This document shows, piece after piece, positions 1 through 64,000 of a stretch of 64,000 nt of DNA. The notes beneath the pieces were generated by a model. It saw only the letters and a program-made list of their open reading frames with translations. It was not told the DNA's origin and did no database searches. Positions within the stretch are counted from its first letter, which is position 1. Every line of letters begins with the position of its first letter. The position numbers were made by a program, and so were the translations under genes. Origin of the DNA: Fragilariopsis cylindrus CCMP1102 (lineage: Eukaryota; Bacillariophyta; Bacillariophyceae; Bacillariales; Bacillariaceae); the NCBI GenBank assembly GCA_900095095.1, contig FMBT01000377.1, forward strand, positions 62,001 through 126,000. Reading direction: 5' to 3'.

Positions 1-812
1 GTTCCAGCGTACCCATAAGATGTGTGCCAAAACCATAAATGATAATCACAAGCAGCTTCCAAAACAATTGAAGGTTTTCCTTTTGCACCATTAAAATCAC
101 CCTGCCATGCAACAGGACAATTTTTCCAAAACGTATGCATACCATCCAGCGAACCCATCATTCCTTTTATCTTGTGTATATGTTCATGTAGTTGGAAGAT
201 AGCCTTTACATCTGCAGGTGTAGGCAGCCTCAAATACTCTTTCTTGTAGATTTTAATAATGATTTTATTGTAGTTGCTGTAGCAATCCCTAGCAAGAGTT
301 GTAGACATTTGGAAGTAATCTCTGAACGTATGCGGTGGTACTCCGTAGGCCAAACTCTTTATGGGTAACAGTAATCTTGCATCTAATGATGCACCAACCC
401 TACCATTAGTATCTACTGGAAGGTGGACAAAAAAAGGGTCACCACTTGCACCAATATCCATTCTCAATCTTTGGAAACGAGCCCTAGAAATACGGAACAT
501 TTGCTCAAATTCTCTTCCATCAAATAAAGGAATTGTTGTATTATTTCCAAGATAATCCTGTTCTATACAGTAAAAGGCTCTAGCATGATCATAGATCTTC
601 CTAGGAGAACGACGGAATGTGCGATGATCAACAATAGTAGGAGGGGGAGCAGGTCCAAAGAAATGAGCTTGCACCATTTCATAATCGTCGTCGTCGCTGC
701 TACTACTGCTACTGAAGCCGCCGCTGCTACTAGTACTCATGCTACATGTATTGCTGCTGCTACTGCTGCTCATGCTACTGCTGCTCATGCTACTGTTATC
801 ATGGTAGTTCAT
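1..812 (-). CDS. PIF/Harbinger transposase (DDE_Tnp_4 / plant-transposon type), partial
   Basis: The minus-strand frame stays open from an upstream stop at about 834 to the window edge, so the C-terminus is missing. Candidate ATGs lie at 812, 788, 773 and 740; I use the first. A Ser/Asn/Asp-rich leader is followed by a region with IYDHARAF and CIEQDYLG, then FDGREFEQMFRISRARF, and finally the start of the DDE catalytic domain: MGSLDGMHTFWKNCPVAW, GKPSIVLEAACDY and WFWHTSYGYAG. This block matches the conserved LDxMHxxWKNCP...WxHxxYGxxG signature of Harbinger transposases, in which the D of LDGMH is the first catalytic acid. The remaining acidic residues would lie beyond the edge. No frame interruption is seen in the part present. 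It is a plain DNA transposon gene, not a host gene; domesticated relatives (HARBI1-like) are an alternative but the terminal repeat argues for a transposon. Confidence 0.85.
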   Translation of the reverse strand, partial: MNYHDNSSMSSSSMSSSSSSNTCSMSTSSSGGFSSSSSSDDDDYEMVQAHFFGPAPPPTIVDHRTFRRSPRKIYDHARAFYCIEQDYLGNNTTIPLFDGREFEQMFRISRARFQRLRMDIGASGDPFFVHLPVDTNGRVGASLDARLLLPIKSLAYGVPPHTFRDYFQMSTTLARDCYSNYNKIIIKIYKKEYLRLPTPADVKAIFQLHEHIHKIKGMMGSLDGMHTFWKNCPVAWQGDFNGAKGKPSIVLEAACDYHLWFWHTSYGYAG

Positions 813-1007
813 ATTATTATATTGTTGTTGTTGTTATTTTGTATTCTATTACAATATTTTATTTCGTTCGTTTATTTCGTTGTGTCGTATGAATAATATT
901 TTATTTTGTTGTGTCTTATCATTAATACAGCCAAAATTGTCAAATAATAGGACAGAAATAGTCTAAACTGGCCATTTTTTGCTTCATTCTCTTTTTCATT
1001 CCGCAAG

Positions 1008-1047
1008 CAAAAGTGGAATGAGAAAGCACTATCTCATTCCACTTTTG
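1008..1047. repeat. Perfect 16-bp inverted repeat in the Harbinger subterminal region
   Basis: Arms at 1008-1023 (CAAAAGTGGAATGAGA) and 1032-1047 are exact reverse complements with an 8-nt spacer. Nearby partial copies of AAAGTGG and GGAATGA make this a likely transposase-binding subterminal repeat; that role is inferred. Confidence 0.7.
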
Positions 1048-1173
1048 TCCGAGGAATGAAAAAAAAGAATCAAAAGTGGGGCCAAAAAGAGTGGTAGTGA
1101 CTGAAAAGGAATGAAAAAAATATATTTTCGTACCCAAAACTCAGTCCATTCCGCACGGTAGTGGGTGCTCTTA

Positions 1174-2151
1174 GCTCACTCACAGCACTTACTTATTGTA
1201 CGAACCATAATGATAGTAGGCACAGTTCTTCAGTCGTGATGTCGTATCAATGATACAAACGCATCATACTAATATAGCTAATATTACTAATACAGTATAC
1301 TCTTAGGTTCTTCTTTTGATTTCATTTTTGTCTATCTGAAATGTGTTTTGAATACTTCATATTCCATTGAGTGTTCAATGTGATCCTACTACATGTTGTA
1401 TGATACTGTTACTATCACTGTTAACTTTTTTTTTGGTGGTATAATCAACAGAAAATGCTAGTCTAAAGTGGATCTCATCATTGTTCAAACAATTCCAAAA
1501 AACTTACAGAAATAATTAGCCTCCTACCTCATGACGTTGATAGGGAGAACCAACAAACCACAAGGGTGTTGGATCTAGTAGATGCTAAATATGGGGACAT
1601 TAATCTCTATTCTGGTTATTGTTGTCATCCCATTTTGATCAAGCATGCAATGCAATAATGGGAGGATTGAAGAAGATTTTAGTCATCCAAATTGTTTTTA
1701 TCACCAAGCAATCTGGAGATGGATGCATGGAAACTATGCTACTGTAGGCTATTTTTTAATTAACAAAACAAACTTTGAGGCCATTCTTTGAGGACATATT
1801 ATATTAGCTTTTGTGATTTCAGTCTGTCTGTCGCTAGAAATTGGCCCTTCTATTTTCGATTCATTCGCGATTGATTCGATGAATTCTGATCTTCGATTCG
1901 ATCATTCGTTCGCTTTGCCAACAAACCACAAAACTCTGGAAGTATGAAAATACATCATCACATCGCACGTGACAAGCCACAATGCATTATTTGCGTACAG
2001 TAGTTGCCGCCGATAAGAAAACATCCCAGCCATTCTCACAATTCACAATACACTGTACATAATATATTATATATTTCAGAAGACTTTCGCTATTGAAAGT
2101 AGTATACACACGCTACGCTACAGTAATAATCATACCAAATAATTCTTTATA
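1174..2151. other. Intergenic, no gene recognised
   Basis: There is no ORF with recognisable similarity. A run of TTCGATTCG-like short repeats lies near 1855-1910. A TA-rich segment near 2060-2075 precedes the carrier gene and may hold its promoter; no defined element can be called. Confidence 0.4.
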
Positions 2152-3217
2152 ATGAGCGACAGTGTCCTTGAACCTCGAGCGGTGACTCGTGATCTATTTA
2201 GTGCTGCAATCGGTTCTGTTCTGTGTTGTTACGTAGGACAACCTTTTGATACCATCAAGGTTAAGATGCAAACAAATCCTGATCAATTTTCTCACGTGGT
2301 CGGTTCTACAAATCAGATTCTAAAAAATGAGGTATGTAAATTATTACTATTCGATATTAGTGAGAAGGAGGGAATGTTTATATACAAAATTGATATCACA
2401 AGAAAGATGGTGTGTTTGTTAGATAGAGCATGTTAATAATCGAAAAATCAATATTATCTAAACCGTCGTCCTTTTGTTTGTTTGTTTGTTTCAAAAATTC
2501 ACATTGTAGGGGGTTGCTGCATTTTGGAAGGGAGCCGTACCAACGGCCGGTGGAATGGTGTTAGAGAATTGTATGGCTTTTGGTGTTAATGCAGCATTGA
2601 AACGTGCCTTTCCTGATACGAATAACGACGGCGATATTAAAGAGGGACCACCTAGTCTATTAAAACCATTTGCGATGGGTGCAATAACAGGTTGCTGTTC
2701 AGCAACGGTACTTTTGCCAAGTGAGATTATTAAGTGTAAGACACAAATTTCGACAGAACGACATATCACATCCTCACAAATTGTAAAACAAATGATGAAA
2801 AAACAAGGAATGAGATCATTCTTTGTAGGTTTTGATGCCCAGCTCTGTCGTGACTCGTGCTTTTATGCACTATTTTTTGGCGGCTACGAATTATCGTGCT
2901 ATACGTTCCGAACATTTGTTCCAAGCATGCCAGATGAATTAAACTACTTCATGTCGGGAGGTATTGCAGGTATGGGAGCTTGGTTTGTTGCTATGCCTTT
3001 TGATGTGCCGAAGACGAATGTACAATCCCGATACGACACAAAAGTCATGGGTAGTTACTTCCCAGAACTTATCAGAGTTGCTAAACAACGAGGGATCGGT
3101 GGCTTGTATGCCGGTCTCGGCCCGACATTGATACGCGCTTTCCCCGCTAACGCAGCTCTATTCCTAGGCGTAGAAAGTGGAAAGAAACTGTTTGATAAAG
3201 CCGTATGGCAAGAGTAG
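2152..3217 (+). CDS. Mitochondrial carrier family protein (ornithine/carnitine-carrier-like, SLC25)
   Basis: Two exons, 2152-2331 and 2510-3217, flank a 178-bp GT-AG intron (GTATGT...TTGTAG, phase 0) and give 295 residues, the normal size of an SLC25 carrier. Three tandem ~100-residue repeats each carry the PX[DE]XX[KR] signature: PFDTIKVKMQ, PSEIIKCKTQ and PFDVPKTNVQ. Six membrane segments are expected in the inner mitochondrial membrane. The third repeat ends with IRAFPANAALF, a pattern seen in the ornithine and carnitine/acylcarnitine subgroup, so exchange of a basic amino acid or acylcarnitine is the best guess; the substrate is not proven. The start ATG at 2152 is the first in frame and leaves a very short N-terminus, typical of carriers without a presequence. 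There is no sign of disruption. Confidence 0.9.
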
Positions 3218-4360
3218 ATAAAGATGCGGCAATTAATAATTAGGATTTTTGGAACGAACGAATTAATCAGGAAAGTTACTGGATTGCCACCGTAATTTTA
3301 CAGGAAAATTATACCAAATATATACGGCTTTATTTATTATTCTATAACCCTATCCCTTAACGATATTACTGTGATATGAATCGTTGATCTGCTTCTACTG
3401 CAAAGAAGAAAAGATGGCATACGTTTTGGCGGAATTGGTGGTATAGATCCATTGAGATAACTACCTGTGCGGTCACGTGTATGAGGAAGAGTTTCGGCTA
3501 CAGTATAATCCCGATAATGTTTTTTTTTCTTTGATGTTGCTATCATTTTCAATACGGTGATCGCCCACTTCAGTATTGTTGTTGCTGCTACCGTTATATT
3601 GTACAAAAAGAGAGCCTTGTACTTTGTAGACTACGTGTACCTTCATTTCATAAAAATGTTTCATTTTTAGTTAAGCAAGAATCGAAAATAAATCGTTTCC
3701 GATTCATTGTAAAAGCGTACCCCGATCGTCGCCTATTATGTCGTATTATTTAATCGTCGTCTTCTTTGAGTTTTAAAAATAACTATGCCTTCCTCCTTGC
3801 TTGTCAGTTTTCAGTTATATGTTTGTTGAAGCACATTCGAATCCTTTCAATCGTTTTAATAGGCCTTATTATACGTTGAGTAAGAGTATCATCGATCCCC
3901 ATCATTTTTTCATGTGTTAACAAAGTCCAACCGTTGAGTCCAAGTTGCACTCATTCAAAAACAATAATTCCGAAGACAGAATTACCCGGAATTTGTCAAC
4001 AGTACGACGTAGCTCTTCTGAATAATAACTACGGAGTGCTGTGATCATGAAATAAATACTTGCACAGCATAAATGATATTCGACATTCTACAACAACGAA
4101 TATATAGAATATTACTAGGATACAGTCTTGACATACGCAATAGTCCTATGAAAGCTATAGGAAACCATAAACATACTAGACTATGATTGCAATATTTCAT
4201 ACGTTACTTTTTTTTAACTCCATATCTATTTTTATTTACTTATTTAATATGCATATATATATATATATTGATTCTTCGACTTGCTTTTCTTTGTTTTGCT
4301 ACACAGGATTGATCTAATAATAATTCATGAATGCGTCCGAGCATCCCATTCCATTTGGAA
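3218..4360. other. Intergenic between two convergent genes
   Basis: The carrier and NRAMP genes converge here. Short minus-strand frames at 3337-3664 have no recognisable domain and I do not call them. An (AT)n tract lies near 4250-4270. Confidence 0.4.
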
Positions 4361-6223
4361 TCAATCTTGTCCTGCACCGACGGTTGGAACATTATCAGAC
4401 GTTGCTAATGTTTGTAGCTTCAATTCGTGAGCCTGAGTCATTTCAAGTAATTTCAATTCGTGAAGCTGAGTCCGTTCAAGTACTTTCAATTCACTATCGC
4501 CGATAAAAGATTCAGATTCAACAGCATCATCGCTTTTTGAAAGGGTTTTAACAACACCAAAGCAGCCTTCTTCTTCAACAGGTCTTGGATCATTGGGATT
4601 ACGCATAGGTTCATCAATGGGAATAAAGACAAAGTATACCATATAAGCGAACATGATAACTTGACAAACATCATTCAAAATATTGAACTGTACAGTTGCT
4701 GCTGTTTGGACTTGAACGGTAGTACCATCAGCTAACGTTTGTTGGACACCCGCCATTAAGCCACCAAAGAAACCTGCACCATTAGCAGTTAAACTAAGTA
4801 CATTGATGGCGTAGACAGCAAATGCACCAAACCAGATAAGAGCAGCCTCCCATTTCTTTGCAGCATATTCACCAAAGTATGCTTTTGATGTCACTAATCG
4901 TGCCAGGGGTGTTAATGCAAATGGTAGTAAGATTGCTAATGACGAATTCACAATATTCACAATTGTATTTAGTGCAGCATCACCGGGAACACAGGCAGCA
5001 ATGAGAACACACGGAAGTAGTGCAATCATTCTTGTTCCAATGGCACGAGCCCAAACAGGAATTCTCATTTCAAGGAATCCATCCATAATATATTGTCCCG
5101 AGTAGGTTGTGGTAATAGCAGATGATTGTCCGGCTGCCAACAAGGCAATACCCCATAAGATGGGTCCACCCGCAACGGTAAGATACTTGGCAAAGTCTGT
5201 GTTACCAATATTATTTTCACAGTCTTCTTCAGATTCACCACCAACGGGGATGCATTTACCGTTTACATTTTCGGCAGCAACAATCACAATACCAATATTA
5301 ATAAGGAATGAAAACATGATTGGTACAATTGGTTCAACGGATACCCAGAATGTTGCTTTCTTAATAGTTTCATTATCACGCTTGACAGGACGAGATAATA
5401 CACTTGCTGTATGCAAATACAAATTGTGTGGCATAACAACTGCTCCAATGATACCAGTAATAAGCCAAAGATTACGTCCTTCCGGCTCAACGAACCCATA
5501 CACCAAACCTTCAATTGCTTTTGCTGGATCTGAATCAACAAGACCCCATTCGATGAAGATAGTGACCGCCATTACTCCTATCAATAATACGATCACCCCT
5601 TCAAGCCAACGCATTCCACCCTTGGAATTTTGAGTTGCCAAGAAGAGGAGTGTCGTAACAGGAGAGATGAGACATCCCACATAGTATGGCCATCCAAAGA
5701 AGACATTGAATGCAATACCCATACCAATCACTTCCGGAATATCAGTAATGATCACAGAGAATTCAGCAATTGCCCATGCTACATACCGTAACCATCTATG
5801 CTTGATGATTTTACGCATACTTTCCGAGAGTGTAGTCTGTCCAACCATCGATAGACGGGCACATAATACTTGAACGTAGATAGATAATGTTGTGACCCAA
5901 AAGAAGGTCCACAATTGACTGTACCCACCCACAGCACCGGCCTGGATATCAGCTTGAGTATTACCTGGATCCAAATACGCAATGGCAACAAGCCAACCAG
6001 GTCCACAAAAATGAAGATAATCTCTCCATTTGGAACCACTTGACATCCAAGCATTTTTGTTGGGGTTTTTCCCATAACCTTCAATATCCATGGTACCCTT
6101 CTCACTTTTGACTCCCTCAGCAGCCACAAGAATATCATCAGTAGAATTTTCGTTATCGTCGTCATTTGCATTCCATTCTCTCATAGAATGAGAAAGGTGA
6201 ATGGCAATATCAGCTTTATTCAT
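4361..6223 (-). CDS. NRAMP-family divalent metal transporter
   Basis: A single-exon frame of 620 residues. A hydrophilic, acidic N-terminus of about 70 residues leads into an 11-12 TM LeuT-fold transporter. The two unwound metal-binding helices are clear: TM1 with DPGN at residues 85-88 and TM6 with MPHN at 264-267. These supply the Asp, Asn and Met ligands known from bacterial NRAMP structures, which supports H+-coupled Mn2+/Fe2+ transport at the plasma or vacuolar membrane; iron acquisition is an obvious need for a marine alga. The ~100-residue cytoplasmic tail ends in a short Leu/Glu/His repeat (ERTQLHELKL / EMTQAHELKL, about 4413-4490) that could form a coiled coil. The ATG at 6223 is the first Met of the frame. 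Length and motifs are those of a complete protein. Confidence 0.95.
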   Translation of the reverse strand: MNKADIAIHLSHSMREWNANDDDNENSTDDILVAAEGVKSEKGTMDIEGYGKNPNKNAWMSSGSKWRDYLHFCGPGWLVAIAYLDPGNTQADIQAGAVGGYSQLWTFFWVTTLSIYVQVLCARLSMVGQTTLSESMRKIIKHRWLRYVAWAIAEFSVIITDIPEVIGMGIAFNVFFGWPYYVGCLISPVTTLLFLATQNSKGGMRWLEGVIVLLIGVMAVTIFIEWGLVDSDPAKAIEGLVYGFVEPEGRNLWLITGIIGAVVMPHNLYLHTASVLSRPVKRDNETIKKATFWVSVEPIVPIMFSFLINIGIVIVAAENVNGKCIPVGGESEEDCENNIGNTDFAKYLTVAGGPILWGIALLAAGQSSAITTTYSGQYIMDGFLEMRIPVWARAIGTRMIALLPCVLIAACVPGDAALNTIVNIVNSSLAILLPFALTPLARLVTSKAYFGEYAAKKWEAALIWFGAFAVYAINVLSLTANGAGFFGGLMAGVQQTLADGTTVQVQTAATVQFNILNDVCQVIMFAYMVYFVFIPIDEPMRNPNDPRPVEEEGCFGVVKTLSKSDDAVESESFIGDSELKVLERTQLHELKLLEMTQAHELKLQTLATSDNVPTVGAGQD

Positions 6224-7590
6224 TTTTAGTTTAGTTTTGTTTTGTTTTGTTTTGTTTTATAGTTGTTGTAGTAGTTTAGGATTTTATTTTTATGAGAAGA
6301 ATAGAATTGTTTGTTTCGAATTGCTATCTTTTTGCTACTTTCGAACGATTCATTTCATCCCAGTTGTTACCGTTCTCACATTTCGCGATAACCAGTCCAA
6401 GGTTACGTGATAGGTGTGCATGAACGATTGAAACTTCAATAGCGGATTGAAACTTCAATAGCGGATATAGTGGTTCACCTATTGTATTGCGCCATGGCGC
6501 GTTTGATCACGACTACAGCTTAAATCTAATACGTAGAACACGAACAGGTTACGACATACTCCGTATCACAAAGCTGCCACGGCGCATTGAGCTTAAATGC
6601 TAAATTATGTTACCGGAATAAATGAATCGTACTTCATAACAAAAATAGGAACTCATGGCGTATGATACAGTACTTAGGCATGCGTTACCCTTCTTTCGCC
6701 CGCCACATCTTTGGTAGCGTCAAACTGAAACACAGTTTACATCAACCAGTAAAATAACGCATGCTTGACACAAGATTTTTATATTTTTTTTGAATATAAG
6801 CCATTTTGAAGGGCATATTACTGAAGAAGTATCCTATTACCGCACCAAAAATTGTACTCAGAAGTACAGTAGTGTATCTCCACATACTTCAAGTACTCAT
6901 ATATTAATTGCGAATTTTGGTACGACTAGTATGGCGGATACCGGAACCAAAATCGCGAAAAGAAGAAATTTGGTGGACTGGTTTTGATTTGTGCGACTCC
7001 GACTTCTGAAGCGTGTACAGTATATTATTTTTCCGGTAAGCATGCTTTACATGAGATTGACAAAACACGCGAACAGGAATTTTCCTCATCACATTTTGAA
7101 TACAGTACTGTACAAGAGGGCAACATGTAATATAATGTCAATAATGTACAAGACATTTGTACCGTCACGTTTCAAGTCATCGTTACTCATGGTTTGACAC
7201 ATTGAATTTTGAAGCATGCTAGACATGAATTACACCGGTCGTTTCACGTGAGTGAATGAAAACCTTTTGTTTCAAGTATTCCTATGGTACATACGACTTA
7301 CAATGTATGTGAATCATATCAAAATATCTACTAATAAAATTGTGCAGGTACAATACAACCACAGTAAGAATCTAAAACTGCTACCGTAACTACTTTTAAG
7401 AGAGATAATATGCTGAACGATAATGCGGAGATCAGCTTCCATGCATAAACATGCTTCAGAAAATTCTACGATGAACCAACCAAAAGGAGATAAATGTAGC
7501 AACACAACACTACAAAGGACGACACAATCACGATCACGACCACGATTTTCCTTCAATACGATGGCCGAAGTTAATGTCATAGAGGAAATG
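6224..7590. other. Intergenic with a short tandem duplication
   Basis: A (TTTTG)n tract at about 6235-6257 lies just upstream of the NRAMP start. At 6426-6463 a 19-bp unit (GATTGAAACTTCAATAGCG) is repeated twice in tandem, and the unit is itself partly palindromic (TTGAAACTTCAA). Small ORFs at 6790-7200 show no domain and odd composition, so I leave them out. Confidence 0.4.
6426..6463. repeat. Two tandem copies of a 19-bp partly palindromic unit
   Basis: GATTGAAACTTCAATAGCG occurs at 6426-6444 and again, identically, at 6445-6463. The core TTGAAACTTCAA is nearly self-complementary. It lies about 200 bp upstream of the NRAMP start codon, so a regulatory site is possible but unproven. Confidence 0.75.
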
Positions 7591-9381
7591 CTACCCGTTA
7601 CCATAAAGCTGCTGCTGCGAGGTCATGGTGATGGAATTATTATTGTGAGGTCTCGAAGTAGCCGATGGAATAAAAACATCGGATTTTCAACCAATATCGT
7701 CAGAGTTCGACGAGTCGTAGTTCTTTGGTGGTGGTTGGCGCTCATAGGGTGATGGACCGTCACTGTGTTTATGAACTTGATCGACCTTAGGAAACAAGCA
7801 AGTTTGTTTGGAGAGTCCTCCTTTTGCATGGCAAGTACGAGGCATAAGAAGATCCCCAGGCAAGCAGTGTTGTTCCTGCTGATGATGATACTCCGACATC
7901 GATGGAAAGCGAGGAACATTGACGGCTTTTGCGTATGCAGTAGTAGTAGTACTATCATTATCACCGAATGTATATTTTCTCGTAGAATTGGTGATACAGG
8001 GATTGTCATCATTGCCAACGCCTTGTCCGACCAACATAAATGGAGGCGATATGCTAATGAAGAGCGATGATAGTTTTTCGGTGGGGGAGTGGGAGTCCAC
8101 ACCTAATCGAACTTGATGGATGAATTGATGGTCGCATTTGTTGTTGTTGTTGTTTTTCCTCCCATTGCATTTCTATGATTGTGTGCCACCATTTCCCTTT
8201 CCCTTGTTGTAGCTCTTGACCTTCGTTGTTATCATCACCACCACCAACTTCGCCCTCGTTGTTGTTATTGTCTTCGTCTGAATATTCTGGAAGACAAACT
8301 TTGCCCGATGATCTACCTCAGTAGCAAATCTACATCCACGGACCTTGCTTACGGTACTTGCTAGTCTATTTCATCGTTGATGTTAATGCTTGTACTTGTA
8401 AGTCAAAAATAGGAATATTAGTTGTTTCGATTAATCTCATCAACCACATTGTTGTTGTTTTGTTATTATTACTTTGGTACGTTTGCTCTACTTTCGTTTC
8501 CAATTTTAGTTTCCAGTTCATTTCAAACTTCATTTCGACGTCATTGTTCATTACTTGTTGTTGGATCGTGTCTTGATATTCGAGTGGTGAACGTAAATCA
8601 TCATCATCATCATCGTCGTCGTCGTCGTCGTCGTCGTTACCATCATCGTTATTATCCATTGTTGCTAATTGAGGACATTTGTTAGAAGATTTTGATGACC
8701 AAACGACGTTCTTCAGACGCACAATATGAACAAAACTCTGATGTTGATCAAAAAGTAATTGATGATTCGGTGATGATAACCAATAATTCGCTGAAACACG
8801 TTTGAAGCTCTGGCCGGTGGACATGAGCGGTGGAGGCAGGAGTGGAGGCGGTAGTGGAGGCGACGGTGGAGCAGCTGTCAAGTATCGTTGTCCCTTTTCA
8901 GCATTGATTACGTTAGCAAGGACTGTCTGGGAAATCGTCGTAGACGTATACGTTTTTCCAATGGTCCTTGTTTCGGTGAAACGGATGACACTGGTTTTGT
9001 TTTTCATCCCAATGTGTGATTTTGCTATATCAACGGCGGTGTTGTGTTGTGGGTGTACCGTAGATGAGCGAGGGAACAACAGCCGCTATTATTCCCTCGA
9101 CGAGTAACAACATCGTAGTCGACGTCGACGTCGACGTCGTTGTTGTTAATGCTGTTACAGTCAATCATAGTACGGTTGATTTGTTGTGGTGAGGGAAAAG
9201 AGGGTGAGAAATATCGAGATTCGGCGCCATCGTGATATGTATAAGACAGGATTGTGTTTCGTTCCTGGTTGTTGTCAAATTTTATTCTATTTCGTTGCTG
9301 CTTTGTTATTGTTTTGAAATGAAAATAACGATAATTATTATTATGAGAACCGTTCGATGATCGTTTGAAAAGTTTTTTCAA
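7591..9381 (-). CDS. Probable low-complexity gene, exon structure unresolved
   Basis: Not recognised. Several minus-strand frames in succession have protein-like composition: 9381-9025 (Asn/Tyr-rich), 9079-8366 (a Ser/Thr-rich part with FTETRTIGKTYT, a Pro run PPLPPPLLPPP, then a 13-residue poly-Asp), about 8310-8045 (Glu/Asp/Asn/Gln-rich with GKGKWWHTIIEMQW), 8100-7687, and a short stretch to 7591. None has an ATG at a convincing start and the frames overlap or are separated by stops, so introns or frame errors must lie between them. The opposite strand contains only mirror-like frames of poorer composition. Function is unknown; the pattern is that of a disordered nuclear protein. Confidence 0.3.
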
Positions 9382-10233
9382 ATTTAAAAGTGAACAAAAA
9401 GCAAACGATGCTTTTCGGCTTTTCTCTCATGGCACTACTAGTACTGCCTTAACGAGCTAATCTGCGCTACAGTAGCGCGCACCGGTTCGTAGAATTTCCG
9501 CGAAATTTTATTGCGGTCGTGGCGAAGTCAGTCACAGTTTATTTACTGCTAGTAATTTTTGAAGGCGACCGCATAGAGGTCTTTGAAAGGAACCAACAGA
9601 AAATAGAAACAACCAACAACCTATAGATATATATTTTGCAAGAAGAGAGACACCAACTATTGAAGTGTAGGTATCAATGATAATGATAATCATAATGAGG
9701 ATGAATAGTCCAGCTTGATCAGCGTTGCCTGCTATAAAAAAAAGACAACAAACATGATGATGTGTATGTGCACAGGAGGAATGTTATTAAATTTTGATCT
9801 TCTTAACATCCTTTTCTTTTAAAGCTTAAAACTTAACTTTTCATTACCATTGTCTTTGTATTTGATCTATCTTTGACTTAAGTATTCATGATAATATATT
9901 ATATTATTGATACTAACAACTCTGCACAAGCCCAGAGAGGAAGCTTTCTAATTTTTATTGTAACAACAACATATTGCATTTTGAAAGGTTTTTCATTTGT
10001 CAAAAAAATTGGTTCTTGATATGATCATGTGCTGCTTGCGCTCAGAATATAAATCAAATTCTCCATGTGTGGTCCTCTTTAGTTGGATTTCCTACAGGAG
10101 CTTTTGGTCTGTTTGTTTGTTGTTGCTGCTGGCAGCTAGGGTATTATCTGCAGGAAAAACACAGATAATGATTCTCCTCATGGTTGTGGTGCAAATATTT
10201 TTACTTCTACACCATGGTATTGTGTTGGATATC

Positions 10234-10264
<31 letters not shown>

Positions 10265-10265
10265 T
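10234..10265. repeat. (ATAG)n microsatellite
   Basis: About eight perfect tetranucleotide copies. Confidence 0.9.
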
Positions 10266-10505
10266 AAGTTAGTGACGGCTGCAACAAGAGGTACAAAAGG
10301 ACAAGAAGAAGAATGTGAAGGTAGAAATGATAACTTGGGCTGGCTACCAAATGAGTTGTTTGACATGTTTCTTAAGGAATGATGGGTCTAATTATGACTT
10401 CCTATTAGATGTGTACATTGAGACAGCACAACATAACATCGCAAAACATAGCACAACAAAACACAACAAAACACAAAACAGCAACACTGGCAAATTTGTA
10501 AGTAA

Positions 10506-10660
10506 AACAAGAGTGTCAATCATAGACAACCATAACCCCAACTGCAATGACAACCATAGCAGCAGCAGCAACAAATATGTAGTTAGAACAAGAGTGTCAA
10601 TAGACATCCATAACCAAAACTGCAGTGATAACCATAGCAGCAGTAGCAGCAGCAGCAGCA
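10506..10660. repeat. Two-copy 81-bp tandem repeat
   Basis: The unit starts at 10506 and 10587 with AACAAGAGTGTCAAT and ends in an AGC-rich run. Both copies read as a similar TRVSI..NCxDNHSSSS peptide in one frame, but no gene context supports translation. Confidence 0.7.
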
Positions 10661-11798
10661 GATGCAGTAGCAGAAGTTGATGTTGATGTTGTGGTAGCAG
10701 ATACAGAGATGTAGATGCAGATGCAGAATAGGTAGTCATCCAAAAAATAGAACTATTGAACCCAAAGAAGTTGAAACCAGGGTTTCTTTCGTTACAGTGA
10801 TCTAACCAAACTAGTAAAAAAAAATTGTGATGCAAGTAACCAAATCATTAAATTTGAATCCCACACACACAAAAAAGGGCAAGTTTCACAACTCTTATTT
10901 TTTCCGTTTTATTTGCAAAAGCATAATTATATTTAGTTTTAGACTCAACAAAAACACCATAGTAATTAGCGAACAAAAACACACAACCTGGGATTAAACC
11001 TGTTACTATTTAGTACTTTTTGTTGATAATTTGGGGGATATAATAATATGATGGTACCACACAAAATACTAGTAGCATGCATCATGGGAGCAATTCCCTG
11101 TCATCCTAGACTAGGTATGCTCCAGTGCTGGGCAGATTCACAACTCAGACTCAACCAATTGCTTGACACTTTGAGGAGTTCAAAAGTCTCATAAAGCACA
11201 AGCAGCAACAAGGGGAAATATGTCCACACTGTGAGTAACAAATTAATAGAACCCTATAAAACATTCAAACAAAACAACAGCTAACTAACTACATACATAG
11301 CTAGCTGGTATGGTCCCCCTTCATTATCTGGAAGACCCATCCCACTTATTGGGTTCATCGATTCAAAGAATTCTAATGCTTGCTATTATTGTACCTGTGG
11401 CAACACTATCTAATAATTTTAAACAGTAAGAACAGGACTTACTTTCATCTCTCTCTCTATCGTAAAAAGGAGTTATTTTTTCGCGCCAATTTTTGTAACA
11501 GCTACAACCGGGTTACACATAACAATGCTGAGATAACAATAACGTCGAGGCGCAAAAATATGCACAATACAGTACGTGACTTTTATGGCGCACTATCAGT
11601 TACTGTACTGTACTGTAGTTAAATTATCATAATTCCTACATCACATCATGGTTTGTATTATTTTTTCATTCAGAAAAACAACAAAATCTCCATCCTCATC
11701 GATCGACGTGCTGTAGGACATAAAATACGCACTTGTATCATCAAAAGAGATTGAGATACGGTACACTTGGGCTATCTTTAAACTTAAGATTACCAACC

Positions 11799-12798
11799 AT
11801 GTCTTCATCCACCACTGTTCGTCAACGGAGTCGTGATATCAGCAGCAGCAGCAGCAGCAGCAACAAGTTTAGCAGAAGCGACAACAAAGTTGTTAGTACA
11901 TCTACCACCGCTACTACTCCCAGCGATAAGAGGAAAGAAAGTAGTAATAATAATAATAATGTTATCACTCCACTGCTCAAGAATAAGAATAAGAAGCCAC
12001 AAAGTAAAAAGGAACGTGCCAAAGTCATTGCCAATACGAAAACATCCCTTGATCGTCGGATGGCAGTAGAAAGGAATGTGGTTGATGAATTACTTTTAGT
12101 TTGTGGTGTAATTGGTTCCTCAAAAGGAAACGACGTTATTCCTGTGACGGATAGTTTAAATTGGTTACAAGATTTACAACGTGCATTACGACGTGATGAG
12201 GATCTATACCGACCAATTTCATTATTACTTGGTAAATGGAAAATTGTGGAACAAAAATTATTACCATTAATGATGACATGCCGATATGATACACCCATCG
12301 TCTTAACAGTGCTAAAGATATTAGTTATCTTAACAAAACCATTATCAGAAAATACGATACGAGCTGGACAAATGATTATCGACACGGCATCACCAAAATC
12401 TGATCCAGCTATTATTGCACAACAAATTAAATTGAGGTCCAATGCATTAGAACAAGCAGAACAATTAATGGAATACAAACGTATGGTAACGTTTCATCCA
12501 TCACATCATCATCAGAAGAAGAAAACAAACAATAAAAAGAGCGGCGGTGATAGAAACAACAAAGGTACAACAGGTCTCTTATCGATCTTTGTTTCATTAT
12601 TGGCAGAACCTTTATCTAGATCGGGTGCATCACGAACCGATGCTGATCACTTAACGATTGAATTAGTCCTACATTTGATTCGAAACTTATTATCGTCCCA
12701 ACCGTTATTGAACAGTAAGTTTTTTTTGTTATGATCTATCAATGCATCATTTCGTTAGGCCGTTTAAAGACTTATTTGTAGACCCGTTTTACTAACTA

Positions 12799-12831
<33 letters not shown>

Positions 12832-15246
12832 TATACACAATTACAAAAATGCATCCCATCCCCGTACGTATAAGCCTCCTCGGAAACTTCCCGCCAGGCC
12901 GCTCAACTCCACCAGGATATGATCACCCTGTTTGAGAAGGAGCTCGTTTTGGAGATTTTACTTGTAGTTGGGCAGGAGATGGAATTACGAGAAAATGCAC
13001 AGTACAATCTTCTTATGATGGAAATCTTGCACCATATAGTGAAGGCACAAGATCCGACCGCGGTGGCAAAATCTGGCCTAGAACCAACGTCATCGTCGTC
13101 ATCGACGACGATGACTGAGGATTCCACAAAAAACAACAAGAATCGTTTTAGTACTGGATCATCCACATCCTCTGCCTTAGCATCCAAGTTGAAACAGGAG
13201 AGGGCTCAAGGTCGCAGTATGAAGTCGGTACGACATGGTACTTTCTCTGGAACATGGATGCGTCGACAGGCCGATGGTAAACGTCAATTCCTTGGGGCAT
13301 CAACTGCCATGCAGGGAGGCAACGGTACCGGCGGCGGTGGATCGTCGTCGTCACAGCATCGGGGCTCTGTCCAGGCCAGACGCAAAAATCGTCTTGCGGA
13401 ACCCTTTATTGGATCTGGTAAAACACTTTTGGCACATACTCGATCACCTGGAGGGTCCAGTGGAGGACCAGCCGCCAAACGCGCTAATCGGACTCTTCAT
13501 GAATTCTGCAAACGCTTCCTGGCGGATTGTTATGGTCCATTCATGAAATCGATCAAGAATGAATTTCGTCGGGACTCACAGCGTCTTGAGGAGAAGGATA
13601 AGATCGTCTTCTTCAAGTTAGTATGGTTCTTTTCTCAATGGTCAAGAGTAACGACGTCACGTCGAGATGGTAATAATAAAGAGAATGGAGTGGCTATCGG
13701 TCGCCTCATCATTACTATGGATGTTTTCACTTTCAATTTGGTTCTAAATGCTACGGATACATTCTTTGCACAGAAGAAACATACTAGACTGGCCCAAACA
13801 GTTGCTTTGTATAGTGAAATGATGCATCTTTTGTATAGCATGTACACCTCAAACGATAAAACGGAACACGAAATGGCAATGGGGCTGATTGATCGTCTCT
13901 TTTATCACGGGCAAGACGCCTTAGATCGTCTCCCGAAACTCCTAAGCCGATGGACGCCTGGAACATTTACCCGCGAGTACCTTTGTGACTTGGTCGAAGT
14001 TGCTCACGTATCTCTGAAGTTGTTGGAGGCCAATACCAAAAAGGGCATCGATTTCCTTCAGAACAAGGACAATGTTGCTAGTACTAATGCTAATGACGGT
14101 GGTCAATTTTCTCAAAAAATTGCAAAGATGAGAAAAGATGCTGCAGAATTCGATGTCAAGAGTTACGTTGTACGCAAGATCGTTTCCAACCAATTGGTCT
14201 CCATGTATGGTTATTTGTTGAGTCAGTACAAGATAAATGCGGCCATAGTGAACCACCGAATCATCGCAATGTTTTTGAGATTCATGCGCTTGGAAGTTGC
14301 CGCTCCTGAAATAGCGGATGCCGAAACAAGTGTGAATCCACTCGGAAGTCGACGTGTGACGCTGGAACCGATGTTGTACAATCTTCAACTGATCATGGTC
14401 ACTGAACAGATCTTGAATGACAATTCCATTCACAAGGAAAGATCGTTCGATTCATTGATTAAATTTTCTACTAGCCTTATGTACAAATTTTGGTCAGCGG
14501 CCGATTCGAATCCCATGCTTTACGTGGAATGTCTCTTCCAGCATACGACACCGCATCGTTTTTGCGAATTTGTAACCAACATGTACGTGAACGAAGAGTT
14601 ACGTATGATGGCCGAACGAGAAATGCTTCGGGAGGATCAACTCAGAGAAGATATGGAATACGGGGACGATGAGGAAGTTGGTACAAACAGTCGACAGACC
14701 GAAGATGATGATAATGATGACGAAGAGGTGGAACTCGAATTTACAGAGGAAACCATGCCACAGTCATTATCATCCTCGGATGAAAGGGAATCTGATGACG
14801 GGAACAAAAATCACTCAGAAAAAGTCAATGAAACTGATGACGGGAACGAGAATCAATCAGAAAAATTAAATGAAACTGATGACGGGAACGAAAATCAGTC
14901 AGAAAAAGTGAACGAATCTATCGAGTCATCCGCAATGGTCAACACTGATAGTCCAAACGATCCTACGAGTGACAGAAAACGAACAAGAGATGACAGCGAC
15001 GAAGAAGAACAGAATATGTCTGCTTCCAAACAGTCTCGAATCACTTCTAATCCTTTCGAAGACGAGAGCGACGACGAGGAACAGGGGACGACATTTTCCA
15101 AACAGCCTCGAGCATCTTCTAGTTCTAATCCTTTCGAAGACGACAGCGACGAAGAACAGGATATTTCTGCTTCCAAACAGTCTCGAACATCTTCTAGTCC
15201 TACCACTAAAGACGATAGTTCAGACGACGATGAAAATACTTTTTAG
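11799..15246 (+). CDS. TIMELESS/Tof1/Swi1 replication fork-protection protein
   Basis: Two exons, 11799-12714 and 12875-15246 (160-bp GT-AG intron with a CT microsatellite, phase 1), encode about 1,095 residues. After a Ser/Asn-rich leader, residues ~88-310 match the TIMELESS N-terminal domain: VDELLLVCGVIG, DLQRALRRDEDLYRPISLLL and KWKIVEQKLLPLM. The alpha-helical part continues in exon 2 with LFEKELVLEILLVVGQE and LLMMEILHHIV. This family pairs with TIPIN/Csm3 to stabilise stalled replication forks and signal the S-phase checkpoint. The C-terminal ~180 residues are acidic and repetitive: ETDDGNxNxSEK in three copies (about 14,787-14,910), then SKQSR..NPFED(D/E)SD-EEQ repeats (about 15,025-15,190). 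The acceptor TAAG at 12,874 is chosen because it keeps frame; the nearer CCAG does not. The start is the first ATG of the frame. Confidence 0.9.
12801..12832. repeat. (CT)n microsatellite in TIMELESS intron
   Basis: A nearly pure CT tract lies in the intron upstream of the acceptor. Confidence 0.85.
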
Positions 15247-15837
15247 TCAAAGATCCAACACCATTCATAACCATAAGATGTTGTAATAATAATTCCACTT
15301 TTTAAGTTACCTTCTTATTTTCATTTGTGGTCGTCAATGCTATTAGCTATCCATTGTTAACATTTTCTCTGAATCACTTTCTTACAATGCCTGCAATGAA
15401 ACACATCATACATGACACCTACTTTGGCAACCTGCAACAAACTTCTGAAAATAGCTGGAATTCACGCTTGTCTTATCTAAATCCAGTATAATGATAAGGA
15501 GATGCATATATCAAGAATTGCTACACAGTGTGGCTATGAGCAAAGGAATGCATTACCAATGACCAGCTGAGAACTGAGAACTGAGAACTGAGCATGAGGG
15601 GGATGCGATTTTTTAATTATTTAAAATATAATTTTTCCACGTTTGACATAAAAAGTAAAGAAAACGAACTACTTGAATAACTTGAACATAACGTTACCGG
15701 TAATCACATAAACAATTTACATTGTACTTGTGATTGATTTGATCTTAGAGCTTAGATGGCGTCAATATATGTAGTCTACTTCTACACGAATTTACGATTG
15801 CGGGCGTCGGTGTGAGGGTTAAAAAACAAGTACAGTA
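15247..15837. other. Intergenic between TIMELESS and EED
   Basis: Tandem head-to-tail genes. A GAGAACT triplet repeat (AACTGAGAACTGAGAACTGAG) lies near 15,570-15,592. No other element is seen. Confidence 0.4.
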
Positions 15838-17229
15838 ATGTCATTTTCTTTGAAACAACGAATAAATGAAGGGCACGCATTATGGGCGATAGCATTTTCT
15901 ACCGATACCGTTGCTGTACCGACGACTCCTCGTAATACTAGTAGTAGTAGTAGTAGTGCAACGAAAATGAAAAAAGGAAGCAAACATATTATCGAGCAAA
16001 AAGAATCATCTATACGTTATAACTATTTCGCTACGGCTGGTGGCCAACAAGCGAATATATATGAATACCAATCTGGGGGAAAGGGGGCGGGAGATAATGG
16101 CAGCAAGGAAGATTGGAAATTTGAGCTAAAGCACTCGTATGAATCTACTCATACCAACGTCGAAGATTTCTATTCCATTACATTTGCCAATCGAAGATCA
16201 CGTCAGATCGCTGACGACGACGATAGCGATGATGATGGTCACGAAGAACGACAGCAAAATTCAAGAGTCATATGTGTTGGTGGTGGTGCTAAAGAAATTT
16301 TAATTATTGATATCGAGACAGGTACTCTCCAATCGAAATTAACGGGTTGTATTGGTGATATTTTAGATTTGAAATATATTAATTGCGAATGTAAGACCGA
16401 GCAGAACCATAATTTACTTTGCAGCGCGGCTGGGAATGAATTAAAGTTGTGGAATATAGATACGAATGCATGTATAGCTGTTTTCGCTGATTTATATCTA
16501 AGCGACCCCATCGAGCTGATCACCGTCGCTTGGCATCCAACAGGTTCAAAAATCGTCACAGCTGGAGGTCACACTAAGAACAACCAGGTCGAAGGTATTG
16601 ACGAAAACAATCAAAATATGTTTCAGATATATATCTGGAACGTGTTGGATAGTGATCGGGTACATGAGGCAATTATTGCATCGTCCCATCTTCCTCCTGG
16701 TTCCAATGATCGATCACGATTTAATTCTCTCAACGAACGATTTCCCGCCTCGAAGCATAATGATGTACATACCAACAAAGTTGATTGTGTGGCGTGGGTT
16801 GGAGATTTGATACTATCTAAATCTGTTTATGACGATATCAGATTGTGGAAGCCATTAATCCCCCCTAGTAGAATTGTCAATAACAGGGACATCAATACGA
16901 GTAGTATGATAGAAGTTCAGAACTTTATTTATCCAGGAAACGATTTATATTTTTTAAGATTTGCTACCTCCATTTCTGATTCCACTTCTATTCTTGCCGT
17001 TGGAAACAGTCTTGGTCAAGTATTCGTCTGGGATCTACATGATATTGAACATAGTCCGAAAATTCTGCGTACAGTATCAACCAGTGGGAAAAAGCCGAAG
17101 AAAAACAAACCGGGTGCGACACACGTAATTCGAGGATTGGCCTTCAGTCCAAATGGAAATAGATTAGTGGGTTGTGATTCCAACGGTGATGTATTTCGTT
17201 GGGACAAACAAGAAGTGCATCAAATCTAG
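15838..17229 (+). CDS. EED/ESC-like WD40 subunit of Polycomb repressive complex 2
   Basis: A 463-residue single-exon WD-repeat protein. The match to EED is specific rather than generic WD40: HTNKVDCVAWVGDLILSKS aligns with the EED block HRNYVDCVRWLGDLILSKS, followed by IRLWKP, LAVGNSLGQVFVWDL and IRGLAFSPNGNRL...FRWD. EED binds trimethylated H3K27 and activates the EZH methyltransferase in the nucleus. The human aromatic cage (F97, Y148, W364, Y365) corresponds by eye to W16, Y112, Y371 and F372 here, so the cage stays aromatic with conservative swaps. Insertions (Ser run ~34-40, acidic run ~126-134) sit in loops. Length is close to human EED (441). The ATG at 15838 is the first in frame. Frame is intact. 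Confidence 0.92.
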   Translation: MSFSLKQRINEGHALWAIAFSTDTVAVPTTPRNTSSSSSSATKMKKGSKHIIEQKESSIRYNYFATAGGQQANIYEYQSGGKGAGDNGSKEDWKFELKHSYESTHTNVEDFYSITFANRRSRQIADDDDSDDDGHEERQQNSRVICVGGGAKEILIIDIETGTLQSKLTGCIGDILDLKYINCECKTEQNHNLLCSAAGNELKLWNIDTNACIAVFADLYLSDPIELITVAWHPTGSKIVTAGGHTKNNQVEGIDENNQNMFQIYIWNVLDSDRVHEAIIASSHLPPGSNDRSRFNSLNERFPASKHNDVHTNKVDCVAWVGDLILSKSVYDDIRLWKPLIPPSRIVNNRDINTSSMIEVQNFIYPGNDLYFLRFATSISDSTSILAVGNSLGQVFVWDLHDIEHSPKILRTVSTSGKKPKKNKPGATHVIRGLAFSPNGNRLVGCDSNGDVFRWDKQEVHQI

Positions 17230-18315
17230 ACAGTTTTCATATGTGAATTAGAGAAGGCTAAAATGTCAATCAATCATAATATTATACATAAATCTTGTAC
17301 ACGCATACATCCTTTTCAATTCACTATATGTATGGACTGTGGAGTTCAAATTCTCTCCGTAGAATGTGTACATGTGTCCTGTTTCATTTTAAATATGTGG
17401 GTTAACAACCTAATGGTTGTGACAAACGTTTGTGACAGTTGTTGGCCTTGTTTAAGTTTTTGAAGACTTACACATCATTGTAAGTTGTTTGTTTTCAATT
17501 ATTCTACCACTTCTTGATTGATGATAAAATAATGAGCTCATGTGACATGTTGGTTTCCTCAATTAATGTGTCTACAGTACCATGATGTTCTAAATTCATT
17601 ACTCCTAGCAATCGTAGAATAATCTAGCACTGTCCCGATCAAGACTTTACAAAACACCAGCTAGTAGAAATAATGCTCCTCTAGCACATTACCTTACCAG
17701 TTTCGCGCTACCAGGGGCAGGGCATGCGCTTCACTGGGCTTAGGTGGAAGTTGGATTGAAATGTCAATAAATACTACCAATACTGCTGTATTATTCGCCA
17801 CCATCTTATTTGGGTCGAATGACACCACTATTCGAGATAGGTGTAAGTTCGCCAAAAAGTAAGCCCATCACTCAACACACAAACATACAGCAAGATAGCA
17901 CTGTACACTGCTACTGTAGAAGAAAGCATAATAACTTACAGCAGGCGAAACAGAACTGTATTAGTGATAGGGGAAAGGAAACAGAGAGAGAGGCAGAGAG
18001 AGAGAGAGGAGAGAGAGAGAGTGAACGGGATTTTTTTTCATAGATAAAAGTTTGTAAATTTTATTGGAGAACGGGTATTATATATAGTTCAATTATTTCC
18101 GTTGACATTTTGAATTTTCGTAACGATTACGAATAGGGGGATGTCATCGTATCGCTACCGACACCGCCACTATTGACGAATATGACGATTGCGCAACTAC
18201 TACTGCTACTAATGGCAATGAGAATGATGTTGATGACGCAACAACAACAAATGGTAAATTAAAAATCGCCAAAGAAGAAAATGATGATCGACGAGGAATG
18301 ACGACAAATTCCTGA
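17230..18315. other. Intergenic, with (GA)n tract
   Basis: A GA-rich microsatellite spans about 17,981-18,020. From about 18,140 to 18,294 one plus-strand frame has a coding look (ATIDEYDDCATTTATNG...KLKIAKEE), so the 5' part of the next gene may begin here, but no clean start or splice is visible. Confidence 0.4.
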
Positions 18316-21300
18316 AGGAATCACGAAGCGAAAGACTGTAATGAAAGCTGCTGCTTCGTATGCTTCGGTGAAAAGGGAGTCACCCTATATACAGAAGGAG
18401 CAGAAGGTCGGCATGTAGACGACGATTGCAATTGTGCTGTTGATAATAATGATGACGTTGGCGACAATGAATACAGAATCTCAAAAAAGAATACACCGAA
18501 TACTTCTACTGTCTCGGCTTCGGTGTCAGCGTCGACGACAATAATGGCGACTGTCACGAAACAAGGCAAAAAAGACAATAATATCTCGAAAGATAATGTA
18601 GTGAACAAAAGTGTTACCGGGTCCACAGCTACAAAGTGTACAGTGAAACGTCTTCCAGTAACAAGTACACTCCCAACCTCGGCATCAGCATCAGCATCCT
18701 ATACAACCACAACAGCAGCAGTGAAACAGCAAGCCAAAAAGAATGATCGTTATAATCATCTTTCTTCTTCACTGACTTCCGGCGTATCGGTAGAAGACGA
18801 GGAAAACTCGTCCTCTTTTTTCCTATCACAAATTGTAGCACACGAAGGAACCGATCTTACTCGTCAACGAGCAGGATTTGTACAAGCACAAACCCATGGA
18901 GCCTTTGCTATTACTCATCCCGATTTCAACCCTCCTCCATCTCCGCCACTTCCTCCGGTATCATTCTTAACGGAGTCAATTATGTCTGATAATACTATTG
19001 CAACAACAGCTTCCACCTCTGTGGTATCCGAATCTTTTTTAGGAACAGAATGCCACCACTACTACCACCACCACAGATGCCAATTTTAACAGCAGTATCA
19101 GTAACAACTGCAACAGCATTAACGACAGCGTCAACACTAGAAGAATCAAGAGCATCAGATTCCACTCTTACTTCTACTGCTGGTGCCTACCTTCGATCAT
19201 CAATATTGATACAAGCAGAGTTGGTTGAGTTACCCCCACGCGTATCTGTATTTGATATTGAAGCGGATCGATTAGCAGTAGCAAAACAAATTGATAAGAA
19301 ACATAAAAAACGTAATAATATTATAATCAGTATTATTACGTTTCTTGTCATTGTATTGGCTAGTGGTATGACCCCCCTATATATTATCAGGAACAAAGAA
19401 CCGGAACCATATGGTAATGATTGCTTTACCACTACATTAGAATTATATAAAATGCAAATACGAGATTATATTAGAAGTAATTACACGCAAACAAATGATA
19501 CATACACTATGTGTCCCGGAACGACAATTGACGTTGGAAAATTCCATCGAACACAAAACGATCATGAAGTGACAAGTGATGGTAAAGAAAAGGATTTTCC
19601 AATAACAATAATTGCTCCAAATACTACCGTTCAATGTGGCGTAGGTTTAGATATTGACGAAGGATTCGGGCCGTGTGTCATACATGGTGGATTCCGTCAA
19701 GTTGTATTAAAGCCACTGTTTAATCCATCAATATATAAAATTGGTGATACTAAGGAAGGTTTCGTAAATGCTACAAACAATGGAACAAATGAAGGAATAG
19801 AAGGGCATATTCTTAATGACCCTAACGACAATATCACCTTAATAGAATGGAAAAGATTTCTTCTTGAATCATATAATTTGAGTTTATCAAATGTAACCCT
19901 TAGAGATTTAACTTTCACAGGAACGATTGAAAGTCTTGATCTTGTTCCGGGTCAATCAATATTGGTAAATCAACCGTAAGTAATAATCTTGTCTTTTTCA
20001 TTCTTTTTCCTGATAATGCGGTTGTTATTTCAGTAACTTATAACCTGTGTTATCTTTTTGTTCTTCTTTTCTCTACTTTCCTTTTCAACAGAGGGAATAT
20101 AACCTTTGATTCGTGCAATTGGGCAGATATGATTACACCAACTGGATTGGTATTAGTTACGAATGAATATAGTAAAGAGCGTTCCCCACTAGAAGGCAAA
20201 AGTACACAGTTATCATTCCGTAATTGCTTATTTGATATATTAAATACAATCTACCATTATTTGAAACAGAAGATGAGATACTCGTGCTTGATAATTGTAC
20301 AATCGCGAACTTGAGTATAGCGCAATACTTCCGATCGTTGTTGTGTGATAGTCGGTATACTGAATTCTCTGATCACAAATGTGCATACCTCATGGGATGT
20401 TTTGGATTTTCTACTTGTGAGATTAAGGATTCATGTGCACAGGATAGTGTTGAAATATCACCCAGTGGAAAGCTAGATACAGAAAACGACTGGTTACACG
20501 AATCGATCCCTTCCGTAGTTCAAGTTGATAACTATTCGAATGAATGTGGATTCGCATATCAAAGAAACGGCAATGATATCAACGATGGATGTTATGATAG
20601 TACACTTAAATTATTACGAGCACAAATCAAAGATTTTCGTGAAAGTAATTTTACTTTAACGAAGGAACGATATGTTATATGTCCAAATACGCACATTGAG
20701 ATTGGTTTAATGGAAAAATTTGAAAGTAATTACTATTACGATCTCGATTCCGATGAAGATTTCCCTTTAATAATCATAGCACCGAATACTCTAGTGGAAT
20801 GTGGATTTAATGGTGATGTCAACAATTTATGTGTACTCGATGGAGGGACACAACAGATATATATTTCATTAGATTATGAACTTTCAATAAATAAAGACGA
20901 ATTTATTGCTCTTGCTGGACCGCAAATTGATCCTGATATGACACAAGAAGAATGGGAAATATTTGCTGATGCTGTTTCGCAATTACGTCTCGATAATGTT
21001 ACGATCCGTGGGGTAAGTACTTGTTTGTTTGGTTTTAATCACGCCTTTTATCTACTAATGAGCGAACAAATAAATCTCTAACCTTGACTTCCTTTTTGAT
21101 TCTTTATCACGACCTATGTCATAACCTATATAATATTGTAGATTACTTTAAAGGGTGCACCGGAATCAGAAGCTTATGTGTTAGGTCAATCAATTTATAT
21201 CCGCCAACCAGGCAATTTCACTCTTGAGGACTGTCACTTCACAGAAATGAAAGGACCCACGGGTATTATCGAGGTTACGACTGTTTTGCAGAATGAATAC

Positions 21301-21684
21301 TACGGTAAAGTAGCTCCTTTACCAAATCAGTCTACACAGCTAACGTTACGAAATTGTCAATTCGATACGTTGTTATACAATCATCCAATTATTCTCGTCC
21401 AGAATCAAATTTTGCTTTTGGAAAATTGTACTTTCGACAACATTAATGTCACCTTTAATGTGAAGGGTTCCTGTGGGTTATATACAGAAAGTCCTGATTG
21501 GGGTAGTGATGGTTGTTCCTATGCGATTGCGTGCATAGGGGAATCCCTCTGTGATATAAACAAATCATGCATGTTCAATGTTGATTTTGATGGGACTGGA
21601 TGGTTGTTCAAAACAAATTCATCTACAGTTGAAGTGGACAATCAATCAGCTGAATGTGGTTTTTCTGACAGTACCACCTACTAG
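18316..21684 (+). CDS. Single-pass membrane protein with two tandem beta-helix-like modules (diatom-type family)
   Basis: Exon pieces: about 18,316/18,544-19,023; 19,077-19,975; 20,092-21,012; 21,142-21,684. Introns at 19,976-20,091 and 21,013-21,141 are clear GT-AG; a 53-nt GT-AG segment at 19,024-19,076 would join the first two pieces in frame and is tentative. A Ser/Thr-rich cytoplasmic part precedes a KKHKKR charge cluster and one TM (about residues encoded at 19,310-19,380). Two homologous extracellular modules follow, each with C-F/Y-(S/T)TL-L...QI.D.....N.T, (I/M)CP.T.I.(I/V)G, FP(L/I).IIAPNT.V.CG, (S/D)NVT(L/I)R and QPGN.T...C.(F/W). The repeats resemble a right-handed beta-helix; enzymatic activity is not implied. 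First ATG candidate 18,544. One frame change lies near 20,255, where a missing base would restore NCLFD...LVLDNC like the second module. Substrate and role unknown; surface adhesion or wall-associated function is a guess. Confidence 0.6.
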
Positions 21685-22325
21685 TTCTAAATCTAATATT
21701 CACAATTCCTTATCTTTTACTACTACTGTATAGGTTATGGTGATTAACGATCCATATGATAGTAGTAGTTATTTTCATAATGCTTCCTTCACAGTTCTGT
21801 ACACGTACTTTCATTTATCAAATTGTATCGAGTTATCCCCTACACTACCGTAAGCTTAATTTCACATCGTTTGAATGTATTGTTGGAGCTTCTAATACTC
21901 TTACAAGAAATATAGTTATGAAAATTGTGATTCAAATTCTGTTTTCTCTTTTTCATACCCAAACTTAGTCGATCGATGTGTTTAAATATTGATCCTCTCC
22001 TCTTCTCCCCAACATATAAATTCTTCTTTCTCCGATAAAGTCGTTTTCGCAGACATATTCGCTATCCATTCGATTGTTCATATATTCCTTCATTACCATC
22101 ACAATTGTAATCCCAATCTTCTTCAAGATCAAGATCGTTATCATCACGATCAGAGACTGCAACAACAGCTCCAAGGGTGGATAAAAACAACAATAGCAAC
22201 ACCAACCGTAACCAAAATTCAAGGTTGAGTGTAACAACAACAAAATAACAACGGCAGGTAGGTTCCCACTTGGTCTGGCTCCATCAACATAACAATGGGG
22301 AATGTGACCGTACCTCCATTGATAT
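21685..22325. other. Intergenic between convergent genes
   Basis: No gene is recognised; long frames here are shadows of the ankyrin gene or low-complexity. Confidence 0.4.
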
Positions 22326-23307
22326 CTATCTATCCACCTCTTTTGAAGGGATCTTCCACACGCGACTTGGCCAAAGTGACGCGAGAGATCGTACCCCACC
22401 ACCCATAAAGAAGCAGCGCAAAAAAGTTCCCGTCGGTACCTTTGCTCCTCTTGCCAATAACATGTCCACCATGAGGGAAGCTTCCGGAATGCCCATGGAC
22501 CGACGAATGACGGCGTGGTCCAAAGCCGTCCAGCCTCGCTTGCTGATTGCGTGTATATTGGCTCCATGTTGAAGCAGCATCCCAAATATTACGGAGTTCC
22601 GTCGGGCGGCTGCAACATGCAAAGCAGTGAGTCCCTCACACCCTGTCACGGCAGTATTCAGTCCATTGTTCCCATGTTTCAGCAGAACAGCGACAATATC
22701 TTCAGAACCGATCATTACTGCCACAATCAAAGGCGTTGATGTCGTATCTTTGTTTACCAAAGATGGGTCAGCGAAGTTTTCCAACAAGTATTCTACGCAC
22801 TCCAAATGCCCCCGCATACACGCACTACGTAATGCTGTGCTGCCATCGTTCTGATTTATGTCAGCTCCGTGATTAACCAACAGCTGGAGAATGCTCAAAT
22901 GACCTTCTTCGCTGGCAATAACAAGAGCCGTGTGCTTTCTCATTTCTATCTTGCGGACTTTTTGGCCCGCGAATACAAGCGACTTCAATAACTTTTTCAT
23001 TTCTGGCGATTCCATGGCTGGATTACGTGAGGGAGTTGTCGATTTGTTTATTTCGGAACACTTGTCATCAAGTGCCTCTATAATCTTTGCAACAACCTCT
23101 GTATTGTCGTACAAGCACGCTGTCATGAGTGGAGTGCGGTTCATATCATCACAGAGATTTTGCCATTCGGCTCTTCTTTCAAATCTTCTTTACAGCTTCC
23201 AAATCAGATTTGCTAATGGCGTCAAACAGAGCATGTTGATGGATGTCCTGCTTAACAGCGCCATCATCAGTTGTCTTTGTTGCGTCCACAACCATCGTTG
23301 CTTTCAT
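22326..23307 (-). CDS. Ankyrin-repeat protein
   Basis: The main frame (22326-23144) encodes five or six ankyrin repeats: NRTPLMTACLYDNTEVV, KHTALVIASEEGHLSILQLL, GSTALRSACMRGHLECVEYLL, TTSTPLIVAVMIGSEDIVAVLL, GLTALHVAAARRNSVIFGMLL and GWTALDHAV. Ankyrin repeats mediate protein binding; no partner can be inferred. A likely true start lies upstream: a 42-codon frame with ATG at 23,307 (MKATMVVDATK...HALFDAISKSDLEAVKK) has the expected first-repeat sequence but runs out of frame near 23,180. A further frame in between reads DLKEEPNGKISV, so the N-terminal repeat is recovered only if the frame changes once or twice between 23,150 and 23,185. No GT-AG intron of normal size fits. Complete length would be about 320 residues. 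Confidence 0.75.
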
Positions 23308-23694
23308 ATTTTGTAAGAGAGTAGTATCGTGAACAATGTTCTTCGTCAAGTGAGTGCTTTAATCGTGCTTGAACAACGAACATGACGTACAGTACTCTAT
23401 TGCCTGTACTGTACGTATTACTGTAACTAATTGTTCGTGTTGAAGGTATTCTCTCATCATTTATTGACAACGTACAGTACGTCCGTCCGTCTTCTATTAA
23501 ACGACTATCTACAGTAGTGAATCGAAGGTGGTAAAAACAAACATAAAAAGATATAAAAAACAAAATACTTCTCCGAGAGACTCACTTCTCCGAGCAAGAT
23601 ACACACAATTATTCCCATTCACGACGACTAAAAGTAAGAGGGGAAACAAAAAAACTCACAATATTATCTTTATCTTGTTTGAAACTTGAGTGAA
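23308..23694. other. Divergent promoter region
   Basis: About 390 bp separate the divergently transcribed ankyrin and GHR genes, so both promoters must lie here. Repeated GTACAGTAC-like words (near 23,387-23,412 and 23,470-23,483) are seen; their role is unknown. Confidence 0.4.
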
Positions 23695-25086
23695 ATGGGT
23701 CGTTACTTACCACTGGCGCTTTCTACTCTGGTCCATACTACTCTCATCTCACCATCAACTGCGTTTGGACGTTGGTCTCCGACGACGGTCCCCAGTCGTC
23801 ATATCATGTCGTTAATGGACTCTCTGAAACCCGCTGACGGCAGTGAGGGTAATAAAAATAAGAAGCCACGAACAACTCTCGATGAGAAATCTAAAAATGG
23901 AGAGTTTACACGCAAAGACGCCGCTTGGAGAGGCACCATCAGCAGAAGTAAGTAGTACGACTCATTGTCGTCGTGTACTAATGAATTTTGGTGTGAATTA
24001 TTAATCGACTTCTTGTTACAGTTTCAAAATACACACACACACACACACACATGATAGATAGATCATAAAAGAATATCTAGAGTTAAATGTCTCCCTCTCA
24101 CACATCCACAAAACGATTCCATTTTTTCGTTTTCCCTTCCAACGGAACTCAGAAGAGGGTGCCAAGTTTCCGCCCGAAGACAATCGGTATCACTTGTATG
24201 TTGCACATGCCTGTCCATGGGCGCATAGGACAATGCTAGTACGAGCACTTAAAGGATTGGAGCAGACCATTTCTATTACTGTAGTGCATCCAGTATGGCA
24301 ACCGACCAAACCACAAGATGACGAGCACACCGGGTGGGTGTTTGGAGATCCTAATGGAGAGTCTTTCTCAAATAATATTGGTCTCGGGGGACCATTTCCT
24401 GCTGCATTTCCTGGAAATGAGCCTGATCCTTTCCAAGGCGCAAAGAGTATCCGTGAATTGTATGAGTTTGCAGGTGATACTGATGGTAAATACAGTGTAC
24501 CTCTTCTCTGGGACAAGAAAACTAACACTATCGTCAGTAATGAATCTTCTGAGATTATTCGCATGCTTAATTCTGAGTTCAACGAGTTTGCTGAGGATCC
24601 AGAGTTGGATTTGTACCCCGAAGACGATTTGAATCAGAGAGAGGCCATTGATGCTGTGAACAGTGGGTTTACGCAACCATCAACAACGGTGTATATAGGT
24701 GTGGATTTGCAACATCTCAGGAAGCCTACAACAAGGCAATCGAAGAGCTGACGGATTCTTTTGACCGCATCCATGAGATTTTAAAGAAGCAGAACTTCAT
24801 TGCTGGAAACCAACTTACAGAAGCAGATATCCGTCTATTCGTTACTCTAATCCGCTTTGACGAGGTTTATGCAGTGTATTTCAAGACTAACACTCGTAGT
24901 GTGGCTGGTGCTCCGTCGATGATGGAATATATTCGGACGATCTATCGCATGAAAGGTGTAGCGGAAACGGTGAACATGGATCAGATCAAAGCTCATTACT
25001 ATGCTTCCCACCCAAATTTAAATCGGTGGTCCGTTATTCCTCGTGGACCAGATTTCATCAAGCTTTTGGAAGCTGCAGACAACTGA
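23695..25086 (+). CDS. Glutathionyl-hydroquinone reductase (Xi-class GST, YqjG/ECM4 type), probably plastid-targeted
   Basis: Exon 1 is 23,695-23,947, the intron 23,948-24,152 (GTAAGT...CTCAG, with an AC microsatellite), and exon 2 runs to 25,086. The thioredoxin-like domain carries the catalytic Cys in ACPWAHRT (C105), the hallmark of this class; the family reduces glutathionyl-hydroquinones and related adducts. WxVFGDPNGESF-like GPF loop, TINNGVYRCGFATSQEAY and YxxxHPxxN are all family blocks. The leader, hydrophobic then STAF|GRW with Ser/Thr/Arg after it, fits the bipartite ER-signal plus transit peptide of secondary plastids. The start is the first ATG; the longer frame begins at a TTG. 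A single-base frame change occurs at about 24,662: the upstream frame ends in VNSG, the downstream one starts VYATINNG; one missing base would restore VNSWVYATINNG. The gene otherwise looks functional, so an assembly error is likely. Confidence 0.88.
24030..24051. repeat. (AC)n microsatellite in GHR intron
   Basis: About ten AC dinucleotides. Confidence 0.9.
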
Positions 25087-25750
25087 GCACTTACTGTCTA
25101 CTTGACAGCGAATATTGCTGGTAACACAGCTACATATGAATACAATTACAGGTCTCTCTAAGTTAGGCATTTGCACTTATCCTTGCACTCCTTTATTTTA
25201 TACAATTAGTAGTGCCTCTAATAACATTTCTGAACTCTAGTATTTGAACTCAACATTGAAACCTGGAGTAGCAAATATAGTGTACATACATTGGAATTAC
25301 TCGAGTCTTAACCGACAGTGAGCACGAGAGAACGGGCGTATTCAAAGCAAAAGCTACAGAAAGAATAACCAAAACTATGACTTTTCTTGAAGAGGACGTC
25401 ACATATTATGCGACCGTCATCTATAGGTGTTTTACGAATTATTATGCTTTCCGGAAAAAGGGGTCAACTTGAGACAATTTCAAACTTGCCCCTAAAACAG
25501 CAAGCAAATGCAACAAAGTAATTTATCGTCGGCGAATTATTTTAGATGTGTCGTGACTAGTCGTGACGCAGACCCAAAATCGCCGCCCACATCTATTTTA
25601 TAAAATAAAATAATTTTTGTTTATCGCAATAATAATAGTTGATGAACATAACCAGTCTTTGGTATTATCAATATATATTGACTAACACAATCTTCTTAAC
25701 AGAAGCAGTAGACGGATAATTCAAACTTGACGCGAAACGATCATAATAGA
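25087..25750. other. Intergenic
   Basis: No gene or clear element is seen between GHR and COX17. Confidence 0.4.
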
Positions 25751-26162
25751 ATGGGTCAAGGATCATCTACACCGGCTCCGCCCGTTGTAAGTGTTATTTT
25801 ATAGTGACGATTTGCTGTGCGAGATATCTACGTTCAATATCTTCAAAAGAATCGACCAATTGATTTGAATCTCATACTTCTCTATTCGAATTGACTTTGA
25901 CGAACTATTTGCCCTTGATCTGATATCTCCTCTATCTCTCTGTCTCTGTATTTTTTCTTCCATTCTTTTTCTCGTGTAGGAGAAGCCTAAGGTTAAAAAA
26001 GTAGGTATTAAATCTGGGAAGCCTATTTGTTGTTGTTGTCCAGATACGAAAAAGCCAAGAGATGAATGTATTGTCTTCAAGGGGGAAGAGGATCCTGAAT
26101 GTCAAAAAATGATCGAGGCACACAAGATGTGTTTACGTGCAGAAGGTTTTGATGTGAAATAA
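25751..26162 (+). CDS. COX17: COX17 mitochondrial copper chaperone
   Basis: A short two-exon gene: 25,751-25,786 and 25,980-26,162, intron 193 bp (GTAAGT...GTGTAG, phase 0), 72 residues. The copper-binding cluster CCCC at residues 29-32, followed by [10 protein letters not shown], aligns with the CCxC...TKKxRDxC signature of human COX17. Two CX9C pairs (C32/C42 and C53/C63) define the coiled-coil-helix-coiled-coil-helix fold that is oxidised by the Mia40 pathway in the intermembrane space. COX17 passes Cu(I) to SCO1 and COX11 for cytochrome c oxidase assembly. IEAHKxCLRAxGF at the C-terminus is also conserved. All expected residues are present. Because the first exon is 36 bp and the second is short, it is easily missed by ORF calling. 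Confidence 0.95.
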
Positions 26163-26599
26163 ATGAAGACATGACATTATTTTGTTTTGTTTGCTGAGAA
26201 TGAAATTATTATATGGAATATATACTTCTGCGGTGACATGAAAATACAGTCATAAAAAATAGAAAATAAAACGTACAATGAACAGTGGATTGAATAGAAA
26301 TAACAGAAACAATAATAGTACACATTATACAGCATTTTTCAATTTTATGTAATATAACTTATTATTCCTTGTAGTCGCTTGCCGCTTTGCCCCTAACTAC
26401 AGATTTGACAAAAGATCAAATCTTCATTATAATTGTATTGATATGATATGGATGATGACGCTGTTACCGTGTAACGTAGTTTCAATTCCGTTCCTTTATT
26501 ATTCTGTCGTTCTTTTTCAATTGATTTCATCTGGGACTGACTACCGGTATACTATACAAAATACGTGCATTTCCTACTAAAAGCCGACTGTCGTCTCAT
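26163..26599. other. Convergent intergenic, COX17-TBP
   Basis: The 3' ends of COX17 and TBP face each other across about 440 bp. AT-rich; no other feature is seen. Confidence 0.4.
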
Positions 26600-27698
26600 T
26601 TATACTTCCTCCATTTGATGCACCGACCCATTTAAAAGTCCTTGTTGTTGTTGTTGCTGTTGTTGTAATGTTTCATTATTCAGACTTTTCCCTTTGCTTT
26701 TCCCTTTGGTTGTCACCGCTGCCGCCGCCGTGATCGCAGGGACTGGTGCAGCTGGAGGAAAACTTGCTACATGTACCTTCTTAAATTCAACTAGTACTGG
26801 AAATAATTTTGTTAATGCGTTGGCTAGAAATAAGGACGAATATAAAGTGAAAGCAAAAGCAAAACAGAACAAATGAAATGAAATGATGTTAGTGTTTTGT
26901 AAGTAAATAAGACAATGAAGATTAAAAAGGAAATAGAATATGTACACAACATATAAAAAAAATATAAAAAAACTTACCCAGATCAGATTCCTTCTTTGCA
27001 CCTGTTATCACAACCTTCCCCGATACAAAAATCAAAAATACAACCCGTGGACTAACCAAGCGATAAATCAGACCGGGAAATAATTCTGGTTCATAGGAGG
27101 CAAATGCACTATGCGCATACACCAATCCTTCGAGTCGTATTGGGAAACCACAATCCGCTGTACCGACAATGTTCTGTATTTTATAATCCATATATTCTTT
27201 TGGTTGAAAACCAATCCGTTCAATAATGTAATGAAATTTTTTCATGGCCAATGTGGCATTATGTGTGGATTTCACACCAGTGACACAAATTTTACCCGAG
27301 GCAAACATTAATGCGGTCGCACGTGGTTCACGTAATCTCATCACCACCGCACCAAATCGACGTGGATTAAATTCAGTATTACGACACTTTAAGGCAATTT
27401 GTTTTAAATCTAATCGGACACCAAAATTTGCGGTGGAGGCAATATTTTGAATCCTGATTAATAATGTATTTGTACCGTCCCCTGTTATACCACCATCACT
27501 ACATTCAATAACAGATCCTGCTAAACTTGGATTATGTTGATTCTTGGGTGTAGGAGCAATTTGTGGTAGAGCAACATTGGTATCAGTATCATCTCCCGTA
27601 GTAGTAGTGACAATCCCGACGTCACCTGCAACGACACCCTGCTTACCTCCACCGTCATCACCATAAGTGACCGCTGATAATGGGTTATTACCTGACAT
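26600..27698 (-). CDS. TBP: TATA-box-binding protein with C-terminal poly-Gln extension
   Basis: Exon 1 is 27,698-26,978 and exon 2 26,823-26,600, with a 154-bp GT-AG intron (phase 1), giving 314 residues. Two saddle repeats follow an unrelated ~78-residue Thr/Asp/Gly-rich N-terminus: [14 protein letters not shown] (from ~82) and [17 protein letters not shown] (from ~174). The four DNA-kinking phenylalanines expected of TBP are at F115, F132, F207 and F224, with the correct 17-residue spacing in each repeat. TBP nucleates pre-initiation complexes of all three nuclear RNA polymerases. Unusually, after the core end (PVLVEFKK, ~256) there is a ~58-residue extension: Ala/Pro-rich, a basic KGKSKGKS patch, then eight Gln and an acidic end. 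In animals the poly-Gln tract is N-terminal. The start is the only ATG before the domain. Confidence 0.95.
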
Positions 27699-28316
27699 CT
27701 TGTTTTTTGTTGATTTTTACTTTGCCCAGGAAAATAGGTGACAATAGCTTGGCTAAAATGTCGATGCGTCTGACAGCAACTTGCTTTATTGTTGTGTATG
27801 TTTGTTAGGTTTTATGTTGTAGATTTTAGATGTTAGTAGATGTTAGTTCTTATGATGCAGTAGCTACGACGGCATTTTGTCCATTCGTCTTCAACCCGTA
27901 CGTTCTCGCGCGGCGATAAATAAAAATTGAGCGTAAAAGCTATATTTTATCTAATACCCCAATAATCACTGAATCCCAAAATATATATCAGAAGTATTTA
28001 GAGTTGCATTTGATTCATTCCCGCAAGGAAAAATAGTTTGAGAGTGACGAACGCATGGATTCTCTTCAATTCTCTTCTATTTTTTATTTATGCGTCGTTG
28101 TTGGCAGCAATGAGATGCCGTTTTTCGCTTCGTATGAAGTTCTTTGACAACTGCATCATGCTGATGGGCTTGACGACAGAAGGATAACTACTATCCTTAT
28201 CATCATCACACATTTACTACAGTGGTACGAGTATTAAAAAGCAAAACGAGAATAGATAGATAAACAATATTAAACAACAAGTAAGTAGTCGTCAGATAGT
28301 CGTAAACAGCTTCATC
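27699..28316. other. Divergent intergenic region, TBP and PH-PP2C
   Basis: About 620 bp between divergent genes, holding both promoters. No motif can be assigned. Confidence 0.4.
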
Positions 28317-31300
28317 ATGGAATATAGCGATGATACAAATACATCGATACATTTAAATGACCGCCAACAACAACATCCCACTAATTCTAATCATATGATT
28401 AATAGTAGTGGTAACAGTAATATCTTTGATAGTATAGTACAAACACAAACAGCCAACAATCAATGATGAGTAGTAGTAGAATGTCGCAATCTTATGGTGG
28501 TCTTGATAATTCTTCGTCTTTTTTATTGCGTCAAGGTATACTCCCCCCTTCAACATCACAACTTCATCGGTAAGATTTAATTTTGTTGTGCTCCTACCTT
28601 GTTCTTTTTATTATTGCTTTGGTATACTAACTAACTAAGATTATTATAATAAAAAAGAAATACGTTTCCACGACTACCCATCACTCACTCGCATCGACCA
28701 TGTTTTCTATTTCAAATCGACTATATTTCCCTAATCTTCCATATCAAAATAAAATAGAACACAGAGCATACTGCTACGATCCCAGTTGTATCTAGTATAA
28801 CGTACAGTGGATACTTGTACAAACGATCGAACAAACCTCATTTGAATCCAGATGAAATATTGCAGCTACAGCCAGCCAATTATTACATCCTCATAACCTT
28901 TATAATGATGACACAACGACTATGGTAGCGGTAACACCCTCCCCAGCATCAGCGAGCAATAATAACATAATAATAATAAACAACAACAACAACAAGAAGA
29001 AGAAGAATCACAACAACACGCAGCAAATAAATAATCAATATGAACAACAGAAAAAGAATAATGACAAGCAGCAGCAGGAGCAGCAGAAAAATAATCCTAT
29101 TCAGCAAGGACTAAAAGCAGCAGCTTCATTCTTTGGGATTGAATTAAAAGACGACAACAACCAAAAATACAACAATAATCATCATGATATGATTATGATT
29201 ACGACGATAAAATCTAATAATACAAACAGTAATTCAAATCATAATAATAATAGAAAGTCAACAACAACAGACGACAACAACCATAACCATAGCAACGATG
29301 CGTTACTACTGTCTACAACCATTAATCCGAAAATAAAGTCACGACGAGTTCGCCTATTAAGTTCGCATCATCATCATCAACAACAATAATAATAATAATA
29401 ATATAATAGTGGTTTTTACGTTCACCATCACGTCAAGATTTGAATCGATCCTCCTTTCATGAAGCTATGCATCGAAGACATACAGCACCATCAATGTTAT
29501 CAGAAAGTCCATCATCACAGTCCGAACAATTCGATTCATCTAATTCATTCGGAGAAGACTTATCATCCAAACATAGTAGTAGTAGTAGTAACTATATGAT
29601 TCCACAAGATTTTTATGATCCCGAAGATGGACATTTATGGAGGGCTAAATATTGTGTTTTAGAGGATGGGATACTCTATTTTTATCGACACGCAAATGAT
29701 GGAGATAGTGTAGAAGCTGCATCGGAACGTAAACAAAATACTAGTAGTATGCTGGTAGACGACAACGCATATCACAGTAACATAACAGTAACAATAACAA
29801 TAACAATAACAACGGCGATTCTTATAACAATGATAATGTCATCAACAACAATCGATCTTCTACTACTGGCAATAATAAAGAGGACAAGCGGCGAATATGT
29901 TGTCAGCTCGACGAATTAGTTCCGCTCAAGATTTAAGTAAATCACCAATGATACGACCGGGTATGCTTCATCCTCACACATTGAATTCTAGTGGTGTATC
30001 ATCCGCGGATCTTGATACACCATGTATATGGGAAAAAAGAGTATTTATGGACTGTGTGGGTGGTGTTCGAACAGCTGAACAACAATTTGGTAACAATTCC
30101 TTTGAATTACAAGCCATAGACGATCACGATTACGATCAGAATCTTATCGCTACTCTTGTTTTGAAAGCACAAAATTCAATAGAAATGAAGGAATGGATAT
30201 TTCAATTTCATCGTTCATTGGCTTCCTTTATGCGTAGCATAATTGATGGTGTTCGATCGACGTCAACTAGTGGACCATTCTTAGATATACACCATCCAAG
30301 TACTATGTTATCGTCATCACATTCCAGTCGTCATTTGTCATCCTCCAACTTGATTGCGAGAGACCGAATCGGATCAATTCCTCAAAGTTCTTCGGAAAAA
30401 AATCTACATCAAGTTTATTCTACCAGTCCTTCCCTACAACAGAATTTATCTCATGGCCATGGTAGAACTACACTCAAACGACGAATGGATATAAAAAGAA
30501 CATCATCAGATTGTGATGCATCATTATCACCGACAACGGATACGGGTGACAACTCAGATTATTCACATCATCCATTTGCTTTTCGGGAACCGTCACCAAC
30601 AATATGATACTTTTATCACCCGAATCTCTTAGTCCACCTTCCGGTTCTTAATTCCTCCTCCAGTTAAATTGGATCGAGCTGAGTTGTCAGAGTTGGCCGA
30701 CATATTACCGCGGGTTGATGCAGACACAGCATATCGGCCAAAACCTGTCACTGGCAAGTATATCCCCCCACACCAACGAGGCAGCAACAATGCTGCACCA
30801 TCCAAGTCAAAATATGTTCCACCGCATCATCGACAAAACCACCCATTTACGCCCATTACTCCTCCTATAGACACAGTGAAACTAGACCAACTAGATATTG
30901 TTGACGAATCGGCCACTGGTTTTATAAGGGGAGGCTGTGCCGATCCACAACTGATACATGGGTCTATTCTAGACCAAGTATATATTCCAAAAAGGGCATC
31001 TCGATTGGAAAAGACACGCGCTGAAGCCCATGGAAGTTATGGAGGTAGTTTTTCATCAGACTTATCATACGCGAAGAAAAAGAGCAGCAAGCTGCGTTGG
31101 GAGGTTGGTGCGATTTCGGAATGCGGTATCCGCGAATCCCAGGAAGATTCGTACGTACTAAATAATGACCTGTTGAAAACCTTTGAATCGGGACCGTATG
31201 GTTCGTTGCCTCAAAGTTATTGGAAACAGGAGGAAACCGATCATAGTCTTGGATTATTTGCCATATTTGATGGTCACTGCGGCAATCAGGGAGCTCGGTT

Positions 31301-32423
31301 TGCAGTGGAACGACTTGGACGGTTTATTCACGATGAACTGCTGTTAGTCGAAAGCAATGATAGCCACCACCAACAAAGTGATGCTTCCTCATTGCATCCT
31401 TCTAATATCGAATCGATTCTGAGTGAGGCTTTTGTGAAAATGGACAACGAATTTTGCAATCTATGTCAACTAGACGGCAGGGAATGGGAGTCAGGGGCGT
31501 GTGCCACCGTCGCCATAGTGGCAAATGAGAATCTCGTAGTTGCAAGTCTTGGTGATTGTCGGGGTATATTGTGTCGCTTTGTCGATGATGCAACATCTTA
31601 CGAATCGGATAATCTTTGGTGCCAACTTGATACTGAACTAGATGACATAGGTCAGTTGTCATCAGAGAGTAACAAGAATGAAGCTTTGCATCGTTGTTTT
31701 TGGAGGGAGGTTACTACTGTTCACACCCCATCAGCGGAGAAAGAATCAGAACGAATCAAAAATGCAAATGGTTGGATAACAACTGAAACAGAGATCCCCA
31801 TAGGACAACTACGACGAATGGACTTTCAGGATGAAGACGTGATTGATATTTTAAAACGATGTTTACATTACCCCTCTGGTAATGGAGGAACAAAGTCATC
31901 CACCGATAGTGAGCGATCTGTTAAAGAATGCAAAGCCGCTCCACAACGAATTATACACATTTCCAGAGTATGTGGTGAGCTCGCTGTCAGTAGAGCCCTA
32001 GGAGATAGAGACTTCAAAGCTTCTTTCAATTCCATGTCGCCGTCGACGCAAAAATGTAGTGATGATCATGAAACCACTACCACCACCACCACCGAAGAAG
32101 AAGAGTGGGAGTCTCCTTTGTTTCTTCCGTACCCAGATAATCATAATCATCGATTTAGAGGTGACCTTGTGACAAACTCTCCTGATTTTCATAAAGTTCA
32201 ATTGGGAACCGATGGTGTGTTAAACGAATTTCTATTACTAGCCTGCGATGGATTGTGGGACGTCATGGATGCGGATGATGCTGTTCGAATCGTTCGAGAT
32301 CTACTCTACCATAAGAAGTTTACCGCCAAAAAAGCAGCAGCTCGTCTTGCAGAATTGGCGATTCATCTTGGATCCTCTGATAACATCACGGTGATTGTCG
32401 TACGTCTTATTTCTGAGAATTAG
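28317..32423 (+). CDS. PH-domain / PP2C protein phosphatase fusion
   Basis: The ATG at 28,317 opens exon 1 (to 28,569); a GT-AG intron (28,570-28,807) leads into the first PH strand GYLYKRSNKPHLNP. The PH domain is split by long Asn/Gln/Ser-rich inserts: LWRAKYCVLEDGILYFYRH is encoded near 29,635-29,695 and WEKRVFMDC...SFELQAI...MKEWIFQFHRSL near 30,030-30,225. The uninterrupted last frame (to 32,423) is a full PP2C Ser/Thr phosphatase: RESQEDSY, FAIFDGHCG (usually DGHGG), SGACATVAI, GDCRG (usually GDSRA), CGELAVSRALGDRDF, LLACDGLWDV and SSDNITVIVV. These supply the metal-binding acids (D of ED, DGH, DGLWD, DN), so the phosphatase should be active. The two parts join through SPPSGSLIPPPVKLDRAEL. 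Between about 28,463 and 30,650 the frame shifts repeatedly, each time as one missing base would do. PH should recruit the phosphatase to membrane phosphoinositides (inference). Confidence 0.7.
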
Positions 32424-32921
32424 TGAATAAATGATATAATGAGAAATAGAATAAAATAGAGGATGAAGTTCTTATACTGTACTTTTATCCACACTATTCA
32501 TAGATGACATTTAAATATAACAAAGGTTGTACTTTTTATGAGTGCAGTAAGTACTAGCTAGCTTGTTATTAAATATTGTTACTACCAATACTTCTGATTC
32601 ACAGTCAGGGTTACTTGTTAATAAAATTGTTAGTAAAATTGCAGATCATTTCGTTATTACTACTATCTCTATCGTCTACTAGTAGTGGGTCGGTCTAGTC
32701 TGTTTGTGCGTGTGTATGTGCTTCCGATTTTGTGTTCTTACATGTACAGAATACGATTCATTTTCATTCTCCCTGTTATTACATTTCCCACTTAATTTTA
32801 TATAATATATTATTTGTTATCATTGTGTATTGTTTGCAAATATCATATTTTTAACATGAACAACAACGTCAATCTCAGTTATTTGAATATATTATACCGT
32901 ATATACAGTCTGTGTCAAGAG
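32424..32921. other. Convergent intergenic
   Basis: AT-rich; nothing recognised. Confidence 0.4.
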
Positions 32922-33757
32922 TCATCGTACAATATTATTATTTCGTTCAATTGATTCTTCTACTCGACGACCATCAATCATTTTTTGTAATTCATGTGCT
33001 GTATACCATAACAGATGATAATCTTCATTATCCGGTGTTTCAAATTCTTGTATCTCTTCTAACCGTGCAGTTGCCGCAAATTGTACTTGTTTCTTATTGT
33101 TGTGCCGTTGTTGTTGTTGTTGTGCCGATGATGATGATGATGACAAACAAGAAGGTTGTTGCCGTGCATTATCATCGCTGTCATCATCATTATTATCATT
33201 ATCATATCATCATTTATCATAGTGCTTTGCATTTTTTGAAACAATCATCAGGTATACCATCCAATTTAAGATTACTACTGTGAACACCACGACACCCGTC
33301 TTCCTCTATAATTGCTATATTCTCCACTACCGGCAAAACCGTCATCGTCATCCTCGTCATCACTATCGGTTTCCAAATCCTCACCATCACTATCGGTTTC
33401 CTGGACGCAATCTAACTGATTTTGATTATATGTATGATCAGATGCAGTACTAATACTATAATTATTATAGGCTATTCTACTGTTGGCATTGTTGCTGTCG
33501 TCGCCGTCTTCCCCTTCTTCATCTAGCCAATCTTGTAAGTCACATAAATCCATAGACATTTCTGAATATCGTCTTGCTGACGATAATCGTCGTAGTTGTG
33601 GAGATCGTGATCGTTGTTCTGGTGGTGGTGGTGGTGGTGCTGTTGCTGCTGCTGCTGATCCTGTTAGTTTGCTAGTTGTGTCATCCCATTCGAAGAGTTC
33701 ACCGTATTCCTTATGAGGATGATGATCACTACTAAACGACATAGTTCCTACTTGCAT
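32922..33757 (-). CDS. Small acidic hypothetical protein, frame interrupted
   Basis: Not recognised. The frame 33,757-33,275 opens with an ATG (MQVGTMSFSS) and encodes Ala/Pro-rich, Arg-rich (RRLSSARRYSEMSMDL) and strongly acidic segments. It is followed in other frames by NLKLDGIPDDCFKKCKAL and, to the stop at 32,922, by SSSSSSAQQQQQ...QVQFAATARLEEIQEFETPDNEDYHLLWYTAHELQKMIDGRR. The last block is well ordered and looks like a conserved C-terminal helix. The pieces lie end to end on one strand with coding-like composition, so one gene of roughly 270 residues is likely, with the frame changing twice around 33,070-33,300. Ser/Arg motifs suggest phosphorylation; function is unknown. Confidence 0.45.
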
Positions 33758-35151
33758 TATGTTTATCTTCTTTTCGCGGTTCTTTTATTTGTGACAATTG
33801 ATTGTTAGTTGCTTTGTTTTTCGTTGAAAAACTAGGATAATACCGGTAAAATAAATTATATATGGGAGGAAAAGTCAGAATATAAAATAGATTAATATTA
33901 TCCTGACTTTTTGCTGTCGTCGAGGTGATCGAGTGCCTTGTTTTGATGTGTTAATACTTCTACGATTAAGCAAGACCGACACCTTTTTGCAACAGACAAA
34001 ACCTAAACGTCAATGGTTTGTTCTTTAATACTTTGTTCGAGTGCGTGCTGTGGTGTTCTACTGTATTTCAAAGGATTCAGGCAGGCGGGTCGACCGTTGA
34101 CTTGCTGGTCTTTCTAAGACAGTGAGGAACGACGCGGCAGCTTTTAAATAACAAGCTATATATATATTTCAAAGGTTTCATGCATGCAAGATTCAGCCAA
34201 TACGTTCGTTGTACTAGTATCATTTTCACTGATACATCTTCAGATATATAAAACTGTACATAAAATAACGCAAAATGGCCTGATAGTACTACGTCGTTGG
34301 TCAAAGAAGGAATGAGAAAATTAAATACGACGACGGCACAACGCATTAATAATAATGCATACGCCTAAGTATTTTACCGTGGTTTCAATCGCGGACAACG
34401 GCGCACTTAAGAATATTGAAATAATATACTGTATACGAAATAGTAGTTGCACATGAATGAATGAATCGAATCATCAAAGCTAACGGACGAGAACGCAAAA
34501 AATATTTTGCGTGTTGAACAAAAGAAGATTTACTGTATGCGCATACCGGTAACTAGCTAAAAGAAACAGAAGGCGCGCTCTACATTGCAGTAGTCGAGTC
34601 AGTCGTCCCTTTAACAGTAGTTTCCTGAGTTTTATTAGAGTGCTTATTATAATCTCCTCCTCTCTTCATATGATATTAAGTTTGATAGTATATTTAAATA
34701 CGGATGAATGTAATTTTTCCATATTTCTAGCTAGACAAGGGTGGATCTATCTATGTATCTATCTTTGATGCGGGGTTTTAAGCGTATCTTTTGATGCTGT
34801 CATACATCTATTTTCTAGTCTTATCTTTTTAAGTTATGCCTGAGGGTAAAATATTATACTTTGTTAATCACGCATACTCTGATACTTCCATATCTTCTGT
34901 AACTCCTCCTAATTTATTTACGGCGTTGGTGAACTAATTTGTACATAAAGATAAAATATGACGACAGCATTCGATGTGGAACGAGTACCAGACTATTCTA
35001 TTAGAGATAAGTAGTGTTCAAAAATCTCAGTATTCAATATAGGATCAATTTTAATTGCATGTTTTAATTCTAAATAATAGAAGAGATCGTTGTATGATTC
35101 GGATCGTTTTGCGCTTCACGCTTTCACATAAAATGCAAGTGTCACAAAGTG
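33758..35151. other. Intergenic
   Basis: About 1.4 kb without a supported gene. A (TATA)n stretch lies near 34,155-34,167. The 34,077-34,346 minus frame has no recognisable content and is left out. Confidence 0.4.
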
Positions 35152-36762
35152 TTATGACGCCCACGCAGTACCAGACTTGTTATCGAATGCACCGTTTTCT
35201 ATCATGCTGTTATCATTACCATTATCATTATCATTATTTTGTTTAGGCTTGTCTCGTGCAATGTCGATCAGGGGGTGAATCTGTAGAACCTCATTAACGA
35301 CTTCTTCCAATGCTGAACCACCTTTATTTCCGCCAACAACTAATGTACGTAACGTGTTTTTCCTCTTCGCCTCTTTTGTTGTTGTACTTTGCTCGTTCTC
35401 GTCGCCCAGTTGTGGGACGTTCTTAAGAGCCGCAACGACTGACACCACCCCACTTTCATTGGCCTCGTTCCCGCCAATATCCAAGTATTCTATCGAATAG
35501 TGACCACCCTGTAGGTGCTTTGAAATTTCCAAAAATCCATCATCAGTACCAAGTTGATTGCCAAATAGATTCAATATTTTCAACGACGAATCCACGCTGT
35601 TGCTACGTCGAATTAGTTCAACTGCTGCAGAAATCCCACACGAAGTATGTGATACATCTAGATCTTCCAACGTCGACATCCATTGTACATTGCATTCAAT
35701 AGCATCGATCATTTTTCTGTTGAGAGGATTACCCGCCAAATTCAAAACTCGAATGTTAGAAAAATAATGATGATCAGTAGTTTTTATGTCATTGAAGGAC
35801 ATGTGAAGTCGATTGGCTAGATAACTTATACCCGTAGAAGAGATATCATTGAATGAAAGGTCCAATCGATGGAGGTCATCATCGTCTATTCTTTCCTTCG
35901 AAGAACGACAACATTCGTCAACAATCACCTTCATACCTTCGTCTCCGATTTTACATCTTGAGACATATAATTCCGATACCAAACAACTTTGTGTCAATAA
36001 ACTCATCATATCTTTAACGTCATGTGAATTGCTAAGATCGCTGGAATTTAATTTTAAAATAAGATTGCGGGTTGTTTTCCCAGATGAAGGTCCAGTACTG
36101 ATAGGTTGCATTGCCTGAAGGAGTGTAGTACAGCTTTTGGCATCTAATAAACATTCGGATAAATCAAGATGTGTCAAACTAGGAAAGAGGGGTAGCGATA
36201 TTGATGGTATAGAATTGAAGAAGTCAAAGAAGGGACCGATTCTTTCATTTCGCGATAAATTGAGATCTTGTAGTGATTGCAACCTTGAGAAAATCTGAAG
36301 GATTGCTGCTGTTAGTCCTTTTGGTCCAATGTTTTTATAGCTCAGATCAATGCCTTTCAGCATATAGACTACACTATCCCTGCTACTTTCTTCTATCACT
36401 TCTAATTTCGATTCAAATCCCTTGCAAATAGCACAAATACCATCATCACCCATATTAGAGTCACCAATACATAAAGTTTCGAGGACATTAGCACCAGCAG
36501 AGGAGGACGATGATGTTACTAGCGCCCTTCCTAGCGCTTCCAGAGCGACGGGATCGTCTATAATATGTCCCGATGCTTGTAATGATCGAAGGTGGGTGTT
36601 TTGTCCTGATTCCAAAATTGATGCCAAGCGAAGAAGTTCAATCGATCCGAATGTTTTGAGAGGCAATATTACACACTCTTTTAAGTTTGGTTCATTATTT
36701 TCGACTTGATTCAGAAGCGATTCGCAGGATCTTGCCGATCCATTTTTGCCCCATGCAGACAT
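35152..36762 (-). CDS. Leucine-rich-repeat (RNase-inhibitor-like) protein
   Basis: A single-exon frame of 536 residues starting at ATG 36,762. At least eight RI-type LRRs are visible with the LxxLDLSxNxIGxxGxxxL pattern: LKGIDLSYKNIGPKGL, LQDLNLSRNERIGP, LTHLDLSECLLD, LHRLDLSFNDISSTGISYL, IRVLNLAGNPLNRKMI, LEDLDVSHTSCGISAAVEL, LKILNLFGNQLGTDDG, IEYLDIGGNEANESGVVSV and LRTLVVGGNKGGSALEEV. The horseshoe fold is a protein-binding platform, as in NLRC3- and RanGAP-like proteins; no enzymatic domain is attached. The tail is Asn/Asp-rich. No signal peptide or TM, so probably cytosolic or nuclear. The partner cannot be predicted. It is transcribed in the same direction as the following helicase gene. 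Confidence 0.85.
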   Translation of the reverse strand: MSAWGKNGSARSCESLLNQVENNEPNLKECVILPLKTFGSIELLRLASILESGQNTHLRSLQASGHIIDDPVALEALGRALVTSSSSSAGANVLETLCIGDSNMGDDGICAICKGFESKLEVIEESSRDSVVYMLKGIDLSYKNIGPKGLTAAILQIFSRLQSLQDLNLSRNERIGPFFDFFNSIPSISLPLFPSLTHLDLSECLLDAKSCTTLLQAMQPISTGPSSGKTTRNLILKLNSSDLSNSHDVKDMMSLLTQSCLVSELYVSRCKIGDEGMKVIVDECCRSSKERIDDDDLHRLDLSFNDISSTGISYLANRLHMSFNDIKTTDHHYFSNIRVLNLAGNPLNRKMIDAIECNVQWMSTLEDLDVSHTSCGISAAVELIRRSNSVDSSLKILNLFGNQLGTDDGFLEISKHLQGGHYSIEYLDIGGNEANESGVVSVVAALKNVPQLGDENEQSTTTKEAKRKNTLRTLVVGGNKGGSALEEVVNEVLQIHPLIDIARDKPKQNNDNDNGNDNSMIENGAFDNKSGTAWAS

Positions 36763-37242
36763 TATTTATTTGTTGTGCTTATTGATCTTTGCGTGTAGAA
36801 CGGGATATATTTGTTGATTATTTAAGTGGTAGTCTCTGGTATGGAGTCCGTGCGGATGAAAGTAACGTTAGCAGCAGTTGTCGAGGATGATGAAGATGCG
36901 ATATTATGATGATGATACTTTAAAAGTAGTTCAGTTGGACTTTATGTGAAGTGTGATTTGATTTTTGTAATCGAATGGCTGATGCTAGCTAAATCACAAA
37001 ACACTAAGTCAGCTCCTGGTTTTGCAAATAGAAAAATAATACTGTAGGATAAATTACAAACATACTGTAGATAGGCATCCAAAGCAGCGTCCCAAAATCT
37101 AATGTACTCTTAAGAACACAAAAATGTAGGTATAATCTCATGTTCTAAAGTGCTCTAGTTTAATGCGATATAGTAGCAAAACAATATTTCTACAAAAATC
37201 GAATTTTATTTCTTAGAAACTTGAAAAGAAGCTTATAATAGA
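36763..37242. other. Intergenic between tandem minus-strand genes
   Basis: No features beyond AT-rich sequence; it holds the LRR gene promoter. Confidence 0.4.
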
Positions 37243-40200
37243 TTAAAAGTTACTAGAGTATTCTTCCTGCATTTGTTCAAGAGAACCGTTGTGTTGCTTC
37301 TGTAAGATATGGATCATTTGATCGATAGAATGTGCGTACCAATTTCTTGTATCCACTTTCCCTGCATGACAGAACTGTTTATTCAACCAAAAAGCGGCCT
37401 CCATTTGTAAGGCCTCCTCGATAGACTCAAACAGCAGCCCGTCGCTATCGCTCTCTACTAGTTTTGGACACAAAACATTGGGTGGAACACATGCCTTTGC
37501 ATCTGCAATAGTGGAAGGACGCTCACTATTTTTCTTGATCCACTTAGGCAGTTTGTTTTTTCCTCGTCCAACAACGGACATGTCACCAATAGAGTCGTTC
37601 ACGAAACGGGCCTTGTATAAAGTGTCATCAGCATTCTTTTTATACCATGAAACATCCCAATTTTCTGCATTCAATGATACTCTAAACGAACTTTTATTGT
37701 TGCTCCTTATGTTCAGAACTTGTTCTTCAAACATTTGGAAGACCAAAGCGAGAATATTGGTAGAGGGAAATGCAGGCATCGTCGCCCCGTTATTTAAAGT
37801 AGTCGAGAATAACAAATTCGACGGATTGATGAGTTGACGATCAAAATGACGGATCGCGTGGTGTTCTAGTGTCTTGCCTTTGGGAGAGTTAATTTCGGTT
37901 TTGCGATTTTTGGAACGACCAGGAGGGCTTTTTCCAGCTGGCGTAGATTTTTTGGAACGACCAGGAGTACTTTTTCTAGCTGGCGTAGAGTCCTTCTTTG
38001 GCGTAGAATATTTATTTGTTCCATCCGAAACTGAAGTACGACGCGGCCCATTATATTCCGATTTCGTACTAGTTTTACGTTCCATACGCCACACAGATAG
38101 ATTCTCCATAGTCAGCGATTCTTCCATGATCGACTCCCAAGGCGTTAAGTCCCCATCAACACCATCGAACAACGCGCATAGTTGAATAATCCTCTCGGGG
38201 AAACACGCCAGTTTTTCTCCCATAGACAGGGAATTCTGATGAAACACAGTGGCAAGGCGAAGGCGATCCAACACCCAAGCATCGGCGGATGCATTTCCAC
38301 TCACACATGTTTGATCACCTCCACGAGTTTTAATCATCTTAACCTTATCCACTAACCAAGAATATGATCTATGAACTTTCTTCTCGGTACCAACTTCCTC
38401 GCTTTGCGTTGACCACAACAGAGGGGTGTCGGGCTCTAAACCAAAGGACAACTGCGATAGGAGAATAAATAGCGGATTGGGGGGAAGTAAGGTTAGGCCA
38501 TCCACTCTTAGACCACCTTGTTGCAACTCCAAAGAGTTAGCTGCCACTGCGTAAAGGTCGTTAGTGGTGTGAATGGCCGTAGATGGTACCGATTCATCAA
38601 CGTACACAAGGTTAGATGTGCCCAAACGTCTCCAACGTTTTGAAACATCTATTTCGTCTTGGGCCATTGAAAAGTTCATAGTATCCTCAGGATCGTCGCT
38701 ACCATTTTTAGGGATTCGCAGCATATACTTTCCCTTCCGCTGACTGGATGCTAGCATAGCCAATATTCTTGCACCTTCAGGAACATCTAAAAACAGAGGT
38801 TGATGCAATCCACGGCTTTCTGGTAGCTGAGACACTGTTGGTCTTTTTAATACAATGGATTGAGCAGAGTTTTTGACGTTCTCTGAAACGCTCAAAGGCT
38901 TTCTACCCAACAAGTCTTCCAGATCTGGTTTCGAAACCCTGCGACATTCACCTATTGTGGTCACAAAAAAAGGCTGAACCGAATTCGATTTCTTTTTCTT
39001 TTTGCTGCTACTTCTTTGAGTGAAAAAATGCCATATCATTTTCGACTTTAAGTTGCATTGATATAGTTCGTGAATCATGGAAGAGCAGATTCTTCCAAAC
39101 TCATTGCCGACTTCTTCTTGTATTAAATCAATTCGTTTAAATTGTTTTTGTCTAGCGAAATCACCCTGAGGGTTGGCATTGACTGCCCACACACCACATG
39201 CCCTTTCTTGAAGTCCACGGCGCTTTTTGTTAGTGTAATCGTATACGAAAATCTCCTTTTTTGAGGAACAATATGTTACTGTTTCAAGAAATGTCCCCAT
39301 TCCATTTGACATCTTGGTTTCCTCGAGGTATAGAAAAACTCCTTCATCAGAGTAGCATAGTATTGCTTCTATACCCTTCTCACTTGCATAAGATATTAAA
39401 CGATCTTCAAAGTCAAAATCGTTGACAAAATGAGGCAGATAGAAAATCCCATCCACTTCAAACACTCCTGTTTGATTTACCTCGTTACTTTCTATAATAT
39501 TGTATGGATGTCTCTCTGACTGGAGTATGCGATCGAGATGGGTATCCTTGAGGGTTGCAGACGATTTTCCTTTGATTGAAAGCGTAACAGAATCATCATG
39601 CGAAAGTTTCAATTTTGAAGGAGCGCACTCGATTATTGAATCAGAGAAAACCCAAACCATCAATAGCCTCAGAAAAAGCAACTTTTCACGCGGCATATCC
39701 CTTGGTGGGAGTTGCACTTGAAGTTTATCCTCATTCACTCCAAGGAAGTCGGCAACTCTCTTTCGGATGCTATTTCGAGAAGATACCGCTTGTTTCCATC
39801 GTGTCGCTGCAATTTTATTCTTGTAGCACCACGTATTTTTATTAGATGCAATGACATAATCCCAAAGAGCATTCATCAAAGCGAGAGGCTCTGAATATAG
39901 ACCAGCATCAAACTTGCATTTTGCCGCATAAGTTTGTGAAGCATTTACATTGAACTCGTCGGGAGTAAGCCACATGGGACTTGTAATTTGGAAAGGCGTT
40001 TTCGTTAATGACATCATCGCAGCCATTTCAATTGCCTCAGCAGCAACACCAAACTGAATTCCTAACCCTATGAAAGCTCCAAGTGACAAGTCAACACCCA
40101 GTGAAGATACAAAACTTCCAAGAGAAGTAATGTCTGCCTTATCATCTGCTTCGGTAATAAAACCCCAATGATGCAAACTTTGGAAGGACCTAGATATTGT

Positions 40201-43200
40201 GTCAAGTGGAGGTGGTTCAAGGCAATCCATAAATGCAGGTATCACTTCTTCATGTAAAATCTGCTTTAGGAGCAGTATCACGCTATCTAACGGAATACGA
40301 AGCATTTCACCAGGCTCAAACTCTTCCATGTAGTTTTCATATGCTCGTCGAGTATAGAGGCGGTAGACGTTTCCTGGGCGCACTCTCCCAGTTCGACCCG
40401 CCCTTTGAGTTGCGCTCGCTCGAGAGATCCAAGCTGGGGTCAACATTTGACGGTGAGTGGCTTGATTGTAAATAATTTGTTTGCAAAGTCCAAGACAAAT
40501 CACATGGTCTACCGCGGGGAGAGTGACCGAACTCTCGGCTGCATTCGTGGCAATAATCACCTTCACTTCATCCTCTTCGGGATCGTTAAAGGCATTCATC
40601 TGTTCCTCAAATGGAATATCACCATGTATGGGAAAGCAAGTGTACCGAATACCAGTCATATGAAAGCTTTCGATGCACTCAGTAATAGATACAATTTCAC
40701 CCATCCCTGGTACAAAAATCAGTACAGACGAACCGGGCTCTCCAACTATCGTTGCCAGACGAGCTGTCAAAGCAAATCTATTTGAAATTTCGGCACTTTT
40801 AGGTGCTGTTACGCATTTCTTTGACTCGATCTCTTTCCGAATTGCTGATACGGCCTTAGTTTCTTGACTGGGTAATCCAAACTGTGACAGGTCTTCGATA
40901 AAGTATTCCGTGATAGGAAATGTACGTACACCCACATGGATTGGCTCATTGATAACACTGAAATAATCCCGATACATCTTTGTAGCGAGTGTCGCTGACA
41001 TTAATACCAACCGAATTGTCTTGTTGGTTTGGAGCAATCTCCTACTCAATAAACACAAGAGGTCAGTGTCCACTGACCGCTCATGAACTTCGTCTATCAC
41101 TAAATGAGTCATTTCATTGAATTTTTCTGGATGGTTTGCTAGTAGACGACAAGATAGCCAGTAGTTACGAAGGACCTTGCGTCTCTTTGCTCTCGTATTC
41201 CTTCCATCCACCGCCCATTCTAAGGGAAAACTTGTCCTTGAGGTCTGGTTCGCAAGAACGCACCCTTTCAACCAAGGCTTTAGCAGCAATCCGTCGTGGC
41301 TGTGATATGAAGAATTTGACCTTTCGCAAGCTTCCGTCCGGAGGTGGCGATTTTAGAAGCATAACGGGTACACGGGAAGACTTCCCGCATCTGAACAGCG
41401 TACGAAAAAAAGTGTGCAATCGCAATTTTTGAGTTTTCCCATAATTATACTTACTGCTTGAATGGATACAAACAATCAAACAATCAAACAAACAAACGTA
41501 ATAGAAGATAATCGCAATCACAAACACGCATGCACGTACCCTGTTTCTCCATGAATAATTGTTACACGATTGTTCCGAATGTCGTCAAGAATTTCCGTTT
41601 CATGGTCATCAATAGGTAATCTTCTAACTGCTTCCACTTTCTCAGGTGTCCTTTCTTCTGCTGGACTCTTCCGTGTATCCACTTTTTCTGTTACATTTTC
41701 TCGTAACGAAGCGATGGCGGAGAAGAAATCAATGCGGTTCAAAAGTGCATCCGGTGGCGTTGCCTTAATCAATAAGGAATTTGATGATGTTCTATAAAAG
41801 CGGCTGATACATCTTTCGATAAAGGAGGCAAGTTCCATATCTTGATACGTCGGCCTATATAGCAAAGTCGGTAAGTTTTTCATCGGCATACTGGAAATTT
41901 TGTAAGCATGCAATTCATCCGATGTAAACAAAGAATTAGAATCTGCATCTGTCTGATCTAAATTTGTCTCTAGATACCGTATCAATCCATCTCGTACAGA
42001 CATATCTTGAGGCAAAAGTCTTGCTTCGGTAGAGTTCTTCATCGGGATATTATTTTTATTCGTGATTGGTTGGCTGGTTTCTAGGGGAAATTCTTCCAGG
42101 TTATAAAAGTTATACAAGCTTCGAACAAACTTTACTGCAGCTTTCCCCTCTTCGTTCTTGGCGATTACTTCAAAGTCTTCATGACACTGTAGATAAAAAA
42201 CTATAGATTGGACATTGTCCAGTTCGATCTCGTCGGGTAAATCTAATGAAAGTGAGTCGACATAATCATTACCCATCAATAAAGCTAAGTCCACCAGTCT
42301 CGAATCATTATCAAATCCAAGCAAGTTAGCAAGATCAGATCTTCTAGCAATAAATGCATGTATTCCCGATGTTTGAATGGATATTTGATTCAAAGGAATA
42401 TAATTGATATCTTTGTAAAAGAAAAAATCTGAATCAAGACCGCATATGAATGTATGCTCTTTTCCCCTTGCCTCTAACGCCAATTCTAAATCAGCTTCTT
42501 CGGTACATTCGACCATGTCAACAATAGGATTTTGTACATCCTCCTGTAGAGCATGACGCACGCACGTTAGAACAATTTCGAAAATGGAAAATCATCTTTC
42601 AATTCGCAGATATGTTTGCTCTTTCTATTGTTTTTTTTGAACTTTTTTATTGATCCATGTTTGCAAAACATTTCTAGGTTAGACTCTTGTTCCTTTCGAA
42701 ATGCTCTTCGTTTAAGGTCTGTTCCAGCTTTGTGACGCCGCATTGTTCCATCCCAAAATACTTTGATTTGTTTAATACTATCGTCAGAATTTTTCAATTC
42801 ACTAACAAATTCTTTCGTCACTTCACGTAACAAACGAAGGGGTAGCACACAAGGTAACGCCTTCACAATTAATTGTTGATCACTCATTACAGTACGACTG
42901 AGAGGACAACAGTCACTGCTGCTGCTGCTGTTGTTGTTGTGTGTGCCATTAGTTGACGTATCAAGTGAACGCAAATATCGAGCGTAGGCAATAGAATGCA
43001 AGTAAAATGCTAAACCATTTCCGTCGATCAAAAAGGTTGAATGCTGTGGTATCTTTTCGAGCGAAGGAGAATCATCTTTACCCAAGAATGCATCGGATGC
43101 ATTCACTTTCTTCCAGATACTTGTAGAGCATCCGCAATTGGAAGTTCCTCGATCATTCGTGTCATCTTCACTACTTGATGATGATGATGATGCTAACCAA

Positions 43201-43241
43201 CCGACATCACGCAGCAAATGTCGAATTCCACGTACACCCAT
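37243..43241 (-). CDS. Asteroid/FEN-type nuclease domain fused to DEAH-box helicase
   Basis: Starts at ATG 43,241 (MGVRGIRHLL, the N-terminal signature of XPG/FEN/Asteroid proteins) and ends at 37,243; about 1,950 residues. The Asteroid-like nuclease part contains FLIDGNGLAFYL, CTEEADLELALEA, GLDSDFFFY and LLMGNDYVD, which supply the acidic active-site residues of this superfamily. A GT-AG intron (41,391-41,539) falls inside Walker A: GETG|CGKSSRVP. Helicase motifs follow: QPRRIAA, DEVHERS (II), SATL (III), VLIFVPGMGEI, ATNAAESSVTLP (V) and QRAGRTGRVRPG (VI), then the ratchet/HA2-like region and a long C-terminus with STPxRKSTPGRSKK repeats (about 37,880-38,020). The frame changes near 42,565, 41,173 and 41,149; at each a single missing base would restore a known motif (SKLFLTCVRHAL; FVTTGYLVRLLANHP). 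RNA processing or decay is a reasonable guess for role. Confidence 0.82.
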
Positions 43242-44441
43242 CAAAAAAAACGTAGCGAAATTCCTTCCCCAAACGAAAAAAGTATCGAGCAACTACGAGA
43301 CACCAAACTTTATGATGTGGTTTTATTACCTTTAATTCGTTCTATTAGAATAATAATGGTGAGTTTCGTCAACAACACCACTTTGCTCAGCAGTGATTGT
43401 GCTTACAAGTAGGTTTTTGTGTGACGCAGATGAAGAGAGGAACGGCAATGTTTGCATCATCGTACGGTGTAGTTTTTAAAAAATGAAGATTTCAAATAGA
43501 GCGTGACTTCTCCCTGAAAAAGCTGTCCGTCCGTCAACCTACCAATGGGAAAAAGAAACAACAACCAATCATCAATATCATACTGTATCATCATCATTAA
43601 GATTGTTTGTTTCGAAATTCTGTAGAAAAAGGGAAAGCTGAATTAAAAAGCATCAGTTTTAAATGAAGGAGAGCACATATGTCATGTATACATTAAGAGT
43701 GTCATTATTGAAGGCAACAGAGAGATGCAGGTATTATTATTCAAGAAATAATACATCATCTTTGCTTGATGATGACAACATCCTAAAATGGGGAGATAGA
43801 AATGAGTCAATGAGGATGTCCATGCAGTACAAGTAGATTTGCATGTCTTGATGTCTGACACTATTTAGGTAGTTAGATACATCATTTTTACATGCTGTGT
43901 TTGATGGTAATGTCAAGGATGTAACAGTTGTTGGTATTGATATTTGGTTATATATTACCACAGGAGAACCAACCTAGACAGGATCCAACCCAGTTTACTG
44001 CTGATGCTTCTACACTGGTACAGGAAGCTTAAACCAGATATTGTAAATAATAAACAGTTATGTATATCATTGTCATTGCTAGTGAAGTAGCACAAATTCC
44101 AGCAAAGCAATAAGCGCTGTTGCACATATCTGCTAGATGGACTATCTTCTTCACTATCTTCTGCTAACTAAGGTAGTCTTTTTGATTGTCACTCTCCTGT
44201 CACTTCAAATAGACAACTCAGACGATAGCTCTTTCTACACAGACAAATTGGGGGGAACCAGATACATTCAACATGGGTATAGTACTTAGTAATAGAACAA
44301 GTCAACAAAAATCTACTGGATCAAGACTCGCTAACTTCATGGACCATAATACAAGGCATATTTGTACTTTGATGCCGAATGGATCGATTGCGAAGATTCT
44401 CTGAAATTTACGATGTTGAGTGACTGTTGGGAAAATTGTAG
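43242..44441. other. Intergenic
   Basis: No supported gene. Short frames on both strands lack domains. Confidence 0.35.
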
Positions 44442-44621
44442 ACTTCCTTCCTTATCAACTCACGAGAAACGAGCACAGTGACACGTATTGATGATAATGA
44501 AAAAGATCCAACGGAAACTACAGCAGCTTACCGAAGAAAGCTAACCTGTACAACAATTGCGGCTCTTTTTAATACAGACGACTCGAAAATTTCTACCGAT
44601 GACGATAATGAAAGAGGATAA
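44442..44621 (+). CDS. Possible terminal exon of an unrecognised gene
   Basis: An ATTGTAG acceptor at 44,435-44,441 opens a 59-codon frame ending in TAA at 44,621: TSFLINSRETSTVTRIDDNEKDP..., with AYRRKLTCTTIAALF in the middle and an acidic C-terminus. Composition is coding-like, but the preceding exon could not be found and no family is recognised. Confidence 0.25.
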   Translation, partial: TSFLINSRETSTVTRIDDNEKDPTETTAAYRRKLTCTTIAALFNTDDSKISTDDDNERG

Positions 44622-44967
44622 TATATACGATCATTTAGTTATCGTTCTATTTGCTAAATATGTGTATACAATGTAATATTAATCAAGATCTATTCGTATG
44701 ATAAGACTGCTTTGCTCGTCGAACTTTTCGTGAAATACACTCCATTTTATTTATTTTAACGACTACATTTCGATCTTATTGTGGTCTTGCAGCGTATAAG
44801 TGTGTACACGGAGTGCCAGAATAAATATTTCGTTGTCGTTTGTCCAATCCTGGGATGCATTTTATCTTTCTTCAATATTCATTCGGATATGTTTTTTGCG
44901 ATTCTCGATCCTTTTTACTATCTTGAGTTGGTCATTCGTTGATAGGGATAACTCCCTTGCTTTGCTT

Positions 44968-45702
44968 CTATAACAAACGGCGGGCTTTAATATCACTACC
45001 CAACAAGTGACTATCTCCGAAACCACTTCGACGTGTCGTAGTCGAACGTTGGTTTGGGTTTTTGTTTATAGAAAACGAAGAAGAAGAACCTGGAGGAGGA
45101 AGAGGAGGACGGTACTGGTAATGGTGTAATGGGGTAGTGGGCAAATACGACACAGGTGTAAACTCGAGAGCCTTTGCCATGATGGGAGATTTGCAGGGAG
45201 ATTCCTTAGACATACGGACCTCGGTCTTGTACGATAGATACATAGTTCCGGTACTATTGACTTGTCGTTCGAGTCGGCGGCGTTGGTGCTCGATATTTTG
45301 CTTGGCAGCCGTCGATAGCAGAGCAGGAGACGACTGCGCTGAAGCCGACGCCACCGACGACAAGAATAATGCTGATCCGACACTTGAATTCGAATTTGAT
45401 TGCAGTCCCATCGTTGATAAGGATTTTAATGCCGATGACGATGACGACAGCAATAACAAGTCAGAAAGTGACGGTGAAGGATCGGGACGACGTGACTTGT
45501 TGTGTTCCTTGTTGTCCTCTGATGATGACGAGGGTGAGTTGGAAGAAGAGGTTCGACGTTTCTTGTTCTTTTTCGTCTTTTCAGTTTCTTCGTTATTTTG
45601 ACTATCGGCGTATGCGATCTTCTTGATTTTACTTGCAGCAATAGTTGCTGCTCGTCGCTTCGTACGACGGATTGCCGGTGCGGCGTTGGAAGAATTTGTC
45701 AT
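44968..45702 (-). CDS. Basic Ser-rich hypothetical protein
   Basis: Not recognised. From ATG 45,702 the frame gives 244 residues; the longer open frame (to 45,780) begins at a TTG. The N-terminal half is basic with likely nuclear localisation signals (IRRTKRRAATIAASKIKK and KKNKKRRTSSS). A Ser-rich middle is followed by a more ordered block, AAKQNIEHQRRRLERQVNSTGTMYLSYKTEVRMSKESP, and a Pro/Tyr stretch near the end (LHHYQYRPPLPPPG). No enzymatic motif. The ordered block with its Arg/Glu-rich helix may mediate binding. A nuclear scaffold role is a guess. Confidence 0.5.
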   Translation of the reverse strand: MTNSSNAAPAIRRTKRRAATIAASKIKKIAYADSQNNEETEKTKKNKKRRTSSSNSPSSSSEDNKEHNKSRRPDPSPSLSDLLLLSSSSSALKSLSTMGLQSNSNSSVGSALFLSSVASASAQSSPALLSTAAKQNIEHQRRRLERQVNSTGTMYLSYKTEVRMSKESPCKSPIMAKALEFTPVSYLPTTPLHHYQYRPPLPPPGSSSSFSINKNPNQRSTTTRRSGFGDSHLLGSDIKARRLL

Positions 45703-46117
45703 GGCGACTGCGACGACGAAGAAGAAAAAGAAGAGGAAGAGGGAGAGCGAAGTAGATACTGATACGACACGACACGACAATGGAACACTTCACAACTCTA
45801 ATTCAAAGAAAATTGTTCATGTGAGTGTTGCGTTGTGTTTAGTTTCTGAGAGAGAATGAAATCTTAATTAGCATAGGCGTTAAAGTGATAATTCAAAAGA
45901 AGAGGAAGAAGTAACGACATCGGACGACGAGATTGATTGCCTTTACTATTTTTGAATTCTTTGCATCGCGATCGAAAAAATAAATCTGTGACTGAGATTT
46001 CGCGCGTAGGCAGTACTGCTGCTATTTGGCCTATGGACTGTACAGTAAGGGCATAGAATGGGAGTGCGTATAATTTTGGGTTGATTCATTCGAGAGGAAG
46101 TGACATGCTGTAAAATT
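45703..46117. other. Intergenic flank of the Copia element
   Basis: No gene. Divergent from the hypothetical protein; the insertion lies about 0.4 kb upstream of its start. Confidence 0.4.
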
Positions 46118-46122
46118 CAGAT
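46118..46122. repeat. Target-site duplication CAGAT (left)
   Basis: Five bases flanking the left LTR are identical to 55,705-55,709, the expected 5-bp duplication for Copia integrases. Confidence 0.9.
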
Positions 46123-46340
46123 TGTAAATGTATCTAGCTACCTAAGTTCACTAGACTGAAGACCTTCTATGCTATTAACGTATGTAAATAGTGTTTATTA
46201 GAAGAGTGAGCTTAGTAGCTCTCTATGATTGGCTATATCTACTCGTACGGTGTATGTGTGGTCTGACCCTGGTCGGTCATACCCCTCATATGGTCTGTCC
46301 TGGTCGGTCATTCCATAGTGACACTCGCCTTACGCCTACA
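46123..46340 (-). repeat. LTR (3' LTR of the minus-strand Copia element)
   Basis: 218 bp, identical by eye to the copy at 55,487-55,704; ends TGTA...TACA. The GGGGAAG-type polypurine tract borders it on the internal side (minus strand). Confidence 0.95.
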
Positions 46341-49300
46341 CTTCCCCACACTTACAGAATCTAGAGCATCAGAATTGTACTGTGATGCAGACTGTAATAG
46401 TGATATAAGTGGGTTAGATCTGTAAGTGGAGACGGACACATAATTGATTGTGTGTGCTTTGTCATTAGAATGATCAATATAGGTAGTATATGCCGGTTTG
46501 CGTCTTCCCATAAAGACGTCCGTGTGCTCGTAAAATTTTGTCCTCCCTGTTGGCTTGCTCAGAGAATCACTGTAATTTTCATCTGTCGATGTATCGACAA
46601 AATCAATGAACTTGTCATCTGTCCATTGTAATATAATAAAGTGTTTCATTTCTACATGTCTTGTTCTTCTTGTTGGTTGTTGTGCGTTCGCTAAACGAAC
46701 TGCTCCTTGGTTATCTGCTAGAATTGGTGTTGGTGCGTCCATAATAATACCAATTTCTTCTAAAATCCATCGTAAGTATAAAGCTGCTTTTCCAGCGTCT
46801 GCCATATTCGTGAATTCAGCTTCTGTTGAGCTTTGTGCTATTGTTGGTTGTAATCTCGTTCGATAATAAACTGCTGCTCCTGCTAACATCATAATGATAC
46901 CACCCATTGATCTTCTTTCAGTTCTGTCTGATGCCCATGTGGTGTCGCAGGATCCAGTGATTTCTAATGCATTCCATTGCTCATCGAATTTATGTAGTTG
47001 AGATGGTGCTGATATTGGTGATGGATCTGGTCGTATTGGAAGGTCCATACGAGGTTTTGGTCTCCAGTAGGTGAGTCCATCCATTCTTGTTGCCTGGAGG
47101 TATCCAAATACTTGCTTAACTGCTTCATAATGTATTTGAGCTGGGTGATGTGAGTGTTGACTCAACGTTATTACTGCTATTGATATATCCACACGACATA
47201 CTGTTAGTGCATATATTAGTTCACCGATTGTTTGTCTGTAACTAAAACCCATTCGTTTTTCTAATTCTTCTGTTCTTTAATTGATTCTGGTCCTCTACTT
47301 GACTGTATATCTGCTTGGTACTTCGAATCACTTTTCATTGGTGTTGGTGGTGATCTAATTTTCAAATTACTCCATCCATGATGTGATACAATCTTATCGA
47401 TATATGTTGCACAATGGACATGGTTGTAGTATCTTGTTTGCTCCACATTAACTCCATTGAATTTTCTAATTGTACCTAATTGATTAAGTGGATTAGTCAT
47501 ACGATCTTGTATTTGTTTTCCTATTCGGTCGCACTGTGATGAATCTTTGTTAGCCACTAGAAAGTCGTCGACTTGACGTAGGATGAGTGTCAAGTTGTCT
47601 TGGTCATCTCTTTTGTAATAGAGGCAGGGTTCATGTACTGTTGCTGTAAAGCCTAATTCATCAATGATCATCTTGGAGATGTATTTGTCCCATAGTCGCG
47701 GTGATTCCGGGTGTCCCTGTAGTGCTTTTCTAACTGGTATCACATATCCATCTGGTATCGGCTCCTTTCCAAGGTGTTCCTCCCACCACTGTTTAAACTG
47801 GGCGTCTGGTCGCATAAAGAATGGAGATGTTGGTGCTGGTGCTTCTGCAAACGCATTGCCTACATCGTATCCTTTACAGATTAGATTCATTGCTGCTGAT
47901 ATTGCCCATGTCAATCGGTGGACTGGCTGTTCCACACACGCTGCATATGTTTCTGCAAGTGTGATTGCTGCTCCATATCGTGGTCCTCCATTGCATGTGC
48001 CTCTTGATTTTCGTATCGTATCTCCGGTTAGTGGATCTTCCTTGTTGACATAAGACCATACCCATGGCAGTACTGTCATCCATTGATCCGATTTCACTGG
48101 TTCTCCAAACATGCCTACTTTCTCGTAACGATCCAGTTGTTTCCATTCTGATTTAAGGAAATCATCCCATTCTGGAGTGAGCTTGAGTTTGTTACGTTTC
48201 ATAATGTTTATTCTTACTTTTTCTCGAATTGAATCACCTGAATCGATTTGTTGTGGCCATTTTGTCTTGTCTATCCAAATGTCCTCTTCATTGTTGATGC
48301 TGTTGAGATGATGGGCGATTACGTTGAGTTGATCCGATTGTAATGTTGGTACTCCTTCTCCACTCATTGCAAAGCCTACTAATGATCCAAATTCTAATTT
48401 GATTGATGATTGATTGTTAATTCTTGCTTGGTGGATGGCGTTGATGATATCTTGCTCTGTCTTAATTGGTTGATTATTAACTGTTGATATTATTGTCCCC
48501 TTAATCTTCTCTTCCATGATCGAATATGACGGTGGGTTGATGTTCCAACTTGAAACTCCACTAATTCCATTGCTTGTTTCATATCCGGGTGTGTTGCTAC
48601 TATCATTCCTAATGTTGGATGATACGATTTTTCGTTTAATGGAATTGTATGTGATGTGGTGTGTACATATTTGTTTGTTGATATATCTAATGTTGCAAGT
48701 TCATGTTGTAAATCTCCTATTTCTGGTCGTCGAAATGCTCTTTTTAGTTTGTTAACCCTCCTATCCGTCCATCGTTGTTGTCTCCTGTTCATTGTTGCTG
48801 CTGCTGCTACTGTGTATGGTAATGGTGAATTCAGTAGGCTGCTTTCCAATATCTCTGTTGCTGATGGTGATAGTTTATCTTTTAAGTGTAGATCTACTCT
48901 TTCAGGGTTCATGTAAGTAGTATGGTCGGCGCTTCCGGTAAATACCTCCATAAGATGTTTTGATGCTGGCGATCGATTCGTTGGTCTGTCTCCATACTGT
49001 ATCTCGTCTTTTGAATCATGCTTAGCTGTTTTGATTGCTCCTGTGTTGATATCCCAGTACTTGATGTTGTGCATAGTATTTGATATCCAAGGAAGATACC
49101 ATCATACGACCATGGGTTCAATGTCGTTGGTCGGCTACCTGGCTTCTTCGCTGTTATTTTAGCTCCAAAGGTGATGAGGCTGTCCAGTGCTGGTATTTGG
49201 CCTGAAAATGCTTGCAGTGGTGTCATTTTGATCTTACTGTGATACGTTCGGTTGTACAGCCATGTTGCATGTAGTAGTGCATCCGCCCAAAACTCTGTTC

Positions 49301-52300
49301 CTAGTCTTGCTGAGTACATCATACATCGCATTCGTTCCTTCAACGTCCTGTGTGGTCTTTCCACTATTCCATTTTGTGAAGATGCGTCCGCTGCTGTTGA
49401 ATTGACTTCATATCCATGAGAGTTACATAGCTTTGTGAGCTCATGTGATTTGGATAATTCACCTCCTCCATCTGTAGTGATCGTCGCTCCAACTTGGTCT
49501 GGTAGCAGGTCTCCAAAGAAGTCGATATCGTCATCCGTTGGTTGAATGACGTACTGTTGTGCTGTCACTGCTTCGTCGAATGCTCTTGACTTGGCTAAAT
49601 ATCCAGTACCAGACGTTGTTATAATTGCTTTTGAAGGGTTTGTTGTTCTAATACCATGACGTTTGAGGAATTTGTTGATATATTCAATTGGTGGATCTTT
49701 ATTCTTGATTGGATGAGTCCATAACTTTCTTGATGATACGTCGATGATGGTAAGGAATCCGATGTATCCGTCTCGACTCTTTGTGATGATTGGTCTTGCT
49801 TCACTATTCTTTCCTGCGTCTATTTCCAGATTTGATGGTCCACTTACGAAGGCTAGATCCATATGATACGCTTGTCCCGGTATGAAGTTGTCCTTATCTG
49901 TTGTTTTCTTGCCTCCCTTCTTGACCATCTTGCCTCTTTCACAGAATGGACATTTGAAAAATGGTGTATTGGTTGGTAGATCAGGGATTCCTTCTACACA
50001 TTTTCTTGTCTCATTCAATGTTCTTGTTGAGCAATGACCCATCCGTTGATGCCATAGTTCCAGTTCCTTCATCTTCTGAGTGTATAATTGGTGTGGTGTA
50101 TCCATTGTCTTTAGCTTGACGTCAGTGAATATTGGGTGTGCTTCTTCCTTCATCTGTTCGAAGTGATGGGCTCCAATGTCAGTAGCCCAAGATTCATTGA
50201 TTTGTTGATCAATTATTATTCTATCTTCCTTTGCTTGCATATTGTCATTTCTCTCCATCTGTAGGTCCCGAATTCGATCCGATCTTCGTGTTACTGCTCG
50301 TATGATGTGTTTGTTGTTCAATGAGTGTGGTAGTAGGACCTGATTAGATGTCAACCATTCGCCATTGTTGGTTCTTTTCATTTGAATCGATTCCATTTCA
50401 TTTTGATTGTAATCTAAAAATCCTATTTTACCAGTATTATTACTAGTGCCAAGGTGATAGAACGCGTAATATTTCAATTTATGAGTGAAGTGATAGTTGT
50501 CTGGGGATAGTACAGTACCACTCGATAGTGGTGTATATAACACTGGCCACTCCATAATAGAGCCTTGATCAGACAAAATTTTAATCACGCCTTCACCCAA
50601 CGCTTGGAGAGTTGTACTTGTCTCATCGTCGGAGAAGACTCCAACGTCTTGTGGGATTGCGAATTCTTCATAGTTGTGTATGATATCAATCGTGTCAGTT
50701 GCTGAGCAGTTAGCTCCAGTATCGCCTTGTGCGTTGATTTCCGTGGTATATTGTGCTTGTTCACTCTTACTGAATATTTCATTCCCATCTTCATTGTTTG
50801 TATTGACTCTCTTATTTAGCTTTTTGATTCTAAATTTTACTCGTACTGATTTTCGATTTGAGGTTGACTGTAGTTTAACTGCATTGATATTATATGGTTG
50901 TCCGTGTGTTGAACCTAGGCTGTCGGCCGGCGTGTACGCGGGAGTGAGGTCTGCTGAAGTGATTGAAAAATTTGATTTTGCTTTAGTCGCGCTGACCATG
51001 CTTTGATATGCCTTGCACGTGTTGTATCGATATTCAATCGCGTTGATGATATAAGCTCCTGTCTCATGCATTGTTCTCCCTCCATATGTATTGTATTCGC
51101 GGATGATGTCCGTGAAGTCTTTTACAGTTCGTGTACTCTTAGTGTTAATTATGAGACGTGTATCAATTTTCTGTTCGTTTCCCGATTCATGATTGTTAAG
51201 TATTTGATGTGTATTACTGTTCTGTTTGTTTTCGTTCCCACGTGTTTTTGTTAAGGAATCTTCAATCGTGTTTGTTGGTTCTTGTCCGCATTGGGGATTC
51301 GTCGATACTTTACAAACATGTGTCTTCATCTCCGACTCGGAATTTGGTAATTTTTCAATCGTATTCGTTGGAGTAGTCTTAACTGATTTTGTTGATTCCC
51401 GTGATTGCGTCTCCAGATTTTCCACGCTCTGAATTTTCTGTTTTTCCTGTAGAATTCTACGGGCTGTTGGTAGGATTGTTGGTTCTTTTTCCAGATATTC
51501 ATTTTTCTTTTCCAGATATTCACTTTTCATTTCCATATTATTGAATTCATTACAAGTTATCTTTTCGTTACAAAGATTATCTTTACACTCTGTTTCAGAT
51601 AATAATTGATTAAATCGATTGACAATGGCCATCCTTTCTTTATTCAACTGGACGATGGTATCATTTGCTGCTTGTTGTTCCTGTAAATCCTTCGTATGGG
51701 CTTCAACAAAGCAGTAGTTATGATTGTTATGGTTGATGTGGTGTGGTACGTCATTTGATATCGTTTGTCGTTGTTGTTGTTTTGATAGTTTGTTGATGAT
51801 TATATTTCCTATTATTGATTTGTCTGATGGTGACGATGGTATGTGTGGTGTTTTCTTACGTGCTGGCTGGACCGATCTCTCGGGACAGCATGCTTGTCAG
51901 TTATCTTCTTCATCGTCCTTGATCCATTCCTCACACTCTTCTCTTATTGTTTCATCTGTTGCGGAGGTTGGGAGTGATCGCATGACCCTGTTAATCATTA
52001 CCGGACGGTTTGACTTGTAGTACTTATCTGCATTTATGTCGTAAGTTTCCTTATTCGTTGTTGCAAATTTTGTTGCATGTGATATTTGTGCCCCGATTCT
52101 GCATATCTGATCACCTATACTATGTCCTGCCATCTTACAACATGCGCATTGTTTCTTGTTACGTAGGGAGTATCTTTGGCTACCTTCCTTTGAGTATCCG
52201 TTCTCCTTTGATTTTTCCATCGAATGCGTTGATTGACAAGGTGTTGATCTTGTTGTTGGATGTGTTGGGGTAATCTGCAAATAGGTCTGCCAGACCTGTT

Positions 52301-55300
52301 GTCTTCCAAGTATTGGGTAGAGGTTTCTTTGGATGTGCGAGGATCCATTGATTGAAGTCTCCACTTAATTTCGTTGCAATTGATGTATTGTACGATTGAA
52401 GTGCTTGGTGGAGCATTTCTTGTGACTGTTGAACTTCCGAGTATGTGGTGTTATGCCTCATTTCATGCTCTGCTACCGATGCCTGTAGTTCTACTACATA
52501 TGCACTTGGGGTCATTGTTTTGCTCCAGGTTGGTCCCCATCCTTGTGTGGTGGGTTTCATGAACGCACATGACCTTCTCATGATCGCGTACAGTGCTCCA
52601 TACCCATTTCGTTCTTCGTGATATGGACTGATTATGTCAAGCATCACTGTATTTGTGATTGGTATGATAACTTTCAGTCGTCTCATGATTGCATGGCTGA
52701 TAGTAGCGATGGTAGTATCCGTTTCATTGTGCATTGGTGGTATGCATGATCCTTTTGGTGATAGGTATTTTAGTTCGGTGAGTGGGTATGTTTCTATGAG
52801 ACAGTCATCATACATCTCGTTGTACAGTTGTTTTGCTTGTTCCATCGTCACCATTGTCTTTACTGGTATACAATGTTTGTGCATTGGCATGGTGCCAAAC
52901 CTTGTTATCGATTTCGAGATATGTCCCAATCTCTTGGTCTCTGCTAGTGCTGCTTCCTCTGCCTGTCGGGCCTTTCGTGTTGCTTGTTCTTCCTGAAATC
53001 TTTTGTTTGCTTTTGAGAATAGGCCAGTATATTCTTCTGTTTCTCCTGTACTAATATCATCCTCACCCATTTTATCGTTGTACGATTTTTCTTCCTCTGT
53101 AGTTGGGTCCGTTTTAGGTGGTCCTCCTCCTCGTGGTCGAAATTCCTTGTCGTCGTTGGTTTGTGTCCAATCCGTTGCCTTATCTACGTTGGTATGCATC
53201 CATTCCGTCGCGATTCGGTCTACTTCTCTTTCAATGTTGCCGGTGGTGATGTCTCCTACGTTGTTATTCATCCATTTCGTGGCAATTCCATCGATTTCTC
53301 TTTCAAGCTTGTCGGTGATGTCTCCTATGTCTGTGACTGAGGATGCTACTCCTCTGATATAATGGTCGATTGTATCATTGTCCTTGAAGAAATCTATCGA
53401 GAATTTCATCAGTGCGTCAGACATTTCCTGTGGGAATGTTTTGATGTAGGCCCGGATTTGAGTTTTGATAATCTGTCGAAAATCTGGTCCATCGATTATG
53501 GTTGTTAATACAGCTTTTGATTGGTCTTCTATCATTTGCAGTGTAATAACCAAGTCATCCGTTGCTTTCTTGGTGAAGGTCGCTAGTTCTGTCTTGGTTG
53601 CAATGGATTGTAATCGATTTTCCACGATGATATTTTTCCGGCTTTCCTTATTGATTGATCGTGCCATATCACTCAGTCCTAGGATGGAGCTATCACTCGC
53701 TGATTTGATTCGTACTATGGCCTCATTCAGTGATGTTTTGATTCTCAATGGATCTAGCTGAGATAGGGTCCATTGGAGATCTTGTGCTAGTGCATCCTTG
53801 TGGTTTTGGAGATCTTGTACTAGTGCGTCCGTGTGGTCGGTTAACTTCTTTGCCAGTTTCTTTGCACCCGAACGCATGGCTGTCGCCTCTGCTGCTGTTA
53901 ATTGCCTGGATGTATTGATGAGTTGCATGGCTACTTGTGCTGCTTCCAGGTGGTCTGCAAGGACTGTTGTGGCCGTATCTGCTTCTGCAATTGTTGTGGT
54001 TGCTTCCTCAATCCGACTTGTGACTTCATCAATCTTTGAGGTGAGTTCCAACAGTTTTGATTCTGCTTCCGTAAACATTTGTCTTGTTATCTTCAATTGC
54101 TTACTTGCACTTTCTTCCAGCTGTTGCATACGGGTGTTCCTCTTGTCCATATCTTTGTATCTCACTTCCATCTTTCTGTTCATCATCTCTTCCATCCTCT
54201 TATCGATCATTTCTTCTAAGTCTATGCTATTCGATCCAAGTCTACTGCTTTCGTTATCTGTTCCTAGTACGCTGGTGGTGTGGTTGCTGTCGTTGTCATT
54301 GAGCACCTCACTTTTGGTTTCCTCTTGTTCCTGTAAGTATACCTCTTCTTGCTGTTCTAGTCTGTTGATTGTATCATCCAGTTCTTCCTTTTCATCATCG
54401 TCTAACTCCTCTTGTTCTTCCTTTACGTCATCATCTACCTCTTCTTCATTCTCTACTTCTGATTCCTCTGCGTCCGAATCGAATAGTGATGATATGTCTT
54501 GTACCCGTTGTGTTGGTAGTTTCTGTGGTGAGTTTGAGTTTGCTAGGCGCTGCTTTGCTTTCTGGCGAGAGGAGCTCCTTTCATCTCTTTCTCTTGCTCT
54601 CTTTTCTCTCTGCCTGGCACTCTTCACTGTCCATGCACTTCCGGTGTCACTGGAGTCAAGTTCGGTTTCCTCATCTAAATCCTTCAGTTGTATCTTTGGT
54701 GGTGATTCAATGATTCGATGTTCGTTTCCTCTTCTCGCATACGGTGGCTCTGAGGAAGGTGGTGATTTAACGATTCGGATTGCTTTTCCTACTCTCTCAT
54801 ACGGTGGCTCTGATTGAAATAGGGTTGCATGAAGTGGTGGTGCATACTGGTATCTGCTTCCTGTCGTCCATGTCGATGGGGTCCATGCATGTTGTGTACT
54901 AAACATCTGCTTTATTAAGTTTTCGATGGCAACATACTTTAGGTCTACCTCCAGTGCTTCATCATGTAGTGTAACGAGGTGTGCATGGTGGTCCGATTCT
55001 TCATACCGTGAAAATGGCATGAAAGGTTTTATATTGTAAGCGCCATCCTTGTACGGATTGCTTCCGTCCAGAGGAAAGACTAACTTTAGTGCTTCGATCT
55101 CCTCCTCTCTGATTCCTTCATAAGGGATGAAACCTTTAGGTATTGTCCTACCACCCCTCGGTGGTGACATTGGCATTGTGTCCAATGTACTTGTCTGCAT
55201 CTTACCCGACTTTCTTGAGATCTTGGTCTTTTTAGTCATGGTACAAGTGTTGTAGAAATTTGTTGTTGTGCTTTTATTTATTATTTAAGCGATTTTTGCA

Positions 55301-55467
55301 ATTTTATGTCAACGCACGCGCTGTTTTGTATGCTTTGGTACAGTTTTACGTGCACTAACTTGTTTCGTAAGTCTTCACCGATGTTGCTAATATCGATGTA
55401 CGTCGTGTGCGAATAACGAAACCCTGTTGTTTAATCTTTATTATATTATCTTTTAACAGTGATAAAA

Positions 55468-55486
55468 GATATATGTTCTCATAACC
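55468..55486 (-). promoter_or_regulatory. Primer-binding site, tRNA-Met half-molecule type
   Basis: Directly inside the 5' LTR the minus strand reads GGTTATGAGA. This is complementary to the CTCATAACC anticodon-loop segment of methionine tRNAs and resembles the Drosophila copia site (GGTTATGGG...), which uses a half-tRNA-Met. The match beyond about nine bases is uncertain. Confidence 0.55.
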
Positions 55487-55704
55487 TGTAAATGTATCTA
55501 GCTACCTAAGTTCACTAGACTGAAGACCTTCTATGCTATTAACGTATGTAAATAGTGTTTATTAGAAGAGTGAGCTTAGTAGCTCTCTATGATTGGCTAT
55601 ATCTACTCGTACGGTGTATGTGTGGTCTGACCCTGGTCGGTCATACCCCTCATATGGTCTGTCCTGGTCGGTCATTCCATAGTGACACTCGCCTTACGCC
55701 TACA
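55487..55704 (-). repeat. LTR (5' LTR of the minus-strand Copia element)
   Basis: 218-bp LTR, identical by eye to the copy at 46,123-46,340. It is expected to carry the element's promoter. The adjacent internal sequence begins GGTTATGAG on the minus strand. Confidence 0.95.
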
Positions 55705-55709
55705 CAGAT
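55705..55709. repeat. Target-site duplication CAGAT (right)
   Basis: Matches 46,118-46,122. Confidence 0.9.
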
Positions 55710-57196
55710 GAGGTTAAAAAGTACAAGAACACAACAATCATGTACATTGTGGTGGGTAAAGTTGTATTGAATTTGATCTTCTTTATCTACGAGACTAACA
55801 TCCTTTGGATGTGTGTTGAAATACTGTATAGGGAATCGAGTGAATTACAAGCTGTGTTATAGTACAGGTAGGTGTTTCCTTCCTGGTGTCAGCAACAAAT
55901 TTGAAACTTTAATGAGGAGCCATCGCAAACTATAGATCTTTATGAAAGATCTGTAGATAAGGAAGATTTTAATTCTACATTTACGCACAGAAAAGGACTT
56001 ACACTGTTTGGTATTTGATGTGTGGTGGTCCTGTGGAGAGTATACAGTAACACCTCTTCCTCCTTCCTCCACTCCAGAAGAACTCATTGTATTGCCTATA
56101 TATAAGTCCTAAATTATTGACTGTCCTTTTACTTCTATGTATTGACATACATAATATGCACACTCATCCTGTGGTTCACTAACCACTAGCACTTCGTCCA
56201 ACTTAAACCCACACGTCAACTCCTACAATACAACTCTCATCAGAGTTTCAACTCTCACTGAACTACAGTTTCTCCCTCGGTTTCAGTTCTAGCTAGTAGT
56301 TGTTATACTTCTTTCAGATACTTTCAAAGGAATGAAATCAAAATGTGCTGCTGCATGCAAGAAAAGAATGCAGTTTCTTCCTCTATCAATATAACAACAA
56401 TCCTACGTAGCAAGCTGTTATATTATAGAGTATAAAAGTTGAAGATCAGTTTAAATTTTAAAAAAAATGCCTAAGCTCACAGAAACTAAACACCCCTGAG
56501 CTTTTTTTTGCTCGCTCGCTACGTGTCATTCACTAGTGACTCGTGTCTCACTCAATATTGTTTGCGATGCAACATACGAAGAATCGACTCACTCGAATAT
56601 AAATAAGCGATCCGTGTTTTATCGCTTAATAATTATTTAACACGTCTGTTATGGCTAGGTTCACATAAAAACCTCGATGTTTGCTTTGTTGGAAGCAGTC
56701 CGAGCAAACTATTACACATAAAAACGGTCAGGAAAAAAGCAATCACGGTTAAGCTAACAGACTCTCTCATTTTTAGTACAAATTTTCAAACCAATTGAAA
56801 AATCTACGTCCTTGTGCTTGTGAATTTTTCAAAACGGTTTCTCCCTGCCTTGAACAATTCGAAGGCTCGATCGCTAGCAAAAAAGGAGAAACGGTTTCAA
56901 ATTTCCTGAATGAATCAAACAAACAACAAATAAACAAACAAACAAACAACAATCGTCAACTAATTCAACTTGCAGGAGCGTGTAGCGACACAATACAAAT
57001 ACAATAGAAAGAAGTTAGTTCGTTAGTGGTCATAGAAAGTTATCTGTGTTACAATCTGAACTATAAGAAAACAGGATCATTGTAGGAAATCATTACAACC
57101 GTGACAATAATATTTCAAATCAATACCGTTCTATCTACTACTACTACTACTACTACTACTACTTGACGTCGTTCATATCGAATCTTGAGAATCAAA
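55710..57196. other. Intergenic
   Basis: About 1.5 kb with no supported gene. A (CTA)n/(ACT)n microsatellite lies near 57,136-57,163, just upstream of the next start codon. A frame at 56,795-57,007 has no recognisable content. Confidence 0.4.
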
Positions 57197-59944
57197 ATGG
57201 AAAAGGATAATTACGATGCATCAATCTACTCTCCGGTACGTGAAGAGTCTTGTATTTGAATTATCATATGGCTCCTATACTTTATCTACCCAAACTCATT
57301 TTGGTACAACTCATTTACATTTTTGCAATGCTTTTCTTTTACTATCTTCCACTTTTTTGATTCATAATGATGTTGTCGTCTCATCGTCAATTATGTGATA
57401 TGATGTTAGCCACAAGTTGCGGTCATCATAGGGGAAGTTTTACGGGCTCCAAGACAGCCGGCATAGTGGAAACTTTACCGACTTGTTTTCTTCCGTCCGA
57501 GAAGAGCAACGTGGATATATTGACGGACTGTTGGTAGTTTCAATTATTTTTTCGGTATTCTTTCTCATTTGGGCATTCATTCTGGTTGTATTGAAATGTA
57601 AGGGGAAGGAAGTCGGTTGTGCTTCGGGTCGAGCATTTGTCAATACATGTCCTGAAGATGATGAAAGTAGCGAGACTGATATAGAGAAAACTCAGAATGA
57701 TGATTTTGCATCAACCTCCGTCTCTTCCAGTGACGAATCTTGTAGTGTTTCTAGCAGCAAGCCATTATTCTCGGAACATGGAGACACTGTGATGGGGTGT
57801 TTTAGCAGTGACTTCAGTAGTGACGACAGTAAAAGTGATGAGGTGTCCCCTGATGTCACCAAAGCTAATCGACGTGAACGTAGAACGCGATTGGTCTTCA
57901 TTTTATTCGCCTCGATAGCATTGATTTGCGCACCTTTAACTCTCTTCCTCACTTTTAGTCCACTAAAGGAGGTAGTCACTCAAAGCTCAGATAATCTAAT
58001 TCTGGTATGTGACACAATAATTACACAATAATCCAAAAACTCACAATAACAGCACAATTTCTATTTCGGTGATCTCACACGACTGTTCAAAATTTTATTA
58101 TCTTATTCTATAATACTCTGCAGACGATACGAAATACCTTGGATGAAGTGGAAACGGCCCTGAGTACGATTGATTTGGCATCAGTGAGTGTTATTGAATT
58201 AGTCAATACAGTACCAACAGATCTTGCCATAATATGTCCATTGGTTAACGATACCACTACCTTCGAATCGCTACTCGGTGTTGATATTGGAGATATCATC
58301 GGAACTCTATTACAGCAGCAAGATAGCTTGAGAGAAGAAGTCGAAAGTAGATTATCGATTGGACAGTCTTTTGTTAATGGAACAGAAAAAGGATTGTCAA
58401 CCCTTGAAATGTCTATCGATAAATTCGAAGAATATATTTGGATTATTCCTGGACTACTGCTGTGTATTAGTATTCTAGCTACGATATCTATACTTGGAGT
58501 TGTATTGGCCTGGAGAGAGGAATCGGGGGTAAAATTTCAGCGTGCGATGTCATATATTGTGCTCCCACTTCTTGTTCTTACTGCAATTATATGCTGGATT
58601 GTGGTGGTCGGGTTATCTCTGAGTACAATGGTTGGCACCGGTATGTATTACCTTATTCCTTGACACATTTACCATATCTTTGCTGTTTCTGTCAGATTTG
58701 ACGCGTGCCATTATCTTTGCTCTCCTCACACTATACTCTTTGAATGTATTATATATATTTTGTAATTATTAGACGTCTGCTTGTCGAGTTCCTCCAATGG
58801 ATCACCAGATCAGACAGTACAAGAAATCCTATCGATTGTCGGGAATGGGATGGATGAAACAACGTTTCAAATTGTATCCGCCAGTACTAACCAGTGCAAG
58901 GGTCCTGATCCGACTGAAGATATTCAGATTCTAAAAGAAGTAATACAGGACTACATTGACAACATTTGGAGACAGATATCAAAAATTGATTCTGTAGGAC
59001 GCGCGGAAGTAATAGAAAAGTGCGGTGGAGATAAAGTATTCACAGATATGTTAACTGGGGCAAGGGAGATTGCTAAAATTCTCACCACGATTCGGCGATC
59101 ACTTTCGAGTACCGTAGAAGCTATGCGATGCGAGTCACTTAGCTCTATCTACACTCAAGCATCTCATGATATCATGTGCACAGAGACTTTATCGGCTTCA
59201 GTATTTGGATTTATTACATTCCTGATTATGTGGATCTGTGTGATGATGATGATCTCCTTACGCGCATCTTGGTTGAGAAACATTGAAGAGGAAAAAGTGT
59301 ATCACGATGAGACTGAAGTAGCCGAGAATATGGTATTGGATGAGCATGAAGAATATTTAGCCTATATTTCACGGTATAAACATGAATGGCAAGAGTACGA
59401 AGGTTTTGAAGAAGAGGGAGCTACGAAGTCAGCGACCACAAATAGATTTAATAACGAATTCGAAGATACAGAATCGTCGGGCCATACTGATTCTCATCAT
59501 GATGTGGACTCTAGCCACTACTACGGATCTGAGGAATTTTCTTGTGAACCGTATGAATCATACGACAAATCAGACCGAGATGAAGGGATATCGTATGATT
59601 CAGATGATGAAATATCCTTCGCCAACATTTCACGCGAACATAATGATGGACTTCACTATGTTTGTGAGAATGAGGAGAGGGTATTGGTACCATCGCAACA
59701 ACAGCCTCCTCCACCGCCACCACCTATGAATCCTGAATTCTCTGACGAGAATGAAAGGAAAGTTCCTTCTAAAGCGAAGGTAAACCGTCGTCACAGATCA
59801 TCTGCCTCTTCGGTAACATCAAGAAAATCATTGCAGTCCCAAGTCAAAGTCAACAGTCATTTTGACTTTGAGCCTGATTTCGATCATAACTTTTCTAACG
59901 ACTTGCAACAAACTGATGAAGTAGAAGTACAGCTCTGCAATTGA
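57197..59944 (+). CDS. Five-TM membrane protein with prominin/tweety-like topology
   Basis: Four exons: 57,197-57,235; 57,432-58,004; 58,124-58,640; 58,773-59,944. All introns are GT-AG and all junctions keep frame, giving 766 residues. TM segments lie at about 44-67, 166-187, 310-333, 347-370 and 519-540. This leaves a small first loop, two large loops (about 120 and 150 residues) that would face outside, and a ~225-residue cytoplasmic tail. The first large loop has C243 and an NDTT glycosylation-type site; the second has Cys at about 379, 418, 460, 496 and 512. The tail is acidic and tyrosine-rich (SHYYGSEEFSCEPYESYD) with a PPPPPP run. The same 5-TM/two-ectoloop layout occurs in prominins and tweety channels, but I see no sequence identity, so homology is unproven. 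Function unknown. Confidence 0.85.
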
Positions 59945-60505
59945 TAAATAGTAGACGTATATAATAATAACGCATTCATAAGATCCTGAGTAATCTCATA
60001 ATATAATATGATATAATATAATGTGGTATAATAATATTCATAAAAGAAATAAAGTATGTGAAATAAACTATTTTTTGTGCTATTGTATTTGTATCTCTAA
60101 ATAAAATTGATCCATACGTATTGGTACAATTTGTTGTTGCGCGCCCCTGTAGGAATTCAGTGCCTCGGCAGACACACACTCCGACCCTTCACATACGAGG
60201 GGTTGATTCAAAGGTCTGATAGATATGGGACCGGATACTCGATACGTAGGGATCAATACACGAAAGGTGTGTGGCATGTGACATCAAGGGAACAGACGCA
60301 GAGTCCGGAATGAGAGCTTGATGAACCTTTTTCATCGAGTAGAGTTTCATCCTTGTGATAAGCCCTTAAGTGTTCTGTTTGTATGGTCTATAATAATACA
60401 CACGCCACACAATGTCATAAGACGGACGTCCTTACACGTGAAAATAATAAATGAATTATCGTGTATTAAGTATTTATTCCAAATACTCTTCTTCCAAAAT
60501 GTATC
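59945..60505. other. Convergent intergenic
   Basis: An (TATAA)n-like stretch lies at about 60,000-60,030. Nothing else is supported; a tRNA-like look near 60,150-60,310 was checked and rejected. Confidence 0.4.
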
Positions 60506-62068
60506 CTATTCCAAACACGGATCTATCTTCCATTCTTCAACCATACTTACGAACATGTCGATATTGGATACAACCACACGACCGCGATTCGATGGTCGCA
60601 ACAAATAGTCAATAATCCATTTGGAAGCATTACGGGAGGTTTCTAATAGTATTTCTCTTAGTGGCTCGTACCGTTCGAGACAAATATCTAATATCTGACC
60701 TTTCCTATCTTCAGGATAATCGTAAACCGTTTTGGGTCTCTCACCATTCCGATGTGGGGCCCTTGGAAGATCACCAACGTCCAGTCCCAAAAAAGTCTCG
60801 AGGTCGGTTACCACATCATCTGCCATAGTCTGATTCTTCCGATTGTCGAACTGTCCGATTTCAATCAAAAATAGTTTCGCTTTGTCAACATCACCATCAC
60901 CATCACTATCAACACTATCATCACCTTTCGAAGAAAAGTCATGAATCGGCATAGTGTGGTGGTCTAATAGGGCCAACTCTTCTGGAGTGTCCATCGGAGT
61001 TAATCCCAATCGAGACAGGTACATGTGATAATTTGATTCACCCGTACAAAAATTAATATCGACATCACTCACACCCACACAGCGTTGATGGTCTGCTCTT
61101 GTTGTCACCTTCTTCGTCACTACTTTTTTGGCGTTCAATTTGGACACTCTAGAAGCATCTTTCGTCGTCGATAATAAGAACGATCGAAAGTCGTCTTCAT
61201 TGTCGAAAGTCTTTTTCACTTGCTCTGTGGCTACTGTGGAGACTATAGCTGAAGTCTCCCTTCTCTCATCATTATTATTGTCATTATCATTATCATTATC
61301 CTCGGGACAAAGCTCCCCACAGACACCGATAAAGTTCTCAACAGTTGGAATCAAGGAGGGGTGTTTTCTGAGCTTGTAATTGTACAAACTTTCGAATTGC
61401 AGTACTGGGTGTCTCAAGGTAATGATAATGCCGACGTCTGGAAATAATGTCTCAAGGTTCCGTAACGATGTTTCGTGACCGAGTTCGAATGGGGCCTTGT
61501 ATCCAACCACCATTATTTCTTTTTGTCCACTATTGCTATCATCATCATCATCATCATCTACATTTGTATCACTATAATTCGCTTCGTCGACGATCATTGA
61601 TGATGACTTCTTTGTCACATTATCAAATTCGGCCACGAATTCAGAATATTTATCACTTTGCAGGAAGTGTGTTTCGTGGTGAGGAATAAAAAGTCTTTCC
61701 GATGGATATAATATTTTATTCTGTAAATAAGTAGTTCCGCATTTTGGAAATCCCCCTACCACGAAATCAATCAAGTGTGGATCAATACTTTCTTGTACAT
61801 CGATCGGTACTTCGCCAACCTCTCTAGGTAGTATGGATGATAGGTCGCGAGTAGTAGATTTTGATTTTGATTTTGGCCACGTTCTTGATCGTATTTTTGT
61901 TGTGTTACTGTTACTGTTACTGTTACCGAAGTTCGACGATGATGATGGGACATCATCGTTTCTGTTCCCCCCACCCGTAATCAGATTCAGAGTGGTCGAA
62001 ACCACTGCTGCGAATGTTAAAAACGCGATACTAATTATTGCTACTTCTTGCTTTGATATCGTCATCAT
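60506..62068 (-). CDS. Type II membrane sulfotransferase
   Basis: A single-exon frame of 520 residues from ATG 62,068 (a longer frame opens at a GTG). Residues ~8-30 form a signal-anchor TM, then a Ser/Asn-rich stem, then the catalytic domain in the Golgi lumen. The PAPS 5'-phosphosulfate loop is VVGGFPKCGTTYL (107-115 core) and the 3'-phosphate-binding block is IITLRHPVLQFESLYNY, both with the usual Lys/Arg/His/Ser pattern. The C-terminal part (FLGLDVGDLPRAPHRNG...ICLERYEPLREILLE) matches carbohydrate sulfotransferases. Substrate is probably a wall or secreted polysaccharide (inferred). Asp/Asn-rich inserts (about 61,270-61,300 and 61,535-61,570) interrupt the domain at loops. No frame disruption. 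Confidence 0.88.
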   Translation of the reverse strand: MMTISKQEVAIISIAFLTFAAVVSTTLNLITGGGNRNDDVPSSSSNFGNSNSNSNTTKIRSRTWPKSKSKSTTRDLSSILPREVGEVPIDVQESIDPHLIDFVVGGFPKCGTTYLQNKILYPSERLFIPHHETHFLQSDKYSEFVAEFDNVTKKSSSMIVDEANYSDTNVDDDDDDDSNSGQKEIMVVGYKAPFELGHETSLRNLETLFPDVGIIITLRHPVLQFESLYNYKLRKHPSLIPTVENFIGVCGELCPEDNDNDNDNNNDERRETSAIVSTVATEQVKKTFDNEDDFRSFLLSTTKDASRVSKLNAKKVVTKKVTTRADHQRCVGVSDVDINFCTGESNYHMYLSRLGLTPMDTPEELALLDHHTMPIHDFSSKGDDSVDSDGDGDVDKAKLFLIEIGQFDNRKNQTMADDVVTDLETFLGLDVGDLPRAPHRNGERPKTVYDYPEDRKGQILDICLERYEPLREILLETSRNASKWIIDYLLRPSNRGRVVVSNIDMFVSMVEEWKIDPCLE

Positions 62069-62538
62069 ATTACAGTATGGAAGATGTACAAGTACAACAA
62101 TGTAAAACTGAAGCTGTGAATAATGAAATGGAAAAAAGAATGTCAAGCAAATATCAATACGAGGTGTAAATAACTCACACACGGAGTGAATTTTTTCTCT
62201 TTTTCCTCCTCGTTGTGGCCAAAAAAGTGTTAATGAGATGCCTGCTTTCGCGCAAAACGATCTCTACGTTGTAAGCATGGATATTTACAAAGAAAAATGA
62301 GTCGTCAACGGCAAACCAATCGGAAGATGACGTTATTACGACTAAATGCCATAAACAACAAAAAACAGCTTTTTAGTCCAGCATAACCATAAAATTAATA
62401 ATACAGTACTACGCGCGTCACAAACTGGGAATTCCCAGTTTAATTTTTTTCAAAATAATAGCGCAAATCTACTCACAAAAATAAAGCCAAAACAAAGAAA
62501 ATACAAATGAATTACCATGAAATGATGAAATAATGTAG
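62069..62538. other. Intergenic
   Basis: Upstream region of the sulfotransferase; contains an AAACTGGGAATTCCCAGTTT palindrome near 62,420-62,441. Confidence 0.4.
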
Positions 62539-63030
62539 ATTGACAGCAAATCATCAATTTTCAATCTTAGAAGACAATAGAGATATGTACATGCATGTAT
62601 CTTCAATGAAGAACGCAGCCGTGCTGTTCATAGAGTCAACGTCCTACTACAAGGGGGTGTCGTCGCGCGAACCAATAGGTAATGGTCATCATACTTTTGC
62701 AGAAATTAATTCAATAAAGTTTCAATCCAGAAATTTTCAGATTGATAGCAAATTATCAATTTTCAACCTTAGAAGACAATAGAGATATGTACATGCATGT
62801 ATCTTCAATGAAGAACGCAGCCGTGCTGTTCATAGAGTCAACGTCCTACTACAAGGGGGTGTCGTCGCGCGAACCAACACAAATGCTGAAGGTGGAATTT
62901 TTTCAATAAAGTTTCAGTCCAGAAATTTTCAGATTGATAGCAAAACATCAATTTCAATCTTAGAAGACAATAGAGATATGTACATGCATGTATATTCAAT
63001 GACAAGTGCAGGACTGTTGATTATAGAGCC
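62539..63030. repeat. ~200-bp tandem repeat, 2.5 copies
   Basis: Copies begin at 62,539, 62,741 and 62,933 with ATTGAYAGCAAA, so the periods are about 202 and 192 bp. A core of about 140 bp (from CTTAGAAGACAATAGAG to GCGCGAACCAA) is nearly identical in copies 1 and 2; copy 3 is truncated and more diverged. Each core contains ATGTACATGCATGTAT, which is close to palindromic. No function is assigned. Confidence 0.85.
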
Positions 63031-63037
63031 ATTTATA

Positions 63038-64000
63038 TCATTTATTCACCCCAAAATATCTCAACTCCCACTCTCCTGTTGGGTTTTGAGTAGTGTTAGC
63101 TCCTGGAGCAATAGCAAGTGCATATGCCAGCTCAAACAAGAAAGTGAGATGTTTATATTTTCTATTCTCTAAGCAATCTTTATTTGAACTTCTCCATGTC
63201 AACTTCATCAGCATATCTTCTTCTTCTTTGTTCCATTCAAACAAAGCTAGTACCTCATCCCTCTTTGATCTTAACATTCCTAAACCACAGAGCTGTTGCA
63301 AATCATCATATGTTCCCTTCCTACCATCAACCTTATCAGCTACACTTACATCAGGATAATCTAGTGCCTGTTGTCTTTGTTGAGAAATAGGTCCATCCAG
63401 CTTTGAATACTTCTTATGACCCTCCTCACCCCTCACTACAATGATAGAATCTGAGGCACCTGCTCTATGAGGTTCTGACTATTCCTATCCTTGTTTACAT
63501 AACTACCATCAGCTTTTTTAGTTCACCAAGTAGTTCTAAGAATGTACCATCCTTGTGTTCTGATAAACATTCATCAGCTGTTCTATACTCCAGACCACGC
63601 ATATATGGCCAGAAAGACCACAGAGAAGAGCAATTTGTGGAAGTTTGGTTTGAAAGATTCCCAATGCCAATGAATACCAACTTGCAAATCTGGTCTGGTA
63701 TCTGGGACTCTACTAGATAAAAATTTTGGAAGTCTTGACAATAACATTTCACCAAACATTCTGCACTTCAAATTGAGAGTAACCATGTCAACAACCAATG
63801 AATCAACTAGACCTTTTTGGTTGATAGATTCAACTGCCTTTCCTGCAAGCAGACACCATGCTTTTGTAGCAGAAAACTTGGGTAGACTGAATGATCCACC
63901 AATCAAAACAAGTGTTGGTTCCTGTATGTTACACATTGTTGGAACTTCAATTCTTGTCACATCAGAAGGAATTTCTCCAATGATATCTTGTGCTGCCACC
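63038..64000 (-). CDS. Unrecognised protein, partial at the window edge
   Basis: Coding-like minus-strand sequence enters from beyond 64,000. It reads EIPSDVTRIEVPTM, LVLIGGSFSLPKFSATKAWCLLAGKAV, VDMVTLNLKCRMFGEML, then VGIHWHWESFKPNFHKLLF, and ends with LFEWNKEEEDMLMKL, TWRSSNKDCLENRKYKHL and ELRYFGVNK before a stop at 63,038. The sequence is rich in Trp and hydrophobic residues, like a folded protein, not a disordered one. The frame changes more than once between 63,430 and 63,650. I recognise no domain. It lies next to a tandem repeat, so a gene of an unclassified transposable element is possible. Confidence 0.5.

What the first reader, a model, noticed from the sequence alone, without database searches (positions are those of the whole stretch)
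37243..43241. Asteroid/FEN-like nuclease fused in frame to a DEAH-box helicase
One transcription unit carries XPG/FEN-superfamily motifs (MGVRG start, EEADLELA, LDSDFFFY, GNDYVD) followed, across an intron placed inside Walker A (GETG|CGKSS), by a full DEAH helicase. The intron splitting the P-loop and the absence of any other start between the domains make a real fusion more likely than two adjacent genes. I am not aware of a described protein with this architecture. A nuclease and RNA helicase in one chain suggests RNA processing, quality control or defence against foreign RNA.
Basis: partly seen in the sequence, partly recalled or inferred. Interest (0 to 1): 0.8.

Follow-up and report, generated by a model that had tools for sequence, protein, structure and literature searches.

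The report
Nuclease-like domain fused to RNA helicase
In an apparently eukaryotic genome, one gene joins a nuclease-type domain to an RNA-helicase motor in a single reading frame, a pairing I did not find described, but this copy has three reading-frame breaks and no related copies could be checked.

Summary
On the minus strand, 43241 to 37243, an XPG/FEN/Asteroid-like N-terminus is followed by a DEAH/RHA-type helicase and a long unassigned C-terminus. The decisive fact is one 357-codon open frame (42591-41521). It carries the XPG_I_2 match (Pfam E 4.4e-5, 0.6 bits below the curated cut-off) and the start of the helicase up to GETG, with 235 open codons between GNDYVD and GETG. The 149-nt GT-AG intron inside Walker A keeps the frame exactly. 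A fusion is supported at DNA level.

Three things qualify it. First, the claim of no start codon between the domains is wrong: five in-frame ATGs lie there. Second, the frame breaks near 42575 and twice between about 41175 and 41139, and the splice joins tested lose conserved motifs. A glutathione transferase in the same window is broken inside a continuous conserved stretch, which favours assembly errors. Third, no orthologue could be tested in the collections at hand.

Best reading: a helicase-driven, structure-selective nuclease, probably acting on RNA or RNA-DNA hybrids; a new combination of known parts. Interest 0.45.

The parts
42567..43241 (-). ORF1: start codon and N-terminal half of the XPG/FEN-like (PIN-like) domain: MGVRG, LIDGN, FWDG; has Ser- and Asn-rich stretches
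   Evidence: no Pfam hit of its own; coding score 0.121 in frame
42567..42591 (-). frame break between ORF1 and ORF2 (the two open frames overlap here; no tested intron spares FWDG and EEAD)
41540..42591 (-). ORF2: XPG_I_2 part (EEADLELA 42501-42478, LDSDFFFY 42438-42415, GNDYVD 42273-42256), 212-codon linker (42255-41620), helicase start LPIDDHETEIL 41619-41587 and GETG
   Evidence: Pfam XPG_I_2 E 4.4e-5, 23.6 bits against cut-off 24.2; residues 313-351 align to Prp2 (E 0.41) and 298-352 to HrpA (E 0.0096), both weak
41391..41539 (-). 149-nt GT-AG intron inside Walker A (GETG|CGKS)
41176..41390 (-). helicase exon with the rest of Walker A (CGKSS) and the motif Ia region (SQPRRIAAKALVERV)
41139..41175 (-). 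two frame changes around motif Ib (FVTTGYLV). A 37-nt GT-AG stretch here would restore frame but delete motif Ib
   Evidence: alignment through the stretch, read with X at the breaks
37243..41142 (-). rest of the helicase (DEVHERS 41094-41074, SAT 40998-40990, TNAAESSVTLP 40548-40516, QRAGRTGR 40407-40384) and long unassigned C-terminus to the stop
   Evidence: Helicase_C, PDB DEAH helicases, HrpB/HrpA models below their cut-offs; the last 829 residues have no significant Pfam, PDB or PHROG match

Best explanation
A eukaryotic gene encoding one long polypeptide: an N-terminal XPG/FEN-superfamily (Asteroid/Mkt1-like) PIN nuclease domain, a linker of about 210 residues, a DEAH/RHA-type helicase closest to the RNA helicase A/DHX29/Spindle-E/DHX36 class, and a long C-terminal region. 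Shown here: the order of the parts, one reading frame shared across the junction, the intron in Walker A, and the acidic residues expected of an active FEN-type site. Inferred: the helicase moves along RNA (or the RNA of an RNA-DNA hybrid), unwinds or pulls structured strands, and presents the freed single strand or flap to the nuclease, which cuts it in a metal-dependent way, so that the motor lends substrate choice and ATP dependence to the cut. The three frame breaks are most likely errors in this assembly.
For: One 357-codon open frame holds XPG_I_2 and the helicase's first motif; open by chance at about 1.3e-8 to 1.8e-10 for 340 codons. The linker scores as coding in frame, like its flanks. 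The intron splits Walker A and keeps frame exactly. The acidic motifs of a FEN-type site are present in order; a skeleton of them occurred in 6 of 20000 shuffles, but the skeleton was recalled and written with this sequence in view, so this is a rough guide. Helicase E about 2e-61 to the RNA helicase A chains. A glutathione transferase in the same window changes frame inside a stretch that aligns without a gap at the break to glutathionyl hydroquinone reductase (4uss, E 8.4e-93 with X at the break), so indels are not special to this gene. PIN nuclease/DEAH helicase cooperation in trans has a proposed precedent, Prp43/Pfa1 with Nob1 (PMC9196750, passages).
Against: XPG_I_2 stays 0.6 bits under its curated cut-off (1.5 under for the joined piece). 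No XPG_N hit and no FEN/XPG chain in the PDB searches. Pfam HA2 and OB models do not match at E up to 1. Three frame breaks in the given sequence. No orthologue in any collection searched. Both structure models are unreliable (mean pLDDT 34.0 and 42.8), so no fold supports the domains.
Confidence: 0.6

Rival explanations
1. A decaying gene (pseudogene): the fusion existed, but the breaks near 42575 and 41175-41139 are real mutations and no full protein is made.
For: Three frame changes without a conservative splice solution; copia-like ORFs (my label from the translations) begin about 3 kb upstream of the start codon. The broken GST in the window could also be real decay.
Against: The rest, about 1,900 codons (224 + 350 + 71 + 1299), is open and keeps coding bias in the segments scored; a strongly conserved GST is broken in the same manner.
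Confidence: 0.2
2. Two adjacent genes, with the helicase starting at one of the ATGs between the domains (for example 42042 or 41838).
For: Five in-frame ATGs lie between the domains.
Against: The upstream XPG frame would then have no stop of its own; it runs 235 codons straight into GETG in the same frame.
Confidence: 0.1
3. Assembly chimera joining two loci.
For: The assembly seems indel-prone, and read coverage could not be examined.
Against: The join keeps one frame with a coding score in the linker like that of its flanks, and the window holds no N.
Confidence: 0.05
4. A subset of the best explanation: the fusion is real, but the PIN-like domain is not a nuclease and only binds nucleic acid or partners.
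For: XPG_N is not recognisable. The nearest group includes FAM120A, described as a stress-granule protein tied to miRNA factors (PMC12345631, passages); that it binds rather than cuts is my inference.
Against: LIDGN, FWDG, EEAD, DSD and GND are all kept; ASTE1 and FAM120B of the same group are reported to have nuclease activity.
Confidence: 0.25

Closest known systems
Asteroid/ASTE1-Mkt1-FAM120 group of the Rad2/XPG superfamily (Pfam XPG_I_2, PF12813)
   Same: MGVRG start (typical of the group as recalled), PIN-like acidic motifs, XPG_I_2 match just under cut-off; a PIN-like domain followed by a long C-terminal part, as described for Mkt1, ASTE1 and FAM120 (PMC12345631, passages)
   Different: No helicase is mentioned in the passages seen; here a DEAH-type helicase follows. 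ASTE1 is reported to cut 3' ssDNA overhangs, recruited by shieldin (PMC12599495, passages)
DEAH/RHA helicases: RNA helicase A (DHX9)/MLE, DHX29, Spindle-E, DHX36
   Same: Helicase core, E 2.1e-61 to 1.5e-56
   Different: None of these is known to me to carry an XPG-like domain (recalled); HA2 and OB Pfam models not recognised here
Nuclease-helicase pairs or fusions: Prp43 with Nob1; Hef/XPF, Dicer, Cas3 (the last three recalled)
   Same: A motor and a nuclease act on one substrate
   Different: Nob1 and Prp43 are separate proteins; Hef, Dicer and Cas3 use other nuclease folds and non-DEAH/RHA motors (recalled)

Membership tests
Asteroid/XPG_I_2 (PF12813) | profile score above curated cut-off 24.2 bits | tested here: inconclusive
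   23.6 bits, E 4.4e-5 for the library; 22.7 bits for the joined piece
Asteroid/XPG_I_2 (PF12813) | acidic FEN-type residues in order (D, D, E.D, D.D, D; recalled) | tested here: met
   LIDGN, FWDG, EEAD, LDSD, GND in order
FEN1/XPG/EXO1 proper | XPG_N domain and similarity to solved FEN-family chains | tested here: not met
   no XPG_N at E up to 1; no PDB chain for the joined N-terminus at E up to 1; for ORF2 at E up to 10 only two Prp2 sequences
DEAH/RHA helicase | core motifs I, Ia, II, III, V, VI | tested here: met
   GETGCGKS, SQPRR, DEVHERS, SAT, TNAAESS, QRAGRTGR; PDB matches
DEAH/RHA helicase | motif Ib region in one frame | tested here: not met
   two frame changes at 41175-41139 in the given sequence
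DEAH/RHA helicase | HA2 and OB C-terminal domains | tested here: inconclusive
   no Pfam HA2 or OB model at E up to 1, but some PDB alignments run past the core, to residues 576-593 of the 692-residue query
single-chain fusion | one open frame across the junction | tested here: met
   ORF2, 357 codons
single-chain fusion | one transcript; same order in orthologues | not testable with these tools
   no RNA data; no whole genome for the window; the collections searched are phage, viral and prokaryotic by their descriptions

The most novel reading that the evidence does not exclude
A protein in which a catalytically competent Asteroid/FEN-like nuclease is driven by a DEAH/RHA motor of the RNA helicase A/Spindle-E class in the same chain: a self-contained, ATP-dependent, structure-specific nuclease for structured RNA, R-loops or invading nucleic acid. 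No such architecture turned up in the searches made here.
Probability: 0.4. Interest if true: 0.65.

Novelty: new variant of a known kind. Interest (0 to 1): 0.45.

Why it matters
Gene fusions suggest that two activities work on the same substrate. If this one holds, it suggests that an Asteroid/XPG-like nuclease acts with a DEAH/RHA helicase, and it offers one purifiable protein for testing how a motor feeds a structure-selective nuclease. The Mkt1/ASTE1/FAM120 group is described as poorly understood (PMC12345631, passages), so a helicase-linked member would be a useful clue to its substrates.

Tried and rejected
Introns for the frame breaks: GT sites within 200 nt before ORF1's stop, joined to AG sites 25-260 nt on, gave 11 frame-keeping joins; each removes FWDG or part or all of EEAD. 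The 218-nt one (42761-42544) removes FWDG and about 70 further residues. A 37-nt GT-AG stretch at 41175-41139 restores frame in the helicase but deletes motif Ib, which aligns to RNA helicase A; rejected as an intron.

Control on the GST: 124 frame-keeping GT-AG joins exist over its break in the range tested, so frame alone does not exclude an intron there. The alignment to 4uss runs on through both sides of the break with only the X between, which speaks against one. My first reading placed that break at TTVY/RCGFAT; one search places it between IDAVN and WVYATINNGVY.

Relatives: viral contigs by peptide patterns (no match; 17: 35 matches, none a relative; 24: 3 matches, none a relative) and DNA patterns (0 matches; 27 loci, in which tblastn found one match, E 0.085); prokaryote genomes (1 locus, a Micrococcales MAG; 28% identity over the helicase core, no match to ORF2 at E 0.01; ORF1 not tried; HrpB-like is my label). 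Phage records gave three HrpA/HrpB matches at 25-30%. By their descriptions these collections are viral or prokaryotic, so absence says little about algal orthologues. PF12813 rang in 0 of 1 genome and 0 of 14 control genomes, which the answer itself says does not show absence.

Structure: single-sequence AlphaFold2 of 760 residues from the helicase exon, mean pLDDT 34.0, and of a 111-residue stretch that looked RRM-like in it, mean pLDDT 42.8. Too poor for a fold search; none was run, and the RRM idea is dropped.

Literature: ten searches, several with capped lists or aimed at other points. No listed title or abstract start named an XPG/Asteroid-DEAH fusion; one search found no paper. Passages, not the full text, were read of four papers: PMC10298989, PMC12345631, PMC12599495 and PMC9196750. 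The PIN superfamily classification paper (PMC5499597) is not held, so a prior description there cannot be excluded.
Full report
What is there. The gene lies on the minus strand. ORF1 (43241-42567) starts MGVRGIRHLL and holds LIDGN and FWDG. ORF2 (open 42591-41518) holds EEADLELA, LDSDFFFY, GNDYVD, then a linker, then LPIDDHETEILDDIRNNRVTIIHGETG. A 149-nt GT-AG intron (41539-41391) follows inside Walker A. The next exon gives CGKSS and the SQPRRIAAKALVERV region, and from 41142 one long frame runs to a stop at 37243 through DEVHERS, SAT, TNAAESSVTLP and QRAGRTGR into a long tail.

Is the fusion more than chance? ORF2 alone gives XPG_I_2 at E 4.4e-5 for all of Pfam, 23.6 bits against a cut-off of 24.2, its only match at E up to 0.001. 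The same ORF's residues 313-351 align to Prp2 up to GETG (E 0.41), and 298-352 to HrpA (E 0.0096). These two are weak alone, but Walker A completed across the intron is followed by a clear helicase: DEAD E 2.6e-10 and Helicase_C E 1.3e-15, RNA helicase 8szq E 2.1e-61, RNA helicase A 2.8e-61, DHX29 1.1e-59, Spindle-E 5.8e-59, DHX36 1.5e-56. A 340-codon frame stays open by chance at about 1.3e-8 to 1.8e-10. Codon bias trained on six other ORFs of the window (3541 codons) scores ORF1 0.121, the XPG part of ORF2 0.14, the linker 0.114, the helicase start 0.164, the helicase 0.102 and the tail 0.108 per codon in frame; the other two frames of these six segments are negative, partly because they hold stop codons, and the intron scores -0.066 at best. 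In the finer windows, made with one training gene out of frame, one linker window (41891-41712) scored only 0.001, though still the best frame. I take the linker as coding and in one frame with both neighbours.

ORF2 has seven in-frame ATGs, five of them between GNDYVD and GETG, so 'no other start' fails as an argument; the shared frame replaces it. The passage from ORF1 to ORF2 near 42575 is a change of frame where both open frames overlap. Two more changes sit at 41175-41139: ESKET, FVTTGYLV and RLLANHP are each in a different frame, and with X at the breaks the stretch aligns to RNA helicase A. The splice joins tested lose one or another of these motifs.

Errors or decay? In the same window a glutathione transferase reads GST_N_2 (E 4.9e-11) in one frame and GST_C_2 (E 2.2e-11) in another. 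Read with X at the break it aligns to glutathionyl hydroquinone reductase 4uss with E 8.4e-93, without a gap at the break. That break is thus unlikely to be an intron, although 124 frame-keeping GT-AG joins exist on paper. A second, strongly conserved gene broken this way argues for assembly indels. Four other genes show their matched Pfam parts in one frame: Nramp, PP2C, the larger Timeless ORF (which covers only the later part of that model) and a WD40 protein; a fifth ORF, 60509-62263, matched nothing. Real decay of both broken genes is not excluded. I put errors ahead of pseudogene, roughly 3 to 1.

How it may work. The acidic positions of a FEN-type site are all present (positions recalled), so the N-terminal domain is likely a metal-dependent nuclease. 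DEAH/RHA helicases of this class move along RNA 3' to 5' and open structured RNA, R-loops or G-quadruplexes (recalled; papers in the listing tie DHX9 both to removing and to promoting R-loops). Joined, the motor would open or pull structured strands and present a single strand or flap to the nuclease. An analogue in trans is Prp43/Pfa1, which a review finds tempting to see as restructuring pre-rRNA for the endonuclease Nob1 (PMC9196750, passages). RNA as substrate is my preference because of the helicase class; DNA ends are possible since ASTE1 cuts 3' ssDNA overhangs (PMC12599495, passages); antiviral action is possible since silkworm Asteroid is reported to take part in resistance to a baculovirus (PMC10298989, passages). 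All of this is inference.

What it is called. It is described as an XPG/FEN-like PIN domain with an Asteroid-type XPG_I_2 resemblance just under the cut-off, fused to a DEAH/RHA helicase. It is not filed as FEN1/XPG/EXO1: no XPG_N and no PDB FEN match. The last 829 residues have no significant match: in Pfam only DUF963 at E 0.81, below its cut-off, nothing in the PDB at E up to 5 or PHROGs at E up to 0.1.

Limits. A GT-AG intron, a Timeless-family gene and copia-like ORFs (my label) indicate a eukaryote. Ten literature searches listed no such fusion by title or abstract start, but unannotated orthologues may already sit in protein databases that I could not search.

Noticed in passing
window 24062 to about 25084 (+): A conserved glutathione transferase (closest solved relative glutathionyl hydroquinone reductase 4uss) is split by a frame break between IDAVN and WVYATINNGVY.
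   Followed up: yes
window 46308-55284 (-): Copia-like retroelement (label from reading the translations; the one ORF scanned, 46311-47276, had no Pfam hit), with its ORFs in several frames.
   Followed up: no
window 29410-32423 (+): PP2C phosphatase preceded by PH-like sequence (my label), with apparent frame changes near 29,880 and 30,620; may be introns or further indels.
   Followed up: partly
window 39178-39510 (-): Within the unassigned C-terminus, a stretch with an RRM-like order of strands and helices in a very low-confidence model.
   Followed up: partly
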